Of a DNA stretch of 64,000 nt, positions 1-64,000 are shown in pieces (position 1 is the stretch's first letter; each line of letters begins with the position of its first letter). The stretch comes from Gloeomargaritales cyanobacterium VI4D9. Lineage in GTDB: Bacteria; Cyanobacteriota; Cyanobacteriia; Gloeomargaritales; Gloeomargaritaceae. The stretch lies in assembly GCA_927797885.1 (NCBI GenBank), contig OV696605.1, forward strand, positions 310,001 to 374,000, in the 5' to 3' direction. The notes beneath the pieces are model-generated. The model saw nothing but the letters and a program-made list of their open reading frames with translations. It was not told the DNA's origin and did not search any database. A program made the translations under genes and the position numbers.

Positions 1-673
1 CCGCTTTATTTGCATCAATATCTAAAACCATAGGAACCTGTAAAAAATCTGCTAACTGACGACCTAAATTCTCAAGTTCATGTAACTTCTGGCGACTTGA
101 TTTATATAATTCATTTGTCGAAGAAAAGCGGGCTGAGCAGTCTATTTCAAAATAAATATCTGGGGAATCACTGTTGATTTTTAGGGAGTAGCAGTACCAC
201 CTATCATTATCACTATCCACCTCGGAATCAACTCGTAAGGAAACCTTAGAATACTCAGATAGATGCAACCTTTTTTTTATAGAACCTTGCCGTTTTAATA
301 ATTTGTCGAAACGAGATTGGACAAGGTATTTTAAAGTTCCTTCATCTAAATCAAAAATTAACTCATCATCTGGTACAAATAGCCATAATATCATAAAGAT
401 GATAATGAAAATGATGCAAAAAAGTATAAGTGGTAACTGCTCTATCAAGGTCTTAGGTACAGGCTCACCATGCAACAGATTGAATTGAATGAATTGGATT
501 AGTAGATTGATTAGTAGATTAAACAAAAGTACAAGAAATATATTAAAAAGTGCAAACAAAATACAGCCAAGTATTAAAGTGCCTATGCCTATGCTAATAG
601 TGAATATTATAACGTTGTATTCTTCAACAACTCTAGCCTTAGAATGACTAATCTGTACCCATTTTTTTGTCAT
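1..673 (-). CDS. Partial AT-rich membrane protein, unknown function
   Basis: The reading frame begins at an ATG (673-671) on the minus strand and stays open for 224 codons to the window edge, so the C-terminus is missing. It starts MTKKWVQISHSKARVVEEYN. Two long hydrophobic stretches follow, at about residues 22-65 and 80-100, the second reading FCIIFIIIFMILWLF. A soluble part after that is rich in Asp, Ser and Lys. I do not recognise the family. Its base composition is much more AT-rich than leuA next door, like the accessory genes at 29790-32512 and 52541-53749, which suggests acquired DNA. A membrane-anchored protein with a cytoplasmic domain is all the sequence supports. Confidence 0.6.
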   Translation of the reverse strand, partial: MTKKWVQISHSKARVVEEYNVIIFTISIGIGTLILGCILFALFNIFLVLLFNLLINLLIQFIQFNLLHGEPVPKTLIEQLPLILFCIIFIIIFMILWLFVPDDELIFDLDEGTLKYLVQSRFDKLLKRQGSIKKRLHLSEYSKVSLRVDSEVDSDNDRWYCYSLKINSDSPDIYFEIDCSARFSSTNELYKSSRQKLHELENLGRQLADFLQVPMVLDIDANKA

Positions 674-909
674 AATGATTTCTTAACCTTGGGGTGTGTT
701 TTCTGTTTACTTCTGTGTTAATCTACCTTTCATTATTCGTCAAGTAGTTTCTATCCTTGAGCGTCGGGCTGTGTTTACCCGGATGGAATCATTTTTTGTA
801 CAACATTGTAAACTTTTAATTCTCAGCAACGGTCGTCTCACCCATGTCTATTCCCAAGTTCCCGGCGGTTGCTCTATGATAAAAAGATGAATTTTTGTCC
901 CTGTCTGCC

Positions 910-2496
910 ATGACCAGCGACCGGATTTTGATTTTTGACACCACCTTGCGGGATGGGGAGCAGTGCCCCGGTGCGAGTTTGAATACGGAGGAAAAGCTGG
1001 TGATTGCCCGCCAGTTGGCGCGTTTGGGGGTGGATGTTATTGAGGCGGGTTTTGCCTACGCCAGTCCGGGGGATTTTGAGGCGGTGCAAACGATTGCCCG
1101 GGAGGTGCGGGAATCCATCATTTGCTCCTTGGCACGGGCGATTCCGGCGGATATTGAGGCGGCGGCAAAGGCGTTGGAACCGGCGGCACATCCCCGCATT
1201 CACACGTTTATTTCCACCTCGGATATTCATCTACAGCATCAGTTACGCAAAAGCCGCAGTGAGGTGTTGGATATTGCAGTAGCGATGGTGCAAAAGGCAA
1301 AAAGCTATGTGGATGATGTGGAATTTTCGCCGATGGATGCGGCGCGCTCTGACCCGGCGTATCTGTACCAAGTCCTGACGGCGGTGATCGAAGCGGGGGC
1401 GACGACGGTGAATATCCCGGATACGGTGGGGTATCTGATGCCGGAAGAATTTGGTTTGTTAATTAAAGGTATCCGAGAAAATGTGCCGAACATTGACCGG
1501 GCGGTGATTTCGGTGCATGGGCATAATGATTTGGGGGTGGCAACGGCGAATTTTTTAGAGGCGATTAAACAGGGTGCCCGGCAGGTGGAGGTGACGATTA
1601 ATGGCATCGGGGAGCGGGCGGGGAATACGGCGTTGGAAGAATTGGTGATGGCTCTGCACGTGCGGCGCAGTTACTTTAATCCGTTTTTGGGGCGACCGGC
1701 GGAATCTACGGCTCCCTTAACCCGGATTGATACCACCCAGATTTACAAAACCTCGCGCCTGGTTTCCAGTTTGACGGGGATGGTGGTGCAACCCAATAAG
1801 GCGATTGTGGGGGCGAATGCCTTTGCCCACGAGTCGGGGATTCACCAGGACGGGGTGCTCAAGCATCGGCAGACCTATGAAATCATGGATGCCCGCACGA
1901 TTGGCTGGCAGGCGAATCAGATTGTGCTGGGCAAGCATTCCGGTCGTCATGCGTTCCGGGCACGGTTGCAGGAGTTGGGGTTTGACCTGCATGAACAGGA
2001 ATTGAACCGGGCGTTTTTGCGCTTTAAGGAATTGGCGGATAAGAAAAAGGAGATTACCGACCGGGATTTGGAGGCAATCGCCAGCGATGAGATGCAAACC
2101 CCTCTGGTGGTGAATTTCCGCCTGGAACGGGTGCAAGTGTCCTGCGGGGATCACGAGATTCCCACGGCAACGGTGACGGTACGCTTGCCCAGTGGCGAGG
2201 AACGGACGGATGCGGCGACGGGAACCGGACCGGTGGATGCGGTTTACAAGGCGATTAACCGGGTGGTGCCGGTGCCCAATCGGTTGGTGGAATTTTCCGT
2301 ACAGTCGGTGACGGCGGGGATTGATGCGATTGGGGAGGTGACGATTCGCCTGGAGCACAACCAGCGCACCTACAGCGGTCATGCGGCGAATACGGACATC
2401 ATCGTGGCTTCGGCGCAGGCGTACATGAATGCCTTAAATCGGCTGTACAATGCCCTGCAAAACCAACCCACCCCGGTAGTCACAAGTCAAACCTGA
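910..2496 (+). CDS. leuA: 2-isopropylmalate synthase
   Basis: Condenses acetyl-CoA with 2-oxoisovalerate, the first committed step of leucine synthesis. The N-terminal TIM barrel opens with [13 protein letters not shown] (residues 9-21), which carries the metal-binding Asp and catalytic Arg. HGHNDLG near residue 205 supplies the two metal-binding His, and NGIGERAGN follows. The C-terminal third (about 390-528) has the LeuA allosteric domain for leucine feedback. At 528 residues it is the usual bacterial long form. I chose the ATG at 910; an in-frame TTG at 895 would add five residues. A TATGAT at 875-880 is a plausible -10 box. The stop is followed one base later by aroH, so the two are probably co-transcribed. 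Confidence 0.95.
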
Positions 2497-2497
2497 T

Positions 2498-2878
2498 ATG
2501 GTGGATGGCTGGACTTGGCGAGCACTGCGGGGGGCGACGACGGCGGAAGCCAATACCATTCCGGCGATGCGGGAAGCGGTGTTGGAGTTGTTGGACACCC
2601 TGGAGCGGGAAAACCAGCTTGACCCCCGGCAATTCCTGAGTGTGACGTTTAGTGTGACGGCGGATTTGGATGCGATTTATCCGGCGACCATTGCCCGGGA
2701 ACGTCCCCATTGGGATGAGGTGGCGATGTTGGATGTACAACATATGCGGGTGAATCAGGAACTCCCCCGGTGTATTCGCCTGCTTGCCCACGTCCATTTG
2801 CCAGCCCACCAGCGGCTCGTCCATCCCTATTTGCGGGGAGCCAAACGGTTGCGCCCGGATTGGAGTTACCACCACTAG
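2498..2878 (+). CDS. aroH: Chorismate mutase, AroH type
   Basis: Converts chorismate to prephenate in phenylalanine/tyrosine synthesis. The 126-residue length and the motifs RALRGATTAEANT (N-terminus) and LPRCIRLLAHV (about 88-98) are those of the monofunctional AroH family. Alignment by eye to Bacillus subtilis AroH puts Arg11 at the catalytic Arg7 position and the Arg of RCIR at Arg90. The stretch DVQHM, aligned to CMQEM, would place Asp and His where that enzyme has Cys75 and Glu78. The ATG follows the leuA stop by one base, suggesting translational coupling. The C-terminal region overlaps an upstream extension of the next frame that I do not consider coding. Confidence 0.85.
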   Translation: MVDGWTWRALRGATTAEANTIPAMREAVLELLDTLERENQLDPRQFLSVTFSVTADLDAIYPATIARERPHWDEVAMLDVQHMRVNQELPRCIRLLAHVHLPAHQRLVHPYLRGAKRLRPDWSYHH

Positions 2879-2880
2879 GG

Positions 2881-3858
2881 ATGCCGATGGAAGTGCGGGC
2901 ATTTCAGGTGGTTCAGCCCATGTCCCGCCTGGATCAGGGGTTGGTACAGCAGTGTCCAGAATTTTCCCGCAGTCGCCTGCAAAAGCTGATCCAACAGGGC
3001 TGTGTGCAGGTCAACCAGCAGGTGCAAACGGACAAAAATTACCCCCTGCGCCCGGGGGATTGGGTACATCTGCACATTCCCGACCCGCAACCTTTGGACA
3101 CGCCCGCCCAACCCATCGCTTTGGACATTCTCTATGAAGATGACTATGTACTGATTCTCAACAAACCAGCGGGGTTGGTGGTGCATCCGGCGCCCGGTCA
3201 TTGGGACGGTACCTTGGTGAATGCCCTGCTCGCCCATTGCCCGCATTTTTTGGGGATGGCGGACCAACAACGTCCTGGCATTGTGCATCGTTTGGATAAG
3301 GACACGACCGGGGTGATGGTGGTGGCGAAAACAGCGCTGGCGCAACAGCATTTGCAGAACCAAATCCAAACCCGCCGGATGGGGCGGGAATACCTGGGCT
3401 TGATTCACGGGCGGCTCCCCCAGGAAACGGGCACGATCAACGCCCCCATTGGTCGGCATCCCCAACAGCGGCAAAAAATGGCGGTAATTCCCAGCGGGCG
3501 ACCGGCGGTGACCCATTGGCGGGTATTGGCGACCCAGGGGAACTACGGTTGGGTGTACTTTCAGTTAGAAACGGGGCGTACCCATCAAATCCGGGTGCAT
3601 CTGAGCCATTTGGGGCATCCTTTGGTCGGCGACCCAGTGTACAGTCGCAAAGGGACAACCCAATTACCGGGGCAAGCCCTGCACGCCTGGCGGTTACATT
3701 TCCAGCACCCCCAATCAGGAGAATGGTTGACGGTAACGGCGCCCCTACCGGAACATTTGGTGCGTTTCTTAAACCATTTGGGGTTCAAAAATTGCCATCT
3801 AGGGGAGATTCCGGCTCAAAATGATCCACTGCCCAATCGGGATTCACCCCACCAATAA
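2881..3858 (+). CDS. RluA/RluD-family RNA pseudouridine synthase
   Basis: Isomerises uridine to pseudouridine in rRNA or tRNA. An N-terminal S4-type RNA-binding part (MSRLDQGL...SRSRLQKLIQQGCVQVN, about 10-50) is followed by the catalytic domain. The signature GIVHRLDKDTTGVMVVAKT (about 133-151) contains the catalytic Asp, and GRTHQIRVHLSHLGHPLVGD is the conserved C-terminal block. Length is 325 residues from the ATG at 2881, two bases after aroH. The open frame extends back to 2770 inside aroH, but those residues do not look like the family. The last 74 bases overlap the convergent DUF3531 gene. Which RNA position it modifies cannot be read from sequence. Confidence 0.88.
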   Translation: MPMEVRAFQVVQPMSRLDQGLVQQCPEFSRSRLQKLIQQGCVQVNQQVQTDKNYPLRPGDWVHLHIPDPQPLDTPAQPIALDILYEDDYVLILNKPAGLVVHPAPGHWDGTLVNALLAHCPHFLGMADQQRPGIVHRLDKDTTGVMVVAKTALAQQHLQNQIQTRRMGREYLGLIHGRLPQETGTINAPIGRHPQQRQKMAVIPSGRPAVTHWRVLATQGNYGWVYFQLETGRTHQIRVHLSHLGHPLVGDPVYSRKGTTQLPGQALHAWRLHFQHPQSGEWLTVTAPLPEHLVRFLNHLGFKNCHLGEIPAQNDPLPNRDSPHQ

Positions 3859-4237
3859 TCACCGTTTTCAAAGGCACATATTCCCGGTCAAATTGACGCA
3901 GTGTATTTAACAAAATATCTAAAGCAATGCCATCGCTGGTGCCCAAATCAAACCAACAGCGTGCCCAACAGTCTTTGTATTCCACTTCGCCCATATTGTG
4001 CATGACTGCTAAGAAAGCCTCATCCCCACTTTGGGCATTGTAAGGGAAAAAATTCAGGTCATAGCCCTGGTCATGAACCTGTAAATTTTCCGCATTAAAT
4101 CCCCCCAATTTTCCTAACAGAAACCATGAGCTAAAAATTTCTTCTAGGTAATGCTTTTGTTCCTGGGTTGGCGGCTGGGGAAATTCCACCCAAACCCACA
4201 GGTTGAATACATCCACTTCGCGAAATTGAATGTTCAT
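3785..4237 (-). CDS. DUF3531 family protein
   Basis: A 150-residue soluble protein of a family conserved in cyanobacteria and plastid-bearing organisms. The diagnostic blocks are FNLWVWVEFPQPPTQEQKHY near the start, SSWFLLGKLGGFNAENLQV (about 36-54) and the Cys/Trp-rich WARCWFDLGTSDGIALDILL (about 91-110). No enzymatic motif or membrane segment is visible, and no function is established to my knowledge. It lies downstream of pyk on the same strand with a 120-base gap, and its 3' end overlaps the pseudouridine synthase tail to tail. Confidence 0.85.
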   Translation of the reverse strand: MNIQFREVDVFNLWVWVEFPQPPTQEQKHYLEEIFSSWFLLGKLGGFNAENLQVHDQGYDLNFFPYNAQSGDEAFLAVMHNMGEVEYKDCWARCWFDLGTSDGIALDILLNTLRQFDREYVPLKTVIIGGVNPDWAVDHFEPESPLDGNF

Positions 4238-4357
4238 TGGGAGTAGCTCTAAACGGCAAATAAAATTGGTTGTGTAGGTAGATACACCTTTGCAACTGCC
4301 GAACTCTGCATTACTCTAACTTGCATCGTGCCTCTTCTGTGCAGAGTTGAAATGACT

Positions 4358-5782
4358 TTAATCCTCACCAATGGTATGGATTTTTAGGAAATTAGTGGTT
4401 TTTGCCTGTCCAAAGGGAATCCCCGTGATTACTAAAACCTTATCCCCTGGGGTCACATACTGCCGTTGGATTAAATCTTTTTCCATTTCTTTGAGCACAT
4501 CCATCACGTTGTCCGTGAACCAGCGAGTGAGCACCGGGCGCACCCCCCAATACAAACTTAAACGATGGTAAATGTGCGGATCAGGAGTATAAGCCACAAT
4601 CGGCGTATGGGGACGCTCCGCCGCCACTAATCTGGCCGTGTAACCCGAACTGGTGAAAACTACAATACATTGTAAATTTAATGTATCGTCAATAGCGTGC
4701 AGTGCCTCCACCACCGCATCCACATCATCACTGTGGTTGGCTGGGTAGTTGGTAAATTTCACCGCCGGTTCCACCTCTCTGGCAATCCGTGCCAGCATTT
4801 CGACGGCGGCCACCGGGTATTGCCCCACGGCGGATTCCCCAGAGAGCATCACCGCATCCGTGCCGTCCATAATCGCATTCGCCACATCGCTGGCTTCCGC
4901 CCGGGTGGGACGGGGGTTGTGGATCATGCTCTCCAACATCTGGGTGGCGGTAATCACGGGAATGCCCCGTTGGTTGCACAGGTGAATGATCCGTTTTTGG
5001 ATCAGGGGCACTTTTTCGGGACTCATTTCCACCCCCAAATCCCCGCGAGCCACCATCACTGCGTCACATTCGGCGATAATGGCTTCCAAATTTGCTACCG
5101 CCTGGGGTTTTTCAATTTTGGCTAACACGGGCAGATTCGCCCCCCGCTCCTGGAGCATCTGTTTTAGTTCCCGGACATCCTCCGGTCGGCGCACAAAACT
5201 CAGGGAAACCCAATCCACGCCCTGGGTCAAACCAAACTCTAAATCCCGTTTGTCCTTCTCCGTCACTGCCGGAAGCCGCAGGTTCAAGGTGGGGAAATTC
5301 ACCCCCTTATGACTTTTAAGTTTGCCCCCTTTGACAACGGTGCATTGCACTTGATTTCCCTGCACCCGCTCCACCCGCAATTCCAGCAGTCCATCATCCA
5401 ACAGCACGGGCGTACCGGGGGTGGCCTCCTCCGCCACATAAGGGTAATCAATGCCCACCCTGTCCGGCTGGCCGTCCTCCTGACCGAGGGGCACCAGGGT
5501 CAAACCCATCCCATCCGCCAAGTCCAACCCCGTCGCCGGTAAATCCCCCACCCGGATTTTGGGGCCTTGCAAATCCTGCAACAGCATCAGGGGTAAATCC
5601 AACTCCGCCGCTACCGCCCGCAGGTTGGCAATAGATTGGGCGTGGTCTTCGTACTTGCCGTGGGAAAAATTCAACCGTGCCACATTCATCCCCGCCCGCA
5701 ACATCTGCCGCATCACCTCGGGGGAATTGCTGGCCGGGCCAATGGTAGCGACAATTTTAGTATGATGAATCAGCGGTTTCAT
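4358..5782 (-). CDS. pyk: Pyruvate kinase
   Basis: Transfers phosphate from phosphoenolpyruvate to ADP at the end of glycolysis. The protein opens HHTKIVATIGPASNSPEVM with the conserved Arg in ARLNFSHG. LAKIEKPQAVANLEAII holds the catalytic Lys, and the metal-binding signature VMVARGDLGVEM follows near residue 245. TATQMLESMIHNPRPTRAE is also present, and the last 120 residues form the usual allosteric domain. At 474 residues it is the short form, without the C-terminal phosphohistidine extension found in longer bacterial enzymes. The 1-kb region upstream has no other gene. Confidence 0.95.
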   Translation of the reverse strand: MKPLIHHTKIVATIGPASNSPEVMRQMLRAGMNVARLNFSHGKYEDHAQSIANLRAVAAELDLPLMLLQDLQGPKIRVGDLPATGLDLADGMGLTLVPLGQEDGQPDRVGIDYPYVAEEATPGTPVLLDDGLLELRVERVQGNQVQCTVVKGGKLKSHKGVNFPTLNLRLPAVTEKDKRDLEFGLTQGVDWVSLSFVRRPEDVRELKQMLQERGANLPVLAKIEKPQAVANLEAIIAECDAVMVARGDLGVEMSPEKVPLIQKRIIHLCNQRGIPVITATQMLESMIHNPRPTRAEASDVANAIMDGTDAVMLSGESAVGQYPVAAVEMLARIAREVEPAVKFTNYPANHSDDVDAVVEALHAIDDTLNLQCIVVFTSSGYTARLVAAERPHTPIVAYTPDPHIYHRLSLYWGVRPVLTRWFTDNVMDVLKEMEKDLIQRQYVTPGDKVLVITGIPFGQAKTTNFLKIHTIGED

Positions 5783-6116
5783 AGGTAAAATGGGGTCAAA
5801 TACGGTATGGGTTCATCCACCGCCAAGGTAACACAGGTTTTGGGTTTCTCTAGGGGGAGTGGCAAAAAAAAAGCTAAAGATTGGGCAGTCCTATCCAAGT
5901 CATTATTCATCATTACAGTATTATTACAAATAACACCATCTTTGCTGACGGAGCGGATACCGTTGCAGACAGGAAATTTTGTAACCTTATGGGTGGATCG
6001 GGGGGATAACCTGGTGTCGCCATACTCGGTTAGGAAAGCTACTCAAAACTAGGGCAGAGCTTTGGGATAGAATCCTTGACTCTCTAGCCATAAAATAATT
6101 GTCTCTACTCAAAATA
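5783..6116. other. Non-coding stretch with a repeat shared with 28343-28433
   Basis: No convincing gene. An open frame at 5807-6052 has no family features, no ribosome-binding site and ordinary non-coding composition. About 5888-5972 resembles 28343-28433: both start with CTATCCAAGT, contain TATTACA tracts, and end near GGATnCCnTTnCAGAC. This points to a sixth, poorly conserved dispersed repeat. Confidence 0.5.
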
Positions 6117-6253
6117 TAGCAATCCTACTTGATTTGCATTAGCTTGCGTGCCGTAGGCATACAAAAATTTTTCAGAACCATACACCGCAGGTGCTTCTTT
6201 TACGGGGGCGGTGCCCCTGCGACCCTCTGTTCCATTCTCATTTAGGATTGCTA
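6117..6253 (+). repeat. Family A element, long form
   Basis: 137 bp bounded by TAGCAATCCTAC and TAGGATTGCTA, flanked on both sides by TA (6115-6116 and 6254-6255). It includes the optional segment GCGTGCCGTAGGCATAC and the core GGGGGCGGTGCCCC, which can form a hairpin. No coding potential; it looks like a miniature inverted-repeat element. Confidence 0.85.
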
Positions 6254-6378
6254 TAGTACTGAGTCCTGAGTCCCACCCCGATCCCTGAGCAAACCAGAGG
6301 AGTTACAAAAAGTGACAAATAGTCTCACATTCCGTATATTTCCTTAAGTATGATCCTCCCCTAAGCTTGTAACACGAC

Positions 6379-6490
6379 CACCAGGCATTAGTAAACCTAA
6401 TGAATTGAGGAGCGGCAACGGGGGATGGTAGCTCGTGAAAACCGAGGGGTCATGCCCCAATTTCCGTATTTTTACTGATGCTTCCTGGTG
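6379..6490 (+). ncRNA. Candidate structured RNA of unknown class
   Basis: CACCAGG plus CATTAGTAAA (6379-6395) can pair with TTTACTGATG plus CCTGGTG (6471-6490) to make a 17-bp closing stem with one G-U pair and a three-base bulge. Inside are smaller helices: CTCG/CGAG around TGAAAAC (about 6432-6446) and GGGG/CCCC around TCATG (about 6446-6458). A long closing stem around a branched interior suggests a selected RNA fold. I could not match it to a riboswitch class I know. The nearest downstream gene on this strand is the histidine kinase, 310 bases away, so it could also be a free-standing RNA or part of a degenerate mobile element. The strand is uncertain. Confidence 0.4.
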
Positions 6491-6799
6491 ATCCCAATCA
6501 CCCTAAAATCGCAATTTGCTTCATAAGTTATGTTTATATTTACGAAATATTTACCAATGTCAATTTAAGTTGTGTTAAATTAAAAGCAAAACTTTTAGGA
6601 TACCCAAGAAATTATGATATGTTTTGTCACTTTTTATACCCCCCAAGACCTAGCCTTGTTAACGTAAAATTAACTTATCGTTAATTCTTGCTTAACTAAT
6701 GGCTTTGAATTGATGTACATTTCACCATCCCTTCGTAAATATACCAGTTCCGTTGATTCCTACCAGGTCAGTTAGTTAAAAAACAGTTAAGGGAAAACG
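6491..6799. other. AT-rich leader region before the histidine kinase
   Basis: No gene. The region is AT-rich with several TTAA and GTTAA stretches (6660-6700), and probably holds the kinase promoter, which I cannot place precisely. A short open frame at 6478-6684 shows no protein-like features. Confidence 0.4.
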
Positions 6800-9031
6800 A
6801 TGATGTTTACCTCCTGCGAACCGACGGCGAACCCTCTACCCCAGGACTTACTCGCCAGTATTTTGGAGAGTGTGGGGGATGGCGTGATCGTCACCGATGG
6901 GGATGGGCGGGTGATTGGGATGAACCGGATGGCGGTACAGTTGACCGGCGTAACCCTACAAATGGCGCAAGGGCAGATGTTGCCCCAGGTGTTGCAGCTT
7001 GCCCATCCGCAGTACAATAACTTGCTTGCGGAACTGATGCAACGGGTGTTTCGGGAGGGGGTGAGTACGGGACTGCCCCGGGATACCCAACTGGTGCGCC
7101 CGGATGGGTTGGACTATCTTTCGGCGACCTTGGCTCCCCTGGGGGGCGGACACCGGGGTTTGGTGGTCACCTTGCGGGAGATTAATCGCCATCGGCAGTT
7201 GGAGGATTCCCTGCGGGAGCAAGCCCAGCGGGAACATCTGGTGCGGCAGGTCGCCAGTCGGATTCATCGCTCCCTGGATTTGGGGACGATTTTGCAGACG
7301 GCGGTGACGGAAATTCGCCTGTGTTTGCAGGTGGAACGGGTGTTTGTCTGTCGGTTTTTGCGAGAAGACTGGGGGGAGGTGGTGCATGAATCCGTCGCCC
7401 CCCTGAGTACTTCCCTGCTGGGGGAACAGTGGTTGTTTGGGGATGGGGCGGAAATGCGTTCCTTGCGCCGAGGGGAGGTGGTGGGAATTGCCGATCTGCA
7501 CCAGGATTGGCGGGAGCCGGACTGGTTGGGGCGGTTGCAACGGGTGCCCTTGGGGGCGGCGCTGGTAACGCCAATTTTCCAGGGGGAACGGCTGTGGGGG
7601 TTGTTGGTGGTGACGGATACCCGGCGGGGGCGGGCGTGGCTGGCGGGAGAGCGGCAATTGGTGGAGCAGTTGGCGTTGCAGTTGGGGATTGCCATTGACC
7701 AGGCGCAGTTGGTGCAACAACTCCGTACCCTCAACAGCACCCTGGAGATGCAGGTGCAAGAACGGACGGCGGAAGTGCGACAGGCGTTGAATGCGGCGCA
7801 GGTGCTTTACACGGTCACGGAACAGGTGCGCCGGAGCTTGGATGAGCGGCAAATTTTTATCACGGCTCTGGACTGTCTCGGACAAAGCCTGGGGGCGGAT
7901 TACTGCTGGGTCGCCTTGTACGATGAGGCGCAAATGCAGGCGATGATTGCCTATGAATATCTGCCTAATGCTAGCGTGCCCAGCACGGTCGGCACGCAGA
8001 TCGAGTTGGGGCATCACCGGGAACTGTACCAACGTCTGCTGGACGGGGAGGTGTGGCATTACCCGCCGGTGGAACTCTTGCCCTCGGTGTATGCCCAGTT
8101 TCGGGGGCAGGGGGGGCAGATGGTACTGGCACCGATCATGGATGACCAGGGGGTGATCGGGGAATTGGGGGTGGCTTTGGCACGCCCCCAACCGGGAGTA
8201 CCGGTGGATTTGGTGCCCCAGGTGGCAAATCAATGCGCCATTGCCATCCGTCAAGCCCGTTTGTACCAGCAATCCCGGGCGCAGGTGGTGGAACTGGAAC
8301 GACTGCACCGGCTCAAGGATGATTTTTTGAGTACGGTTTCCCATGAATTGCGTACCCCGCTGTCCAACATGAAATTGGCTCTGAAGATGTTTGGTTTGAC
8401 CCTCCGCAAGGGGAATATCAATGCCACCAAGCAGGCGAAATTATTGCAATATCTGGAAATTTTGGAGCAGGAATACGAGCGGGAAGCCCAGTTGATCCAG
8501 GATTTGTTGCATCTGCGCCAGTTGGATACTACCCGTGAACCCTTGCCCCAGGTGACCTTGGATGTCCAGCAGTGGTTGCCGGGGTTGGTACAACGATTTA
8601 CGTCCCAGGCGGAGCAAAAGGGGTTGCACCTGACCTATACCCTCGACCCGGAACTGCCCCAGGTGACGGTGCATCTCTTCAGTCTGGAACGGGTGATCAC
8701 CGAACTGATCACCAATGCGCTGAAATATACGCCCGCAGGCGGCACCATCCATCTGGCGACCCAGAAATTGCCCGACCATTGGCAGGTGCAGGTGACCAAC
8801 ACGGGGGTGGAAATTCCGCCGCCGGAGTTGGAACGGATTTTTGAACGGTTTTACCGGGTGCCCCGGAGCGACCCCTGGGAACACGGGGGGATGGGCTTGG
8901 GGTTGGCACTGGTACGGCGATTGGTGACGCATTTGGGGGGGACGATTACCGCCACCAGCGGTCAAGGTCAGACCCAATTTCAAGTCATTTTCCCCGTCTC
9001 TGGGGTAAATAATTCTTTGCCACCGGGCTAA
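6800..9031 (+). CDS. Soluble PAS/GAF sensor histidine kinase
   Basis: Domain order over 743 residues: PAS fold (about 15-125, starting LLASILESVGDGVIVTDGDG), a first GAF-like domain (about 150-300), a second GAF-like domain (about 335-480), the dimerisation/phosphoacceptor helix with SHELRTP (phosphorylated His515), and a HATPase domain. The HATPase has an N box (ELITNALKYTPAGG), an F region (FERFYRVPR) and a G box (GGMGLGLALVRRLV). No hydrophobic membrane segment is present, so sensing is probably cytoplasmic. No Cys in a phytochrome-like GAF context stands out, so bilin binding is not indicated. No response regulator is adjacent. The FHA and PP2C genes directly downstream make this a signalling block. 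Confidence 0.9.
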   Translation: MMFTSCEPTANPLPQDLLASILESVGDGVIVTDGDGRVIGMNRMAVQLTGVTLQMAQGQMLPQVLQLAHPQYNNLLAELMQRVFREGVSTGLPRDTQLVRPDGLDYLSATLAPLGGGHRGLVVTLREINRHRQLEDSLREQAQREHLVRQVASRIHRSLDLGTILQTAVTEIRLCLQVERVFVCRFLREDWGEVVHESVAPLSTSLLGEQWLFGDGAEMRSLRRGEVVGIADLHQDWREPDWLGRLQRVPLGAALVTPIFQGERLWGLLVVTDTRRGRAWLAGERQLVEQLALQLGIAIDQAQLVQQLRTLNSTLEMQVQERTAEVRQALNAAQVLYTVTEQVRRSLDERQIFITALDCLGQSLGADYCWVALYDEAQMQAMIAYEYLPNASVPSTVGTQIELGHHRELYQRLLDGEVWHYPPVELLPSVYAQFRGQGGQMVLAPIMDDQGVIGELGVALARPQPGVPVDLVPQVANQCAIAIRQARLYQQSRAQVVELERLHRLKDDFLSTVSHELRTPLSNMKLALKMFGLTLRKGNINATKQAKLLQYLEILEQEYEREAQLIQDLLHLRQLDTTREPLPQVTLDVQQWLPGLVQRFTSQAEQKGLHLTYTLDPELPQVTVHLFSLERVITELITNALKYTPAGGTIHLATQKLPDHWQVQVTNTGVEIPPPELERIFERFYRVPRSDPWEHGGMGLGLALVRRLVTHLGGTITATSGQGQTQFQVIFPVSGVNNSLPPG

Positions 9032-9101
9032 ACTGGGAAACTATGGATTAAAATCAAAGAACATAGTTTGTATGACTTGCACAGGATTACCGTTTTTAGT
9101 C

Positions 9102-9473
9102 ATGTCTCAACCGCCCCAACCCGATTCGGTGACCCAGGTGCAGACGCATCAGCCCCGATTGGTGCATGTACGGACGGGTACCATTGTGCAGATTCCCCAG
9201 CACCGGAATGTGCTTTTGGTGGGCAAACCCAACGACCATTTGCCCCCGGATATTAACGTGGCGGGTTTTCCCGATGCCGATGTGGTGTCCCGCATCCATG
9301 CCCGGTTGGTGGTGCAGGATAACCAGGTGGCGATTGAGGATATGGGCAGTACCAACGGCACCTACGTGAATGGGCAACGGTTGCGCCCTGGGGAACGGTG
9401 TCCCTTGCGCCCCGGTGATTGGATTGCGCTCGGTAAGGAAGACAAGGTAACCTTTTTGCTACAGCAGGATTAA
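9102..9473 (+). CDS. FHA domain protein
   Basis: A small, essentially single-domain phosphothreonine-binding protein of 123 residues. The FHA hallmarks are VLLVGKP (first strand), DADVVSRIHARLVV (the SRIHA phosphopeptide-contact block) and DMGSTNGTYVNGQRL (the Asn-containing loop). I start at ATG 9102 (MSQPPQP); the frame is open to 9072. It sits 8 bases before a PP2C phosphatase, a pairing typical of Ser/Thr phosphorylation signalling. No Ser/Thr kinase is in this window. Confidence 0.9.
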   Translation: MSQPPQPDSVTQVQTHQPRLVHVRTGTIVQIPQHRNVLLVGKPNDHLPPDINVAGFPDADVVSRIHARLVVQDNQVAIEDMGSTNGTYVNGQRLRPGERCPLRPGDWIALGKEDKVTFLLQQD

Positions 9474-9481
9474 ATACCCCT

Positions 9482-10360
9482 ATGGAAATCACTCGCCCCG
9501 CCTCTGATGCCCTACCCACCCAAGCCCCCCTGCGGCTGGTCAATCTGGAGGTGGCGGGTCTAACCGATGTCGGTTGCCAACGGGAGTACAACCAGGATTA
9601 TTTTTACGCCCACACGGTGATGCACCGTCGCCTTAGCCCCCAAGGGGAATTGGTGCAGGGGAAAGGCTTGTATGTGCTTTGTGATGGCATGGGTGGTCAT
9701 GCGGGGGGGGATGAGGCGAGTCAATTGGCGACCCACAAATTGGCGACCTATTTGCTGGAGCATTGGACGGAGGGGGAATTGCCGGGACCGGAGGTGATCC
9801 AGGCGGGGGTGGGGGTGGCGAACCAGGCGATTTATTTACGCAATGAGGAGGAGTACCGCCGGGGCAAGGGGCGGATGGGCACAACCCTGGTGGTGGCGCT
9901 GGTGCAGGACAATCAGGTGGCAGTGACCCATGTGGGGGACAGTCGGATTTACCGGATTACCCAGTCGGAGGGGCTGAAGCAAATCACGGTGGATCACGAG
10001 GTGGGGCAGTGGGAAATTCAGCGGGGGACGGACCCAACCATTGCCTACAGTCGCCCGGATGCCTACCAACTCACCCAAGCCCTGGGACCCCGCCATGAGC
10101 AGACCTTGGAATTGGATGTGAACTATTTCACGGTGGCGGAGGATACGATTCTTCTGCTGTGTTCCGATGGGTTGTCGGACAACGGTTTGGTGGAAAGCCA
10201 TTGGCAGCAGTATGTGCGACCCCTGCTTTTGCCTCAGACCGGGGTGATCCATCTCCAGGCGGCGGCACGGCAGTTGATTGACCTGGGGAATGAGTTAAAC
10301 GGTCACGACAATATCACGGTGGTTTTGGTAAAAATCCAGGTGCATCAGCCCCGGTTGTAA
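9482..10360 (+). CDS. PP2C-type serine/threonine phosphatase
   Basis: A 292-residue metal-dependent PPM/PP2C phosphatase. The ordered motifs are TDVGCQREYNQDYFY (motif 1, with Asp), VLCDGMGGHAGGDEAS (motif 2, metal-binding DGMGGH), VTHVGDSRIYRI (motif 5), LLCSDGLSDNG (motif 8) and GHDNITVVLV (motif 11). All the usual metal-binding Asp residues are visible. There is no membrane segment or accessory domain. It probably removes phosphate from Ser/Thr residues read by the upstream FHA protein, but the substrate is inference. Confidence 0.93.
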   Translation: MEITRPASDALPTQAPLRLVNLEVAGLTDVGCQREYNQDYFYAHTVMHRRLSPQGELVQGKGLYVLCDGMGGHAGGDEASQLATHKLATYLLEHWTEGELPGPEVIQAGVGVANQAIYLRNEEEYRRGKGRMGTTLVVALVQDNQVAVTHVGDSRIYRITQSEGLKQITVDHEVGQWEIQRGTDPTIAYSRPDAYQLTQALGPRHEQTLELDVNYFTVAEDTILLLCSDGLSDNGLVESHWQQYVRPLLLPQTGVIHLQAAARQLIDLGNELNGHDNITVVLVKIQVHQPRL

Positions 10361-10387
10361 CCCTTGGGTTTGGGGATATGTTAGATA

Positions 10388-11722
10388 ATGGGGTTGGCAG
10401 GGGTAATCAGGCTGGCTATGTCCCCGATTTTGGTTATTCATGTCAGTGAATTGGAAGCCCAGGGGGTCAACTATCACCAGGGCAATTACTTTACGTTTCA
10501 GAACCGCCAACTCCGCAAGGGGCAATCCTTTCGGGCAACCATGCGTCCCCAGGCGGTCGCCTTTGCCGAGCAGTACCAACAGGCAGGGAGTTTTTGCATC
10601 CTCGTTGAGCAGGACGGGGTGTTGACCCTCTGCCGGGAGGAGTTGGCAACGCTCGTCCATCGCCCCCCGGTGGCATCCCCTGCCCCGAACCGCCCCGTTG
10701 CCCCGCCGGAGCCACCCCAGGAACTTGCAGAGATTAACGAGATTAAAAACGAAGAAGATATACAGAAAATAGAAGAGATTCAAACCCCAGATGAAGCGCC
10801 AGCCCCCAAAGCCCGCCTCAATTTTCTCTTTGCCCCCAAATCCAGTTCAACGGCGTTACCCGAACCCTACCGCCATTTACCCAGGGAGGATCAGGAATTA
10901 GCCCAGTTACTCATCCAGGTGCGGCAAAACTTTACCAAACCAAAGGTACGCGCCGATGGACTGACCTGGGAGTATTGGACAGGGGGGAGCGGTCAAACCG
11001 GGGTTTTGTTCCTACCGGGCACGATACAGCGGGGGGATATGTGGTTTGCCTATCTGCACCATTGGCAGGGGGATTTTCGCCTGATTGCCCCCACCTATCC
11101 GGCGGCGAGTACCATTGATCAACTGGTGGAAGGGATACGGCAGATACTCAAGCAAGAGCAACTCCGGCGGGTGCATCTGCTGGGGCAATCCCTGGGGGGC
11201 ATGGTGGCTTTGGCGCTATTACGCAAATACCCGGTACTGGTGGATAAAATGGTGCTGTCCCACACGGGGGTTGGCGTACCGGAGAGCGACCGGGTCAGCA
11301 AAGCCCGCCAGACCGAGCGGCAACTGCAAGGGATGCCCCACCACCAAATCACCAGCCTCGCCCATCAGAGCATTGTCAATAAGCATCTAACTGGCGTGCC
11401 CCACGAAAAATTTTGGCGAGCCTACTTCCAGGAAACCCTCACCCGGCGCACCAGTAAAATCGAATTTATCAGCCTCAACTGCCGGGTAGTGGCGGATTTT
11501 TTCCAAAATTACCGTTTCCAGTCCGATAGCCTCAACGACCCACCCCGCCCCATCTTGATTCTCAATACCGACAACGACCACACCTTTGACCCCGCCGAGC
11601 AAGCCGCCTTGCAGAGCCTATTTCCCGAAGCGCAGACCCTCACCTGCACCGGCACTGGACATTACAGTGTGCTGGTGGCAAGTGATACGGTTATGCCCCA
11701 GTTGGCGGAATTTTTGCGCTGA
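10388..11722 (+). CDS. Alpha/beta hydrolase with unusual N-terminal region
   Basis: The C-terminal two thirds are an alpha/beta-hydrolase fold: oxyanion region GVLFLPGTIQRGD, nucleophile elbow LLGQSLGGMV (Ser in GQSLGG), acid region ILNTDNDHTFDPAEQ and catalytic His in GTGHYSV. The first 100 residues (VIHVSELEAQGVNYHQGNYF) are not part of that fold. A charged linker with Glu/Ile repeats and a Pro-rich stretch joins the two. The start could be ATG 10388 or 10418. The substrate is not indicated. It continues the same-strand run from the phosphatase. Confidence 0.75.
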   Translation: MGLAGVIRLAMSPILVIHVSELEAQGVNYHQGNYFTFQNRQLRKGQSFRATMRPQAVAFAEQYQQAGSFCILVEQDGVLTLCREELATLVHRPPVASPAPNRPVAPPEPPQELAEINEIKNEEDIQKIEEIQTPDEAPAPKARLNFLFAPKSSSTALPEPYRHLPREDQELAQLLIQVRQNFTKPKVRADGLTWEYWTGGSGQTGVLFLPGTIQRGDMWFAYLHHWQGDFRLIAPTYPAASTIDQLVEGIRQILKQEQLRRVHLLGQSLGGMVALALLRKYPVLVDKMVLSHTGVGVPESDRVSKARQTERQLQGMPHHQITSLAHQSIVNKHLTGVPHEKFWRAYFQETLTRRTSKIEFISLNCRVVADFFQNYRFQSDSLNDPPRPILILNTDNDHTFDPAEQAALQSLFPEAQTLTCTGTGHYSVLVASDTVMPQLAEFLR

Positions 11723-11762
11723 ACCTTTACAATAGATTTGGGTAACGCAAGGGAACATACCG

Positions 11763-12110
11763 ATGGGCGTTTATGTTTTGATCTACAATTCCGGTAGTGA
11801 CCACGAGGGCATTCACAGCCTCAAATTGAACGGGGAAGACACCATTTTACTGTTTGAAGATGAGGATGATGCGGTGCGGTTTGCCAACCTGTTAGAAGCC
11901 CAGGATTTTCCCGTGCCCACGGTGGAGCAGATTGACCCGGAGGAAATGCGCTGGTTTTGCCAAGAAAACGGGTTTCACTGTCAAGTTGTCCCCCAGGGAG
12001 CCTTGATGATCCCCCCCCCAGCGAACCTGACCGAAACGGATTGGCAACCGGAACCCCCGGCGGGCGATGGGCTGGACGAAATTCGCCGCCGTTTAGAACG
12101 GTTGTTGTAA
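11763..12110 (+). CDS. DUF3110 family protein
   Basis: A 115-residue protein typical of cyanobacteria. It begins [20 protein letters not shown], and the block [21 protein letters not shown] followed by [17 protein letters not shown] is characteristic. It is acidic, without membrane segments, and of unknown function. It ends 11 bases before lysS, so the two may be co-transcribed. Confidence 0.85.
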
Positions 12111-12121
12111 AGGAACGGGGG

Positions 12122-13633
12122 ATGTCACGGCATACCGGGGACGAACTGCGCCAACAACGGCTGGATAAGGCGCACCAATGGCGGCAGGCGGGGATCAACC
12201 CCTATTCCTACCGTTACCAGCGTACCCACAGTACAGAAGAATTACAAAAGCAGTATGAAAGCCTGGAAGCGGGAGCCGAAATTGCGGAAAAAGTGCGGGT
12301 GGCGGGACGGGTGATGGCACGGCGGGTGTTTGGCAAGTTGGCTTTTTTTACCATCCAGGACGAGCAGGGCAGTATCCAATTTTATTTAGAAAAACAACGC
12401 ATTCAAGACCACATGGGGGAGGGTGCCTTTGAGCGGTTGAAAAATGGCACCGATGCGGGGGATATTTTAGGGGCAGAAGGGACGATTAAGCGCACGGAAA
12501 AAGGGGAATTGTCCGTGTATGTTACCACCTATGAACTGTTAACCAAATCCCTATTACCCTTGCCGGACAAATGGCATGGACTCACGGATGTGGAAAAACG
12601 CTATCGCCAGCGGTATGTGGATTTGATTGTCAACCCGGAGGTGCGGGATATTTTTCGGAAACGGGCTAGGTTGATTCAACTCACCCGCCGGTATTTGGAT
12701 GAACGGGGATTTTTGGAAATGGAAACCCCGGTGTTGCAACCGGAAGCGGGGGGAGCGGATGCCCGTCCGTTTATCACCCATCACAACGCTTTAGAAATTG
12801 ATTTATATCTGCGGATTGCTACGGAATTGCATCTCAAGCGGTTAGTGGTCGGAGGGTTTGAACGGGTGTATGAATTGGGACGGATTTTTCGGAATGAGGG
12901 GGTTTCCACCCGCCACAACCCGGAATTTACCTCGATTGAACTTTACCAAGCCTACGCTGATTACACGGATATGATGCAATTAACAGAAAATTTAATCACG
13001 ACCGTTACCCAGGAATTATTGGGCAATTTACACATCACTTATCAGGGGCAGGAAATTAATTTATCCCCCCCTTGGCAACGGGTCACGATGCGGGATTTGG
13101 TGCGGGAAAAAACGGGTTGGGATTTTGTGGAATTTAGAGAATTAGCTGACCTATCCTCAGCCCAAAAAGCAGCACAGGCGTGTGGTTTGCAAAATGCCCA
13201 GGAATATGACAGTGTGGGGCGGTTACTCAATGCGTTATTTGAGGAATTTTGTGAAGAATTGCTGGTACAACCCACCTTTGTTTTAGATTTCCCTGTGGAA
13301 ATTTCACCTCTGGCTAAAAAACATCGTACCCAGCCGGGTTTGGTGGAGCGGTTTGAACTGTACATAGCGGGGCGAGAATTGGCGAATAGTTTTTCCGAAT
13401 TGACCGACCCCATCGATCAGCGGGAGCGGTTGGAGCAACAAGCCGCCCGTAAAGCCGCTGGGGATGCGGAAGCGCAGGGGGTGGACGAGGATTTTCTCAC
13501 GGCTCTGGAGTATGGCTTGCCCCCCACCGGCGGCATGGGGCTGGGGATTGACCGCTGGGTGATGTTGGTGACGGATGCGGCGAGTATTCGGGAGGTGATT
13601 CCCTTCCCTTTGCTTAAGCCGGAACATTCTTAA
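12122..13633 (+). CDS. lysS: Lysyl-tRNA synthetase, class II
   Basis: Charges tRNA-Lys with lysine. The N-terminal OB-fold anticodon-binding domain (about 55-165) includes [20 protein letters not shown]. The class II catalytic core has motif 1 near [20 protein letters not shown], motif 2 in [20 protein letters not shown] and motif 3 in [18 protein letters not shown]. Its 503 residues match the family. The ATG at 12122 begins [17 protein letters not shown] longer open frame back to 11957 lies inside DUF3110 and is rejected. The matching tRNA-Lys(UUU) is at 22203-22274. Confidence 0.96.
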
Positions 13634-13778
13634 AAATATCTGTTTTATCCCTATTGCCAATGCGTTTTTCACCCTTGGGTAATGGTTATAAATTAGGGTT
13701 GCAGGGCATAACCTTGAATTTAGTGTTCAGTGATTTTAGCAATCATCAACTGATCCTGAATAGTAAACCTAGAGTTCC

Positions 13779-14975
13779 ATGAGTAACCCTTTCTCCATTT
13801 GGGAAAAACGTCCTCAAATCCTTAATTATTGGGGGCTATGGGGGCTGGTATGGGGAATCAGTTTTGGGTTGCGTTTTTGGGGTTTAGGACGATTTGAGGA
13901 ACTGGTGTTTGATGAGGTGTATTTTGCTAAATTTGCCTGGAACTATCTACAAAATATCCCTTTTTTTGATGGGCATCCCCCCCTGGGGAAATATATCATC
14001 GCATTGGGAATTAAACTCACGGGTTTTTACCCCTGGGGCTATCGGTGGATGAATGCGCTAGTGGGGTCTTTTATCCCTATTTTAACCGGGTTAGTCACCT
14101 ATGAATTAAACCGCAGGAAATGGTTGGCTTTGATTGCCGGTTATCTGGTGGCAACCGATGGTTTATTGCTAGTGGAATCCCGTTATGCTTTAATTAATGT
14201 CCATTTAATCGCTCTCGGTCTATTGGGGCAATGGCTGGTCTTGCGGCGCAGTGGGTGGGGTGGGGTATTTTTGGGCGCAAGTGTAGCGGTAAAATGGAAT
14301 GGGTTAGCCTATTGGTTGGGCGGGGTTTTGACGGCATGGAAATTGCGTTGGCGGGGATGGACAATAATTATTAGTTTAACCCTTGTACCTTTGTTAGTTT
14401 ATTTACTCCTTTGGTTGCCCCATCTAGCTCAAAACCCGGGGATGGATTTATTCACACTCCATCGGCAAATTTTGGGGGTGCATACCCGCTTGGGCGCTGG
14501 GTCAGATGTGCATCCCTATTGCTCAACCTGGTGGTCATGGCCGTTGATGTTGCGTCCCATGAGCTATTACTACCAAAATCAGGACGGTTGGATTACTTCT
14601 GTTCAGGCGATGGGGAATCCTTTTTTGTGGTGGTTGGTTTTGGTTGCCGTGTTGGCAAGTTTACCCCAATTCATCCGTAGAAATTGCCCCTGGGTCTTGC
14701 AATTTGCCCTGGGTAATTATTTCATGAATCTCCTGCCTTGGGCATTAGTGAAACGCTGTATTTTTATCTACCATTATTTACCGGCGTTGGTGTTTGGCTG
14801 CATTGCCCTGGCGTGGTGGGTCGAAACCCTCTGGCACAATGGCGAGCGAAAACTGGCAATTGTTGCCCTGATGGTACCAGGGGTGGGGTTGGGATTTTGG
14901 TTGCCAATCTATTTGGGCTTGCCCCTGCGTCTCTCTGATTGGCAATGGCGGTTTTGGTTTCCCAGTTGGATTTAA
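13779..14975 (+). CDS. PMT/GT39-like membrane glycosyltransferase
   Basis: A polytopic membrane protein of 398 residues with about ten hydrophobic segments. Its signatures are those of the protein-mannosyltransferase superfamily: FDEVYFAKFAWN (the acidic pair in the first periplasmic loop), FFDGHPPLGKYII, LLLVESRYALINVHL and the C-terminal four-helix part with RCIFIYHYLPAL. Family members transfer a sugar from a polyprenyl-phosphate carrier to protein or lipid. Acceptor and donor are unknown here. The frame is intact from ATG 13779. Confidence 0.8.
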   Translation: MSNPFSIWEKRPQILNYWGLWGLVWGISFGLRFWGLGRFEELVFDEVYFAKFAWNYLQNIPFFDGHPPLGKYIIALGIKLTGFYPWGYRWMNALVGSFIPILTGLVTYELNRRKWLALIAGYLVATDGLLLVESRYALINVHLIALGLLGQWLVLRRSGWGGVFLGASVAVKWNGLAYWLGGVLTAWKLRWRGWTIIISLTLVPLLVYLLLWLPHLAQNPGMDLFTLHRQILGVHTRLGAGSDVHPYCSTWWSWPLMLRPMSYYYQNQDGWITSVQAMGNPFLWWLVLVAVLASLPQFIRRNCPWVLQFALGNYFMNLLPWALVKRCIFIYHYLPALVFGCIALAWWVETLWHNGERKLAIVALMVPGVGLGFWLPIYLGLPLRLSDWQWRFWFPSWI

Positions 14976-15014
14976 CCCTTAGGCACCCCGATCATGGTGC
15001 ATTTCATTGAACTA

Positions 15015-15132
15015 TAGCAATCCTATTTGATTAACGTTAGCCTGCGTGCCGTAGGCATACAGAAATTCCTCAGAACCAAGGACGGGGGCGGTGCCCCTGC
15101 GACCCCTATTCCATTTTCATTTAGGATTGCTA
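15015..15132 (+). repeat. Family A element
   Basis: 118 bp with ends TAGCAATCCTAT and TAGGATTGCTA, flanked by TA at 15013-15014 and 15133-15134. It has the optional CGTGCCGTAGGCATAC segment and the GC-rich hairpin core. It lies between the glycosyltransferase and the broken antiporter gene. Confidence 0.85.
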
Positions 15133-15160
15133 TAGTTCCCACGAAGGGTTTACTTGGTTG

Positions 15161-15517
15161 ATGCAGATTATTATGTTTGTAACCCTGGGGATGCTCTCGG
15201 TGCCATTTCAAGCCACTTTGGGAAGTCTGGCGTTGGTGGCGGTGATCATTGGCTTATTTCTGATGTTGGTGGCTCGTCCGGTGAGTGCGCGGGTAAGTTT
15301 GGCGGGCAGTGGCATCTGCTGATTGCCTGGGTGGGTCTGCGGGGAGCGGTACCGATTGTTTTAGCCACGTTCCCCTTGGCTTTGGGGATGGAGCAGGCGG
15401 GGGAAATGTTCGTGAATGTTTGTGATCGTCAGCATCCTGGTGGTGATGTCCCTCCTGGGGCAAGGCTTTACCCTGGCACCCGTCGCCCGTTGGCTCAGTT
15501 TGTCTAACGATTCTTAA
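15161..15517 (+). pseudogene. C-terminal remnant of a cation/proton antiporter (NhaP/CvrA-like)
   Basis: Three frames must be joined to read one protein. Frame one reads [20 protein letters not shown] to a stop after AGSGIC. Frame two reads [20 protein letters not shown], the very characteristic helix of CPA1 potassium or sodium/proton antiporters, through EMFVN. Frame three reads [20 protein letters not shown] and PVARWLSL to the stop at 15515-15517. The N-terminal two thirds are absent, and a family A element lies 28 bases upstream. At least two frameshifts plus the truncation make function very unlikely. Confidence 0.8.
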
Positions 15518-15570
15518 CAAAATGTAACAATTGTGGGATAATTGAAAAAATTAGTTACCGAGGTGATGGT

Positions 15571-15939
15571 ATGAAACGCTTGATGGAGAATATTAACGTT
15601 AACCCCACTGGGGCGGGCACGTTTGGGTTTACCCATTTTGCCGAATTGTGGAATGGGCGGTTAGCCATGATCGGCATCATCTGTCTGGTGGTCGGGGAAG
15701 TGACGACCGGCAAAGGTCAGTTAGCCCAGATGGGAATTGTCGGGCGGGGTGCCGGTTTACTGGTGGTGCTGTTTCTGGTGGGTTTGACCGTGGCTTCGAT
15801 GCTGGGCTACTATGCGGTGGGCGTGGCGCAACGGCTGGCACTCACGGAATCGCAAAATTCAGCAACCCCTGCTCCGGCAGATAGCCCCGAAACCGCCCCG
15901 TCTGCCCCAGTACCAACAGCAGGGACACCGACCAATTAG
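15571..15939 (+). CDS. High-light-inducible (Hlip/CAB-like) protein with extra membrane helix
   Basis: A 122-residue thylakoid-type protein. The chlorophyll-binding helix is GFTHFAELWNGRLAMIGII (about 23-41), with the Glu, Asn and Arg pattern (ExxNxR) that ligates pigment in light-harvesting-like proteins. A second hydrophobic helix, AGLLVVLFLVGLTVASMLG, and a Ser/Pro/Ala-rich tail make it longer than one-helix Hlips. GAGGTGATGGT precedes the ATG as ribosome-binding site, and GATAAT about 30 bases up is a possible -10 box. The last 98 bases overlap the convergent GH57 gene. It is likely involved in photoprotection or chlorophyll handling. Confidence 0.85.
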   Translation: MKRLMENINVNPTGAGTFGFTHFAELWNGRLAMIGIICLVVGEVTTGKGQLAQMGIVGRGAGLLVVLFLVGLTVASMLGYYAVGVAQRLALTESQNSATPAPADSPETAPSAPVPTAGTPTN

Positions 15940-18037
15940 GGGCAACCGGGAGTTCATTCCAGGGGACAGCCACCTCCAGACAGGTATCCAATGCCACTTG
16001 ACTGCGGGTAGGTTGGGGGCACCAATTGTCCCCTGCCTCGGCGGTCATCAACCAGCAAAACCGTTCCGCCAACTGAATCCCCAGGTGATGCCGAAACCGG
16101 TAGTTGCAGGGTGCCACATCCGGCACATCGGTCAGGGGCATCGGGCTGGTTTGCCCCACCTGTCCCGGATAAAACCACAGCAAATGCAAACTCGAAAAGC
16201 CCTCTTTGCCGGGGATGAATCCCTGGTGAAAATCCACCCGTAGGTAGAAATGCAGATGGTCCGTGCCATAGCGAATCGCCTGGATCGGGTGGCTCTGGTG
16301 CATGGTTGCCCGGGCGGCTCCCACCCGTACCAACCCGGCGCGGCACCAATCCTGTTCATCCCCCCGCCCATCAATCACTGGCTGAATCAACCCCTCCGGC
16401 GGGTAATCCCCCTGAAAATGCTGGGGTTCCAGCGGATAGTCCAACTCCGGCGGCGGCGTTTGCCCCAACCCCTGGAAAATCGCCTGGAGATGCTCCCGAA
16501 ACAGGGCATCAAACACCGGGTCCAAGCGGGAACTGTGCCCCGCCCCAAACCACCAAAACCAGTCGGAACCCTCAGCCGCCAACAGCGCTTCCCAAACCAC
16601 CTCTGCCGGGTTTTCCGCCTGTGCCACCGCCGCCCGTGCCCGCCCTAGCCAGTCCCACGCCCGATTTTTCACCGGGTCGCCGATCCAAGTCGTGAAATTC
16701 GCCTCGATCCAGGAACCACTGTGTAAATAGTCCAGGGTGACTTGGGGGGGAAATTCCGTGAGAAATTCCGCAACCGTCACCCCCCGGAACCGCCGATCCT
16801 GGCTGAGGGTGGCAAACAACCTTTGCAAAAATTCCCCCCCATCCCCCGGATAATACTCCCAGCAATTTTCCCCATCCAACGCAATCGTCACCAACCAGGG
16901 ATCCGTCGGGGTAGTTTCCACCTGCGCCCGCTCGTAAATCAGCCCTAACCGAGTGACCAAATCCGCCACCGCCGTCTCCGCCGGGAGATGACCGTAGGAA
17001 AACCCGATCAAATCCGAGAGGCGATGATCCCGAAATACCAGCGCCAGTTCCCCCGCTGATGTTTGCATTTTGTAGGGACGATATAATACATCCGCATCCA
17101 CCACCTGCCCCTGGGTATCCCGCCGAATCGGTTGCCCGACACTCGCCGCCAACACCCCCTCATCGCTACAGAGCCAGCGAAACCCCTGTTTGGCAATCGG
17201 CTCTAAAATTTGCGGGCTGACCGACTGCTCCGACGGCCATAAACCCAGGGGTGTCCTGCCAAAATACCGTTGATAATGTTCCAAACCCTTCTGCAACTGC
17301 CAAACAACATCCTCTGGCCATTGAAAGCGATGGGGGAGGGGAATCTTGGGAACCGCCACCCGGGCGCTCTCCGTATCCCACAGCAGGGGCAAAATCGGAT
17401 GGCTGTAGGGGCTGGTGGTCAGTTCAATCACCCCCGCCTCCTGCCAACGCCGATGCTCCGGGATAATCTGCCCCAAAATCTCCCGCTGGAGTTCCCACAG
17501 GGCTTGCCGATCCGCCAGGGTGAAATTCCCGCCCCGTTCCCACCACGCTTGCACCTGGGGACGGTCATGGAAGAGGGGGTCTAACCAGGTGAGGTTGTGC
17601 CACATGAGCAGGTCGTCAAAATCCTGCACCGACCAATGCTCCAAACACCAAGCCCGCCCTTTGGTCTGCTGTTGTTCGTACAGACGGCGGTACCCCGGAT
17701 AGGGGTCAATCATGGTGCGGTGGTGGGCATCAAAAAAGCTGGTCACCACAAAATTCCGTTCCCACTCGCTCAGGTCTGCCGCCGGTTTCAAGCTCACCCG
17801 CAAGTAGGAATCCATCGCCCGCCCCTGGGCGTAGTCCTCGATCTGCACCAGCAGGGACGGCACCAAATTAATCGTGTGGTGAAACTGGGGATAGCGGGTC
17901 AGGTACAGCAGTAAATCCAGGTAATCTTTCGTGCCGTGCAAACGCACCCAGGGCATTCGGTATTCCCCGGTCAGCGGGCTTTTATACAGGGGTTGATGTT
18001 GGTGCCAAATAAAGGCAATGTACAGCGGATGCGGCAT
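15842..18037 (-). CDS. Glycoside hydrolase family 57 protein
   Basis: A 731-residue protein of the alpha-amylase/alpha-mannosidase type (COG1449). The N-terminus IAFIWHQHQPLYKSPLTGEY carries the HQHQPLY hallmark. RFQWPEDVVWQL...LGLWPSEQSVSP (about 245-290) contains the probable nucleophile region, and IALDGENCWEYYPGDGGEF is the second conserved block. A C-terminal region of about 250 residues follows. I start at ATG 18037 (MPHPLYIAF), because the nine codons upstream do not fit the family. It probably acts on glycogen-like or other alpha-glucans in the cytoplasm, since no signal peptide is present. The 3' end overlaps the Hlip gene tail to tail. Confidence 0.88.
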   Translation of the reverse strand: MPHPLYIAFIWHQHQPLYKSPLTGEYRMPWVRLHGTKDYLDLLLYLTRYPQFHHTINLVPSLLVQIEDYAQGRAMDSYLRVSLKPAADLSEWERNFVVTSFFDAHHRTMIDPYPGYRRLYEQQQTKGRAWCLEHWSVQDFDDLLMWHNLTWLDPLFHDRPQVQAWWERGGNFTLADRQALWELQREILGQIIPEHRRWQEAGVIELTTSPYSHPILPLLWDTESARVAVPKIPLPHRFQWPEDVVWQLQKGLEHYQRYFGRTPLGLWPSEQSVSPQILEPIAKQGFRWLCSDEGVLAASVGQPIRRDTQGQVVDADVLYRPYKMQTSAGELALVFRDHRLSDLIGFSYGHLPAETAVADLVTRLGLIYERAQVETTPTDPWLVTIALDGENCWEYYPGDGGEFLQRLFATLSQDRRFRGVTVAEFLTEFPPQVTLDYLHSGSWIEANFTTWIGDPVKNRAWDWLGRARAAVAQAENPAEVVWEALLAAEGSDWFWWFGAGHSSRLDPVFDALFREHLQAIFQGLGQTPPPELDYPLEPQHFQGDYPPEGLIQPVIDGRGDEQDWCRAGLVRVGAARATMHQSHPIQAIRYGTDHLHFYLRVDFHQGFIPGKEGFSSLHLLWFYPGQVGQTSPMPLTDVPDVAPCNYRFRHHLGIQLAERFCWLMTAEAGDNWCPQPTRSQVALDTCLEVAVPWNELPVAPNWSVSLLLVLGQTGRFRGYLPEQGLLNFAIP

Positions 18038-18081
18038 CGGCTTCCCCCCACAGGTTACCCCCACTGTACCAGTTTTGGGGG

Positions 18082-18450
18082 TTATTCGCCCGGGCGGGAC
18101 TGCTCCAAGGTTTCCCGCAGGGAGGAGAGTTCCTGGGTTAATTCCTGCAATTCAGCGGCGGCTTCGGCGGGGGCACTGGTCACCTCCACTTCCACTGGTG
18201 GGGGGGGAGAGGCGGGTGGGGGACTGGTACGGTTGAACAGCCGCTCCACAAATTCCCGGGCTTCCGCCTCCGTTTTTTCCCCCCTGACCACCAATTCCTG
18301 GATTAATTGCTCCATATCCTGTTGCCACTGGTGCAGTTGGGTTTGGCGTTTTTGCTCATCCTGCACCAATTCCACTAGGGTACCGGCAAATCCCAAAGCC
18401 ACGCGAAATCCCTGTTGCAACCACATTTCCGGCGTATTAGGCATGATCAT
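18082..18450 (-). CDS. Phasin-like coiled-coil protein
   Basis: A 122-residue protein starting MIMPNTPEMWLQQGFRVALG, with helix-rich sequence including ELVVRGEKTEAEAREFVERL (about 52-71), similar in layout to polyhydroxyalkanoate-synthesis-regulator/phasin-like proteins (COG3937). A Pro/Val-rich linker and a second amphipathic helix (LQELTQELSSLRETLEQ) end the protein. No polyhydroxyalkanoate genes lie nearby, so a storage-granule role is not supported by context. The start overlaps the upstream CDF gene by 14 bases, indicating one operon. Confidence 0.55.
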   Translation of the reverse strand: MIMPNTPEMWLQQGFRVALGFAGTLVELVQDEQKRQTQLHQWQQDMEQLIQELVVRGEKTEAEAREFVERLFNRTSPPPASPPPPVEVEVTSAPAEAAAELQELTQELSSLRETLEQSRPGE

Positions 18451-19366
18451 TCCCTCGGTTTGACTCTAATGTATCAACTGATTTGGGTGAATGGCAAATT
18501 TCCTTTGGTTCAATATGAATGGTAATTCCCGCCGGACCATAGTGCTTTTGTAATAACGCTTCCACCTGTTCGCTCAAATCGTGGGCGGTGACCAAATCCG
18601 TAGCCGTCACCACCAAATGCAATTCGATAAACACCTGCCGTCCCACCACCCCCCGGGAGGTAATGGAATGGCATTCCACCACCCCAGGCACCTGTTGGGC
18701 AACCTGGGCAATCGCTTCCGGGGCAATCGCCATCGCATCCACCAGCCAGGGCAAATTGGTGGTCAAAATCTGCCAACCGCTGTGAAAGACCAGCAACCCC
18801 ACCGGAATTGCCAAGACCGCATCCAGCCACGTCCACCCAGCCATTACCCCCAGCAAACCCGCCAGCACCGTGAGATTGATCCACACATCGCTGAGGGTAT
18901 CGGCGGCATCCGCCAGGAGTATGGGACTATCGAGGACTTTGCCCTGCCGTTGTTCATACCGAGCCACCCCCCCATTCACCAGCAACACCAACACCAGCAA
19001 CCCCAATTCCAGCCCTCCCACCTGGGGCGGCGGGGTATGTCCCACCAACCGCTCCACCGCCTGGCGTAACACCTCAAAACAGGTAATGCCCAGAAATACG
19101 GCAATCCCCAGTGCCGCAATCGCTTCAAATTTCTGATGCCCATAGGGATGCTGCCGATCCGGTTCTGGTTTCGCCCAGTGGTTCACCAACAGCCCCAGCA
19201 CATTACTCAAGCTATCCGTCAAACTGTGCAGGGCATCCGCCAACACCGCCAGGGAACCGGTCCCCAAACCCACCGCCACCTTAATTCCCAACACCAATAG
19301 GTTGTACCACAGAACCGTTAAGAGTACCCGCCGAATCTGCCCCCGACGGCTAACCGGCATAGGCAC
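18437..19366 (-). CDS. Cation diffusion facilitator (CDF) metal exporter
   Basis: A 309-residue inner-membrane metal/proton antiporter with six predicted helices. Helix 2, LAVLADALHSLTDSLSNVL, holds the HxxxD metal-site pattern, and helix 5, ILLADAADTLSDVWINLTV, holds the second (DAADTLSD), where the first acidic residue replaces the His of zinc exporters. HPYGHQKFEAIAALGIA is the conserved loop. The C-terminal cytoplasmic dimerisation domain (about 210-300) includes VECHSITSRGVVGRQVFIEL. Having Asp rather than His in helix 5 would fit iron or manganese better than zinc, but this is inference. The gene overlaps its upstream neighbour by 17 bases. Confidence 0.9.
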   Translation of the reverse strand: MPMPVSRRGQIRRVLLTVLWYNLLVLGIKVAVGLGTGSLAVLADALHSLTDSLSNVLGLLVNHWAKPEPDRQHPYGHQKFEAIAALGIAVFLGITCFEVLRQAVERLVGHTPPPQVGGLELGLLVLVLLVNGGVARYEQRQGKVLDSPILLADAADTLSDVWINLTVLAGLLGVMAGWTWLDAVLAIPVGLLVFHSGWQILTTNLPWLVDAMAIAPEAIAQVAQQVPGVVECHSITSRGVVGRQVFIELHLVVTATDLVTAHDLSEQVEALLQKHYGPAGITIHIEPKEICHSPKSVDTLESNRGNDHA

Positions 19367-19823
19367 CCACGCTGACCAACTGGTTAAGGCGGCGAATCCG
19401 TTGGCAGAGATTTTGGATCACATTCAGGGCAATGGCAGGGTTATTCAAAATCGCCTCCTGCATCTGGGGCTGGGACAAACACAGACAGGTACAGGGAGTC
19501 ATGGCGGTCACCGAAGCGGAACGGGGGTCGCTGTCAAACAAGGACATTTCCCCAAAATACGCCCCCGCCTCCAGCCGTGCCAATTCCACCTCGCCGATAT
19601 GAATTTTCACTTGCCCCTGGGAAAGGATATAAAGCAACTGCCCAATATCCCCCCGCTCAAAAATGGTTTCCCCCGGTTGGAAGTGCAATTCCACCATCTC
19701 CACCGCCAAATCCCGCAGGAAATCATAATTATCAATACCCCGAAAAATGGGCACATCCCGTAAAAACATGAGGCGGTCGGTCAAGCTCAAGGCAGAAGAA
19801 TTTGCAGAATCTATCGTCATCAT
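19350..19823 (-). CDS. Cyclic-nucleotide-binding-domain protein without DNA-binding domain
   Basis: A 157-residue protein with a single cNMP-binding fold: FRGIDNYDFLRDLAVEM, the strand block GETIFERGDIGQLLYILSQG, and the phosphate-binding cassette region AYFGEMSLFDSDPRSASV (about 88-105). The Arg-Ser-Ala pattern of ligand-binding members is present. There is no helix-turn-helix, so it is not a Crp-type regulator on its own. It heads a three-gene minus-strand run with the CDF exporter and the phasin-like protein. Confidence 0.85.
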   Translation of the reverse strand: MMTIDSANSSALSLTDRLMFLRDVPIFRGIDNYDFLRDLAVEMVELHFQPGETIFERGDIGQLLYILSQGQVKIHIGEVELARLEAGAYFGEMSLFDSDPRSASVTAMTPCTCLCLSQPQMQEAILNNPAIALNVIQNLCQRIRRLNQLVSVGAYAG

Positions 19824-19956
19824 CCCTTCCAGCGGCTCCCTGCACAGTGGTTAATTACACTTTACACCTAGACCCACCGAAAAATTGCACATTGATCTTA
19901 ACCGATAACCTAGTTCTTAGCCAAGCGACCTTTCGTAAAATAATTTGGGAATCTCT

Positions 19957-20066
19957 GTCTATTGATTTTTGTAATTACACAGCAGGTCTGATAGCGTAGC
20001 CACGACCCCCACTCTTTCCTTGGTAGTTATCGATAACCCAGGGGTCATTCTCAATAGTTGTGAATT
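19957..20066 (-). repeat. Family B element, degenerate
   Basis: Matches the interior of family B (TATTGATTTTTGTAATTACAC at one end, ATAACCCAGGGGTCATTCTCAATAG toward the other), but neither GGGCACCTC end is intact. It is followed immediately by a family C copy. Confidence 0.6.
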
Positions 20067-20067
20067 A

Positions 20068-20179
20068 TAGCCTCTTAAGAGGTTACGGGATACGGTTGTA
20101 AACCCACTTGCTCTAAATCGCATTGAGGTCAAGCCTTAGAAACACAATTTTTTGCATCCTTTAATTTGTGAAGAGGCTG
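20068..20179 (+). repeat. Family C element, diverged
   Basis: 112 bp from TAGCCTCTTAAGAGG to GAAGAGGCTG, flanked by TA at 20066-20067 and 20180-20181. The interior follows the family C order (GGGATACnGTTG, CCACTTGC, GCATCCTTTAATT) with many substitutions. It is the oldest-looking of the five C copies. Confidence 0.65.
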
Positions 20180-20204
20180 TAATAGAGATTCTATACGACA
20201 ATAC

Positions 20205-20339
20205 AATAATCATGCTTAATTAACGTTAGCTTGCGTACCGTAGGCATACAGAAATTTCCCAGAACCCTACACCGCAGGTGCTTCTTTGACGGGGGCGCTG
20301 CCCCTGCGACACCTTTTCTAAACTCATTTAGGATTGCTA
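20205..20339 (+). repeat. Family A element, left end decayed
   Basis: Contains the long-form interior (GCGTACCGTAGGCATAC, GGGGGCGCTGCCCCTGCGAC) and an intact right end TTTAGGATTGCTA. The left end is diverged (CATGCTTAATTAACG in place of CAATCCTACTTGATTAACG). Confidence 0.7.
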
Positions 20340-20350
20340 TGTGTTTTTAT

Positions 20351-20525
20351 CAGTAGTGTTGAACCCTGCAACAAAAGTTCATAAATTCGAGTCAGGCAAA
20401 ACATTTAATGAGAAGATTTTTCGTTATAAATGAGAATTTAGCTCCTAAATGACAATGTTTTGTATCATCAGGTTAGGTGCACATTTTGGCACAAACCCTC
20501 AAAATCTTAAGATTCAACACTTCTG
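20351..20525 (+). mobile_element. Family D MITE with 9-bp target duplication
   Basis: 175 bp with ends CAGTAGTGTTGAA and TTCAACACTTCTG. It is flanked by the perfect 9-bp direct repeat TGTTTTTAT (20342-20350 and 20526-20534). The first 30 bases follow the 3' terminus of the IS4-family element in this window (AGTGTTGAAyCCTGCAAyAAAA). It has no open frame of note. It therefore looks like a non-autonomous derivative mobilised by that transposase type. A second copy of equal length is at 32644-32818. Confidence 0.9.
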
Positions 20526-20649
20526 TGTTTTTATATATTTATTATACAGATACAGACAAATCTACCCCATTGATGCACCAATCGGCGTTGTTGAATCTGT
20601 GTATGATTCCTGAAAATCTTAGTTCGGAAAAGCCCATAGACATAACATA

Positions 20650-20762
20650 CAGTGTTTTGAGCGGTTATGGGATACAGTTGAACCCCACTTGCCGTAGGTC
20701 AATCAGGGTGAGCCTTGGGGATAATCGAGGCTTTTTGTATCCTTTAATTGATAAATAGACTG
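20650..20762 (+). repeat. Family C element
   Basis: 113 bp, ends CAGTGTTTTGAG and TAAATAGACTG, flanked by TA on both sides (20648-20649 and 20763-20764). The interior holds ATGGGATACAGTTGAACCCC and GCTTTTTGTATCCTTTAATT, which can fold back on each other because they include GGATAC/GTATCC. Confidence 0.85.
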
Positions 20763-20888
20763 TAAGAGGTTTCGGTTGCCCGCGAGGTGAATTTCATCCC
20801 ATTAATCAGCAATGCCACTTTTCTTATGCTTTGGGTGTGGGACAATCGGATTCCCCATGAAGAATAACCGACCCGGCTCCCCAAAACA

Positions 20889-22091
20889 TCAGCGTATGGG
20901 AGCAAATCCCGCCTCTTTGATTAACTTTTGCCCCTCATCGCTGAGGAACATATTGGCGTAGGCGACCCCAGCTTGTTCATCCAGGGTGCCATCCCGGCGA
21001 ATGATAATAAACAACCGGCGGGTGATGGGATAACTCCCATCCGTAATCACCGCTGAATTGACTTCCGTGCCCCCAATATCCGGTGCGATGTAGGGAGCGC
21101 CAGACTCTTTCGCTAGAGGAACGATGCGTACCATTTCTTGCCGCACCACTAGGGGAATGTTGGCATAGCCGATGCCCCCAGGAGTAGCTCCGACCTGACG
21201 CAGGGAATGGGTCGTGTCCCGGATTTCCCGCACGTTCGATCCCAGATTTTGCCCCAGTAAGACATCCTCCTTGAAGTAGTCCACCGTGCCCCCGGCTTGC
21301 AAATTGCGGCTGAAGGGCACAATGGGCAGATTCGATCCCCCCACCTGTTGCCAGTTGGTCACTTTGCCCGTGAATATATCTCGCACCTGCGCCACCGTTA
21401 AACCGGGGATTTGCACCCCTGGATGGACATAGATGGCAATGGCATCGTTGGCAATGGCAATCTGCTCCAAGCGAAAACCCCGCTTTTGCGCCCGTTCAAA
21501 TTCACTATCCTTGAGGGGACGGGAGGACTGACCAATCGCCAATTGACCGTTGATCAGCATCTCAATCCCCGCCCCCGAACCGGGTTTCCCCCCCGGCGGC
21601 TCCACATAACGCAGGCGAAAATTGGGATGGGCTTGATAAATGAGATTATTAATCCGCTCGGAGCGTAAAGGGGCAAAGGTGGTGGAATTGCCATAGTTAA
21701 ACGTACCGCTCGGTACATTCGGCACCTGCGCCAAGGTGGAAACCGTAGTAATCCCTGGGGCAGGGGTGGCTGGCGCAGGCGAGGTGGCTTGGGTCTGGGC
21801 AGGGGTGGCTGGCGAGGTGGCTTGGGTCTGGGCAGGGGGAACTGCAGGCGATGGGGTGGGTGCGGGAGAAGCCGGGGAAACCACAGGGGACTTGTCCTGA
21901 TGGCTCAACTGAGTGATTACCCAATAACCACCGCTACCCAACGCCGCAACGCCAACGACCGTCGCCAGAATTGGCACCAAGGGCAATCCCTTTTTCAGCC
22001 TGTAGCCGCAAATCTCGCACTTAGACGCATTCATCGGGTTGCGTTCGTAGCCGCACTGGGGGCATTTCACATAGTTGTAGTCCTGTGCCAT
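20889..22091 (-). CDS. Zinc-ribbon, membrane-anchored PstS-like substrate-binding protein
   Basis: A 400-residue protein in four parts. An N-terminal zinc ribbon has CPQC and CEIC pairs (residues 9-33). One membrane helix follows (about 38-60), then a low-complexity linker of Ser/Pro/Ala/Thr/Gln (about 70-115), and finally a periplasmic-binding-protein domain with the hallmark DIFTGKVTNWQQVGG and GTVDYFKEDVLLGQ. The topology would put the ribbon in the cytoplasm and the binding domain outside. The linker contains two near-identical repeats in DNA (about 21765-21835). PstS-type domains bind phosphate, but ligand residues are not assured here. It is not next to pstCAB and is unlikely to be a simple transporter component; a sensor role is inference. 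Confidence 0.8.
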   Translation of the reverse strand: MAQDYNYVKCPQCGYERNPMNASKCEICGYRLKKGLPLVPILATVVGVAALGSGGYWVITQLSHQDKSPVVSPASPAPTPSPAVPPAQTQATSPATPAQTQATSPAPATPAPGITTVSTLAQVPNVPSGTFNYGNSTTFAPLRSERINNLIYQAHPNFRLRYVEPPGGKPGSGAGIEMLINGQLAIGQSSRPLKDSEFERAQKRGFRLEQIAIANDAIAIYVHPGVQIPGLTVAQVRDIFTGKVTNWQQVGGSNLPIVPFSRNLQAGGTVDYFKEDVLLGQNLGSNVREIRDTTHSLRQVGATPGGIGYANIPLVVRQEMVRIVPLAKESGAPYIAPDIGGTEVNSAVITDGSYPITRRLFIIIRRDGTLDEQAGVAYANMFLSDEGQKLIKEAGFAPIR

Positions 22092-22202
22092 TACCCTGAA
22101 CCCAAATACTTACGCTTCTATATTAGTCGTAATTATTCTCACTGGTGGGCACAGTGAAGCCATCTGGAGCATTAGCCCCTAAAAACGTACCTCAAAAAAG
22201 AG

Positions 22203-22274
22203 TGGGTCGGCTGGGGATCGAACCCAGGGCCAATCGGTTAAAAGCCGAATGCTCTACCGCTGAGCTACCGACCC
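22203..22274 (-). tRNA. tRNA-Lys (UUU)
   Basis: A 72-base cloverleaf without encoded CCA. The acceptor stem is GGGTCGG/CCGACCC, the D arm has AGCTCAGCGGTAGAGC, the anticodon loop CTTTTAA sits between TTCGG and CCGAT giving anticodon UUU, and the T arm is CTGGGTTCGATCCCCAG. All stems pair fully or nearly so. Confidence 0.97.
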
Positions 22275-22603
22275 ATTATTCCAAAGCCTTAGTTTAGCAT
22301 ACTTAACAGATTGGATAAGGATGTAGGATGTCCCTGGGCAGTGCCGCCAAAATTGAGCATCCTTCCCTCCCACTAGGTAATGGCTTGATTGGGGCAGAGA
22401 ACAGGATGTTGGCAGTTTGGGTAGCGAGCCATACTGTGGCAATTCCATCGGAGATTGAAACAGTAATCGCATGGGAAGTATTCTGGAACCAGTAGTGTTG
22501 AATGTCCATAATAAAATTTAAGGGCATTCCAAAGAAATAATTTTCTGCTAGTCCTGATAAAACACTACGGTCAACATTCCCAAGGTATTGGCAAGGGATG
22601 ACC
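22275..22603. other. Non-coding stretch between tRNA-Lys and cbiN
   Basis: I see no recognisable gene or family repeat. A minus-strand open frame (22303-22659) runs into cbiN in another frame and has no family features; I do not annotate it. Confidence 0.4.
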
Positions 22604-22915
22604 CTAATTTTGCTTATCCCGTGAAGCCGCATTACGCCCCTGATACCGCCCCAGGACATAGCCGATCACCCCAGCGCCCAACCCCGCCTGCACCGCAAAC
22701 AGCAGGGACTCCAGTTCCCCACTGGCCGGTTCCAAAACCGGGTTCACCCAGGGCTGGTAATCCGGTTGCATCGCCTCAATCGTCTTAGTAGCGGCAGTAT
22801 CTGCCCCCTCAAATGCCCCATTGCGGGTAACCATCAACGGCACCACCGCCAGCCCTACTACCCCCGCCAGCAACAGCCAATTCAGCCCCGCCACAGATTT
22901 AGGAGAACTCCGCAT
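22604..22915 (-). CDS. cbiN: Cobalt transport protein CbiN
   Basis: A 103-residue small subunit of the cobalt ECF transporter, with two membrane helices (about 12-32 and 70-92) joined by a periplasmic loop. Diagnostic blocks are FEGADTAATKTIEAMQPDYQ and SGELESLLFAVQAGLGAGVI. Start at ATG 22915 (MRSSPKSVAG), six bases after the cbiM stop; the longer frame upstream overlaps cbiM and is rejected. CbiN works with CbiM to capture the metal ion. No cbiQ or cbiO follows. Confidence 0.92.
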   Translation of the reverse strand: MRSSPKSVAGLNWLLLAGVVGLAVVPLMVTRNGAFEGADTAATKTIEAMQPDYQPWVNPVLEPASGELESLLFAVQAGLGAGVIGYVLGRYQGRNAASRDKQN

Positions 22916-22920
22916 CGCCT

Positions 22921-23679
22921 TCACGCTCCTTCTTTGAGTAACGCCAAGGACTCCAACTCCGGGCGGCTGTAGGTTTGGAGCCAATTCCACACCAGCACCG
23001 TCAGCAACCCCTCACTCACCGCCAAAGGCACCTGGGTAATGGCAAAAATGGTGGCAAATTTCGCAAAAGCGGCACCAATCCCCCCTTCTACCGCCGGAAA
23101 CGCCAACGCCAACTGTAACGAGGTCACGACATAGGTCACCAAATCCGCCAAGGCCGCCGCCAAAAAGACCGCTACCCTCTGCCGCCGGGACAGCCCCATG
23201 ACCCCCTGATACACCCCACAGGCCACCAACGGCCCCACCACCGCCATCGAAAAGCCATTCGCCCCCAAGGTGGTCAGCCCCCCGTGCGCCAACAGCAATG
23301 CCTGGAACAACAACACCAGCCCCCCCAGTACCGACATCACCCCAGGGCCAAAGAGGATCGCCCCCAGCCCCGTCCCCGTCGGATGGGAACAACTCCCCGT
23401 CACCGAAGGCAGTTTCAGCGCCGATAAGACAAACGTAAACGCCCCGGCCAAAGCCAACAACAACTTTGCTTCTGGGAATTGGCGGGTGATGCGCCTCAAG
23501 GCAAAAAATCCCCAGATTAAAAATGGTAAATAGACCACCCACCAAACAATCGCCCAGGCGGGGGGCAAATACCCCTCCCTAATGTGCATCGCCTGTGCCG
23601 GTTGTGCCACCCCAACCACCCAATACACACCCAACCCGGCCAATAGAGCCAGGCGGAAACGCCGAAATATCTGGAACAT
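22921..23679 (-). CDS. cbiM: Cobalt ECF transporter substrate-binding subunit CbiM
   Basis: A 252-residue membrane protein. A cleavable signal (residues 1-30, ending QPAQA) precedes [14 protein letters not shown]. In this family the new N-terminal Met-His binds the metal, so cleavage after AQA would expose the site. [20 protein letters not shown] carries further conserved His residues. Start at ATG 23679; the upstream frame belongs to the riboswitch. Regulation by the adjacent cobalamin riboswitch indicates cobalt rather than nickel as the ion. Transport also needs CbiQ and the ATPase CbiO, not found here. Confidence 0.93.
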
Positions 23680-23699
23680 CAATCCGTACCTCGCAGATT

Positions 23700-23842
23700 G
23701 GTTTGTGTCGTTCACCGACGGCGGGCATCCTGACTTAAAGGCAACAAGCCTTATCACAGTTGCGGGACAGTGACGGATTTACACCGTGCTTTCCCCTTCA
23801 CATCCGTTGGCTGTTCCCCAACGAAACCGACGGCTCAGTTTA
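23700..23842 (-). promoter_or_regulatory. Cobalamin (AdoCbl) riboswitch
   Basis: On the minus strand, in order: GGGGAACAGCC, GGGGAAAGCACGGTGTAAATC, CACTGTCCCGCAACTGTGA and the B12 box AGTCAGGATGCCCGCC, the consensus blocks of the cobalamin riboswitch. It ends about 20-40 bases before the cbiM ATG, where ligand binding would block expression when cobalamin is plentiful. Confidence 0.95.
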
Positions 23843-23896
23843 TAGTTTACAGAACTGTTCCCTGGATAAATTAAATTTCCATGTAAATAATAATTA

Positions 23897-24009
23897 CAGT
23901 CTATTTATCAATTAAAGGATACAAAAAGCCTCGATTATCTTAAAGGCTTACCATGATTGACCTACGGCAAGTGGGGTTCAACTGCATCCCATAACCACTC
24001 AAAAGACTG
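23897..24009 (-). repeat. Family C element
   Basis: 113 bp, ends CAGTCTATTTATC and AAAAGACTG with TA on both sides (23895-23896, 24010-24011). It is the reverse orientation of the copies at 20650 and 41261 and very similar to them. Confidence 0.85.
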
Positions 24010-24030
24010 TAAATAAAATTAATGACCAAT

Positions 24031-24135
24031 GGACACCTTTATTTATGGTCACCACCGGAAGATTATTTCGCTGAGATACCCATGTTATTGAGAACCACAG
24101 ACGGGGGCTACGCCCCTGCGACCTAAGAGATGCCC
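24031..24135 (+). repeat. Family B element, degenerate
   Basis: Begins GGACACCTTTATTTATGG and ends AAGAGATGCCC, with the core GGGGGCTACGCCCCTGCGACC. The flanking four bases (CAAT, AAAT) are not identical. Confidence 0.55.
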
Positions 24136-24147
24136 AAATTAAAGATA

Positions 24148-24281
24148 TGGCAATCCTACTCGTCAGCCTGCGTGCTGAGGGCATTTAACGCCCGGAAATT
24201 CTCCAGAACCGAAATCACATGGGCAACCTGCTAGAACCGGATTTCTGTGAGTAACTGTTCCATAATCATTTAGGATTGCTA
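24148..24281 (+). repeat. Family A element, degenerate
   Basis: Ends TGGCAATCCTAC and TTTAGGATTGCTA with TA before the left end. The middle is strongly diverged and has lost the GC-rich hairpin core. Confidence 0.6.
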
Positions 24282-24371
24282 GATGCTGGCCTGACAATTT
24301 CATAAATTTTTCAAGATTTTTTGATGGTTTTTGCCGGTACCCGATTGCTCGTGATACCAAACCGGCCTTTT

Positions 24372-26108
24372 TCAACTGGTAACGGTAGCCGGGTCATCGC
24401 TCATCACACTCTGGGCCAACACCCGTTGGGTGAGGGCGAGTTTTTGGATGGTTTCAATCCGTTCCTTTTCCAACAGACCAAGCACCTGGGGGTTGGCTCC
24501 CCGACTCACCACCGGCAGTTGGCACAAACCCCGGGTGAGCATCCGTTGCCGCGCCTGTTCCAGACTTTGATCCGGATAAATGGTTTGCAATTCCTGGGTA
24601 CACCATTCCCCCACCGGCACGGAATACCAAAGTACCCCATGAGTGCGTAAGGCCCGCTGGATGTCCTGGGGGGTCAGCAACCCGATTAACTCCTGTTGCC
24701 CGTTGACCACCAACGCAGTATGTTGTTGCCGTTCCATCAACATTTGCGCCACCTTGCCCAAACTCCGTTCCGGCGGCACCACCAACGGCGGCGGGATCAT
24801 GGCATCGGCCACCCGCAAATCCCCCATAAACCGCTGTTCCTCCCGGTCGAGGGAATGCAACCCAATGGGGGCACCGTGGGGATAGACCTGATCCAACAGC
24901 CAAATGCTCAACCCCACGGCGGCCATCGCCGGGAGAATGATTAAGTAATTGCGGGTCAATTCAAACAGCAGGAGAATCGCCGTCAGGGGGGCACGGGTAC
25001 TACAGGCCAACAGGGCGGCCATCCCCACCATCGCATAGGCGGGCGGATCGGCAATCGTCACCACCCCGCCCAACCCCTGGCCCACCACCTGCCCGTAGGC
25101 GGAACCCAAGGCCGCCCCCAAAAACAACGCCGGGGCAAACAGTCCCCCCACCCAGCCCGTGGCATAGCTGGCCACCGTTAACCCCAACTTGACCGGAATC
25201 AGGGTGAGCAGTAGCCCCCAGGAGAATTCCACATTTTGGAGCATGGCCTCGATGGTTTCGTACCCCACCCCCAGGGTTTGGGGCAGGACCAGTGCCAGCA
25301 GGCCAATCACCGCCCCCCCCACCGCCGGTTGTAGCCACCGGGGCACCCCCCGAATCCCGCCCGGTTTGCACCCTTCCACCGCCGCCGTATAGACCACCGC
25401 CAGGCCGCTGGCCAACACCCCCAGCCCCAGGTACAAGGGCAATTCCCAGGCACTCCGCACCTCGTAGGGGGGCAAACTAAAGGCCGGTTGGGCTCCCAAG
25501 CCCGCCTGCGCCACCCACCCCCCCACCACCGCCGCCAATAGGACAATCGGCACCGCCGACCCGGTAAACGTCGTCCCCAACACCACCTCAAAGGCAAAAA
25601 ACGCCCCGGCAATGGGCGCATTAAACCCCGCCGCCAACCCCGCCGCCGCCCCCGCCGCCTGCAAGACCAAACTGCGTTCCTGGGACACCCGCAACCCCTG
25701 GGCTAAGGTACGCCCCCAATGCACCCCCACATCCACGCTCGGCCCTTCCGGCCCCAGGGAAGCCCCCATCCCCAGCGACAGAGCCGCCAACCCCAACCGC
25801 CCCAGGGCATAGCGGCTACTCAGCACCGGCCACCGTTGCAGGAACGACCCCAGCCCTCCCACCAGCAGGCCCCCCAGCCAGGGCACCAACGCCAAACTCC
25901 AGGCACCCCAGCCCCCCACCCAGCCCATGAGGGTTTCAAACGCCCCCTGATGCACCCAGCCAATCAACCAGCGAAACGCCACCACGCATAGCCCCGTCCC
26001 CCCCCCCAGCAGTGCCGCCAAGGTCAGTACCAAAACCTCCGGGGACAGGGACACCCGTTCCCACCCATTTTGCCCCCGTGTTGGGCTACCAGCCATCTTC
26101 TGCGTCAA
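24372..26108 (-). CDS. ClC-type chloride channel/antiporter with CBS pair
   Basis: A 578-residue polytopic protein. The ClC pore motifs are MGASLGPEGPSVDVGVHWGR (selectivity loop, GxEGP) and AAGFNAPIAGAFFAFEVVLG. VGGLFAPALFLGAALGSAYG matches the third anion-contact loop. The Glu of GPEGP corresponds to the gating glutamate. The residue equivalent to the proton-pathway Glu of exchangers cannot be fixed by eye, so channel versus exchanger is open. Two CBS domains (about 425-560) form a cytoplasmic adenine-nucleotide-binding pair. It lies 50 bases downstream of the AarF kinase gene on the same strand. Confidence 0.92.
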   Translation of the reverse strand: MTQKMAGSPTRGQNGWERVSLSPEVLVLTLAALLGGGTGLCVVAFRWLIGWVHQGAFETLMGWVGGWGAWSLALVPWLGGLLVGGLGSFLQRWPVLSSRYALGRLGLAALSLGMGASLGPEGPSVDVGVHWGRTLAQGLRVSQERSLVLQAAGAAAGLAAGFNAPIAGAFFAFEVVLGTTFTGSAVPIVLLAAVVGGWVAQAGLGAQPAFSLPPYEVRSAWELPLYLGLGVLASGLAVVYTAAVEGCKPGGIRGVPRWLQPAVGGAVIGLLALVLPQTLGVGYETIEAMLQNVEFSWGLLLTLIPVKLGLTVASYATGWVGGLFAPALFLGAALGSAYGQVVGQGLGGVVTIADPPAYAMVGMAALLACSTRAPLTAILLLFELTRNYLIILPAMAAVGLSIWLLDQVYPHGAPIGLHSLDREEQRFMGDLRVADAMIPPPLVVPPERSLGKVAQMLMERQQHTALVVNGQQELIGLLTPQDIQRALRTHGVLWYSVPVGEWCTQELQTIYPDQSLEQARQRMLTRGLCQLPVVSRGANPQVLGLLEKERIETIQKLALTQRVLAQSVMSDDPATVTS

Positions 26109-26158
26109 TCCCAGCTATTCCTAGTCTAGGCGGATTCCCCAACGGTCACACGCTCCCT

Positions 26159-27796
26159 TTAACGCAGGCGATTGGGGCGCAAAATCCGAAACAACAGCCA
26201 AAACCCCAGGGTCATCGCCCCCACCAAAAGTATCCCCGCCCCCAAAAACACCTGGATATTCGCCTGCCCCCGGTCAAAAATGATCGCCGCCCCGATGATA
26301 AACGCCCCCACCACCACACTGTAGGACAGCCGACTGGATGCGGTATCCAACGCCCGCTGGAGCAATTCCACATCCGGGATATGCACCTGCCAGCGCAGAT
26401 TTTCCGAATTCACCCGCTGGAGCAACAACTCCACCTGCCGGGGCGAATCCAAAGACAGGGAACGCAAATCCAACGCCGTCTGCCAGAGGGTCGGCACCCC
26501 ATCCGTGCCCAAAAACTGCTGTTGCAACAACCGCCCCATCAACGGGCGCATTTCCCCCACCAAATCAAACTGGGGGTCCAACTCCCGGCCGATACTTTCC
26601 AAATAGGCCAAGGTGCGCGCCAAAATCCCCATACTCCCCGGGAGCCGCACCCGGTTTTGCCGCGCCGTTTCCAAAATATCGCTGAGTAACTGCCCAAAAT
26701 TCACCTGCCCCAGACTGCGGGGGTAATACCGGCGCAACAACCGCCCAAAATCCTGCTCCAACCGATTCAGGTCATTGGGGCGGGGGGACTCGGACAATTC
26801 CAAGGTCAACTGCACACAGCGGCGGGGTTCCAAAAGCACCAAGGCCAACAGCAATTCCGTGATCAACCCCTGGGTGCGGGGGTCAAAACTGGCCACATTG
26901 CCAAAATCCAACAGCGCCACCTGCCCGTCCTGGAGGTAGAAAAAATTCCCTGGGTGCGGGTCCGCATGGAACAGCCCATCCAGGCAAATCTGCTGAAAAA
27001 ACGCCCGCAACAACATTCGGGCAATCGCAGACCCCTCGGTTTGCGCCGTCGTGCGATACCCCGCCAACAACGGCAGGCCCTCCAGCCATTCCAGCACCAA
27101 CAACCGGGAGGTACTTAATTCCCCATAAACTTTAGGCACCCGTAACGCCCGCACCTCCGGCCAGGGGGACTGCTGTAAATTCGCCCCAATCGTGCGGGTA
27201 AACTGCGCCTCCTGGGTAAAATCCAACTCCTGCAACAGCACCGCACTAAATTCCTCCACTAGAGTTACCAGATTCAAACTCTGCCCCCACTCCGTCTGCT
27301 CCGCCAACGCCGCCAGCGACCGCAGGAGGGTCACATCCTGGTCAATCACCGTGGCAATCCCCGGCCGTTGCACCTTCAGAGCCACCGGGGTGCCATCCGT
27401 CAGGGTCGCACGGTAGGTCTGGCCAATCGAACCAGCCGCCACCGGTTGGGGATGCACATGGGCAAACACCGTTCCATAGGGTTGGGGCAATTCCCGACGA
27501 ATCATCACCTCCATTTCCCCCCAATCCACCGCCGGCACCTTACTTTGCAGGGCACTCAACGCCTGGGTGTAGCGCAAGGGCAGAATATCCGCCCGGGTAC
27601 TCAGCAATTGCCCCAATTTCACATACACCGGCCCCAATTCCACCAAAATCTGCCGCAAGACCGTCGGCGGTGGCAGTTCCGGCTCCCCCACCTTTTTCCC
27701 CAGCAACAACTGCCGCATAAATTTCCAGCCATTCCGCAGGAGAATTTCCGCAATTTCCCCTTGGCGTTCGGTCGTCCGGGCAAAACCAGAGAGCAT
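26159..27796 (-). CDS. ABC1/AarF (UbiB-like) atypical kinase
   Basis: A 545-residue protein of the ADCK/ABC1 family. The N-terminal KxGQ motif is in VYVKLGQLLSTRADILP. The Ala-rich nucleotide loop is AAGSIGQTYRATLTDGTPVAL, with the Lys of VALKVQRPG. The catalytic block is LFHADPHPGNFFYLQDGQVA plus LLDFGNV. Two C-terminal hydrophobic helices (about 490-540) suggest membrane association. Family members act in quinone metabolism or thylakoid lipid homeostasis; cyanobacteria carry several paralogues, so the exact role is unassigned. Confidence 0.9.
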   Translation of the reverse strand: MLSGFARTTERQGEIAEILLRNGWKFMRQLLLGKKVGEPELPPPTVLRQILVELGPVYVKLGQLLSTRADILPLRYTQALSALQSKVPAVDWGEMEVMIRRELPQPYGTVFAHVHPQPVAAGSIGQTYRATLTDGTPVALKVQRPGIATVIDQDVTLLRSLAALAEQTEWGQSLNLVTLVEEFSAVLLQELDFTQEAQFTRTIGANLQQSPWPEVRALRVPKVYGELSTSRLLVLEWLEGLPLLAGYRTTAQTEGSAIARMLLRAFFQQICLDGLFHADPHPGNFFYLQDGQVALLDFGNVASFDPRTQGLITELLLALVLLEPRRCVQLTLELSESPRPNDLNRLEQDFGRLLRRYYPRSLGQVNFGQLLSDILETARQNRVRLPGSMGILARTLAYLESIGRELDPQFDLVGEMRPLMGRLLQQQFLGTDGVPTLWQTALDLRSLSLDSPRQVELLLQRVNSENLRWQVHIPDVELLQRALDTASSRLSYSVVVGAFIIGAAIIFDRGQANIQVFLGAGILLVGAMTLGFWLLFRILRPNRLR

Positions 27797-28063
27797 GATG
27801 GTTTCCGTAGCAGCCAGTTAGGAGGGCACATGACCCGGTTTTCAGTGTAACAGGTCGCTTTACGGCGCATGAAGCGGGTGGGATATGAGTAGCCCAATTT
27901 GAGCAGATGGCTGGTTCCTCACACCCACATACATCGCTGAATTTGTAGGTGGTTCTCATCTTGGTAATGCTCAAAAAAGCGTGACAAGGATTATCAGGGG
28001 GGTAGGTTGTTCCACATCTCCAGGCAAACCAGTAGAAGTAACCAGGTGTGAACCGTAGGGTTG

Positions 28064-28633
28064 GACATTGCTCAAATACCCACGGGATAAGAATTCCCGA
28101 GAATTTAACCCCTCATTCTACCAAGGAATTGGGAAACCCTAACCTATGTAATGATAGCCACTCCGTTACAGTCTATTTATAAATTAAGGGATACAAAAAG
28201 TACTGATTATTCTAAAAATTCAATATAATTGACCTATGACAAGTGGAATTTTAGCTGTATCCTATCATAATGAAAAAGACTGTAACAACGCATCGTTTCT
28301 TTTGCAATAACGCCGAAATAACAAAGCATCACTTGCATGGTAGTGCTATCCAAGTAATTGTTTATTATTACAATTTTATTACAATTTAGTATCATGTCTT
28401 CCTAAAGGAGTGGATGCCATTCCAGACGATAGGCTCTCTAGGTTCTCGGTAGTTAATTCCCGCCAAGCCCTATCTCATGGGTATTTGAGCAATGTCTCAT
28501 CCACTATTCACCCATGACGCTTTTGCTTAGAGAGGCAAAGCCACCGACCTAACGGAGAATCCTTGTGACCATTTCTTGAGCATTACAAAGATAGCGCTAC
28601 CCTATAATGAAGCATTACTTGGATAGCACTACC
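28064..28633. repeat. Mosaic of two interlocked inverted repeats
   Basis: An exact 19-bp inverted repeat (GACATTGCTCAAATACCCA at 28064-28082, its complement at 28478-28496) surrounds a family C element. It overlaps an exact 20-bp inverted repeat (28339-28358 and 28614-28633, GGTAGTGCTATCCAAGTAAT). The left arm of the second starts the segment that resembles 5888-5972. No protein frame is convincing. This looks like layered remnants of two unidentified elements. Confidence 0.6.
28169..28282 (-). repeat. Family C element
   Basis: 114 bp, ends CAGTCTATTTATAAATTAAG and GAAAAAGACTG, TA on both sides (28167-28168 and 28283-28284). The interior is AT-richer than other copies. Confidence 0.8.
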
Positions 28634-28658
28634 CAAATAGGATTGCTATATCTAAAGC

Positions 28659-29766
28659 CACAAGTGTTGAATCCTGCAATAAAACTTTACATATTTAGGC
28701 GTGGGACGACCCGATTGAGCCAATGGACAAAATTCCACTCCTGCCGTATTAAGATTTGTATATATCGGAACTTATCTGCCAATTTACTTCCGTACATCCG
28801 TGGAACTTTTAACAGTTGCAATATCAAGTAAACTATTAAAATTACATAAATTTGAATGGTAATTCCATTCAAATTTTTACTCATCATTTTATCGAGCTTT
28901 AAGTTCATCTTTAGAAATTTCCATAGTACCTCTATCGCCCAGCGTTGTCTATAGGCTTCCCCTATCTCTTCATTACTCATTACATCCTCAGGAATATTGG
29001 TAGCTAAATAATAGTCTACTTTCTGTTGAACATTGCCAAAACAAACTACTCTCGCCTTACCTCGTTCTGTGGTGATATGATAGTTTTCATCCCATTTCCA
29101 ATTCGACTTAATACGGATAATAAAAAGGGCATCATTTTCGATAAATTGTTCAAATACTTTGTGACTGCAAAACCCTCTATCCCCGACTGCGACTCCATTT
29201 TCCGGTAGCATTTTCACAATATCTTCACCAAAATTAATCTCATGTGCCTGTCCAGGACTAACAATTAAATGACCAGTAGATTTCGTATCTTGATTCAAAG
29301 TGGTTATTAACTTTACTTGGCGATAGCCTTGGAGCCAAAATAACTTACTCATCAGCGGTATTACGGTAGCATCAAAAGGACATAAAACCAACCTCTTTTC
29401 AGGATGAGCTTCCTCAATATAATGCAATAATTTATGATAAAGATGCATAAAAATTTGTGGGTCTCTTGTCTTGTTCGCCTTAGAAAACGTGGATAAGTCA
29501 ACCTTAATGCCCGCATGATTTAATTGGTAAAATAAGTCCCGTAAACTGTTGATTCCTTTGTCTAAAATGCCAGCAAACCAGATTGAACAAAATAAGCGAG
29601 AATTTAGAACTGGATAATCATTAGTTGGCAGGTCTTTGAGTAAAAATTTGACAATCCCGGGAAAAGAATTGAATTTCATAGTTGTTTCATGTTTTGGTTT
29701 ATATGAATTAGAATACCATATTTTGACCCCTCTTTTTCTGCCTTTACCTACCTTTCAACACTTCTG
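28659..29766 (-). mobile_element. IS4-family insertion sequence, copy 1
   Basis: 1108 bp with imperfect terminal repeats CA(C/G)AAGTGTTGAA. It contains one transposase gene and is the same length as copy 2 at 61561-62668. The flanking 9-mers (ATCTAAAGC left, AAGATGAGA right) do not match, unlike copy 2, so the two sides are not a simple insertion product. The right end abuts a truncated reading frame (29767-30095). On the left lies a family A right-end fragment (CAAATAGGATTGCTATA). Confidence 0.93.
28687..29679 (-). CDS. IS4-family transposase (copy 1)
   Basis: 330 residues, intact. The DDE core is seen as CPFDATVIPLMS (first Asp), VAVGDRGFCSHKVFEQF (second Asp) and YRQRWAIEVLWKFLK, which is a canonical Y-(2)-R-(3)-E-(6)-K signature of the IS4 family. 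The translation is identical to that of copy 2, so one is a very recent duplicate. AT-rich like the accessory genes next to it. Confidence 0.95.
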   Translation of the reverse strand: MKFNSFPGIVKFLLKDLPTNDYPVLNSRLFCSIWFAGILDKGINSLRDLFYQLNHAGIKVDLSTFSKANKTRDPQIFMHLYHKLLHYIEEAHPEKRLVLCPFDATVIPLMSKLFWLQGYRQVKLITTLNQDTKSTGHLIVSPGQAHEINFGEDIVKMLPENGVAVGDRGFCSHKVFEQFIENDALFIIRIKSNWKWDENYHITTERGKARVVCFGNVQQKVDYYLATNIPEDVMSNEEIGEAYRQRWAIEVLWKFLKMNLKLDKMMSKNLNGITIQIYVILIVYLILQLLKVPRMYGSKLADKFRYIQILIRQEWNFVHWLNRVVPRLNM

Positions 29767-30095
29767 AAGATGAGACATTTGTAGATTTTATGAACCAGAA
29801 GCTAGAGGAAAAAATTAAGCATCTAATGGATAATCCGCTAAAGTGGTGTGGTGAATACCGTCCTCGAATTGAGAAACTAATTAGCGAAATCCGTGCTTAC
29901 CATTCTGAGCATATCAACTTCTCCTTGGTAAAAATCTTTGCAGGTACGACTATTGAAAGCCTAGATGCGAAGGCTCACAAAGGTATTCTTCCAGAGTTAA
30001 TTCAGCGAATAGACAGCGGTGTAAAACAGTCAGACAGCCTTGTAAAACAATCTGATCAAGCAGTTTTGCCTGTACCTGTGGAAGAAGATGATTGA
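29767..30095 (+). CDS. 5'-truncated ORF upstream of zorA-like gene
   Basis: The ATG at 29790 gives 101 residues (MNQKLEEKIKHLMDNPLKWC), but the frame is open without a stop back through EDETFVDF to the IS boundary at 29766/29767. The native gene therefore probably began further upstream and lost its 5' part. The C-terminal part has a short duplication (VKQSDSLVKQSDQAV) and an acidic end. Its last 8 bases overlap the zorA-like start, so it is translationally coupled to the motor pair. I do not recognise the family. Whether ATG 29790 rescues a functional product is unknown. Confidence 0.6.
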
Positions 30096-31812
30096 TAATC
30101 TGATAAGTTTAATTAGCGAATATATTGACAGATCATCCTTACTGAAGATATTCCTAGGGATAGGGTTGGTAATTGCTTTAATTAGTTTTGTTTTAAGATG
30201 GTTATTGTATCGAAGGTTGATAGACCTTATCCGATGGGCATCGACTGTTGATTCTTCTAGTGTTCAAGCCCCAAAACTCATTCGCAGTTTACGGGAGAGT
30301 ATCATGAACCTTTCGGCAGAAGAGCTAGGCAATGTTAACACAGTTGCCTTAGTAATGTATAACTTTACTAGTGAAAAACTCTTCCGAAAGTTAACACTAG
30401 AGAAAGCAGAGCATCTTACCCGAATTACCCCAAACTTACTAGTTGCTATTGGTCTATTAGGAACATTTCTAGGAATTACTATGAATCTTAGCAGTGTTGC
30501 CAGTGGTCTTATGGAAATAGATAGTTCGGCAACGACTACTATTTCTCTAACAGATTTGATTGAACGACTTAAACAGCCCTTAGAGGGTATGGCAGTTGCT
30601 TTTGTATCTAGCTTTTTCTGCTTGATATTAGGAATATTGGTTACCCTAGCGAACTCATTCTTGAATACCGATTTGGCAAAGCAATATCTTTTATCAGAAT
30701 TAGAATTTCGCCTTGATAAACTGGCGGGTCAGAGACAAAATCCTACGGGACGACTAATTCAATCAATTTCAGATAACTTTAGAATTTTTTTGGACAACTT
30801 TCAGGTAACTGTGAGGGATGCAATCGAAAGACCGCTTGAGCGGGAAATGTCACAACTTAGACAAATGAATCAAGAAAATGTAAAACTTGCCAATGATATA
30901 TTTATGAGATTTGACAGTGTCAGCGGAACTTTTATAGTCAGCTCACAGACTTTTGAACGTGCTGTTGATTTTCTACAAGAAATTGTTCTTTCCGAACAGT
31001 TCAGTAGGGCTGTAAGACAACTCTCACAACTCATTCAAGCTGTAGATAAAGCTAGTCAGACACAAATCAATTTGCAAAGGATCGCTGAGCAATTCGATAA
31101 TATCACTAATTCACTAGACCACATTCTGGCAATTCTTGGACAACTACCTAATAGTCTTGAAAGTATAAATCAAAACCTTGCCGAAGCTTCTAATTTGAAT
31201 CAGGAAAGAATCACAAGCATTATTGATAACCTAGGGGTTTTGATGACTCTTAGCCGAGATAACCAGGAAACGTATAACCAACTACTTGCCCGTCTTGAAA
31301 GTATAAATCAAAACCTTGCCGAAGCTTCTAATTTGAATCAGGAAAGAATCACAAGCATTGTTGATAACCTAGGGGTTTTGATGACTCTTAGCCGAGATAA
31401 CCAGGAAACGTATAACCAACTACTTGCCCGTCTTGAAAGTATAAATCAAAACCTTGCCGAAGCCTCTAATTTGAATCAGGAAAGAATCACAAGCATTGTT
31501 GATAACCTAGGGGTTTTGATGACTCTTAGCCGAGATAACCAGGAAACGTATAACCAACTACTTGCCCGCCTTGAAAGGGTAAATCAAAGTGTTGTCGAAG
31601 CTTCTAGTTTGAATCAGCAAGAAATTATCAGGAGCATTAATAAGATGCAAGAACTGATTGTTTCAAATCTGGAGTTTCAGAAGAAACTATCTGCCTACTT
31701 TGATAATTTAAGCGCAATGATTGCTAAGGTAGTCAATCAAGGAGTAAATCAATTTCGGGTACAGGAGTTTACTAATGAGCAAATGGATGAAAGTGATGAT
31801 AAAATTTGTTAA
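30088..31812 (+). CDS. ZorA-like MotA/TolQ/ExbB proton-channel protein with long repeat tail
   Basis: A 574-residue membrane protein. It has three hydrophobic segments, at about 17-40, 115-138 (NLLVAIGLLGTFLGITMNL) and 167-190 (AVAFVSSFFCLILGILVTLA). The second and third form the MotA/ExbB-type stator core. From about residue 210 to the end it is a hydrophilic, helix-forming tail, as in ZorA of Zorya defence systems. Residues 357-494 are three consecutive 46-residue repeats (start LESINQNLAEASNLNQERIT), with a diverged fourth beginning at 495. It overlaps the truncated ORF upstream and precedes the OmpA-like gene by 46 bases. Zorya identity is inferred from architecture and pairing; MotA-type motors with other roles exist. 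Confidence 0.75.
   Translation: MIDNLISLISEYIDRSSLLKIFLGIGLVIALISFVLRWLLYRRLIDLIRWASTVDSSSVQAPKLIRSLRESIMNLSAEELGNVNTVALVMYNFTSEKLFRKLTLEKAEHLTRITPNLLVAIGLLGTFLGITMNLSSVASGLMEIDSSATTTISLTDLIERLKQPLEGMAVAFVSSFFCLILGILVTLANSFLNTDLAKQYLLSELEFRLDKLAGQRQNPTGRLIQSISDNFRIFLDNFQVTVRDAIERPLEREMSQLRQMNQENVKLANDIFMRFDSVSGTFIVSSQTFERAVDFLQEIVLSEQFSRAVRQLSQLIQAVDKASQTQINLQRIAEQFDNITNSLDHILAILGQLPNSLESINQNLAEASNLNQERITSIIDNLGVLMTLSRDNQETYNQLLARLESINQNLAEASNLNQERITSIVDNLGVLMTLSRDNQETYNQLLARLESINQNLAEASNLNQERITSIVDNLGVLMTLSRDNQETYNQLLARLERVNQSVVEASSLNQQEIIRSINKMQELIVSNLEFQKKLSAYFDNLSAMIAKVVNQGVNQFRVQEFTNEQMDESDDKIC
31156..31569 (+). repeat. Three 138-bp in-frame tandem repeats in the ZorA-like tail
   Basis: Units at 31156-31293, 31294-31431 and 31432-31569, each beginning CTTGAAAGTATAAATC and nearly identical (ATT/GTT in unit 1, GCTTCT/GCCTCT in unit 3). 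A diverged fourth unit starts at 31570. 138 is a multiple of three, so gain or loss of a unit changes tail length by 46 residues without breaking the frame. Confidence 0.97.
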
Positions 31813-31858
31813 TATTTTCATTGATTGTTGTCCAGTGCTATCTTACCTTTAAGTTCCT

Positions 31859-32512
31859 ATGCGTCAGACTCGTCGCTACTCAGTACAAAAATCTGATGAG
31901 CTCAATGTGTGGATATCGCTGAGCGATTTAATGGCTGGAAGCCTTCTGATTTTAAGTCTGATGAGTTTTTTATTCTTTGCTCTTACTATTTTAAGCAAGA
32001 AGAAGGAAGGACTGCCCCTTGATGTTCCACCCATCATCATTATTCCTGATGATAGGGCATTTCGTTTTCCTGTAGGTAGTGCTCAATTGTCCCAGCCTTT
32101 GCGACAGTATATTTGGGGAAGCTTAACTCAAACTATTGTAACTAATCGCCGGAAATACAGGATTGACACAATCGAAGTCATTGGTCATACAGATGGTCAA
32201 CCTAATCAGATACCAAATGGCAATCTCGATTCATTGTTAGAAAATTCAGTAGCGGCAAAAAGACTAGATTCCCTAATCCCAAGCTCAAATGTAGATTTAG
32301 GACTGATGCGAGCATTGGCAATTACTATTGAACTGTACAAAGTTCAAACAAAGAAATACGAACTTAAAGGACTACAGTTTCGTGCTTACTCTGCAGGACA
32401 ACTTTACTTGCCCAATGGTAGTTTTGCTCTTCCTGACCGCAGCCCTGATAACTCTCGCCGTCGGATTGAGGTGCGTTTCATCCGATCCGCAACCACTAAA
32501 GTTATGAAGTAA
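31859..32512 (+). CDS. ZorB-like protein: single membrane helix plus OmpA-like domain
   Basis: 217 residues. The N-terminus NVWISLSDLMAGSLLILSLM has one membrane helix (about 24-46) preceded by Asp23, at the position where MotB-type stator subunits carry the proton-binding Asp. The periplasmic part (about 60-217) has the OmpA/MotB peptidoglycan-binding features EVIGHTDGQP, SVAAKRLDSLI and NSRRRIEVRF. Together with the upstream gene it would form a cell-wall-anchored, proton-driven complex of the Zorya ZorAB type. No ZorC, ZorD (helicase) or ZorE (nuclease) follows; the next kilobase is repeats and the convergent groEL. Confidence 0.78.
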   Translation: MRQTRRYSVQKSDELNVWISLSDLMAGSLLILSLMSFLFFALTILSKKKEGLPLDVPPIIIIPDDRAFRFPVGSAQLSQPLRQYIWGSLTQTIVTNRRKYRIDTIEVIGHTDGQPNQIPNGNLDSLLENSVAAKRLDSLIPSSNVDLGLMRALAITIELYKVQTKKYELKGLQFRAYSAGQLYLPNGSFALPDRSPDNSRRRIEVRFIRSATTKVMK

Positions 32513-32544
32513 ATTCAGCAATCCCAAAATGATGGGTCAAAAAT

Positions 32545-32861
32545 TAACACTTCTATTTATTGATTTTTGTATTTACACAATGGGGCTGATAGCACAGCCA
32601 TAAATCCCATTCCTTGATTGGCAATTATCAATAACCCAGGGGTCAGAAGTGTTGAATCTTAAGATTTTGAGGGTTTGTGCCAAAATGTGCATCTAATCTG
32701 ATGATACAAAACATTGTCATTTGGGAGCCAAATTCTCATTTATAACGAAAAATCTTCTCATTAAGTGTTTTGCCTGACTCGAATTTATGAACTTTTATTC
32801 CAGGGTTCAACACTACTGCCCAGGGGTTATTCGCAATAGCCGTGAATAAATAGAGGTGCCC
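32545..32861 (-). repeat. Family B element interrupted by a family D MITE
   Basis: Two halves of one B element (32545-32643 and 32819-32861, right end AATAGAGGTGCCC) are separated by the D element at 32644-32818. Removing D and one copy of its 9-bp duplication restores the continuous B sequence ATAACCCAGGGGTTATTC. The left end is degenerate (AACACTTCTATTTATTG). Confidence 0.85.
32644..32818 (-). mobile_element. Family D MITE, copy 2, with 9-bp target duplication
   Basis: 175 bp, ends CAGAAGTGTTGAA and TTCAACACTACTG, flanked by the perfect direct repeat CCCAGGGGT (32635-32643 and 32819-32827). It is the same length as copy 1 at 20351, in the opposite orientation. Confidence 0.93.
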
Positions 32862-32961
32862 TGAATTCTCTAACTGTTCATCTTGACTCAAATCAGCTTA
32901 GCTCACCAGAAAGGATACGCAATAGGCACTTACAGCAATCATTTTCCAGCAAACTTCTTAT

Positions 32962-33102
32962 GGGCACCTCTATTTATTTGAGCCAACCCATAGCCTACGT
33001 GGCGTAGCCATAAATCTCATTGTTAGCATACCCATAATTATCCAGAACCAAGGGCAGGGGTGCCCCCCGGCGACCGCTAACTTTAAATTTATAGAGGTGC
33101 CC
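32962..33102 (+). repeat. Family B element with TTAT duplication
   Basis: 141 bp, ends GGGCACCTCTATTTATTTG and TTTATAGAGGTGCCC, flanked by TTAT on both sides (32958-32961 and 33103-33106). The interior carries a GC-rich hairpin core like that of family A. Confidence 0.85.
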
Positions 33103-33219
33103 TTATGGGATTGCCGTTCTAATCTCTAATAGGTTTCTTATAGTACCCTTCATCCTACCGCAACCCACCTGGGCTGATAAATCATGGAATTTGGTCAGTG
33201 GTTTGCACTCACACCTCTG

Positions 33220-33318
33220 TAGTAATCCTAACTGGGTTGAGAACAGGGGTCGCAGGGGCACTGCTCTCGCCCTTGGTTTTGGAAAATTTTTGTTTGTAAA
33301 TCCAAGTAGTATTGCCAT
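33220..33318 (-). repeat. Family A element, degenerate
   Basis: Starts TAGTAATCCTAA, contains GGGGTCGCAGGGGCACTGC and CCTTGGTTTTGGAAAATTTTTG, and ends at a decayed TAGTATTGCCA. It lies downstream of groEL, before its terminator. Confidence 0.65.
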
Positions 33319-33360
33319 ATTCGTTAATCCAATTAATCCAATAGGGTTGCCATGTCCACA

Positions 33361-33383
33361 AAAAAACCCCCATGGCTGGGGGT
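33361..33383 (-). terminator. Rho-independent terminator of groESL
   Basis: Read on the minus strand: CCCCC, loop AGCCAT, GGGGG, then seven T. It lies 52 bases after the groEL stop. Confidence 0.85.
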
Positions 33384-33434
33384 CAAGGTTAATCATTCAT
33401 TAGCAAAATGAGCAACTATTGCTTCAGCGTGGGG

Positions 33435-35078
<1,644 letters not shown>

Positions 35079-35084
35079 TCAGGG

Positions 35085-35396
35085 TTACTTAACCGTAGCG
35101 AGAATGTCTTTTTCCGCCAGCAGGACGTATTCCTCACTGCCGATCTTGATTTCTGTGCCAGCGTACTTGGAGTACAGCACCTTGTCGCCAACTTTGACTT
35201 CCAGGGGCTGCCGTTTCCCATCCTCATCCCGTTTGCCAGGGCCCACGGCGGCTACTTCGCCAATTTGGGGTTTTTCCTTGGCGGTGTCGGGCAGGAGGAT
35301 GCCCCCGGCGGTTTTTTCCTCAGATTGACTCACTTTCACCAGTACCCGGTCTCCCAACGGGGTGACGGTGGAGACATTCAACGTGATGGTTGCCAT
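35085..35396 (-). CDS. groES: 10-kDa co-chaperonin GroES
   Basis: 103 residues from ATG 35396 ([20 protein letters not shown]); the open frame extends 7 codons further without family match. The mobile-loop region [20 protein letters not shown] and the C-terminal [15 protein letters not shown] are typical. It forms the lid of GroEL and sits 21 bases upstream of groEL on the same transcript. Confidence 0.97.
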
Positions 35397-35462
35397 AAAT
35401 GACGCTCCCAATGTCACTAAGATTAGACCTGGAGTGGCAGTCCAGCGGTTTGAAACCCTGAC

Positions 35463-35489
35463 CTAGCACTCTCAGCCTTCGAGTGCTAA
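35463..35489 (-). promoter_or_regulatory. CIRCE operator (HrcA site)
   Basis: CTAGCACTC, nine-base spacer TCAGCCTTC, GAGTGCTAA: 8 of 9 positions form the perfect CIRCE inverted repeat. It is 67 bases upstream of the groES ATG. This predicts repression of groESL by HrcA and release at heat shock. Confidence 0.95.
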
Positions 35490-35643
35490 TTTAGCGTACC
35501 CGGTGCCGGGACTTGGGTACGGGTTTCCGAACTGGGGGTTGTGTGAATCAGCGCAAAGTTTTGTGGGGAAGTATGACAAAGGGTGGGGAGAGGGGGAAGG
35601 GTTGGCTTTAGGATAGGGGTGATTGATTTCTGGAGTGTTGCCC

Positions 35644-35898
35644 ATGAGTTCCCTACTGTTGACCGTACCGACGACGGTGCCCTGGTCCCCCAGTGTGGCT
35701 GTGGTGATGGTGGGTTGCAATTTGTTTGCGGTGGCGATTGGTTATTACGCCATCGAGGGCAAGGGGGTGGGGCCGGCTCTGCCTTTGCCGGAATTATTCA
35801 AAGGGTTTGGGGTACCGGAGTTGTTGGCGACGGCGGCGCTGGGGCATCTGTTGGGGACGGGGATGGTGCTGGGTTTGGCCAATTCGGGACTGCTCTAA
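35644..35898 (+). CDS. psaK: Photosystem I subunit PsaK
   Basis: 84 residues from ATG 35644 (MSSLLLTVPTTVPWSPSVAV). Two membrane helices (about 15-35 and 58-80) are joined by the loop YYAIEGKGVGPALPLPELF, and the second helix reads LATAALGHLLGTGMVLGL. PsaK sits at the edge of photosystem I near the IsiA/antenna interface. Confidence 0.92.
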   Translation: MSSLLLTVPTTVPWSPSVAVVMVGCNLFAVAIGYYAIEGKGVGPALPLPELFKGFGVPELLATAALGHLLGTGMVLGLANSGLL

Positions 35899-36010
35899 GA
35901 TAATTCTGAATTGATCTGGCATTGAATTAAATAATGCCCAGCCCTTGGGGCGATGAATCCCCTGTCCCGACTTCTTACAATAGAGATAGTGACGTTTGGG
36001 GGTACAGGCA

Positions 36011-37231
36011 ATGCAAGGGGGAATCCGGGTTGGTTCATTATTTGGCATCCCCCTGTACCTCGACCCGTCCTGGTTTGTGATCGCCCTGTTGGTGACCTGG
36101 GGCAATAGTCTGCGCTGGCGGCAGTCCTACCCGGATTGGCCGGGGAGTTGGGTGTGGGGCGTGGGATTTTTGCTGGCATTGGGACTGTTCGGCTCGGTAT
36201 TGTTGCACGAGTTGGGGCACAGTCTGGTGGCGAAGGCGCAGGGGGTGAAGGTGCGCTCGATCACCCTATTTTTGTTTGGGGGGGTGGCGACTTTGGAGCA
36301 GGAATCCCGTACTCCCATGCAGGCGCTACGGGTGGCGATTGCGGGGCCGCTGGTGAGTCTGGGGCTGGCGGTGGGGTTCATGGGTCTTACCCAGCAGTTG
36401 GGGAGTTCTCCCTGGGGGCGGATCACCCAAGAATTGATGGCGATTAACTGGATTTTGGGGGTTTTTAACCTGATTCCGGGTCTGCCCCTGGATGGAGGAC
36501 AGGTCTTAAAAGCCTGCATTTGGCAAGTTACGGGCAGTCCATTCCGGGGGGTGCAGTGGGCGGCGGCCTTTGGTTGGGCGTTGGGTACCCTGGGGATGGT
36601 GTTGGGCATATTGGCCTTTTTGGGTGGGGCGGCGGGGGGGCTGTGGCTGGCCTTGATTGGCTGGTTTATGGCCGGTAATGCCCAGACCTATCGGCAGTAT
36701 AGTGTCCTGCAAGAAATTCTCATCAAAACCCGGGTTCACCAGATCATGAGCCGGGACTTTCGGGTCTTGGGGGCGGAATTGTGTCTGCGGGATTTTGTGG
36801 ATTTGTATTGTTTGCCCGCCCAAACCCCGGAGATTTATTTTGCGGAGGCGGATGGGCGCTATTTGGGCTTGGTGGACAGCGGGCGATTGTCCCGGATTGA
36901 ACGCAGTCAGTGGGCCACCACGTCCCTGGCGGCGATTGTGATCCCCTTGGACGAATTGCCCAGCATCCGGGAGCAGGACAATCTAGCCAAGGCAATCATT
37001 ACCCTGGGGGATGCCCATGCCTGGTTGCTGGTACGTTCTCCGGCGGGGGGGGTGCAGGGTTTGGTCATGCGGGGGGATGTGCTGAAACCGTTGGCACCCT
37101 TTTTGGGGCTGAGTGGGACGGACTTGGCGCGGGTGAACCGGGAGGGGCGTTATCCCCAGGGCTTGAATCTCGTCCCCTTGGCGCAAAAAGCCCTGGAATT
37201 GTCCGCCACGCTCCCAGAAACCCAGCATTAA
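36011..37231 (+). CDS. Site-2-type M50 metalloprotease with CBS region
   Basis: 406 residues from ATG 36011 (a TTG at 35996 is in frame). The zinc motif HELGH is in LLHELGHSLVAKAQGV, and the third ligand is in NLIPGLPLDGGQVL. The N-terminus RVGSLFGIPLYLDPSWFV is typical of the cyanobacterial/plastid subgroup. About five membrane helices cover residues 15-230. The C-terminal 170 residues (MSRDFRVLGAELCLRDFVDL) look like a CBS pair. Intramembrane cleavage of a regulatory protein is the likely role; the substrate is unknown. The stop lies 7 bases from the convergent gap2 stop. Confidence 0.88.
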   Translation: MQGGIRVGSLFGIPLYLDPSWFVIALLVTWGNSLRWRQSYPDWPGSWVWGVGFLLALGLFGSVLLHELGHSLVAKAQGVKVRSITLFLFGGVATLEQESRTPMQALRVAIAGPLVSLGLAVGFMGLTQQLGSSPWGRITQELMAINWILGVFNLIPGLPLDGGQVLKACIWQVTGSPFRGVQWAAAFGWALGTLGMVLGILAFLGGAAGGLWLALIGWFMAGNAQTYRQYSVLQEILIKTRVHQIMSRDFRVLGAELCLRDFVDLYCLPAQTPEIYFAEADGRYLGLVDSGRLSRIERSQWATTSLAAIVIPLDELPSIREQDNLAKAIITLGDAHAWLLVRSPAGGVQGLVMRGDVLKPLAPFLGLSGTDLARVNREGRYPQGLNLVPLAQKALELSATLPETQH

Positions 37232-37238
37232 CCGGGAC

Positions 37239-38267
37239 TCAAGCCGCCCAGCATTTAGCCACGTGTTCGGCTAAATCCACCACCCGTTGGGAGTAGCCCC
37301 ATTCGTTGTCATACCAAGCCACCACCTTGACCAGGGTGCCATCCATGACCATGGTGAGACCCGCATCCACGATGGACGAGGTGTCCGTGCCCCGGTAATC
37401 GCTGGAGACCAGGGGTTCTTCGTTGTAGCCCAGGATACCTTTGAGGGGACCTTCGCTGGCCTGTTTCAAAGCGCCATTCACCTCTTCGGCAATGGTGGGC
37501 TGGCTGACTTCCACCACCAAATCCGCCAGGGACACGTTGGGGGTGGGCACCCGGAAGGCGATACCGTTGAGTTTGCCATTTAATTCCGGTAGCACCAGCC
37601 CCACCGCCTTGGCCGCCCCGGTGGAGGTGGGAACAATGTTGATGGCGGCTGCCCGGGCCCGCCGCAAATCCCGGTGGCTGGCATCCAACAGCCGTTGGTC
37701 ACCGGTGTAGCTGTGGGTGGTGGTCATCATACCCTTGACAATCCCAAAATGCTCATGGATGACTTTGACCACGGGGGCGAGGCAGTTGGTGGTACAACTG
37801 GCATTGCTAATAATGTGGTGTTCGTGGTGGTTGTAGTCCTGGTGGTTGACCCCCATGACAAAGGTACCGATGCCTGCCCCTTTGCCAGGGGCGGTGATCA
37901 TCACTTTTTTGGCACCGGCTTTGAGGTGTTTGCTGGCACCTTTTTCGTCCACAAATACCCCGGTGGCTTCGATGATCAGGTCAATCCCTAATTCGCCCCA
38001 GGGCAGGTTTTCCGGGTTGCGGTCGGAATAGCATTTGCAGGTTTTGCCATTAACTGTGATTGAATTTTCATCGCTGGTAATGTCGGCATCCCAGCGCCCC
38101 AACATGGAGTCATATTTCAGGAGATGGGCGTTGGTTTTGGGGTCAGAAGTATCGTTGATTGCCACAACGTCCAGCCCGGTGGTCGCCCGTCCCGCCCAAC
38201 AGCGCAGGAAGTTGCGCCCGATGCGGCCAAAGCCATTAATTGCAACCTTAATCACGGTAGTCCTCAA
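37239..38267 (-). CDS. gap2: NADP-type glyceraldehyde-3-phosphate dehydrogenase
   Basis: 342 residues. NAD(P)-binding start [17 protein letters not shown]; catalytic block [16 protein letters not shown] with the nucleophilic Cys; C-terminal [19 protein letters not shown]. The stretch [20 protein letters not shown], with Thr-Ser after the dinucleotide-binding Asp, is the form seen in Calvin-cycle (GapB/Gap2) enzymes that accept NADPH. It works in CO2 fixation and gluconeogenesis. Confidence 0.93.
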
Positions 38268-38463
38268 CGGTGATGATGGCGTGAATTTGCCCTACATCTT
38301 ACCACCGTTTGGGCTTTCGCACCGGGGATCAAGGGTAAGGAACGTCAATCGGTCTCAACCGGGACGGGGCAAGCCCCCATGGCGGGAATAAGTACATTCC
38401 CTCGGAAGAAAATTCCTGATATGATAACGCCTGAACCCCGCTGTGGTGTCGTAAGGAGTTCAG

Positions 38464-39876
38464 ATGCCCCCCCGTGCAATTGACCTTTCTGGCCGTCCCT
38501 TTCATTTTATTGGCATTGGGGGCATTGGGATGTCGGCACTGGCGAATATTTTGGCGAGTCGGGGATTGCCGGTGTCCGGTTCCGATGTGTCCGTGAATGG
38601 GATCAGTGCCCGGTTAGAAAATCTGGGGGTGCGGGTAACGCCCCAGGACGGTTCAGGATTACGGGCGTGGGGTGCGGTTTTGCCCCAGGTGATTTGCTCC
38701 ACGGCGATTAGCGACTCGAATTTAGAGTATCAATTGGCGCAGGCGTTGGGTTGCCCCATGTTTCACCGTTCGGAGGTGTTGGCGGCGCTGGCGCAGGAAT
38801 ATGAGAGCATCCTGGTGGCGGGCACCCACGGCAAAACCACCACCAGCAGTTTGATTAGTCATATTCTGTTGCAGGCGGGGTATGACCCGACGATTATCGT
38901 TGGCGGGGAGGTGAATACCTGGGGGGGCAATGCGCGTCTGGGGCAGGGGCGGTTTTTGGTGGCGGAGGCGGATGAATCGGATGGCACCCTGGTCAATCTG
39001 CAGGGGCGGGTGGGGGTGATCACCAACATTGAACTCGACCATACGAACCATTTTGCTGACCTGGCGCAGGTGGTGGCGACCTTTCGCACCTTTGCCCAGC
39101 ATTGCGGGACGATGGTAATCTGTGCGGATTGTGGGACGGCTGCCGAATTGGGGCGGGAATTAAGCACCCCCATGTTGACCTATGGCTTAACTGTGCCTGC
39201 CACCTACACGGTGGGGGATGTGCATTATTTACCCACGGGGATCACCGCTGAAGTGTGGGAGCGGGGTCACCTTTTGGGAAGCCTTTCCCTACCCCTATTC
39301 GGGGAACATAATTTGAAAAATACCTTGGCGGCGGTGGCGGTCTGCCGGGAATTGGGGGTGGATTTTCCCTTGATCCAACAGGCGGTGACGACGTTCACGG
39401 GGGCGCGTCGGCGGTTTGAACTGCGGGGGCAGGGGAGTGGGATTGAGTTTTATGACGACTATGCCCACCATCCCAGCGAAATTCGGGCGACGTTGAATGC
39501 GGCTCGGCAACGGTGGCCCCAGGGGGAACGGCGGTTGGTGGTGGTGTTCCAGCCCCATCGTTATAGCCGCACGGCCAGTTTGCTGAGGGATTTTGGCCCT
39601 GTCTTTAGCGAGGCGGATGTGGTGATTACGGTGGACATTTACGGGGCGGGGGAGGCGAATCCCACGGGGGTGACGGGGGAGGATTTTGCCCAGCAGGTAC
39701 GCCAATACCATCCGGCGGTGACCTATGCGCCCACCCTGGAGCAGGTGGAACACTATCTGCGGGAGATATTACAACCTGGGGATGCGGTGTTATTCCTGGG
39801 GGCGGGGAATCTGAATCGGGTCATTCCCCGTTTGTTGGGGTTTTATCAACCGAGTGACCCCTTGGCCGTGGGATGA
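38464..39876 (+). CDS. murC: UDP-N-acetylmuramate--L-alanine ligase
   Basis: 470 residues. The N-terminal Rossmann part has GIGGIGMSALANILASRGLP, the ATP loop is AGTHGKTTTSSLI (about 120), EADESDGT follows, and the ligase C-domain has DDYAHHPSEI and FQPHRYSRT. It adds L-Ala to UDP-MurNAc in peptidoglycan synthesis. AAGGAG lies just upstream of the ATG. It overlaps murB by four bases (ATGA). Confidence 0.96.
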   Translation: MPPRAIDLSGRPFHFIGIGGIGMSALANILASRGLPVSGSDVSVNGISARLENLGVRVTPQDGSGLRAWGAVLPQVICSTAISDSNLEYQLAQALGCPMFHRSEVLAALAQEYESILVAGTHGKTTTSSLISHILLQAGYDPTIIVGGEVNTWGGNARLGQGRFLVAEADESDGTLVNLQGRVGVITNIELDHTNHFADLAQVVATFRTFAQHCGTMVICADCGTAAELGRELSTPMLTYGLTVPATYTVGDVHYLPTGITAEVWERGHLLGSLSLPLFGEHNLKNTLAAVAVCRELGVDFPLIQQAVTTFTGARRRFELRGQGSGIEFYDDYAHHPSEIRATLNAARQRWPQGERRLVVVFQPHRYSRTASLLRDFGPVFSEADVVITVDIYGAGEANPTGVTGEDFAQQVRQYHPAVTYAPTLEQVEHYLREILQPGDAVLFLGAGNLNRVIPRLLGFYQPSDPLAVG

Positions 39877-40769
39877 CCTCAGGGGTACCCTGCCGGGAAC
39901 AGGTGGACTTGGCGGCATTGACCACCTATCGGGTGGGGGGACGGGCCCAGTGGTTGGCTCTGCCCCGGTGTGTGGAGGAATTGCAAACCGCCGTGGCTTG
40001 GGCACACCAGTCCCACCTGCCGGTGACGGTGATCGGTGCTGGTTCTAACGTGCTGATCAGCGACCAGGGGTTAAAGGGATTAGTAATTTGTACCCGTTAT
40101 CTGCGGGGAGTACAGTGGGATGAACGCACGGGGCGGGTGACAGCGGCGGCGGGGATGCCTTTGCCCCAATTGGCCTGGGATGCGGCGCGGCGGGGGTGGG
40201 AGGGTTTGGCCTGGGCGGTGGGGATTCCCGGTACGGTGGGGGGAGCCGTGGTGATGAATGCGGGGGCACAGGGGGGTTGCACAGCGGATGTTCTAGTGGC
40301 GGCAGAGGTGTTCCAGGCTGGGGAGGTCATCACCTACCCCAATGCCGCATTAAACTACGCCTACCGTACCTCCCGTCTGCAAACCGATGGGGGGGTGGTG
40401 CTCTCCGGCTGTTGGCAATGTACCCCCGGCCATGACCCGCAACGCCTCCTCCAACAAACCAGTGATTATTTGCATCACCGGCGCAGTACCCAGCCCTACC
40501 ATTTGCCCAGTTGTGGCAGTGTGTTTCGCAACCCACCGGCGGCCAAGGCGGGATGGTTGATTGAACACAGCGGCTTAAAGGGCTATCAAATCGGCCAAGC
40601 CCAGGTTTCCCCCATGCACGCCAACTTTATCGTCAATCTCGGGGGGGCAACGGCGCAGGATATTTACGATTTAATCCACCATGTCCAGGGGGTGGTGGCA
40701 GAAAAGTGGGGGATGGAATTACACCCGGAAGTGAAATTTTTGGGGGAGTTTCGCCGTCCCTCGATTTGA
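39873..40769 (+). CDS. murB: UDP-N-acetylenolpyruvoylglucosamine reductase
   Basis: 298 residues. FAD-binding blocks TTYRVGGRAQWLAL and VIGAGSNVLISDQGLKGLVI, the GIPGTVGGAVVMNAGAQGG motif, catalytic Ser in SCGSVFRNPP, and the C-terminal SPMHANFIVNLGGATAQDIY. It makes UDP-MurNAc, the substrate of MurC. It starts inside the murC stop (ATGA), so the pair is translationally coupled. Confidence 0.96.
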   Translation: MTSGVPCREQVDLAALTTYRVGGRAQWLALPRCVEELQTAVAWAHQSHLPVTVIGAGSNVLISDQGLKGLVICTRYLRGVQWDERTGRVTAAAGMPLPQLAWDAARRGWEGLAWAVGIPGTVGGAVVMNAGAQGGCTADVLVAAEVFQAGEVITYPNAALNYAYRTSRLQTDGGVVLSGCWQCTPGHDPQRLLQQTSDYLHHRRSTQPYHLPSCGSVFRNPPAAKAGWLIEHSGLKGYQIGQAQVSPMHANFIVNLGGATAQDIYDLIHHVQGVVAEKWGMELHPEVKFLGEFRRPSI

Positions 40770-40848
40770 GTTGATGCTTACTGTACAGTGCCAAATTAGT
40801 TGTTATCGAGTCAAGTTAATGTCGTCAGCCTGTAACCCTTTATTTTTA

Positions 40849-40966
40849 GGGCACCTCGATTAATTCACGGCTATTGGGAATGAACCCTGCATTATTGATA
40901 ATTGTCAACAGAATGGGGCTTCCGAGCCTACCGTGTAAGTGTAAAAATCAATAAATAGAGGTGCCC
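40849..40966 (+). repeat. Family B element with TTTA duplication
   Basis: 118 bp, ends GGGCACCTCGATTAATTC and ATAAATAGAGGTGCCC, flanked by TTTA on both sides (40845-40848 and 40967-40970). The interior is the form with AATTGTCAACAGAATGGGGC and GTGTAAGTGTAAAAATC, in opposite orientation to the copy at 42137. Confidence 0.87.
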
Positions 40967-41047
40967 TTTAAGCATCCCCGAGTACTGTATCAGGCGGTTT
41001 ATTGCTCATGGAAATTATATGGTAATTATACAGAAATGACAAATATA

Positions 41048-41142
41048 TAACAATCCTACTTGATTAGTGAACAGAGATTCCCCAGAACCAAGGACGGGGG
41101 CGGTGCCCCTGCGACCGCTAATTTGTAATTGATAGAGGTGCC
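41048..41142 (+). repeat. Chimeric repeat: family A left end, family B right end
   Basis: Begins TAACAATCCTACTTGATTAG like family A and keeps the A core, then switches after TGCGACCGCTAATTTG to the family B right end TTGATAGAGGTGCC. The B copy ending at 54418 has the same right half. Confidence 0.75.
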
Positions 41143-41144
41143 TA

Positions 41145-41258
41145 TAGTCATTCCGTTTTAGAATGCGACACTTTTTAGGTATTTGCAATCGCTCTATTCC
41201 TTTCCAGGAGAGGGTTTGTAGGTGAAGGCGAATGTTGCAAACTTGTTTGAAATGACTA
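41145..41258 (+). repeat. Family E element
   Basis: 114 bp, ends TAGTCATTCCG and GAAATGACTA, TA on both sides (41143-41144 and 41259-41260). The right TA is shared with the adjoining family C element. The other copy, at 54093-54206, is also 114 bp and inverted. Confidence 0.8.
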
Positions 41259-41260
41259 TA

Positions 41261-41373
41261 CAGTCTTTTGAGTGCTTATGGGATACAGTTGAACCCCACT
41301 TGCCGTAGGTCACTGATGCTATGCCTTTAGGATAATCGAGGCTTTTTGTATCCTTTAATTGATAAATACACTG
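41261..41373 (+). repeat. Family C element inserted in the primase pseudogene
   Basis: 113 bp, ends CAGTCTTTTGAG and GATAAATACACTG, TA at 41259-41260 and 41374-41375. The primase-like reading frame stops making sense exactly at its right border. Confidence 0.87.
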
Positions 41374-41829
41374 TAAGCTCGTAGGGCAATTCTGGCATTT
41401 GCTCCGGCGGCACCCAAGTCAGCACCTGGTACGATTGCCTGGTTTTGGGATGGGTGCCATACACCAGGCTTTGCTCGTCCCCTCTAATTGCCAATTGCGC
41501 CTGGGCGGTTTCCCTAAAACTCGCTGTATTAGGGACTCGATAAATTTCCAGCCTACATCCGGGGCGCCCACTACTGGTAGTTAGGGTAGGTTTGGGTAGA
41601 GTTATCCCCCACTCAACTAATTTTGTTTCCGCAGATGCGCCATCGTAGTCAAGGACAACCAAACCGCTGGCAGGGAAATAAAGCTCCACTGCCCCCACCG
41701 TCACCCCACGATGGTAGATTTCCTCCCTAACCCGGGCGGGGCTTTATCGCCTTCTTTAATTGGCACAAACCCCCACTCATTAGGGATTGGGTAGTCGCTA
41801 AGTTTTTTGAGGGAATCTTGATGTATCAT
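41374..41829 (-). pseudogene. Broken bifunctional primase/polymerase (PrimPol-type) of a mobile element
   Basis: The start (ATG 41829) reads SDYPIPNEWGFVPIKEGDKA, the N-terminus typical of plasmid/phage primase-polymerase proteins, and stops after KSTIVG. A shifted frame continues with SGLVVLDYDGASAETKLVEW (the catalytic Asp-x-Asp region), SGRPGCRLEIYRV and YGTHPKTRQSYQVL. The gene is then cut by a family C element. A segment normally lying before the DxD strand seems shortened as well. The ATG overlaps the stop of the upstream HTH gene (ATGA). Together they look like the replication end of an integrated element. Confidence 0.72.
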
Positions 41830-42101
41830 GAAAACATCCTTTTTGATCGTTTGATTGCCCCCAGATTCACTTGGGGGCTATCTTTTTCTTTGTGTGGCCG
41901 TCCTACGGGGCGTTTTCCCGCGTCCGGGGCAGATAGCTCCCCTGCAAACCAAGCATCTAGGACTTCCTTTCTAAATTGCAGACACCGCTTGGTGGGTTTG
42001 AATATCGCCTCTTTGGGGACTACCCCCTTTGCCAGCCAACGCTTAAAGGTAATCGTCCCCACCTGGCACAGTGCCGCGGCTTCGGGTAACCTCAACAGCA
42101 T
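41826..42101 (-). CDS. Small helix-turn-helix (excisionase/AlpA-like) protein
   Basis: 91 residues. MLLRLPEAAALCQVGTITFK and RWLAKGVVPKEAIFKPTKRC form the winged-helix DNA-binding domain seen in excisionases and MerR-like regulators of mobile elements. The C-terminal half is basic and Pro-rich. It is coupled to the primase pseudogene by a four-base overlap, so it is probably the control gene of the same decayed element. It is still intact. Confidence 0.65.
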   Translation of the reverse strand: MLLRLPEAAALCQVGTITFKRWLAKGVVPKEAIFKPTKRCLQFRKEVLDAWFAGELSAPDAGKRPVGRPHKEKDSPQVNLGAIKRSKRMFS

Positions 42102-42136
42102 CGTTTTTACTCCTAGGTCGTGTTGATTTTACGTAA

Positions 42137-42257
42137 AGGTACCTCTATTTATTGATTTTTGTACTTACACGGCAGGCTCAGAAGCCCCATTCTCTCGTTG
42201 GCAATTATCAATAACGTGGGGGTTATTCTCAATAGCCATGAATTAATAGAGGTGCCC
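42137..42257 (-). repeat. Family B element
   Basis: About 121 bp from AGGTACCTCTATTTATTG to TTAATAGAGGTGCCC. Flanking bases GTAA and TTAT do not match. The interior equals the copy at 40849 in the opposite direction. Confidence 0.8.
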
Positions 42258-42284
42258 TTATGGAGGAAAGGGGATGAGGTTGTT

Positions 42285-42691
42285 TTTTTTTAGATGAAAA
42301 CAAATGGCGGAAGATATTGGCTTTTTCAGAGACAGAAGACAGAGTCAATATATGGCTACGCCACGCTTCGCTATGGGAAAGAAGCAGGATGTAAACAGTT
42401 TATTGAAGCAGTTCTCTGGATGGCTTTGGCGTTATCTCCCGGAAGGATACGGCAAATGGTACACCATTTATCAAAGATTTCATCGGTGGGTAGCGCTATG
42501 GCAATCCCAAATGAAAGTAGAATAGGAGTCGCAGGGGCACCGCTGCTTGGTTTTGGGAAATTTCTGTATGCCTACGGCACGCAGGCTAACGTTAATCGAG
42601 TAGGATTGCTCTATCCTCTCGGTTTGATAAATTGGCAAGAAATTTCTTGAGTTTTCTCTACCTAGTTGGTGCCCTCTTTTGGCTTAAATAA
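42285..42691 (+). pseudogene. IS5-family transposase remnant 1
   Basis: The N-terminal part is split over two frames: FIEAVLWMALALSPG in one, then LWRYLPEGYGKWYTIYQRFH and RW in the other, the typical IS5-family WRxLPExxGxWxTVYxRFxRW start. After an interposed family A element (42499-42611), the C-terminus RFDKLARNFLSFLYLVGALF plus WLK and a stop (42689-42691) is present. The whole catalytic middle is missing. The second remnant at 48868-49386 has the same C-terminus. Confidence 0.75.
42499..42611 (-). repeat. Family A element within IS5 remnant 1
   Basis: 113 bp, ends TGGCAATCCCAAATG and GTAGGATTGCTC, TA on both sides (42497-42498, 42612-42613). It contains CTGTATGCCTACGGCACGCA of the long form. 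Confidence 0.8.
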
Positions 42692-42813
42692 AAGATCAAC
42701 CCGCCCTAGGGCACTGCCCCGGCAAACATCAATTTTGCCTGAATGGAGGTTCCCTCAAATCTAAAAAAATCTAAAAAATGCGATAAGTTAATAAGTTAAA
42801 AAGCTAAACATCA

Positions 42814-43305
42814 GTGGCAATAGGGATGGAACTGCGACCAACGACTGCTAAAGTCCGTGAGGCACTGATCAATATTTGGCGGTGGGAATTGTCGGGGGCG
42901 GTGTTTCTGGATTTGTGTACGGGGACGGGGGCGGTGGCGTTGGCGGCTCGCCAGGCGGGGGCGCACTTGGTGGTGGCGGTGGATGTGTCCGCAAAGGCGA
43001 TTCGGCAGTTAGCAGTTCATGCCAACCGGGAGAATTTCTATGTCGTGCGGGGCAGTTTGCCGGGGTGTTTGGCGGGTCTAAAAACTAAGTTTGATTTAAT
43101 TTACTTTGACCCACCCTACGCCAGCGGGTTGTATTTGCCAGTTTTAGCAGGGATTGTGCAACACGAATTGTTAGCTAATGATGGGGAATTGGCAGTCGAA
43201 CATCACGCCCAGTCTCCCCTGCCAGAACAATATTTAAGTTTAATTCGCACCCGCCAAAAAAAATACGGGGATACGGTTTTGAGTTTTTATCAAATGGTGA
43301 ATTAG
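42814..43305 (+). CDS. rsmD: RsmD-like 16S rRNA m2G966 methyltransferase, short N-terminus
   Basis: 163 residues from GTG 42814, or 159 from ATG 42826. RPTTAKVREALINIW is the RsmD signature that normally follows about 20 residues of RIIxGxxKG sequence, here absent. The SAM site is FLDLCTGTGAVALAARQAGA and the catalytic FDPPY is present. The region just upstream is AT-rich non-coding DNA next to the IS5 remnant, so the 5' end may have been replaced. The rest of the enzyme looks intact. Confidence 0.78.
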   Translation: MAIGMELRPTTAKVREALINIWRWELSGAVFLDLCTGTGAVALAARQAGAHLVVAVDVSAKAIRQLAVHANRENFYVVRGSLPGCLAGLKTKFDLIYFDPPYASGLYLPVLAGIVQHELLANDGELAVEHHAQSPLPEQYLSLIRTRQKKYGDTVLSFYQMVN

Positions 43306-43494
43306 TCACATTGAGAATAACAGCCACAGGCGCGCGAATCTTTGTCCTTAGTTCCTAGTAAAAATGGCTACGTCAAGCTACCCTGCCAGACCCGTTGTGT
43401 AAGTACAGAAATCAGTAAATTTAACAAAAAGTTTAACAAATAAAAACGTCCCCGTGAGGTAGACTCGCTTGTAACAGACTTTTAATGAGCTATT

Positions 43495-43704
43495 TCAAAG
43501 TTTTACTTCTTCACCTGCATGAAATAAGGGCAAACTTTCAAACTCTTCTCCCCACGGTTCCAGGCAGTCCCCATCAACATCAGCAACCACCGAATTAACT
43601 CGCTTTAGACCTAACTCATACTTGATCGTCTGGTAGCGCCGATTCGCCGTAAAAACATCCGGGGCAACTTCTACTGGATCATTGTTGATGTCGTTTACGT
43701 TCAT
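43495..43704 (-). CDS. Small hypothetical protein
   Basis: 69 residues, MNVNDINNDPVEVAPDVFTA to the C-terminal HAGEEVKL. It is acidic, has no membrane helix, and I do not recognise it. AGGTAG seven bases before the ATG is a fair ribosome-binding site. A family A element begins 33 bases upstream, so the native promoter may be displaced. Confidence 0.45.
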   Translation of the reverse strand: MNVNDINNDPVEVAPDVFTANRRYQTIKYELGLKRVNSVVADVDGDCLEPWGEEFESLPLFHAGEEVKL

Positions 43705-43737
43705 GTCTACCTGTTAAATCTTATTAAGACTACTCTA

Positions 43738-43873
43738 TAACAATCCTAAATAAGAATGGAACAGGGGTCGCAGGGGCACCGCCCCCGTTAAAGAAGCACC
43801 TGCGGTGTATGGTTCTGGAAAATTTTTGTATGCCTACGGCACGCAAGCTAATGTAAATCAAGTAGGATTGCTG
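43738..43873 (-). repeat. Family A element, long form
   Basis: 136 bp, ends TAACAATCCTAAATAAG and GTAGGATTGCTG, TA on both sides (43736-43737, 43874-43875). It includes AAGAAGCACCTGCGGTGTAT, like the copies at 6117 and 49132. Confidence 0.85.
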
Positions 43874-43984
43874 TAGTTATAGAGGTTCCCTCAAGAATGT
43901 CAAGGCGGATGTGATCTGGGCTACCAAGTCATTTGGGTTTTAGAAACCCTCTGGTTACAATCGGGGCAGGGTGCGGGGGAATTC

Positions 43985-46249
43985 ATGGGCAAGTCGTTCA
44001 ATTCGCAAGTGGTGGTGGTTCTCTGTGCCGCCTGGGTGTTGGGTTTGCTGGCGGCGTTGGTTCCCTACCGTTGGGGGGGAATTGCCCTCGGGGGCGTGGC
44101 GCTGGCGGGATTGGCACTGGCGTTGGCGGGATTGGCGTTGCGTCTGCCCCTATTGCGCCGTTGGGGTTTGGTGTGGTGGGTGTGGCTCCTGGCGGGGGTA
44201 ATTGCTCTGCTGGCGGGATTTTATTTTCAATGGCGAACCCCTCAGCCGGGTTCCCAGGATATTAGCCGCAAAGCCCCGGAATTTGATGTGGTGGTGACGG
44301 GCAAGGCGTTGAATTTGCCCCGTTTGAATTCCAGTGGGAAACGGCGGTTTTTCCTGGAGGCGCAACAGATGGAACTGGGGGAGGCTCCCTACACCCGCGC
44401 GGAGCGGGTGACGGGCAAGTTGTATGTGACGGTGGCACCTGACCAGGCGGAGGGTATTACCCCAGGGCGCAAGGTTTCTATTAAGGGGGATGTGTATTTG
44501 CCGGTGACGGCGGCGTTTCAGGGCGGCTTCGATTTTAAGAATTATTTAGCGCAAAACGACGCATTTGCCGGGATGCGGGGGGAGGAGGTTTATTTCACCG
44601 ACCCGACGGGGCAGGGTAGCTGGGGGTTTTGGCGACTGCGGCAAAAAATTGTGGATGTCCACACCCAGGCGTTGGGTGCCTTGCGGGGACCACTGGTGAG
44701 TGCGATGGTGGTGGGGGCACGGGTGGTGGATTTGGATGGGAATTTACGCACCGCCTTTACCCGGGCGGGGTTGGCGCACACCATTGCTGCTTCCGGGTTC
44801 CACGTGTCCCTGTTGTTGGGAACGGTGCTGGCGCTCACGAATCGCTTGGGATTACGAACCCAAATGCTGGCGGGGTTGGGGGCTTTGGGGTTGTTTGTGA
44901 TGCTGGCAGGGTTTGAGGCGGGGGTCGCCCGGGCATCGCTGATGGGGGCGGTGGGGCTGTGGGGGTTGGTGCAAACGGGCGAGGGGGATGTGACGGGGAA
45001 ACGTCAGCCTTTGCATTTACTTCTGCTGGTGGCGGCGGTACTGCTGTTGTATAACCCCAACTGGATTGGCAATTTGGGGTTCCAGTTTAGTTTTTTGGCG
45101 ACTTTGGGATTGATGCTGTTGGCGACACCGATTGCCCAAAGTTTAACGTTTTTACCCCCGGCATTGGCGGAATTGATTGCGGTGCCGACGGCGGCTTATT
45201 TATGGACATTGCCGTTGCAATTGTACAGCTTTGGGTTGATTAATACCTATGCGATTTTGCTGAATGCGGTGGCGGCTCCGTTAATCACGGTGTTGACCCT
45301 GGGGGGGATGGTGACGGCGGTGGTGGGGCTGGTGCTGTTCCCGGCGGGGGTGTGGGCGGCAAAATTGTTAGCCTACCCGCTGGATTTTTTGCTGGCGATT
45401 GTCACCTGGACGAATCAATTGCCCTTCAATTCCCTGGCGGCGGGGAAAATTACCGCAGGGCAGATGGTGCTGGTCTATGTGCTGTTGGGGCTGGTCTGTT
45501 CCGGGTGGGACTGGTGGCGACGGCGCTGGGGGTGGGTGGCACTGTTTGGGGTGGCGATGATTCTGATGCCCCTGCTGTACAATCGCATGACCCAGTTGGA
45601 ATTTACCGTCCTGGATACGGGGCGAATCCCGGTGATGGTCATTGAGAACCGGGGCAAGGTGGGGGTGATCAACGCCGGGGATGAAAAGACGGTGAAATTT
45701 ACGCTCCTGCCGTTTTTGCAACTGCAAGGGGTGAATCAGATTGACCTGGGGGTAGCGATGCCGGGGGTGTCCAACGAGGGCTGGGCAAATCTGAGTGCGG
45801 TATTGCCGGTGCGCCAATTGTATGGGGAATTGCCCGACCCCAAACCCCCGAAAATTACGCCCCAACCCCTGAGTGCCCTCCAGGATGTGGTTCTGGGGCA
45901 GGTGAATCTAACCCTGACCCAAACCCAGCCTTCCCTGCTTCGCATGACCGCTGGCAACGAAAGTTTGGTCTGGTTGCCGGAGAGTAGGTTTGAGCAACAG
46001 GATGCCCTGGTCAAACAGGGGGTACTCCCCGCCCATGTGCTGTGGTGGAGCGGCGGCACCCTGGGCAATCGTTTGCTCCAAACCCTGCGACCCTACGGGG
46101 CGATTGCCTCCAACTTTCGGGTGAAAAAGGGCGACCTGGGGCGGTTGAAACGTTTGCAAATTCCCACCTTTGTCACGGGGCAGGCGGGGGCGGTGCAGTG
46201 GCGACCGGGGCGGGGTTTTTCGGGAGGGCGGCAGGAATCAGCCGGTTGA
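43985..46249 (+). CDS. comEC: ComEC/Rec2 DNA-uptake channel protein
   Basis: 754 residues. An N-terminal helix bundle and OB-like periplasmic domain (DUF4131, about 1-190) precede the competence domain: TRAGLAHTIAASGFHVSLLL, RASLMGAVGLW and NWIGNLGFQFSFLATLGLML. The C-terminal 220 residues align with the metallo-beta-lactamase domain (LEFTVLDTGRIPVMVIENRG), but the HxHxDH zinc motif is not visible, so nuclease activity is doubtful. The protein carries single-stranded DNA across the inner membrane in natural transformation. Its last 12 bases overlap the convergent nuclease gene. Confidence 0.88.
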   Translation: MGKSFNSQVVVVLCAAWVLGLLAALVPYRWGGIALGGVALAGLALALAGLALRLPLLRRWGLVWWVWLLAGVIALLAGFYFQWRTPQPGSQDISRKAPEFDVVVTGKALNLPRLNSSGKRRFFLEAQQMELGEAPYTRAERVTGKLYVTVAPDQAEGITPGRKVSIKGDVYLPVTAAFQGGFDFKNYLAQNDAFAGMRGEEVYFTDPTGQGSWGFWRLRQKIVDVHTQALGALRGPLVSAMVVGARVVDLDGNLRTAFTRAGLAHTIAASGFHVSLLLGTVLALTNRLGLRTQMLAGLGALGLFVMLAGFEAGVARASLMGAVGLWGLVQTGEGDVTGKRQPLHLLLLVAAVLLLYNPNWIGNLGFQFSFLATLGLMLLATPIAQSLTFLPPALAELIAVPTAAYLWTLPLQLYSFGLINTYAILLNAVAAPLITVLTLGGMVTAVVGLVLFPAGVWAAKLLAYPLDFLLAIVTWTNQLPFNSLAAGKITAGQMVLVYVLLGLVCSGWDWWRRRWGWVALFGVAMILMPLLYNRMTQLEFTVLDTGRIPVMVIENRGKVGVINAGDEKTVKFTLLPFLQLQGVNQIDLGVAMPGVSNEGWANLSAVLPVRQLYGELPDPKPPKITPQPLSALQDVVLGQVNLTLTQTQPSLLRMTAGNESLVWLPESRFEQQDALVKQGVLPAHVLWWSGGTLGNRLLQTLRPYGAIASNFRVKKGDLGRLKRLQIPTFVTGQAGAVQWRPGRGFSGGRQESAG

Positions 46250-47668
46250 CCGGGTCGGCAGGGGGGTAGCCTGCTGTTGCCGCATAAAATCCACCAGCCA
46301 GCGGTACAGGTGGTAGGTGGCATAACAATCGTCCCGGTTATACTGTTGCAATGCCTGGAGATAGCTGGGGTCTTGGGTTTGGAGCCATTGGTTGTACCAC
46401 TGGGTACATTGCGCCCCATCCGCCCGGGGATGCTGCCAGCCAAACCCCAACCACCGGGCAATCGCCTTCAGGGTGTAATTTTCCACCGGCAGTACCACCG
46501 AGCGCACCAACCGGGCGTGCAAATCCACACACCGCTGGCGAATCGCCTGGATGCGGGCAGGTACCGTGCCATATTTTTGACCCAACCGTTGAATCGTCTG
46601 GGGTTCAAAGGGGCAAAAGTGATAAATGGGCGCCTGGGGATAGCGCTCCAGCAAGGTTAATAATTCCTGCCAGACCCCCCCCTCCTGATGCACCTGCTCT
46701 GCCACCAGGGAATAAAACCTCTGTTCCTGGGGCGTGACCAACAACACCCCATGCAGATACACGCAGTCCAAATAGGGGTCCGCTTCAATATCAAAAAAAT
46801 AACCGATATTCGCTTGAGGCAAACGGGAAATGGGTGCCACCGACAAGGCTTTCTGTTGGGCAATCGCCTGGGCTTGCCGCACTAATTTATTGCTGGTATT
46901 CACCCCCAAACTGGTGCGGTTGTAAATCAATAAAGGGTCCGCCTGCGCCAGGTCATCAATGCGGTTGAAGCCCAGATTTTGCAATTCCTCATAGCGTTTC
47001 AATGTCACCCCCGGCACCAGGCTTAGGTGATGCTTTTGTTTGGCAACCATACTGCAATAATCCAACCAGGGACAGAGTTGACAGCGACTGCGGCTGATAA
47101 ACACCTCCGGGGCATCCTTTTGTTTGAGGGTGTCCAGACAGGCGGCGAGCATTTGGTGCATCGGCGGTAGCGCTTGTTCCAGATTGACCCGCAAAAACCG
47201 CGGACCCGGCAACGCCAATTCCCCCCACCGGGGCCAGACCCCCTGCAGTTGTGCCAGTAACCAACTGTGAAACGCCGCCACCGCCTGATACTCCGGTTTA
47301 GGGCGTTGTCCCAGGCGAATTTCCAAAGGGCGGTAATGCCAATCCCCCCAGCGGGAAGCACCGGGTTCCCGAATCAGTAAGTCCGGGCGACCGACCAGCA
47401 CGGCGGCGGGCGTGACCACCTGGAGTACCCCCTGGTGAATGGCGGGCACCCCTTGGCGCATCAGGTCTAGGGTGGCTTGGAAGCCGGTATGCCAATCCGG
47501 GGGCTGATACTGGGGACATTGCCCCGGCCAACGGCTGGTAACCTGCTCCCGGTGGCGGGAACGTTCCGGTTGGGGGACAACCCCTTGCCGGTGATCGAGA
47601 AAACTGCGACGGGAACAGCGATGATAGTAAAATAAATGTTCCGTGGTTACCACGGGTTGGGCATTCAT
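46238..47668 (-). CDS. TM0106-type RecB-like nuclease
   Basis: 476 residues. The N-terminal half is a RecB/Cas4-like nuclease: LFYYHRCSRRSFLDH at the start, GRPDLLIRE, and a Cys cluster RCQLCPWLDYCSMV (about 195-208) that with an upstream Cys could hold an iron-sulphur cluster. A helix-hairpin-helix-like part follows (GFNRIDDLA), then a C-terminal RNase H-like exonuclease domain (GYFFDIEADPYLD, CPFEPQTIQRL, YNRDDCYATYHLYRWL). The function is not established. It sits back to back with comEC on the other strand. Confidence 0.82.
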   Translation of the reverse strand: MNAQPVVTTEHLFYYHRCSRRSFLDHRQGVVPQPERSRHREQVTSRWPGQCPQYQPPDWHTGFQATLDLMRQGVPAIHQGVLQVVTPAAVLVGRPDLLIREPGASRWGDWHYRPLEIRLGQRPKPEYQAVAAFHSWLLAQLQGVWPRWGELALPGPRFLRVNLEQALPPMHQMLAACLDTLKQKDAPEVFISRSRCQLCPWLDYCSMVAKQKHHLSLVPGVTLKRYEELQNLGFNRIDDLAQADPLLIYNRTSLGVNTSNKLVRQAQAIAQQKALSVAPISRLPQANIGYFFDIEADPYLDCVYLHGVLLVTPQEQRFYSLVAEQVHQEGGVWQELLTLLERYPQAPIYHFCPFEPQTIQRLGQKYGTVPARIQAIRQRCVDLHARLVRSVVLPVENYTLKAIARWLGFGWQHPRADGAQCTQWYNQWLQTQDPSYLQALQQYNRDDCYATYHLYRWLVDFMRQQQATPLPTRSTG

Positions 47669-47837
47669 GCCTGTCCCCCTATCATAGAGAGAGAGGACGA
47701 TTTTTGCTTCAATAGAAAGAAAGCGTTCTTGATCATACCTCAGCCACCGTTAATTTTGTTCACATTCCCTCTGTACAAACTGTAACATAAGGTCTTGCTA
47801 ATTCGTTTACATTGTTGGACAGGAGTGTCGTCAATCC

Positions 47838-48569
47838 GTGGAAAAGTCCACCCCCGATATTCTGGTTGCCCTGCGTGATTCGCCCCTGTTTGAGGGTTGG
47901 TCAAACACGGCTCTGGAACGGATCAGTCAACGGTTATTTCTAGCCCAGCATGAGCCGGAGAAGCTGTTGATCATGGAGGAGGATGGGGGCGGTACGGTGT
48001 ACTTCATCATCGAGGGCTGGGTGAAAATCCGTACCCACAACCGGGAGGGGCGAGAAATTACCTTAAATATCCTAGGGCCGGGGGAAATTTTTGGGGAAAT
48101 GGCGGCGTTGGCGGCTTCAGCCCGTTCCTGTGATGTCTTGAGCGTCACCCAGGTGCTGTTGGGGAGTTTGTCGGCTCGGGATTTTATGAACGTGGTACAG
48201 ACGGAACCGTTGATGGGTCTGCGGTTGTCCCAACTGATGGCTCGGCGATTGCGGCAGTTGAACCGCCGGTTACGGGTGCGGGAATCGGACAGTGTGGCGC
48301 GGGTGGTGGATGTCCTGCTCTTTCTGGCGGAGGGGCAAGGGCGCACCAGTGCCCAGGGGATTGAAATTCCCAATTTGCCCCATCGGGAGTTGGGCAGTTT
48401 GAGTGGATTGACCCGGGAAACCGTCACCCGTGTCTTACGCAAGTTGGAACAGGAGGGCATCATTGAACGGCTAACGGGAAAAACTGCCCGGCGGGATGAG
48501 GAAGGTAGCAACCCCCGGGGGTTGATCCGGGTGCCGAATTTAGCCCAGTTAGAGGCATTGTTGGGTTAG
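47838..48569 (+). CDS. Crp/Fnr-family transcriptional regulator
   Basis: 243 residues from GTG 47838. The N-terminal sensor has GEIFGEMAALAASARSCDVL in place of the cAMP-binding RSA(S/T) cassette, so cAMP binding is uncertain. The C-terminal winged helix has HRELGSLSGLTRETVTRVLR with the recognition-helix TRETVTR pattern. No Fe-S cysteine cluster is seen. Its target is not known. Its cyanobacterial relatives include SyCRP-like proteins. Confidence 0.85.
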   Translation: MEKSTPDILVALRDSPLFEGWSNTALERISQRLFLAQHEPEKLLIMEEDGGGTVYFIIEGWVKIRTHNREGREITLNILGPGEIFGEMAALAASARSCDVLSVTQVLLGSLSARDFMNVVQTEPLMGLRLSQLMARRLRQLNRRLRVRESDSVARVVDVLLFLAEGQGRTSAQGIEIPNLPHRELGSLSGLTRETVTRVLRKLEQEGIIERLTGKTARRDEEGSNPRGLIRVPNLAQLEALLG

Positions 48570-48768
48570 GGACGGGGCAAAAAAAGGCCGGTACTGGCTC
48601 TGCCACCCCGGCTCTGCGTCTGTCCTCAATCCTCTAATGGTGTTTAGACTGAGGGGGGTTGAGCCAGGTTCAATCCAGGCTAAAGATTTTTCTTGGGCGT
48701 TGCTGAATGACCGTATGGTTCCATGCCCGCAAACTTGGTTTTTCTGAACATGGATGCAACGAACTCAG

Positions 48769-48867
48769 ACGGCAATCCTAAATGAGAATGAAACAGGAGG
48801 TCGCAGGGGCACCGCCCCCGTCCTTGGTTCTGGGAAATTTTTGTTGGTTAATCAAATAGGATTGCTA
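48769..48867 (-). repeat. Family A element, short form
   Basis: About 99 bp, ends CGGCAATCCTAAATGAG and AATAGGATTGCTA with TA after the right end. It borders the IS5 remnant that begins directly downstream. Confidence 0.8.
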
Positions 48868-48925
48868 TAGTAAGAGGACGATAAAAAAGTCATCGGGGAT
48901 AAAGGATATGATGTCAATAAGTTGA

Positions 48926-49045
48926 GGGAACCTCTATAAATGAGAAATTAGCGGTCGCAGGGGGGCACCCCCCGCCCTTGGTTCTGGGAAAGATGGGCAT
49001 TCTGAGGGTGAGATTTTTCGTTGGTTCTAATAAATAGAGGTGCCC
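48926..49045 (-). repeat. Family B element with TTGA duplication
   Basis: 120 bp, ends GGGAACCTCTATAAATG and TAAATAGAGGTGCCC. TTGA (48922-48925 and 49046-49049) is duplicated; removing the element and one TTGA restores the transposase frame (...NKL-IEKIG...), which fixes the boundaries exactly. Confidence 0.95.
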
Positions 49046-49131
49046 TTGATTGAGAAAATAGGGGAACGTAAAGCAGTCATTCCGTCTAAAAAGAATAGAA
49101 AAACACAGCGACATTATGATAAACATTTATA

Positions 49132-49247
49132 TAGCAATCCTAAATGAGAATGGAACAGAGGGTCGTAGGGGCACCGCCCCCGTAAAAGAAGCACCTGCGG
49201 TGTATGGTTCTGAAAAATTTTTGTTTCAAAATCAAGTAGGATTGCTA
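49132..49247 (-). repeat. Family A element with TA duplication
   Basis: 116 bp, ends TAGCAATCCTAAATGAG and GTAGGATTGCTA. TA is duplicated (49130-49131, 49248-49249). Removing the element and one TA restores HLYKERH in the transposase frame, which fixes the boundaries. Confidence 0.95.
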
Positions 49248-49521
49248 TACAAAGAAAGGCATTTAATCGAATGCTTTTTTTCACCAGTTAAAGCAGTACC
49301 GACATCTATTTTCTCGTTTTGATAAATTGGCCAGAAACTTCTTGAGCTTTCTCCACTTGGTCGGTGCCCTCTTCTGGCTTAAATAAAAAATCAACACAAC
49401 CTAGGGCGGGGCAATGCTCTGCGACCCTTAATTTTTAAGTATCAAATTTTTTGTGACAATTCAGGTGTAATTAACACAGTTAATCTAATCCAGAGTTGAG
49501 AAATCTTGTGCCGTTGTCATG

Positions 49522-50733
49522 CTACTTTTTCCCCCGACTGAAGCAACGATAGTAGAGGGAAGTTGCTAACTCTTTCAACGGGAAAAAGATGTAGGTTAAG
49601 GGATTAATCGTGATGATAATGTTACGAAAATCTCGTTTTGCTAGGGCAATAATGCCTTTGGCTACCGATTGGGGCGACATCACGCCGTAGGGATTGAGTT
49701 GGCTCTTAAAAGGACCCAAAACTAACTTACGAATCACACAGACATTATCCAAGCGTTTGAGGGTGATGAGATTGCCGATGAGCCGTTTACTGAGTTCATA
49801 AAGGGGACTTAAAGCGGGGGAAACTTCCGCTTCTGAAGTATTGATCCACAATTCCTTAGTGGCTTTAGCTTCTGCTCCTGTGACCGTATTCATAAATAAT
49901 TCCATGAGTTTCAGCACCGACAACGCATTCACCGATAATGCTGTTTCTATAGCCGCAAAATCCCGCCGACCATACACATTCACCCCATGATTAATAATTA
50001 AAATATCGAGGGTTTCTAACAGGGGTACTAATTCTGATTCTCGCCCGATTCGCCAACTCACCACCCGCATTTCCGACTGCGCTGTGAAGCGTTCTGGATG
50101 GGTGGTTAAAGCCGTCACCTGCGCCCCCGCCCGTTGCAATTCCGCACACAGGGCTTGCCCCAACGCCCCGCCTGCCCCGGTGACCCCCACTTTTTTCCCT
50201 TTCAACGACAACCCCGTACCCAACACCTTGTCCACCAGGGGAAACACGCCGCTGTAATAGGCATTCACATTATCAAAATGATGCCGCCAATGGTAGGTGC
50301 GATTCACCCACCAAGCCGTCGGGGGTTCCCGCAATGGTCCCGGTTGATGGTTGTAATCCGTATCCGCCACCGCCCACACATACCGACGGGTCGCCCCAGC
50401 CAAAAACAAACTGGCATACACCACCCCCACCCAAACCCCCAACGCCCCACTGAGTAATGCAATCGTTAGTAAAACTACCAGTAAAATGATAGATTCTGTA
50501 ATGTCATGGTACAGTTGGGAACGGCGAAAAGCGGCTAGGGAAACCAAGGACAAATCCCGGCGGTAGGCGGCATGATGGCGATTGTGCCAGCGTTCTAAGG
50601 CAGGGATGTGGTGGCACAGGGCATGATAGCTATCCCGCAGGATTTCTGTTAGTACGACCGAACCACAGGCGGTTGCCCCAAAAGTCAGCCAATTCACACC
50701 CGACCCCACGCACGTCGGTACTACTCTAGGCAA
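49522..50733 (-). CDS. Bifunctional sterol desaturase/short-chain dehydrogenase
   Basis: 403 residues. The N-terminal half is a fatty-acid-hydroxylase-type di-iron membrane domain, with His clusters YHALCHH, WHNRHH and TYHWRHHFD and two helices between. The C-terminal half (from about 178) is an SDR: Rossmann start KVGVTGAGGALGQALCAELQ, LIINHGVNVYGRRDF, and YELSKRL as the YxxxK catalytic pair. Such fusions are found in cyanobacteria. The substrate is a lipid or carotenoid-like compound, not defined here. Divergent from the PTPS gene. Confidence 0.85.
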   Translation of the reverse strand: MPRVVPTCVGSGVNWLTFGATACGSVVLTEILRDSYHALCHHIPALERWHNRHHAAYRRDLSLVSLAAFRRSQLYHDITESIILLVVLLTIALLSGALGVWVGVVYASLFLAGATRRYVWAVADTDYNHQPGPLREPPTAWWVNRTYHWRHHFDNVNAYYSGVFPLVDKVLGTGLSLKGKKVGVTGAGGALGQALCAELQRAGAQVTALTTHPERFTAQSEMRVVSWRIGRESELVPLLETLDILIINHGVNVYGRRDFAAIETALSVNALSVLKLMELFMNTVTGAEAKATKELWINTSEAEVSPALSPLYELSKRLIGNLITLKRLDNVCVIRKLVLGPFKSQLNPYGVMSPQSVAKGIIALAKRDFRNIIITINPLTYIFFPLKELATSLYYRCFSRGKK

Positions 50734-50814
50734 TTTGGCGGAGTGAATGCAAGCGCACCCTGGCAGGTTGGGCGGTCAATCGGTACAATCAAAAAGGATT
50801 TGCGAGCTATTGCC

Positions 50815-51681
50815 ATGCGCTGTATCATCAACCGGCGGGCACAGTTTTCAGCCAGCCATTGTTATCACGTTCCCCAGTGGTCGGAGGAGGAAAATTTCCG
50901 GCGGTTTGGCAAAGGGAGCCTGTTTCCCGGTCACGGTCATAATTACGTTTTATACGTGGCAATGGTGGGGGAAATTGATGACTGCGGCATGGTTTTGAAT
51001 CTCTCGGAGGTGAAACACGTGATTCGCCGGGAGGTGACCGATCACCTAGACAACAGTTTTTTGAATCGGGTCTGGCCGGAATTTGCCCAGACATTGCCCA
51101 CGACCGAATTTATTGCCTACGCCATTTGGCACCGCCTGTCCCCCCATTTGCCCCTGGCGTGCATTCAGTTGTATGAACACCCTCAACTCTGGGCTGAATA
51201 CCAAGGAGATGCTATGAATGCCTATTTAACGGTTGGAACCCATTTCAGTGCCGCCCACCGGCTCGCCCGCACAGATTTTTCGGAGACGGAAAACTACGCT
51301 ACCTATGGCAAATGCGCCCGACCCCACGGCCACGGGCATAACTACCATTTGGAGGTGACGGTGCGGGGGGAAATTGACCCGGTGACGGGGATGCTGGTGG
51401 ATTTGGTTGCCCTGCAAGGGGTGGTGGAACGGGAGGTGGTCGAGCCTTTAGACCATACCTTTTTGAACAAGGACATTCCCTACTTTTTGGAGGTGGTGCC
51501 GACGGCGGAGCATATTGCCCTGTACATTATCCAGATATTGCAGGAGCCGGTGCGCCGGTTGGGAGCCGAACTGCATAAGGTGAAGTTGGTGGAAAGCCCT
51601 AACAATTCCTGCGAAATTTATGCAGACGATGTATTAACAGCAAGCCCAATTACTCCATTAGCGGTGGCGGCCAGCCGATGA
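50815..51681 (+). CDS. Tandem 6-pyruvoyl/6-carboxy-tetrahydropterin synthase-like protein
   Basis: 288 residues from ATG 50815 (MRCIINRRAQFSASHCYHVP). It contains two PTPS folds. The first (about 1-135) has FSASHCYHV and LFPGHGHNYVLYVAM. The second (about 140-288) has FSAAHRLA, CARPHGHGHNYHLEVTV and DHTFLNKDI. Each supplies a three-His zinc site (HxxxH-type His plus HGHNY). The family makes tetrahydropterins or 7-deazaguanine precursors. The tandem fusion is unusual against the normal 120-150 residues. The stop overlaps the gun4 start (ATGA). Confidence 0.85.
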   Translation: MRCIINRRAQFSASHCYHVPQWSEEENFRRFGKGSLFPGHGHNYVLYVAMVGEIDDCGMVLNLSEVKHVIRREVTDHLDNSFLNRVWPEFAQTLPTTEFIAYAIWHRLSPHLPLACIQLYEHPQLWAEYQGDAMNAYLTVGTHFSAAHRLARTDFSETENYATYGKCARPHGHGHNYHLEVTVRGEIDPVTGMLVDLVALQGVVEREVVEPLDHTFLNKDIPYFLEVVPTAEHIALYIIQILQEPVRRLGAELHKVKLVESPNNSCEIYADDVLTASPITPLAVAASR

Positions 51682-52367
51682 GGAATGTGGCTGATTTCTC
51701 TGCCCTGGAATCCCTACCGCCCAAACAACAATGGCTCTGGCTCACGGAATGGCTCCAGGGGGGAGTCCAGCCAGGGCGGGAATTGCTCGACTATTTGCAG
51801 AAACGGGCGCAGTCCCCGCAATTTCCCCAGGTGTTGGACGGGCGAATCTACGAATTGCTCTGGCGGTCGGAGGTGCCGGAGTTAACAACCTTAGCTAGGG
51901 AGCTATTTCCCCAGGGCGTTGTACCGCTATTATCAGAACAATCTCAGGACTATACGCCTTTACTCATTCATATATTGTCAGAACAGTGGCAGGCGGCGGA
52001 TCAATGGACACGTCAGCAGTTGTGCCGGTTGGTGGGGGCAGAAAGCCGGGGTTGGCTGTACTTTAGCGAGGTGCAGAGCATCCCGGCACTGGATTTGCAA
52101 ACGATTGATAATCTCTGGCGGGTGCATTCCCTGGGGCAGTTTGGGTTTCGGGTGCAACGGCGGATTTGGCTGGGGTGCGGGCGGAATTGGGAGAAATTTT
52201 GGCGGGCGATTGGCTGGTATGTGGATGGCACCTGGCCTCGGTATCCCCAGGGGTTCACCTGGAATGTGAGTGCTCCGGCGGGGCATTTACCGCTATCGGA
52301 TCAAAAGCGGGGGGTGCGGGTGCTGGAGGCTTTGCTATTACATCCGGCGTGGGAAACGGGGAATTAA
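51678..52367 (+). CDS. GUN4 domain protein
   Basis: 229 residues. The N-terminal helical part (about 1-80) is followed by the GUN4 core: LCRLVGAESRGWLYFSEVQS, IPALDLQTIDNLWRVHSLGQ and FGFRVQRRIWL. GUN4 binds protoporphyrin and Mg-protoporphyrin and stimulates Mg-chelatase in chlorophyll synthesis. Several GUN4-domain paralogues exist in cyanobacteria, so I leave the symbol open. It overlaps the PTPS stop by four bases. Confidence 0.87.
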   Translation: MRNVADFSALESLPPKQQWLWLTEWLQGGVQPGRELLDYLQKRAQSPQFPQVLDGRIYELLWRSEVPELTTLARELFPQGVVPLLSEQSQDYTPLLIHILSEQWQAADQWTRQQLCRLVGAESRGWLYFSEVQSIPALDLQTIDNLWRVHSLGQFGFRVQRRIWLGCGRNWEKFWRAIGWYVDGTWPRYPQGFTWNVSAPAGHLPLSDQKRGVRVLEALLLHPAWETGN

Positions 52368-52420
52368 CAGGGTGATGTTTCCATTTCACTAAAACCTTGC
52401 TTTTGTTATACTCAAATATA

Positions 52421-52517
52421 TTGCAATCCTACTTGATTAGTGAACAGCAATTCGCCAGAACCAAACACGGGGGCCGTGCCCCTGCGACCCCTGTTCTATT
52501 CTCATTTAGGATTGCTA
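52421..52517 (+). repeat. Family A element, short form
   Basis: 97 bp, ends TTGCAATCCTACTTG and TTTAGGATTGCTA, TA at 52419-52420 and 52518-52519. It lies immediately upstream of the AT-rich gene at 52541. Confidence 0.87.
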
Positions 52518-52540
52518 TAGTGTAACAAAAACAAAAAATC

Positions 52541-53080
52541 ATGGATGAATCAATTTTAATAACCGTTCGACAAGTCGTAACTGAACTACTGAACAGTAGA
52601 AGTTGTATCAAGTATAGCGATGTGAAAGAACATCCTCAAGTAAAAAATTTGCAAATCGGAGATAATCTCCTTCGTAATACTATCTATAAACTTGTAGAAG
52701 AAAATTTTATCACTCAAGTTCAGAAGGGTTCTGGACGAAGACCGGCTCTGTATTCTAGATCAAATCAAAACCAGGAATTGAATGCAATCGTCCATATGGC
52801 TAATGTTGATGTCAGAACTGAAGATGAGGATTCTAGTGCCACCATTGAAAATAACAATCATTTGAAAATCTTGAGGTATTATGGTTTGAAAATGGCTGAA
52901 ATAGAACATGAAGAACAAGAAATTAATCAAAAAATGAAAGAATTAAAATATCAAAAACAGATTCTTCAAGAAAAAAGGATTAATCTTTATAAGGATTATA
53001 TGTCTGAACTAAAAAAAACTATAGTACCTTCTAAAATCATAGAAAAGGAAGAAGATACAGATAATAGCAGTTTAGACTAA
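52541..53080 (+). CDS. AT-rich accessory protein: winged-helix-like N-terminus and coiled coil
   Basis: 179 residues, not recognised as a known family. Residues 1-75 look like a winged-helix DNA-binding fold (LRNTIYKLVEENFITQVQKG, then SGRRPALYSR as wing). Residues 115-160 are a long charged helix (EIEHEEQEINQKMKELKYQK). The composition is far more AT-rich than gun4 upstream, and an A element separates the two. It is convergent with the two minus-strand genes that follow. A phage or plasmid control protein is possible. Confidence 0.6.
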   Translation: MDESILITVRQVVTELLNSRSCIKYSDVKEHPQVKNLQIGDNLLRNTIYKLVEENFITQVQKGSGRRPALYSRSNQNQELNAIVHMANVDVRTEDEDSSATIENNNHLKILRYYGLKMAEIEHEEQEINQKMKELKYQKQILQEKRINLYKDYMSELKKTIVPSKIIEKEEDTDNSSLD

Positions 53081-53112
53081 TTGTTAGATTATTTATCGTA
53101 ATCTGGTGATTT

Positions 53113-53508
53113 CTATTTATTTTTATGATAATATTTCTGATAATATTCCAAAATATCGCTTGCAAAACCTGGAAAATATACCTTAAAATCAACCATAAGC
53201 CTATAATCCTCTAAAGGAACTAAATTAATTTTTTCTTCCCTACTACTCCCATATTCAATATCAAGATTAGTGAATTTCAAAATATCTAACTCTTCCCAGA
53301 AAATTAGTAAATAATGAAGCTCTTGATCACTCAATCTAATTCCCACCTTATTTAATTTGGTTTTTATAGTTTTAAAATAGATTGATCGATAATATCTTTG
53401 AATTTTCTGGTACTCTTTAAAAAAATTCTCCCAATTTGGATTCTCACGGATTAATCTGCAAAAGTATTCGTAAATGTCAGTTTTTTTAGCAAAAACTATT
53501 CGATCCAT
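53113..53508 (-). CDS. AT-rich accessory protein, unknown
   Basis: 131 residues, MDRIVFAKKTDIYEYFCRLI to YYQKYYHKNK. It is rich in Tyr, Phe, Lys and Ile with no membrane helix and no motif I recognise. GGAGG eight bases before the ATG is a strong ribosome-binding site. The 58-residue gene at 53573 lies 64 bases upstream on the same strand. A weak GGGGGAAG/CTTCCCC-type hairpin with a T tract (about 53530-53560) lies between them. Confidence 0.55.
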   Translation of the reverse strand: MDRIVFAKKTDIYEYFCRLIRENPNWENFFKEYQKIQRYYRSIYFKTIKTKLNKVGIRLSDQELHYLLIFWEELDILKFTNLDIEYGSSREEKINLVPLEDYRLMVDFKVYFPGFASDILEYYQKYYHKNK

Positions 53509-53572
53509 CTTTTACCTCCAAAAAAAAGAAAAGGGGAGAAAATTTAAGCTTCCCCCCTCGAAACCAAAAAAA

Positions 53573-53749
53573 TTAGGATTTGCGTAGCGAAAGGAGGAGG
53601 ATCAAAACGGGCTCCCCAGTTTGATAGCGTCCATGGCCAACTTTTTCGGCAAACCCGAACTCCACCAATTTTTGGATTAGATAATTTGCGCTCCAGGTGG
53701 GGACAATTTTTTTAAGATCAGAGGGTGTAAAAATGAACATTTTTTTCAT
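53573..53749 (-). CDS. 58-residue winged-helix-like small protein
   Basis: MKKMFIFTPSDLKKIVPTWS begins a 58-codon frame ending RKS. LKKIVPTWSANYLIQKLVEF and GFAEKVGHGRYQTGEPV have the helix-helix-wing pattern of a small DNA-binding domain, resembling the N-terminus of the 52541 gene. AGGAG ten bases before the ATG is a good ribosome-binding site. It heads the minus-strand pair with the 131-residue gene. Not recognised as a named family. Confidence 0.6.
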   Translation of the reverse strand: MKKMFIFTPSDLKKIVPTWSANYLIQKLVEFGFAEKVGHGRYQTGEPVLILLLSLRKS

Positions 53750-54092
53750 TTTCTCTACTCCTGGGATAATGTATAAATCAATTCTAGCGTCTTTTTTGCT
53801 TTTTGACCGGTTGGAAGGTTAAATTTTGTTACAAGTCTCCTGAGATTTTTATTTTTGTCCTTCTATTCTCGGCAGAAAGACTTTTTATTATAGCATTTTT
53901 TATTTTATCTTATTGGAGCCAATACCCCGCCCTTTTAGGGCGGACTAACTCCCGGGGGTTACCCCGCCGGTTCATACCCTTGATTAAATGAGATACTCTA
54001 AAATAGCGCCCCGCCGAATGACCTGTCACCCGTCAACCATCTGATGCGAATGACGGTAATAGCACATAAGCTACTCTTGCAACCAAATCTTA
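53750..54092. other. Non-coding stretch with a GC-rich hairpin segment
   Basis: No convincing gene; the open frame 53803-53991 crosses the hairpin segment. At 53930-53975, CCCGCCCTTTTAGGGCGG is a perfect hairpin followed by CCCGGGGGTTACCCCGCCGG. Such GC hairpins mark ends of IS200/IS605-type elements, but no transposase or TnpB is here, so this is only a suggestion. Confidence 0.35.
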
Positions 54093-54206
54093 TAGTCATT
54101 TCAAACAAGTTTGCGACATTCATCTTTGCCTACAACCTCTGTCCTAGAAGGGGATAGAGCAATTAAAGGTGCCTAAGAAGTGTTGCATCTTTTTGCGAAA
54201 TGACTA
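54093..54206 (-). repeat. Family E element
   Basis: 114 bp, ends TAGTCATTTC and GAAATGACTA, TA on both sides (54091-54092, 54207-54208). Inverted relative to 41145-41258. Confidence 0.8.
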
Positions 54207-54210
54207 TATA

Positions 54211-54307
54211 TAGCAATCCTACTTGATTAGTGAACAGAGATTCCCCAGAACCAAGGACGGGGGCGGTGCCCCTGCGACCCCTATTCCATTCTCATTTAGG
54301 ACTGCTA
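54211..54307 (+). repeat. Family A element, short form
   Basis: 97 bp, ends TAGCAATCCTACTTG and TTTAGGACTGCTA. Adjoins a family E element on the left and a family B fragment on the right. Confidence 0.87.
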
Positions 54308-54309
54308 TA

Positions 54310-54418
54310 TTTATTTGAACCAATCATAAATCCCATCGTGGGAATGCCCATATTAGCCAGAACCAAGGGCGGGGGGTGCCCCCCTGCAACCGCTAATTTG
54401 CAATTGATAGAGATGCCC
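54310..54418 (+). repeat. Family B element, left end lost
   Basis: Interior as in the 32962 copy (CCAATCATAAATCCCATCG, GGGGGGTGCCCCCCTGC), right end TTGATAGAGATGCCC. The left GGGCACCTC end is missing where the family A element abuts. It ends two bases before the Uma2 stop codon. Confidence 0.7.
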
Positions 54419-54419
54419 T

Positions 54420-54950
54420 TCAGGCAATCAACCCACCAACAGGAACGCTAAATCCCGGCAAAACCTTTATTGTTGTCGCATTTTGGTTTTCTGATAGTAA
54501 TTGCTGAACCTCTGGAGTAATGATCATCAACCAGCGACTTTCGGGAAAAATGAGCCAGATTTCTTGGGCATAGGATTCTAGGTATTCTTTGACTTTACTA
54601 AAAATATCTTCAGCCGCATCCGTAGGGGAAATGATTTCACCAATCAGCGGAAAACTCTGGGGCAACACCTTGAAATCCCCAAACTGTTGTACCAATGCTG
54701 GTGGTAGATACGCCACATCAGGACAACGCACTCGCCCCACTGTACGACAGGCCGTTTCGGTATAAACTTCCCCCCCTTGCCCGCTGGAAATTATGTAGCT
54801 TCGCCAGTGATAGGCCAATCTAGCTTGAATGCGTCCTGTTTTTGCGGTCATTTCCGGTGTCTCAATCAGTTTTTCATCAACCCATTCAAACCGTTCGGGA
54901 GGGTTTTCCAGAAATGCCTCTAAGGATTGGGGGGTAAATACACTGACCAC
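54420..54950 (-). CDS. Uma2-family (DUF820) putative endonuclease
   Basis: 176 residues of a family very abundant in cyanobacteria with a restriction-endonuclease-like fold. Visible are ERFEWVDEKLIETP at the start, RCPDVAYLP (the Asp of the catalytic strand) and FPLIGEIISPTDAAEDIFSK (Glu-x-x-Ser-Pro) followed by YLESYAQEIWLIFP. The role of the family is not established. The C-terminus is close to a family B end, so the last residues may differ from the ancestral protein. Confidence 0.85.
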   Translation of the reverse strand: MVSVFTPQSLEAFLENPPERFEWVDEKLIETPEMTAKTGRIQARLAYHWRSYIISSGQGGEVYTETACRTVGRVRCPDVAYLPPALVQQFGDFKVLPQSFPLIGEIISPTDAAEDIFSKVKEYLESYAQEIWLIFPESRWLMIITPEVQQLLSENQNATTIKVLPGFSVPVGGLIA

Positions 54951-55031
54951 TTTGCCCTACCTGTGTGTGATTGATACCTATGATAACCGAGCATAAGTCT
55001 TGATATACGCTTTGCTCTTCTGCTCTATTTA

Positions 55032-55141
55032 GAACACCTCTAAAAATAGGTCGCAGGGGCGTAGCCCCCGTCCCTGGTTCTCCTGAATATAAGGGTTCCA
55101 GCGAGATAATTTTGTATCGTTGTGAATAAATAGAGGTGTCC
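55032..55141 (-). repeat. Family B element with TTTA duplication
   Basis: 110 bp, ends GAACACCTCTAAAAATAGG and TAAATAGAGGTGTCC, flanked by TTTA (55028-55031 and 55142-55145). The interior equals the partial copy at 61396. Confidence 0.85.
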
Positions 55142-55165
55142 TTTATTAAGTTGGGTTGATCTCAT

Positions 55166-55287
55166 GGGCACCTCTGGTTATTGATTTTTGTGCTTATACG
55201 GCAGACCTAGAAGTCCTATTTTTTTCACGGACAATTATGAATAATGCAGGGGTCGTTCTCAATAGTCACGAATTAATCGAAGTGTCC
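55166..55287 (-). repeat. Family B element abutting the ntcA stop codon
   Basis: 122 bp, ends GGGCACCTCTGGTTATTG and TTAATCGAAGTGTCC. The ntcA stop (TAA, 55290-55288) is the next triplet. Flanks TCAT and TTAA do not match. Confidence 0.78.
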
Positions 55288-55959
55288 TTAAGTAAATTGT
55301 TGACTCAGATTCATCGGGTCATGCACCGTAATTTTTTTCTTACTAATTGAAATCATGCCACTTTGCCGCAAATCCCCTAGTAAACGGGTTACCGTCACCC
55401 GCGTCGAACCAATCGCTTCCGCAATCGCCTGGTGTGAAAGTTTCAAATCAATCGTCACCCCAATACTGGAAGGCACCCCAAAATCCCGACACAAAATCAA
55501 TAAAAAGCTCGCCAACCGTGCCCCCATATCCCGATGCGCTAAGGTTTCAATCATCATTTCCGTTTGCAAAATGCGCGAGGATAACCCCCGCAGTAACATG
55601 AGGGATAATTCCGGGTCACTTTTCAAAAGGACTTCAATTTGTTCAATCGGCACCGAATACAACTGAGTGGTGGTAAAAGCGACGGAATGATAAAACCGAT
55701 CCGAACGATGCCCCGTAATAAACGAAAGTACCCCAAACACACTATTTTCCCTCAGTAATGCGACGGTAATTTCCTCCCCTGATTCATACACCCGGGACAG
55801 TTTGACCGCCCCTTTGATTAAAAAATAAACCCGCTCAGCCGGATCGCCAGGGAAAAAGATGGTTTTACCCCGCTCAAAGGTTTCGACGCCCTGGGGAAAG
55901 GTGCCGTTCGATAGACGCTGTAAAAGGGTGTAAAGGGGTTTATCTTGCAGTACAGCCAT
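55288..55959 (-). CDS. ntcA: Global nitrogen regulator NtcA
   Basis: 223 residues. [20 protein letters not shown] and [20 protein letters not shown] match NtcA closely. [20 protein letters not shown] is the long connecting helix, and [20 protein letters not shown] is the NtcA recognition-helix signature. NtcA senses 2-oxoglutarate, with co-activator PipX, and controls nitrogen-assimilation genes. A GTT-N8-TAC site lies upstream, consistent with known autoregulation. The gene is divergent from fabI. Confidence 0.97.
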
Positions 55960-56030
55960 CGTTTGCGGGCACCGGTGCTAAGGATAAATCACTATCATTT
56001 CAAGCTATCGGGAACTGGTCAAAATAGATT

Positions 56031-56044
56031 GTATCCCTTGTAAC
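56031..56044 (-). promoter_or_regulatory. Possible NtcA-binding site upstream of ntcA
   Basis: On the minus strand GTTACAAGGGATAC, i.e. GTT-N8-TAC, one base from the consensus GTA-N8-TAC, 72 bases before the ntcA ATG. A TAGCTT about 20 bases downstream could be the -10 box. The match is imperfect. Confidence 0.45.
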
Positions 56045-56121
56045 CATTGACTCGCTCTTGTGTTCGGGTACATTCCGGGGTAGGGTGAAACAGGGTACAT
56101 AACATTTTTGGCGAAACATTC

Positions 56122-56913
56122 ATGTTGAATTTGCAGGGGAAAAAAGCCTTAATTTTGGGGATTGCCAATGAGTATTCGATTGCCTGGGGGATTGCCCAAC
56201 AGTTGCATCAGGCGGGGGCGACTTTGGGGGTGACCTATCTCCCAGATGAAAAAGACCGCTTCAAGCAAAAAGTCGGGCAGTTGACCGCCCCCCTGGAGCC
56301 GGAGTTGTTTCTCCCCTGCGATGTCCAAAAAGATGAGCAGATTGAAGCGCTGTTTCAAGCCGTAACAGCCCAATGGGGCAGTTTAGATATATTAGTGCAT
56401 TGTCTGGCTTTTGTCCCGAAAGAGGGTCTGGAGGGGGATTTTAGCCGGATTTCCCGTGCTGGGTTTATGCAAGCCTTGGATGTCAGTACCTATTCGCTGG
56501 TTGCTCTATGTCGGGCGGCGAAACCCCTGTTTACCCCGACGGCTTCTGTGATTACATTGACCTATTTGGGTGGGGTGCGGGTGGTGCCCAATTACAATAC
56601 GGCGGGAATTACCAAGGCAGGGTTGGAGATGTGTGTGCGTTATCTGGCTTACGAGTTGGGGGCGCAGGGGGTGCGGGTGAATGCAATTTCCGCAGGACCC
56701 ATTAAAACCCTGGCTTCTTCGGCGGTGGGGGGGATTCGGGACATGATTCAGCAGGTGCGGCAGGTGGCTCCCTTGCGCCGGTCGGTGACCCAGGTGGAGG
56801 TGGGGAATGCGGCGGCGTTCCTGTGTAGCGATTTGGCAAGTGGGATTACGGGGCAGATTCTCTACGTGGATGCGGGCTATGAAATTATGGGGATGACGGC
56901 GGCGGAAGCATAA
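56122..56913 (+). CDS. fabI: Enoyl-[acyl-carrier-protein] reductase (NADH)
   Basis: 263 residues. The divergent SDR glycine motif GIANEYSIAWGIAQQLHQAG, typical of FabI, is at residues 13-32. The active site is in YNTAGITKAGLEMCVRYLAY (Tyr-x6-Lys), and VNAISAGPIKTLASSAV is the substrate-loop hallmark. It reduces the enoyl intermediate in fatty-acid elongation. Tetrameric cytoplasmic enzyme. Confidence 0.96.
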   Translation: MLNLQGKKALILGIANEYSIAWGIAQQLHQAGATLGVTYLPDEKDRFKQKVGQLTAPLEPELFLPCDVQKDEQIEALFQAVTAQWGSLDILVHCLAFVPKEGLEGDFSRISRAGFMQALDVSTYSLVALCRAAKPLFTPTASVITLTYLGGVRVVPNYNTAGITKAGLEMCVRYLAYELGAQGVRVNAISAGPIKTLASSAVGGIRDMIQQVRQVAPLRRSVTQVEVGNAAAFLCSDLASGITGQILYVDAGYEIMGMTAAEA

Positions 56914-56935
56914 AAAAAGCGGGAAATCATTTTGC

Positions 56936-57373
56936 TCACCGGGGTCGGAATTGACTGATCAGGGGCACCCCGCCAATGAGTAGGAATAATCCCCCCATGC
57001 CAGTAAAGAGGGTGGCTAGAAACCAAAGTTCTAAGAAACTGCGAATGCGAGCCGACCGGGGTTGCTCCGGGTTGTACAACACCTCTACCCGTTGCCCCTC
57101 CTGATACGCTGGGGGTGCGCTACCGACCTGACCTTCAAACCGCACCCGTTCCCCGTTTGGCAACTGAAATTGGACGACCGGATAATAGGTACCACCCCCA
57201 CTACTTTGACTCGACCGCCTGCGTTCTAGGGCGATGACCTCCCCCGGCGCAGTAACCGCTGTTGCCAAGAAGGTGCGGGTGTGGTGGACAAAGCCCAACC
57301 CAACGGCTAAAAAAATTGCCCCAACTCCGGCAAAGATGCCCCCAAAAATCCAAAGAAACTGGCGGTCGGACAT
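56936..57373 (-). CDS. DUF3592 membrane protein
   Basis: 145 residues from ATG 57373 (MSDRQFLWIFGGIFAGVGAI). Two membrane helices (about 6-28 and 118-140) flank a beta-rich soluble domain with GEVIALERRRSSQSSGGGTY, YPVVQFQLPNGERVRFEG and VEVLYNPEQP, the DUF3592 pattern. The longer frame upstream crosses the divergent promoter region. Function unknown. Confidence 0.8.
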   Translation of the reverse strand: MSDRQFLWIFGGIFAGVGAIFLAVGLGFVHHTRTFLATAVTAPGEVIALERRRSSQSSGGGTYYPVVQFQLPNGERVRFEGQVGSAPPAYQEGQRVEVLYNPEQPRSARIRSFLELWFLATLFTGMGGLFLLIGGVPLISQFRPR

Positions 57374-57433
57374 CAAAATCTCAAGGTTTATTGAAATTGT
57401 ATAATACGTTTGATCCACCCACCGGCTGATTTT

Positions 57434-57625
57434 ATGGGCGAAGCCAAACGTCGTCAAGCTACCACCACCCCTGCCACTCCCAACCGGCGTGCCGTTTTGG
57501 TGCAACAATTCATGACCTGGACAACTCGGGGAACGTGGGCGGGCATTATCATTCTGGGACTGTTTTGGGTCACCATCCGCTTCATTGGTCCGGGGTTGGG
57601 CTGGTGGCAGTTGGCGGGGGAATGA
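57434..57625 (+). CDS. DUF2839 small membrane protein
   Basis: 63 residues from ATG 57434. MGEAKRRQ at the start and FMTWTTRGTWAGIIILGLFW plus RFIGPGLGWW are the signature of DUF2839, a cyanobacterial single-helix protein of unknown function. The frame is open upstream to 57410, but MGEAKRR is the conserved start. Confidence 0.85.
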   Translation: MGEAKRRQATTTPATPNRRAVLVQQFMTWTTRGTWAGIIILGLFWVTIRFIGPGLGWWQLAGE

Positions 57626-57661
57626 CTTGGTACAATTGCCCCTGTCTCCCTAAAAATCCCT

Positions 57662-58588
57662 ATGGCGCCTCTCTCTAAACTAGTGGGTTTGCTTCTAGCT
57701 GGTTTTGTACATACTTTAACCTCACATTCCCTGGGTGCTACGCCATCTCCCCAGGTGCGTTTAGCCGGGACTCCCACCCCAGGCACTTGGTTCTCCGCCC
57801 AGTTGATTGCCCAGGAAACCCGCACCACCCCAGGTCGTCCCCTGCGGATTTATGACCAGCATATTGCCCAGATGTTTGCCGTGACCGGGGGGCTGTGCCG
57901 CCAATACCCCAAGGTGCAGGGCTGGCGGTGGGACTACCGGGCGGGGGGTGGGCAGATACCGATGGGGGAATTTCGCATCCCCTGCGAGATGGCGAGTACC
58001 ATGCTGAACCTGTTTGGCAAAGGACAAGAGCAAATCGTCCCCATCCAAGTGGGCAACCAATCCCAAAATCTGCGGGTGACGACCCTCAACCTCACCGGGG
58101 AACGAATCCCCCAATGGCTGGATGTGACCGAAAATTTCCGTCCCTGGGTAGATGCCGCTGGTCAGGTGCGTCAGATTATGGACACCTTAAAACGCACCAA
58201 AATCCCGGTTTTTCTCCCCCAGGAACCCCTGAGAGCCGGGGGGATGCAACTGTTTTTTGTGAGTGCAACTGTCCAGCCCGACCGTTATGACATTGGGTTG
58301 TACACCTTTCCCGGTTGTACTGCCGGTGCCTGTACGTTTGGTTCCCTCAGCGGCGAACGGGGCGGCAAATTATCCACGCCCAGCCGGGACTTTCCTGGTG
58401 AAACCCGTCAAAAAGTAACTTTAGCGCGGGGCATCCCAGGTCAGTTTGTCAACAGTTGCGGGGCGTACTGTACAGCCATGGTGGAATGGCTCAACCAGGG
58501 GGTGCGTTACCGCATGACCGCTAGAAATGCTGACCTGGACGGCTTGGTCAAGTACGCTAACGAAGCCATCCAGGCCGGTGCCCGTTAG
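57662..58588 (+). CDS. Exported cyanobacterial protein of unknown function
   Basis: 308 residues. A signal peptide is likely at residues 1-26 (LVGLLLAGFVHTLTSHSLGA). The mature part has no membrane helix. It includes four Cys in two pairs (FPGCTAGACTFG and NSCGAYCTAM), which could form disulphides in the periplasm or lumen. I do not recognise a named family. It is 36 bases after DUF2839 and convergent with the small Hlip gene. Confidence 0.7.
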   Translation: MAPLSKLVGLLLAGFVHTLTSHSLGATPSPQVRLAGTPTPGTWFSAQLIAQETRTTPGRPLRIYDQHIAQMFAVTGGLCRQYPKVQGWRWDYRAGGGQIPMGEFRIPCEMASTMLNLFGKGQEQIVPIQVGNQSQNLRVTTLNLTGERIPQWLDVTENFRPWVDAAGQVRQIMDTLKRTKIPVFLPQEPLRAGGMQLFFVSATVQPDRYDIGLYTFPGCTAGACTFGSLSGERGGKLSTPSRDFPGETRQKVTLARGIPGQFVNSCGAYCTAMVEWLNQGVRYRMTARNADLDGLVKYANEAIQAGAR

Positions 58589-58593
58589 ATTCT

Positions 58594-58830
58594 CTATTGC
58601 AGGCTGGACAACAGCGCCACCAGTCCCTTACCCGTCAGCAATTCCAAGCCAATCAGGGAAATAAAGCCAATCATTGCCAAACGACCGTTCAACCGCTCGG
58701 CGTACTCGGTAAACCCAACCCGGGACTCCTCATCCACGTACATCTTGGGTTCGATGGCAAAGTTGTTCAAACGCCCGCCGTCTTCCACCGTGTAGCTCCG
58801 GGGACGCAGGGTCTCTTGTTGGGTGGTCAT
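58594..58830 (-). CDS. High-light-inducible protein (Hlip)
   Basis: 78 residues from ATG 58830 (MTTQQETLRPRSYTVEDGGR). A single thylakoid helix, YAERLNGRLAMIGFISLIGL, has the ExxNGR chlorophyll-binding motif, and the tail ELLTGKGLVALL is typical. The protein protects photosystem II assembly or chlorophyll synthesis under stress. A run of stress-related genes (Hlip, dnaK) lies here. Confidence 0.92.
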   Translation of the reverse strand: MTTQQETLRPRSYTVEDGGRLNNFAIEPKMYVDEESRVGFTEYAERLNGRLAMIGFISLIGLELLTGKGLVALLSSLQ

Positions 58831-58919
58831 GGTCAAACTCCTAAAGTTCAAACTATGTTAACACTTTATCACGAATGTTAACTTTTGTAAAAAATCTACG
58901 GTCATCCCGGCGGGATCGC

Positions 58920-58947
58920 AAAAAAAACCAGCGGGGTAGCCCACTGG
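58920..58947 (-). terminator. Rho-independent terminator of dnaK
   Basis: Minus strand: CCAGTGGG, loop CTA, CCCCGCTGG, then eight T. The stem has one bulged base. It is 28 bases after the dnaK stop. Confidence 0.88.
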
Positions 58948-58975
58948 CGATTGGATTCATGGCCGGTTGGGTGGG

Positions 58976-60853
58976 TTATTTCCCTTCCGAGAAGTCCGCA
59001 TCAATCACGTCCCCATCCCCTGGCGGCGGCGATTGGGGGGTGTCGCTACTGGCCTGCTGGTAGAGGTTGGTGTTGACGCTGTAGAGGGTTTGTTGCAGGT
59101 CGTTGTTGAGGGTTTTGATCCGCTCCCAGTTTTCCTGGTTGATGGCTTCCCGCAGGTCTTTGACCAAGCCCTCAATCTTGGTTTTATCGGCGGCGGGGAG
59201 TTTGTCCCCCAACTCTTTGAGTTGCCGTTCCGCTTGGTAGGCGAGGGAGTCGGCTTGGTTTTTCAACTCCACCTGCTCCTTGCGCTCCCGGTCGGCGGCG
59301 GCGTTCATTTCCGCATCCCGTACCATCCGCTCCACCTCTTCCTTGGATAGGGTGGAGGAACCGGAAATGGTGATGGACTGTACCTTGCCGGAGGCTTTGT
59401 CCTTGGCGGTGACATTCAGAATCCCGTTGGCATCGATATCAAAGGTGACCTCAATCTGGGGCACCCCCCGGGGCGCAGGGGGAATCCCATCCAAACGGAA
59501 GGTTCCCAGGCTCTTGTTCCCGGAGGCGAGTTCCCGCTCCCCTTGCAGGACGTGGATTTCCACATTGGTTTGGTTGTCCACCGCCGTGGAAAACACCTCG
59601 GTCTTTTTGGTGGGAATGGTGGTATTGCGGGGAATCATCTTGGTCATCACCCCGCCCAGGGTTTCCACCCCCAGGGACAAGGGCGTGACATCCAACAGCA
59701 AAATGTCCTTGACTTCCCCGGAGAGTACCCCGGCTTGCACGGCAGCCCCCACCGCCACCACCTCGTCCGGGTTGACGCTTTGGTTGGGTTCTTTGCCCAG
59801 GATTTGGCGCACCAGTTGTTGCACGGCGGGAATCCGGGTGGAACCCCCCACCATCACCACCTCATCAATTTTGCTCTTGTCCAGCTTGGCATCCCGCAGG
59901 GCTTGTTCCACTGGCACCTTACACCGGTCAAACAGGTCGCTACAGAGTTCCTCAAATTTCGCCCGGGTCAGGGTCATTTCCAGGTGCTTGGGACCATCCT
60001 GGGTGGCGGTAATAAAGGGCAGGTTGATGTCCGTCTGGCTGACGCTGGAAAGTTCGATTTTGGCTTTTTCGGCGGCTTCCGTCAGCCGTTGCAGGGCTTG
60101 CTTGTCCTTGCGGAGGTCAATGCCTTCCTTGGCCAGAAAATCCTGCGCCATCCAGTCCACGATTTTTTTGTCAAAGTCATCCCCGCCCAGGTGGGTATCC
60201 CCGGAGGTGGCGAGTACCTCAAACACCCCGTCCCCGACCTCCAGAATGGACACGTCAAACGTCCCACCCCCCAGGTCAAACACCAGGATGGTTTCATTAG
60301 CCTTTTTATCCAGCCCATACGCCAGGGAAGCCGCCGTCGGTTCGTTGATAATCCGCAGGACTTCCAAACCGGCAATTTTGCCCGCATCCTTGGTGGCTTG
60401 GCGTTGGGAATCATTAAAATACGCCGGGACGGTAATCACCGCCTGGGTCACGGGTTCCCCCAGATATTTGCTGGCATCATCCGCCAGTTTCCGCAACACC
60501 TGAGCCGAAATCTCCTCCGGCGCAAATTGTTTGCCCACCTGCGGGCAGTCAATCTTCACATTGCCATTACTATCCCGCAGGACTTTGTAGGGAACCTGTT
60601 TGGCTTCCCCCGTCACCTCGTCGTACTTGCGCCCGATGAATCGTTTCACGGAATAGAAGGTGTTATCGGGATTAATCACCGCTTGGCGTTTGGCGATCTG
60701 CCCCACCAGCCGGTCGCCATTTTTGGCATAAGCCACAATCGAAGGGGTGGTGCGAAATCCTTCCGCATTGGCAATGACAACGGGCTGTCCGCCTTCCATC
60801 ACTGCCACCACCGAGTTGGTTGTCCCTAGGTCAATGCCCACAACTTTAGCCAT
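58976..60853 (-). CDS. dnaK: Hsp70 chaperone DnaK
   Basis: 625 residues. The N-terminal ATPase has [40 protein letters not shown] and [17 protein letters not shown]. The substrate domain has [20 protein letters not shown], and the lid starts at [20 protein letters not shown]. The tail [16 protein letters not shown] is the usual acidic end. Cyanobacteria carry several dnaK genes; this looks like the DnaK2 type from its length and tail, by inference. I see no CIRCE upstream, unlike groESL. Confidence 0.96.
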
Positions 60854-60956
60854 GAATCTCTGCCGCTCCTAAAAAAAGCAAATTTTCGGTGGGTTTACCC
60901 CCGTAGTTCCTATGATGGGCGATAGATTTCCGACTTAAAAGGTGGGGTTTCCGAAC

Positions 60957-61268
60957 TTAGGGGAGGCGTTTTTGGAAGGCTTCCACCACATCCATGTACG
61001 CCAACTGCGCCTGCACGGGCACCAAGTCCAGCAGGGGAATTTGCCGTCGCCCGCCGCCAATATCCACCAGAATTTCCCGCAAAATCCCTAGGGCTTGGTC
61101 TTCCTTGAGGGTGCCCTGTTCTGCCTGGGCATAGAGGCGTTGGGCAAGGATTTTGTCTAAATGGGCATCTTTCAGGTACAAATGCCAGCGGGCAATGTCC
61201 ATATATACCCGGTCGCCCAAATCAGCGGCCAAGCGTTCAATCACTTCGGTGGTGCGGGGGTCACTCAT
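60957..61268 (-). CDS. DUF3181 family protein
   Basis: 103 residues from ATG 61268 (MSDPRTTEVIERLAADLGDR). YMDIARWHLYLKDAHLDKIL and QALGILREILVDIGGGRRQI are the conserved blocks. Small helical cytoplasmic protein, restricted to cyanobacteria, function unknown. The upstream extension to 61373 does not fit the family. Confidence 0.83.
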   Translation of the reverse strand: MSDPRTTEVIERLAADLGDRVYMDIARWHLYLKDAHLDKILAQRLYAQAEQGTLKEDQALGILREILVDIGGGRRQIPLLDLVPVQAQLAYMDVVEAFQKRLP

Positions 61269-61395
61269 GGGCAGAGGCGGGCAATTGGGCAACGGTTGAT
61301 GACTGCTTACCCTCACCTTAGCAAAACCTACGCTGAGAACCGAACCGAGCCTTGGGGAAATTGCCGGTTCCAAGGAACCATCGCATCTGAATTGT

Positions 61396-61454
61396 GGGTA
61401 CCTCTAAAAATAGGTCGCAGGGGCGTAGCCATTAGTATGGGTATTCCAGCGAGA
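61396..61454 (-). repeat. Family B fragment, cut by a family A element
   Basis: Starts GGGTACCTCTAAAAATAGGT and follows the 55032 copy up to CCAGCGAGA, where a family A element begins. The right half of B is not found beyond the A/IS block. Confidence 0.78.
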
Positions 61455-61456
61455 TA

Positions 61457-61559
61457 TAGCAATCCTAAACCTAAATGAGAATGGAGCAGGGGTCGCAGGG
61501 GCACCGCCCCCGTCCTTGGTTCTGGGAAATTTCCGTTGGTTAATCAAATAGGATTGCTA
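61457..61559 (-). repeat. Family A element, split from its right flank by IS copy 2
   Basis: 103 bp, ends TAGCAATCCTAAACC and AATAGGATTGCTA, TA at 61455-61456. Its last nine bases (GATTGCTAT, 61552-61560) are the target duplicated by the IS insertion. Confidence 0.87.
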
Positions 61560-61560
61560 T

Positions 61561-62668
61561 CAGAAGTGTTGAAAGGTAGGTAAAGGCAGAAAAAGAGGGG
61601 TCAAAATATGGTATTCTAATTCATATAAACCAAAACATGAAACAACTATGAAATTCAATTCTTTTCCCGGGATTGTCAAATTTTTACTCAAAGACCTGCC
61701 AACTAATGATTATCCAGTTCTAAATTCTCGCTTATTTTGTTCAATCTGGTTTGCTGGCATTTTAGACAAAGGAATCAACAGTTTACGGGACTTATTTTAC
61801 CAATTAAATCATGCGGGCATTAAGGTTGACTTATCCACGTTTTCTAAGGCGAACAAGACAAGAGACCCACAAATTTTTATGCATCTTTATCATAAATTAT
61901 TGCATTATATTGAGGAAGCTCATCCTGAAAAGAGGTTGGTTTTATGTCCTTTTGATGCTACCGTAATACCGCTGATGAGTAAGTTATTTTGGCTCCAAGG
62001 CTATCGCCAAGTAAAGTTAATAACCACTTTGAATCAAGATACGAAATCTACTGGTCATTTAATTGTTAGTCCTGGACAGGCACATGAGATTAATTTTGGT
62101 GAAGATATTGTGAAAATGCTACCGGAAAATGGAGTCGCAGTCGGGGATAGAGGGTTTTGCAGTCACAAAGTATTTGAACAATTTATCGAAAATGATGCCC
62201 TTTTTATTATCCGTATTAAGTCGAATTGGAAATGGGATGAAAACTATCATATCACCACAGAACGAGGTAAGGCGAGAGTAGTTTGTTTTGGCAATGTTCA
62301 ACAGAAAGTAGACTATTATTTAGCTACCAATATTCCTGAGGATGTAATGAGTAATGAAGAGATAGGGGAAGCCTATAGACAACGCTGGGCGATAGAGGTA
62401 CTATGGAAATTTCTAAAGATGAACTTAAAGCTCGATAAAATGATGAGTAAAAATTTGAATGGAATTACCATTCAAATTTATGTAATTTTAATAGTTTACT
62501 TGATATTGCAACTGTTAAAAGTTCCACGGATGTACGGAAGTAAATTGGCAGATAAGTTCCGATATATACAAATCTTAATACGGCAGGAGTGGAATTTTGT
62601 CCATTGGCTCAATCGGGTCGTCCCACGCCTAAATATGTAAAGTTTTATTGCAGGATTCAACACTTGTG
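61561..62668 (+). mobile_element. IS4-family insertion sequence, copy 2, with 9-bp target duplication
   Basis: 1108 bp, from CAGAAGTGTTGAA to TTCAACACTTGTG. It is flanked by the perfect direct repeat GATTGCTAT (61552-61560 and 62669-62677). The same length and the same encoded protein as copy 1 mark it as a recent arrival. Confidence 0.96.
61648..62640 (+). CDS. IS4-family transposase (copy 2)
   Basis: 330 residues, identical in translation to the copy at 28687-29679, with CPFDATVIPL, VGDRGFCSHK and the Y-(2)-R-(3)-E-(6)-K motif YRQRWAIEVLWKFLK. The frame is intact, so the element is probably active or recently was. Confidence 0.95.
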   Translation: MKFNSFPGIVKFLLKDLPTNDYPVLNSRLFCSIWFAGILDKGINSLRDLFYQLNHAGIKVDLSTFSKANKTRDPQIFMHLYHKLLHYIEEAHPEKRLVLCPFDATVIPLMSKLFWLQGYRQVKLITTLNQDTKSTGHLIVSPGQAHEINFGEDIVKMLPENGVAVGDRGFCSHKVFEQFIENDALFIIRIKSNWKWDENYHITTERGKARVVCFGNVQQKVDYYLATNIPEDVMSNEEIGEAYRQRWAIEVLWKFLKMNLKLDKMMSKNLNGITIQIYVILIVYLILQLLKVPRMYGSKLADKFRYIQILIRQEWNFVHWLNRVVPRLNM

Positions 62669-62677
62669 GATTGCTAT

Positions 62678-62836
62678 ATATCTGCACGGATTCAGCAACA
62701 TCCAAAAAACAAGAATCGCCTCGGGGCATTTCCCAAAATAGGCACTAGGGCAATGCCCCTGTAGTTGGTTCTGTAGAATTTCTGTTCGTTAAATGTCTCT
62801 GGCATACAAGTTAATGAGTAAGATTGCTGTGCCATT
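62678..62836 (-). repeat. Diverged family A-like sequence
   Basis: Contains GCAATGCCCCTGTAGTTGGTT, CTGTAGAATTTCTGTTCG and an end like TAAGATTGCTG, echoing family A in reverse order with many changes. Ends are not defined. Confidence 0.4.
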
Positions 62837-63814
62837 TTAGCTAGACTCTTTAATATATTGCCGTGCCGCCTCAATCGCTCCCAATAAACCCACCCGGGTC
62901 GCTGTTACCAAAAATATCGGTATGGTAACCAACAACGGCCCCATCCGCCCCTTGTCCAAAAACGCCCGCATAAACCCCCCCTGTTGAAACCGCTCCACCA
63001 AACGGGGGGCAATTCCACCTGTCAAATAAATCCCCCCCCGGGCGAGGAGTTTGAGAGCCAGATTTCCCGCTTCACTGCCATAATTTGCGATGAATATATC
63101 CACTGCTTGGCTACACAGGGGGTCGTGTAGATTCTCAGTAATCAAAGCCGGGTTCTTGGCGGTTAGAATTTCCGGGCGTGCCTGTTCGGGAAACACCTGG
63201 GCGAGATAGTTATAAATATTCCACAACCCTGGACCGGAGACCACCCGCTCCGCCGATACCCGACCAAATTGGGATTGTAAATACTTCCACAACCCCAACT
63301 CCCGGTCATTGCGGGGCGCAAAATCCGTATGCCCCCCCTCCGAAGGCCAGACCCGGTATTTTTGCCCATCCCAGGTGAGAAAACATTCCCCCAACCCGGT
63401 GCCCGCCGCCACCACCCCAATCGGCGCATGGGGGACAACCGTTCCTTCCTGGAGCACCACCCAGTCCTGGGGATGGAGAAAGCGAATCCCGTAGCCCACT
63501 GCTTCCAGGTCGTTGATCAGATGGACGTGGGGAATCCCCATCTGGACGGCCAATTCCGAGCCGGTCACCTGCCAGCCCCGGTTGGTTAAATTCATAGAAT
63601 TATCTTCCACGGGGCCAGCCACAGCTAAGCAGGCCAAATCCGGCGAGACAGGACTTTGACTCAAAAACTCCCGACCGATGGTACCCAAATCCGGGTAGTC
63701 GTCGTTTTGGTAATTTTGCACCAACAGAACTTGAGGGGGGTCAGCCAGACGCAACAGTTCAAAACGGGTATTTGTCCCGCCAATATCCCCCACCAATACC
63801 ACGGGTTTCGCCAC
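62837..63814 (-). CDS. glk: Glucokinase
   Basis: 325 residues. LVGDIGGTNTRFELLRL is the ATP phosphate-1 loop. ACLAVAGPVEDNSMNLTNRG and HLINDLEAVGYGIRFL hold the sugar-binding Asn-Asp pair. GVVAAGTGLGECFL and PSEGGHTDFAPRNDRE follow, and IYLTGGIAPRLV is the adenosine motif. It phosphorylates glucose at C6 in the cytoplasm. An exact start at ATG 63814 fits the family. Confidence 0.94.
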   Translation of the reverse strand: MAKPVVLVGDIGGTNTRFELLRLADPPQVLLVQNYQNDDYPDLGTIGREFLSQSPVSPDLACLAVAGPVEDNSMNLTNRGWQVTGSELAVQMGIPHVHLINDLEAVGYGIRFLHPQDWVVLQEGTVVPHAPIGVVAAGTGLGECFLTWDGQKYRVWPSEGGHTDFAPRNDRELGLWKYLQSQFGRVSAERVVSGPGLWNIYNYLAQVFPEQARPEILTAKNPALITENLHDPLCSQAVDIFIANYGSEAGNLALKLLARGGIYLTGGIAPRLVERFQQGGFMRAFLDKGRMGPLLVTIPIFLVTATRVGLLGAIEAARQYIKESS

Positions 63815-64000
63815 TGGATTGACCCCAACTGGTCTTCAGGTTGATTATGCCACTTCTCGGCTGGTTGACCTAACCTTTGGGAACCCAATTGGGGATGATT
63901 TTCAGGATTCTACTGGGCTGAGGCGGCGGATGATAGGCAATTCTGGGAATAGAAACAGGATGCTATCCGACTTTGGGATCATGTTGGCTATAGCAGTCAC
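63815..64000. other. Right-edge region, possible 3' end of a minus-strand gene
   Basis: From the window edge a minus-strand frame is open for about 32 codons and stops near 63908. It is too short to identify. TATAGCAGTCAC at the very edge resembles a repeat terminus. Confidence 0.25.

Follow-up and report, generated by a model that had tools for sequence, protein, structure and literature searches.

The paired genes for a ZorA-like and a ZorB-like protein (hereafter ZA and ZB) in the 64,000-nucleotide window, the whole stretch of Gloeomargaritales cyanobacterium VI4D9 DNA that we analysed, probably make up the downstream half of an operon of four genes, V-T-ZA-ZB, which is broken in this genome and whose intact form would be a motor acting on T, a predicted tubulin-like protein. 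The motor in the window has most likely been left without an output, as a relic or motor-only remnant. If the operon works as we infer, an ion motor of the Zorya kind (5:2) would be joined with a tubulin homologue, two components that are not known to meet; we found no report linking ZorAB to tubulin-like proteins in the open-licence literature. The window itself offers a more modest lesson, its operon being broken.

ZA (574 aa, 30088..31812, + strand) and ZB (217 aa, 31859..32512, + strand) fill the two open reading frames that an initial annotation, made from the letters alone, had placed at 30088-32512. Its description of ZA as a three-helix MotA/ExbB-type protein with a helical tail of ~360 residues agrees well with what was found: an N-terminal hydrophobic segment, a MotA/ExbB-like core and a long helical tail of ~340 residues, with the membrane core at residues ~1-230 and the tail predicted to be cytoplasmic. 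Its reading of ZB also stands. ZB has one transmembrane helix carrying Asp23, followed by an OmpA-type peptidoglycan-binding domain in which an IGHTD motif is invariant and which Pfam OmpA matches below threshold (E=0.061). Asp23 lies within the sequence WISLSDLMAG and is at least 90% conserved among 49 homologues. In the ZA core, G125-T126 and S175 are invariant, and T126 and S175 align with T147 and S184 of the ZorA structure 8qyd. As aligned, the ion-path residues of ZorAB (Asp23, Thr126 and Ser175) are retained in ZA and ZB. Both reading frames are open, and the genes are not chance products, because 54 of 386 cyanobacterial genomes contain the ZorA-like gene and dN/dS against congener G085 is 0.37 for ZA and 0.29 for ZB. 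No Rfam family was found in the 27.9-33.5 kb interval of the window, and promoter and terminator scans remained below chance level.

The kinship of this motor was assessed with profiles built from 53 ZA and 49 ZB homologues, the ZA profile being cut to its first 240 residues before the PDB search so as to exclude the coiled-coil tail. The ZA core profile matched type I ZorA (8vvn, 1e-9; 8qyh, 4e-7) and, at a greater distance, type II ZorA (8vvi, 0.004), with nothing besides ZorA below E=0.5. Even with matches admitted up to E=10, it picked up no chain of the MotA, TolQ, ExbB or gliding-motor families. The ZB profile placed ZorB at the top (8vvn_B, 4e-7) and PomB second (7e-5). A single-sequence phmmer search of the window ZA core against the PDB was not significant (best 8vvn, E=0.11), and the profile was needed. 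Judged by these profiles, ZA/ZB is a ZorAB-type motor whose nearest solved structures are ZorA and ZorB, as the initial annotation had held on the basis of architecture. It is extremely improbable that the pair is instead a MotAB, TolQR, ExbBD or gliding motor, the outcome that the annotation had named as contrary to its reading. ZA does share a fold family with MotAB, TolQR and ExbBD, Pfam MotA_ExbB gives it a weak match (E=0.34), and ZB also matches PomB; however, among solved motors the ZA core profile finds ZorA only, and the Pfam-level MotA/ExbB protein of this genome is a different gene, at C1:153,710. A Pfam MotA_ExbB search of the genome found that other gene and missed ZA.

Similarity to ZorAB does not make the pair a Zorya system. 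As in type I Zorya ZorAB (8vvn, 8qyd), which forms a 5:2 assembly, binds peptidoglycan and needs its tail for function (PMC11890865), ZA joins a MotA-like core to a long cytoplasmic helical tail, and ZB is a single-helix protein with an OmpA-type domain and an Asp (D23) that corresponds to D24 of type I and D21 of type II ZorB (PMC11890865). A ZorA-type motor and a ZorB with a transmembrane Asp and a peptidoglycan-binding domain are therefore both present. ZorC with ZorD would be expected alongside them in types I and III, and ZorE in type II, but none of these was found among the listed PADLOC matches of 219 sampled neighbour proteins (for the solo loci, 25 of 56 families being listed), nor, by reading, among the neighbours in the window, which are IS, kinase-like, GroEL and similar genes; the remark of the initial annotation that no ZorC/D or ZorE homologue follows was thus borne out. 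When the profile search that it had proposed was carried out, PADLOC ZorA1 matched ZA weakly (3.6e-7) and the ZorB1 models matched ZB (3e-8), but ZA scored 24.3 bits against the NCBIfam curated ZorA cut-off of 100 bits, far below it. The Zorya label is unsupported because ZorC, ZorD and ZorE are missing from the sampled neighbours and the scores lie far below the Zorya cut-offs; by these tests the pair is not a Zorya member. The suggestion of a Zorya type without recognised effectors does not hold either, the constant partners being predicted vWA and Tubulin_2 proteins rather than a nuclease or a helicase.

Those partners emerged from gene calls around the ZA loci of the 54 genomes, which represent 35 of 142 genera, and around 80 further named loci. 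The dominant layout is V (~380 aa), T (~1080 aa), ZA and ZB on a single strand, with median gaps of 18 (V/T), 77 (T/ZA) and 54 bp (ZA/ZB). It is complete at 76 of 136 related loci, a partly dependent set in which some genomes sit twice; once identical ZB were removed, 106 loci remained, 66 with T and 40 without. The nearest relative, G085 of the same genus, carries V-T-ZA-ZB intact. Among the 386 genomes, 43 carry V. ZA accompanies it in 40, and the remaining three contain damaged V only, with stops or as fragments; the co-occurrence of intact V with ZA has a hypergeometric p of about 1e-41. ZA without V, conversely, is common, and solo pairs are found in several lineages. Operon and solo layouts are intermixed on the ZB tree (7-9 changes), and T went undetected in most of the solo-pair genomes tested. 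V and T thus appear to need the motor, and the motor can exist without them; it seems able to work without T, because at ~40 of the 106 distinct loci ZA-ZB is accompanied by neither V nor T. The distances for all four genes of the operon are correlated (Mantel 0.81-0.93, against no more than 0.31 in permutations), which fits joint inheritance, with shared species history also contributing in part. The most divergent solo pairs (L082-L084) adjoin a gene for a Ser/Thr protein kinase that is oriented divergently.

In intact relatives T is a Tubulin_2 protein (PF13809; Pfam E=7e-79 and 5e-107) and, from these matches, belongs to the FtsZl1 group of the tubulin superfamily. Its model is of moderate confidence (pLDDT 73, pTM 0.52), and a fold search of that model against the PDB returned CetZ and tubulins first, with TM-scores that were modest to low; T may be non-polymerising. 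V at intact loci has a weak Pfam VWA_2 match (best 2e-4) and a DxTxS-type motif. Its model (pLDDT 84) comprises an N-terminal alpha/beta domain, a long helix at 247-280 that reads as a transmembrane segment and, at the C-terminus, a domain with matches to FHA domains, and V is accordingly modelled as a vWA domain, one predicted transmembrane helix and an FHA-fold domain. No signal peptide was found in the V sequences examined, and neither V nor T contains a nuclease, helicase or toxin domain.

Gene clusters of this kind have been noticed before. Makarova and Koonin (2010) predicted membrane remodelling from the gene context of FtsZl1/vWA/OmpA clusters (PMC2875224), and the intact cyanobacterial loci share with them a Tubulin_2 gene, an adjacent vWA gene and an OmpA-family protein, ZB. 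They differ in that the gene for a ZorA-type subunit separates those for T and the OmpA protein, which would make the latter a ZorB-type stator part. The text of PMC2875224 makes no mention of MotA, and the P-loop GTPase/kinase genes of its description lie outside the core cyanobacterial operon. In the present genome T survives as a C-terminal remnant only and the vWA gene is broken and displaced; by gene content the window holds a decayed member of a variant of the FtsZl1/vWA/OmpA system. vWA force transducers beside TolQ/TolQR-like motors, in which the vWA protein serves as the transducer itself or as the dimeric partner (PMC12204202), likewise combine a vWA protein with a motor of the 5:2 type, but no tubulin is described for them, whereas here ZorB is present and V bears an FHA fold.

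The break itself can be followed closely. An IS4-type insertion sequence of 1109 bp (28659..29767, - strand, transposase 28687-29679) cuts the operon, and homology of the window to the G085 operon starts at 29764, right at the IS end. Downstream of it, the truncated gene at 29790..30095 (+ strand), which the initial annotation had considered a possible effector, is identified by homology to the intact congener gene as the last ~101 residues of the ~1058-aa FtsZl1/Tubulin_2 partner; its reading frame overlaps the ZA start by 8 bp. T residues 1 to ~947 are lost, and a search of the genome recovered only residues 948-1055 together with a 28%-identical FtsZl1 paralogue at C1:1,570,935. This second FtsZl1 (Tubulin_2) gene is intact (1122 aa, C1:1,570,921-1,574,289) with no ZorAB nearby, and the other two congeners carry it as well. 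V is represented by broken pieces only, beside IS copies at C1:705-706 kb. The V remnant (C1:705,440-706,346) lies on the opposite strand, 365 kb from T, ZA and ZB in the window; a 174-bp element, flanked by a target duplication of its own, interrupts it at C1:705,855-706,028, and the remnant ends at a gene for a 316-aa transposase and a further copy of the IS4-type element. A further copy of the 174-bp non-autonomous element, which shares its ends (AGTGTTGAA) with the IS4-type element, sits just past ZB (32645..32818, unstranded) and is 94% identical to the copy in V; another lies at 20350-20525 of the window. We attribute the breakage of the operon to an IS4-type element, to the non-autonomous element related to it and to one further IS.

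The genome contains about 41 full-length copies of the IS4-type element, all identical, including a second one in the window at 61560-62668, and about 29 near-full copies of its relative. The IS4-type burst is very recent, with 9-10-bp target duplications at unrearranged copies, and because the copies are identical the operon break must be recent too. Two other IS4-type copies examined have target-site duplications; the copy at 28659-29767 has none, which argues for a rearrangement between IS copies rather than a simple insertion, and such a rearrangement is the likely cause of the break. A reciprocal exchange between this copy and the one beside the vWA remnant was rejected, because the sequences flanking either copy do not correspond to the target site of the other. 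With about 41 identical copies of 1.1 kb, an assembler could go astray, but we consider it very unlikely that the break is an assembly artefact concealing an intact operon: the first ~947 residues of T are absent from the genome, which is a single contig and 99.9% complete, and V was broken independently, by the 174-bp element and its separate target duplication. There is a somewhat better, though still small, chance that the pair continues to work alone here, as it may in the lineages with solo ZA-ZB. Such pairs arise several times on the tree, T was not detected in most of the solo genomes tested, and the window ZA and ZB are open with low dN/dS. However, the low dN/dS may predate so recent a break, and the promoter that once lay upstream of V has been lost. 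A remnant without output is the reading that we prefer.

For the intact operon, the most likely mechanism is that five ZA and two ZB would form a membrane motor, in which ions would pass at ZB Asp23, between ZA Thr126 and Ser175, and ZB would anchor the complex to peptidoglycan. The long ZA tail would reach into the cytoplasm and, to judge from the gene order, act on the assembly or position of T, while V would hold, tether or gate T at the membrane, possibly under the control of a phospho-signal through its FHA fold. In broader terms, cyanobacteria and Deinococcota may share an undescribed machine in which a ZorAB-type motor works on a tubulin-superfamily GTPase through its tail, with a vWA-FHA regulator, a proposal that we put forward tentatively. 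If it is true, Zorya would represent a single branch within a larger group of motors that bear tails and whose cytoplasmic outputs are interchangeable. Should the intact operon work as we propose, the 2010 FtsZl1/vWA/OmpA prediction would gain an energy source and a testable mechanism, its OmpA protein being a stator subunit. It would also suggest that ZorAB motors are not always parts of defence systems, so that cyanobacterial PADLOC-style ZorAB matches should not be read as Zorya.

The purpose of the operon could be envelope remodelling or defence, and we regard defence as possible but rather unlikely. In that case the ZorAB-type motor would sense the damage that an entering phage does to the envelope, with V and T replacing ZorC/D or ZorE in an anti-phage system. 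Several observations point in this direction: the ZA core is closest to type I ZorA, its spread is patchy (54 of 386 genomes, 35 of 142 genera), related operons lie on Deinococcus plasmids, once beside an McrBC-like pair (AAA with EVE, and DUF2357/PDDEXK_7), and vWA and FtsZl1 pairs on Thermaceae plasmids adjoin brxL and helicase genes. Against this, V and T lack any nuclease, helicase or toxin domain, five Nostocales (clusters c9 and c10) keep the operon near the same housekeeping genes, and a viral collection yielded a single borderline relative. With PADLOC at 1e-10, 110 neighbours of intact operons matched 24 families, mostly with one gene each, and 109 neighbours of solo pairs matched 56, a count inflated by overlapping kinase/TnpB-type models, compared with 11 families for 110 control genes; the excess over control is small and made up of generic families. 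In cyanobacteria the context speaks little for defence; only in Deinococcota is it suggestive.

On four Deinococcus plasmids (NC_012529.1, NZ_CP097151.1, CP029776.1 and NZ_CP086382.1) the order tubulin-like, ZorA-like, ZorB-like is the same as in cyanobacteria. Their ZA-like proteins match the ZA profile at E 3e-16 to 5e-13, the cores agree in profile-profile comparison (E=3e-7), and ZB-like matches ZB at 2.5e-4. These operons differ in having extra genes, encoding a 108-aa membrane protein and, after the ZorB-like gene, LRV/DUF2336 and then kinase-SH3-beta-helix proteins, and in a first gene without sequence match to V; its layout is similar by eye, but profile comparison did not support homology. 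On one of these four plasmids (L207), other than the one with the McrBC-like pair, an IS630 directly follows a shortened tubulin gene. Three Thermaceae plasmids carry a vWA gene, a tubulin-like gene, a gene for a 677-aa-class protein and brxL, without a motor. These genes lie near RecQ, exonuclease, DUF1156 or Swt1-HEPN genes, with helicase or methylase neighbours, and FtsZl1 there seems to form part of a cluster of the BREX/DISARM type. Related ZA-ZB pairs that lack an accompanying tubulin gene occur on Rhizobium and Sinorhizobium plasmids, possibly as a separate motor system; the genes for the ZorA-like protein, annotated as MCP or hypothetical, and the ZorB-like protein come after two genes without an assigned function and lie close to transfer genes.

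In the window the ZA tail contains a 138-bp (46-aa) tandem repeat in 3.4 copies (31154..31617, + strand). Tail length evolves fast, because repeat number and sequence differ between congeners and ZA ranges from 366 to 1108 aa among relatives. The 46-aa repeats are near-identical to one another, and the ZA tail of congener G085 has one repeat more than that of the window.
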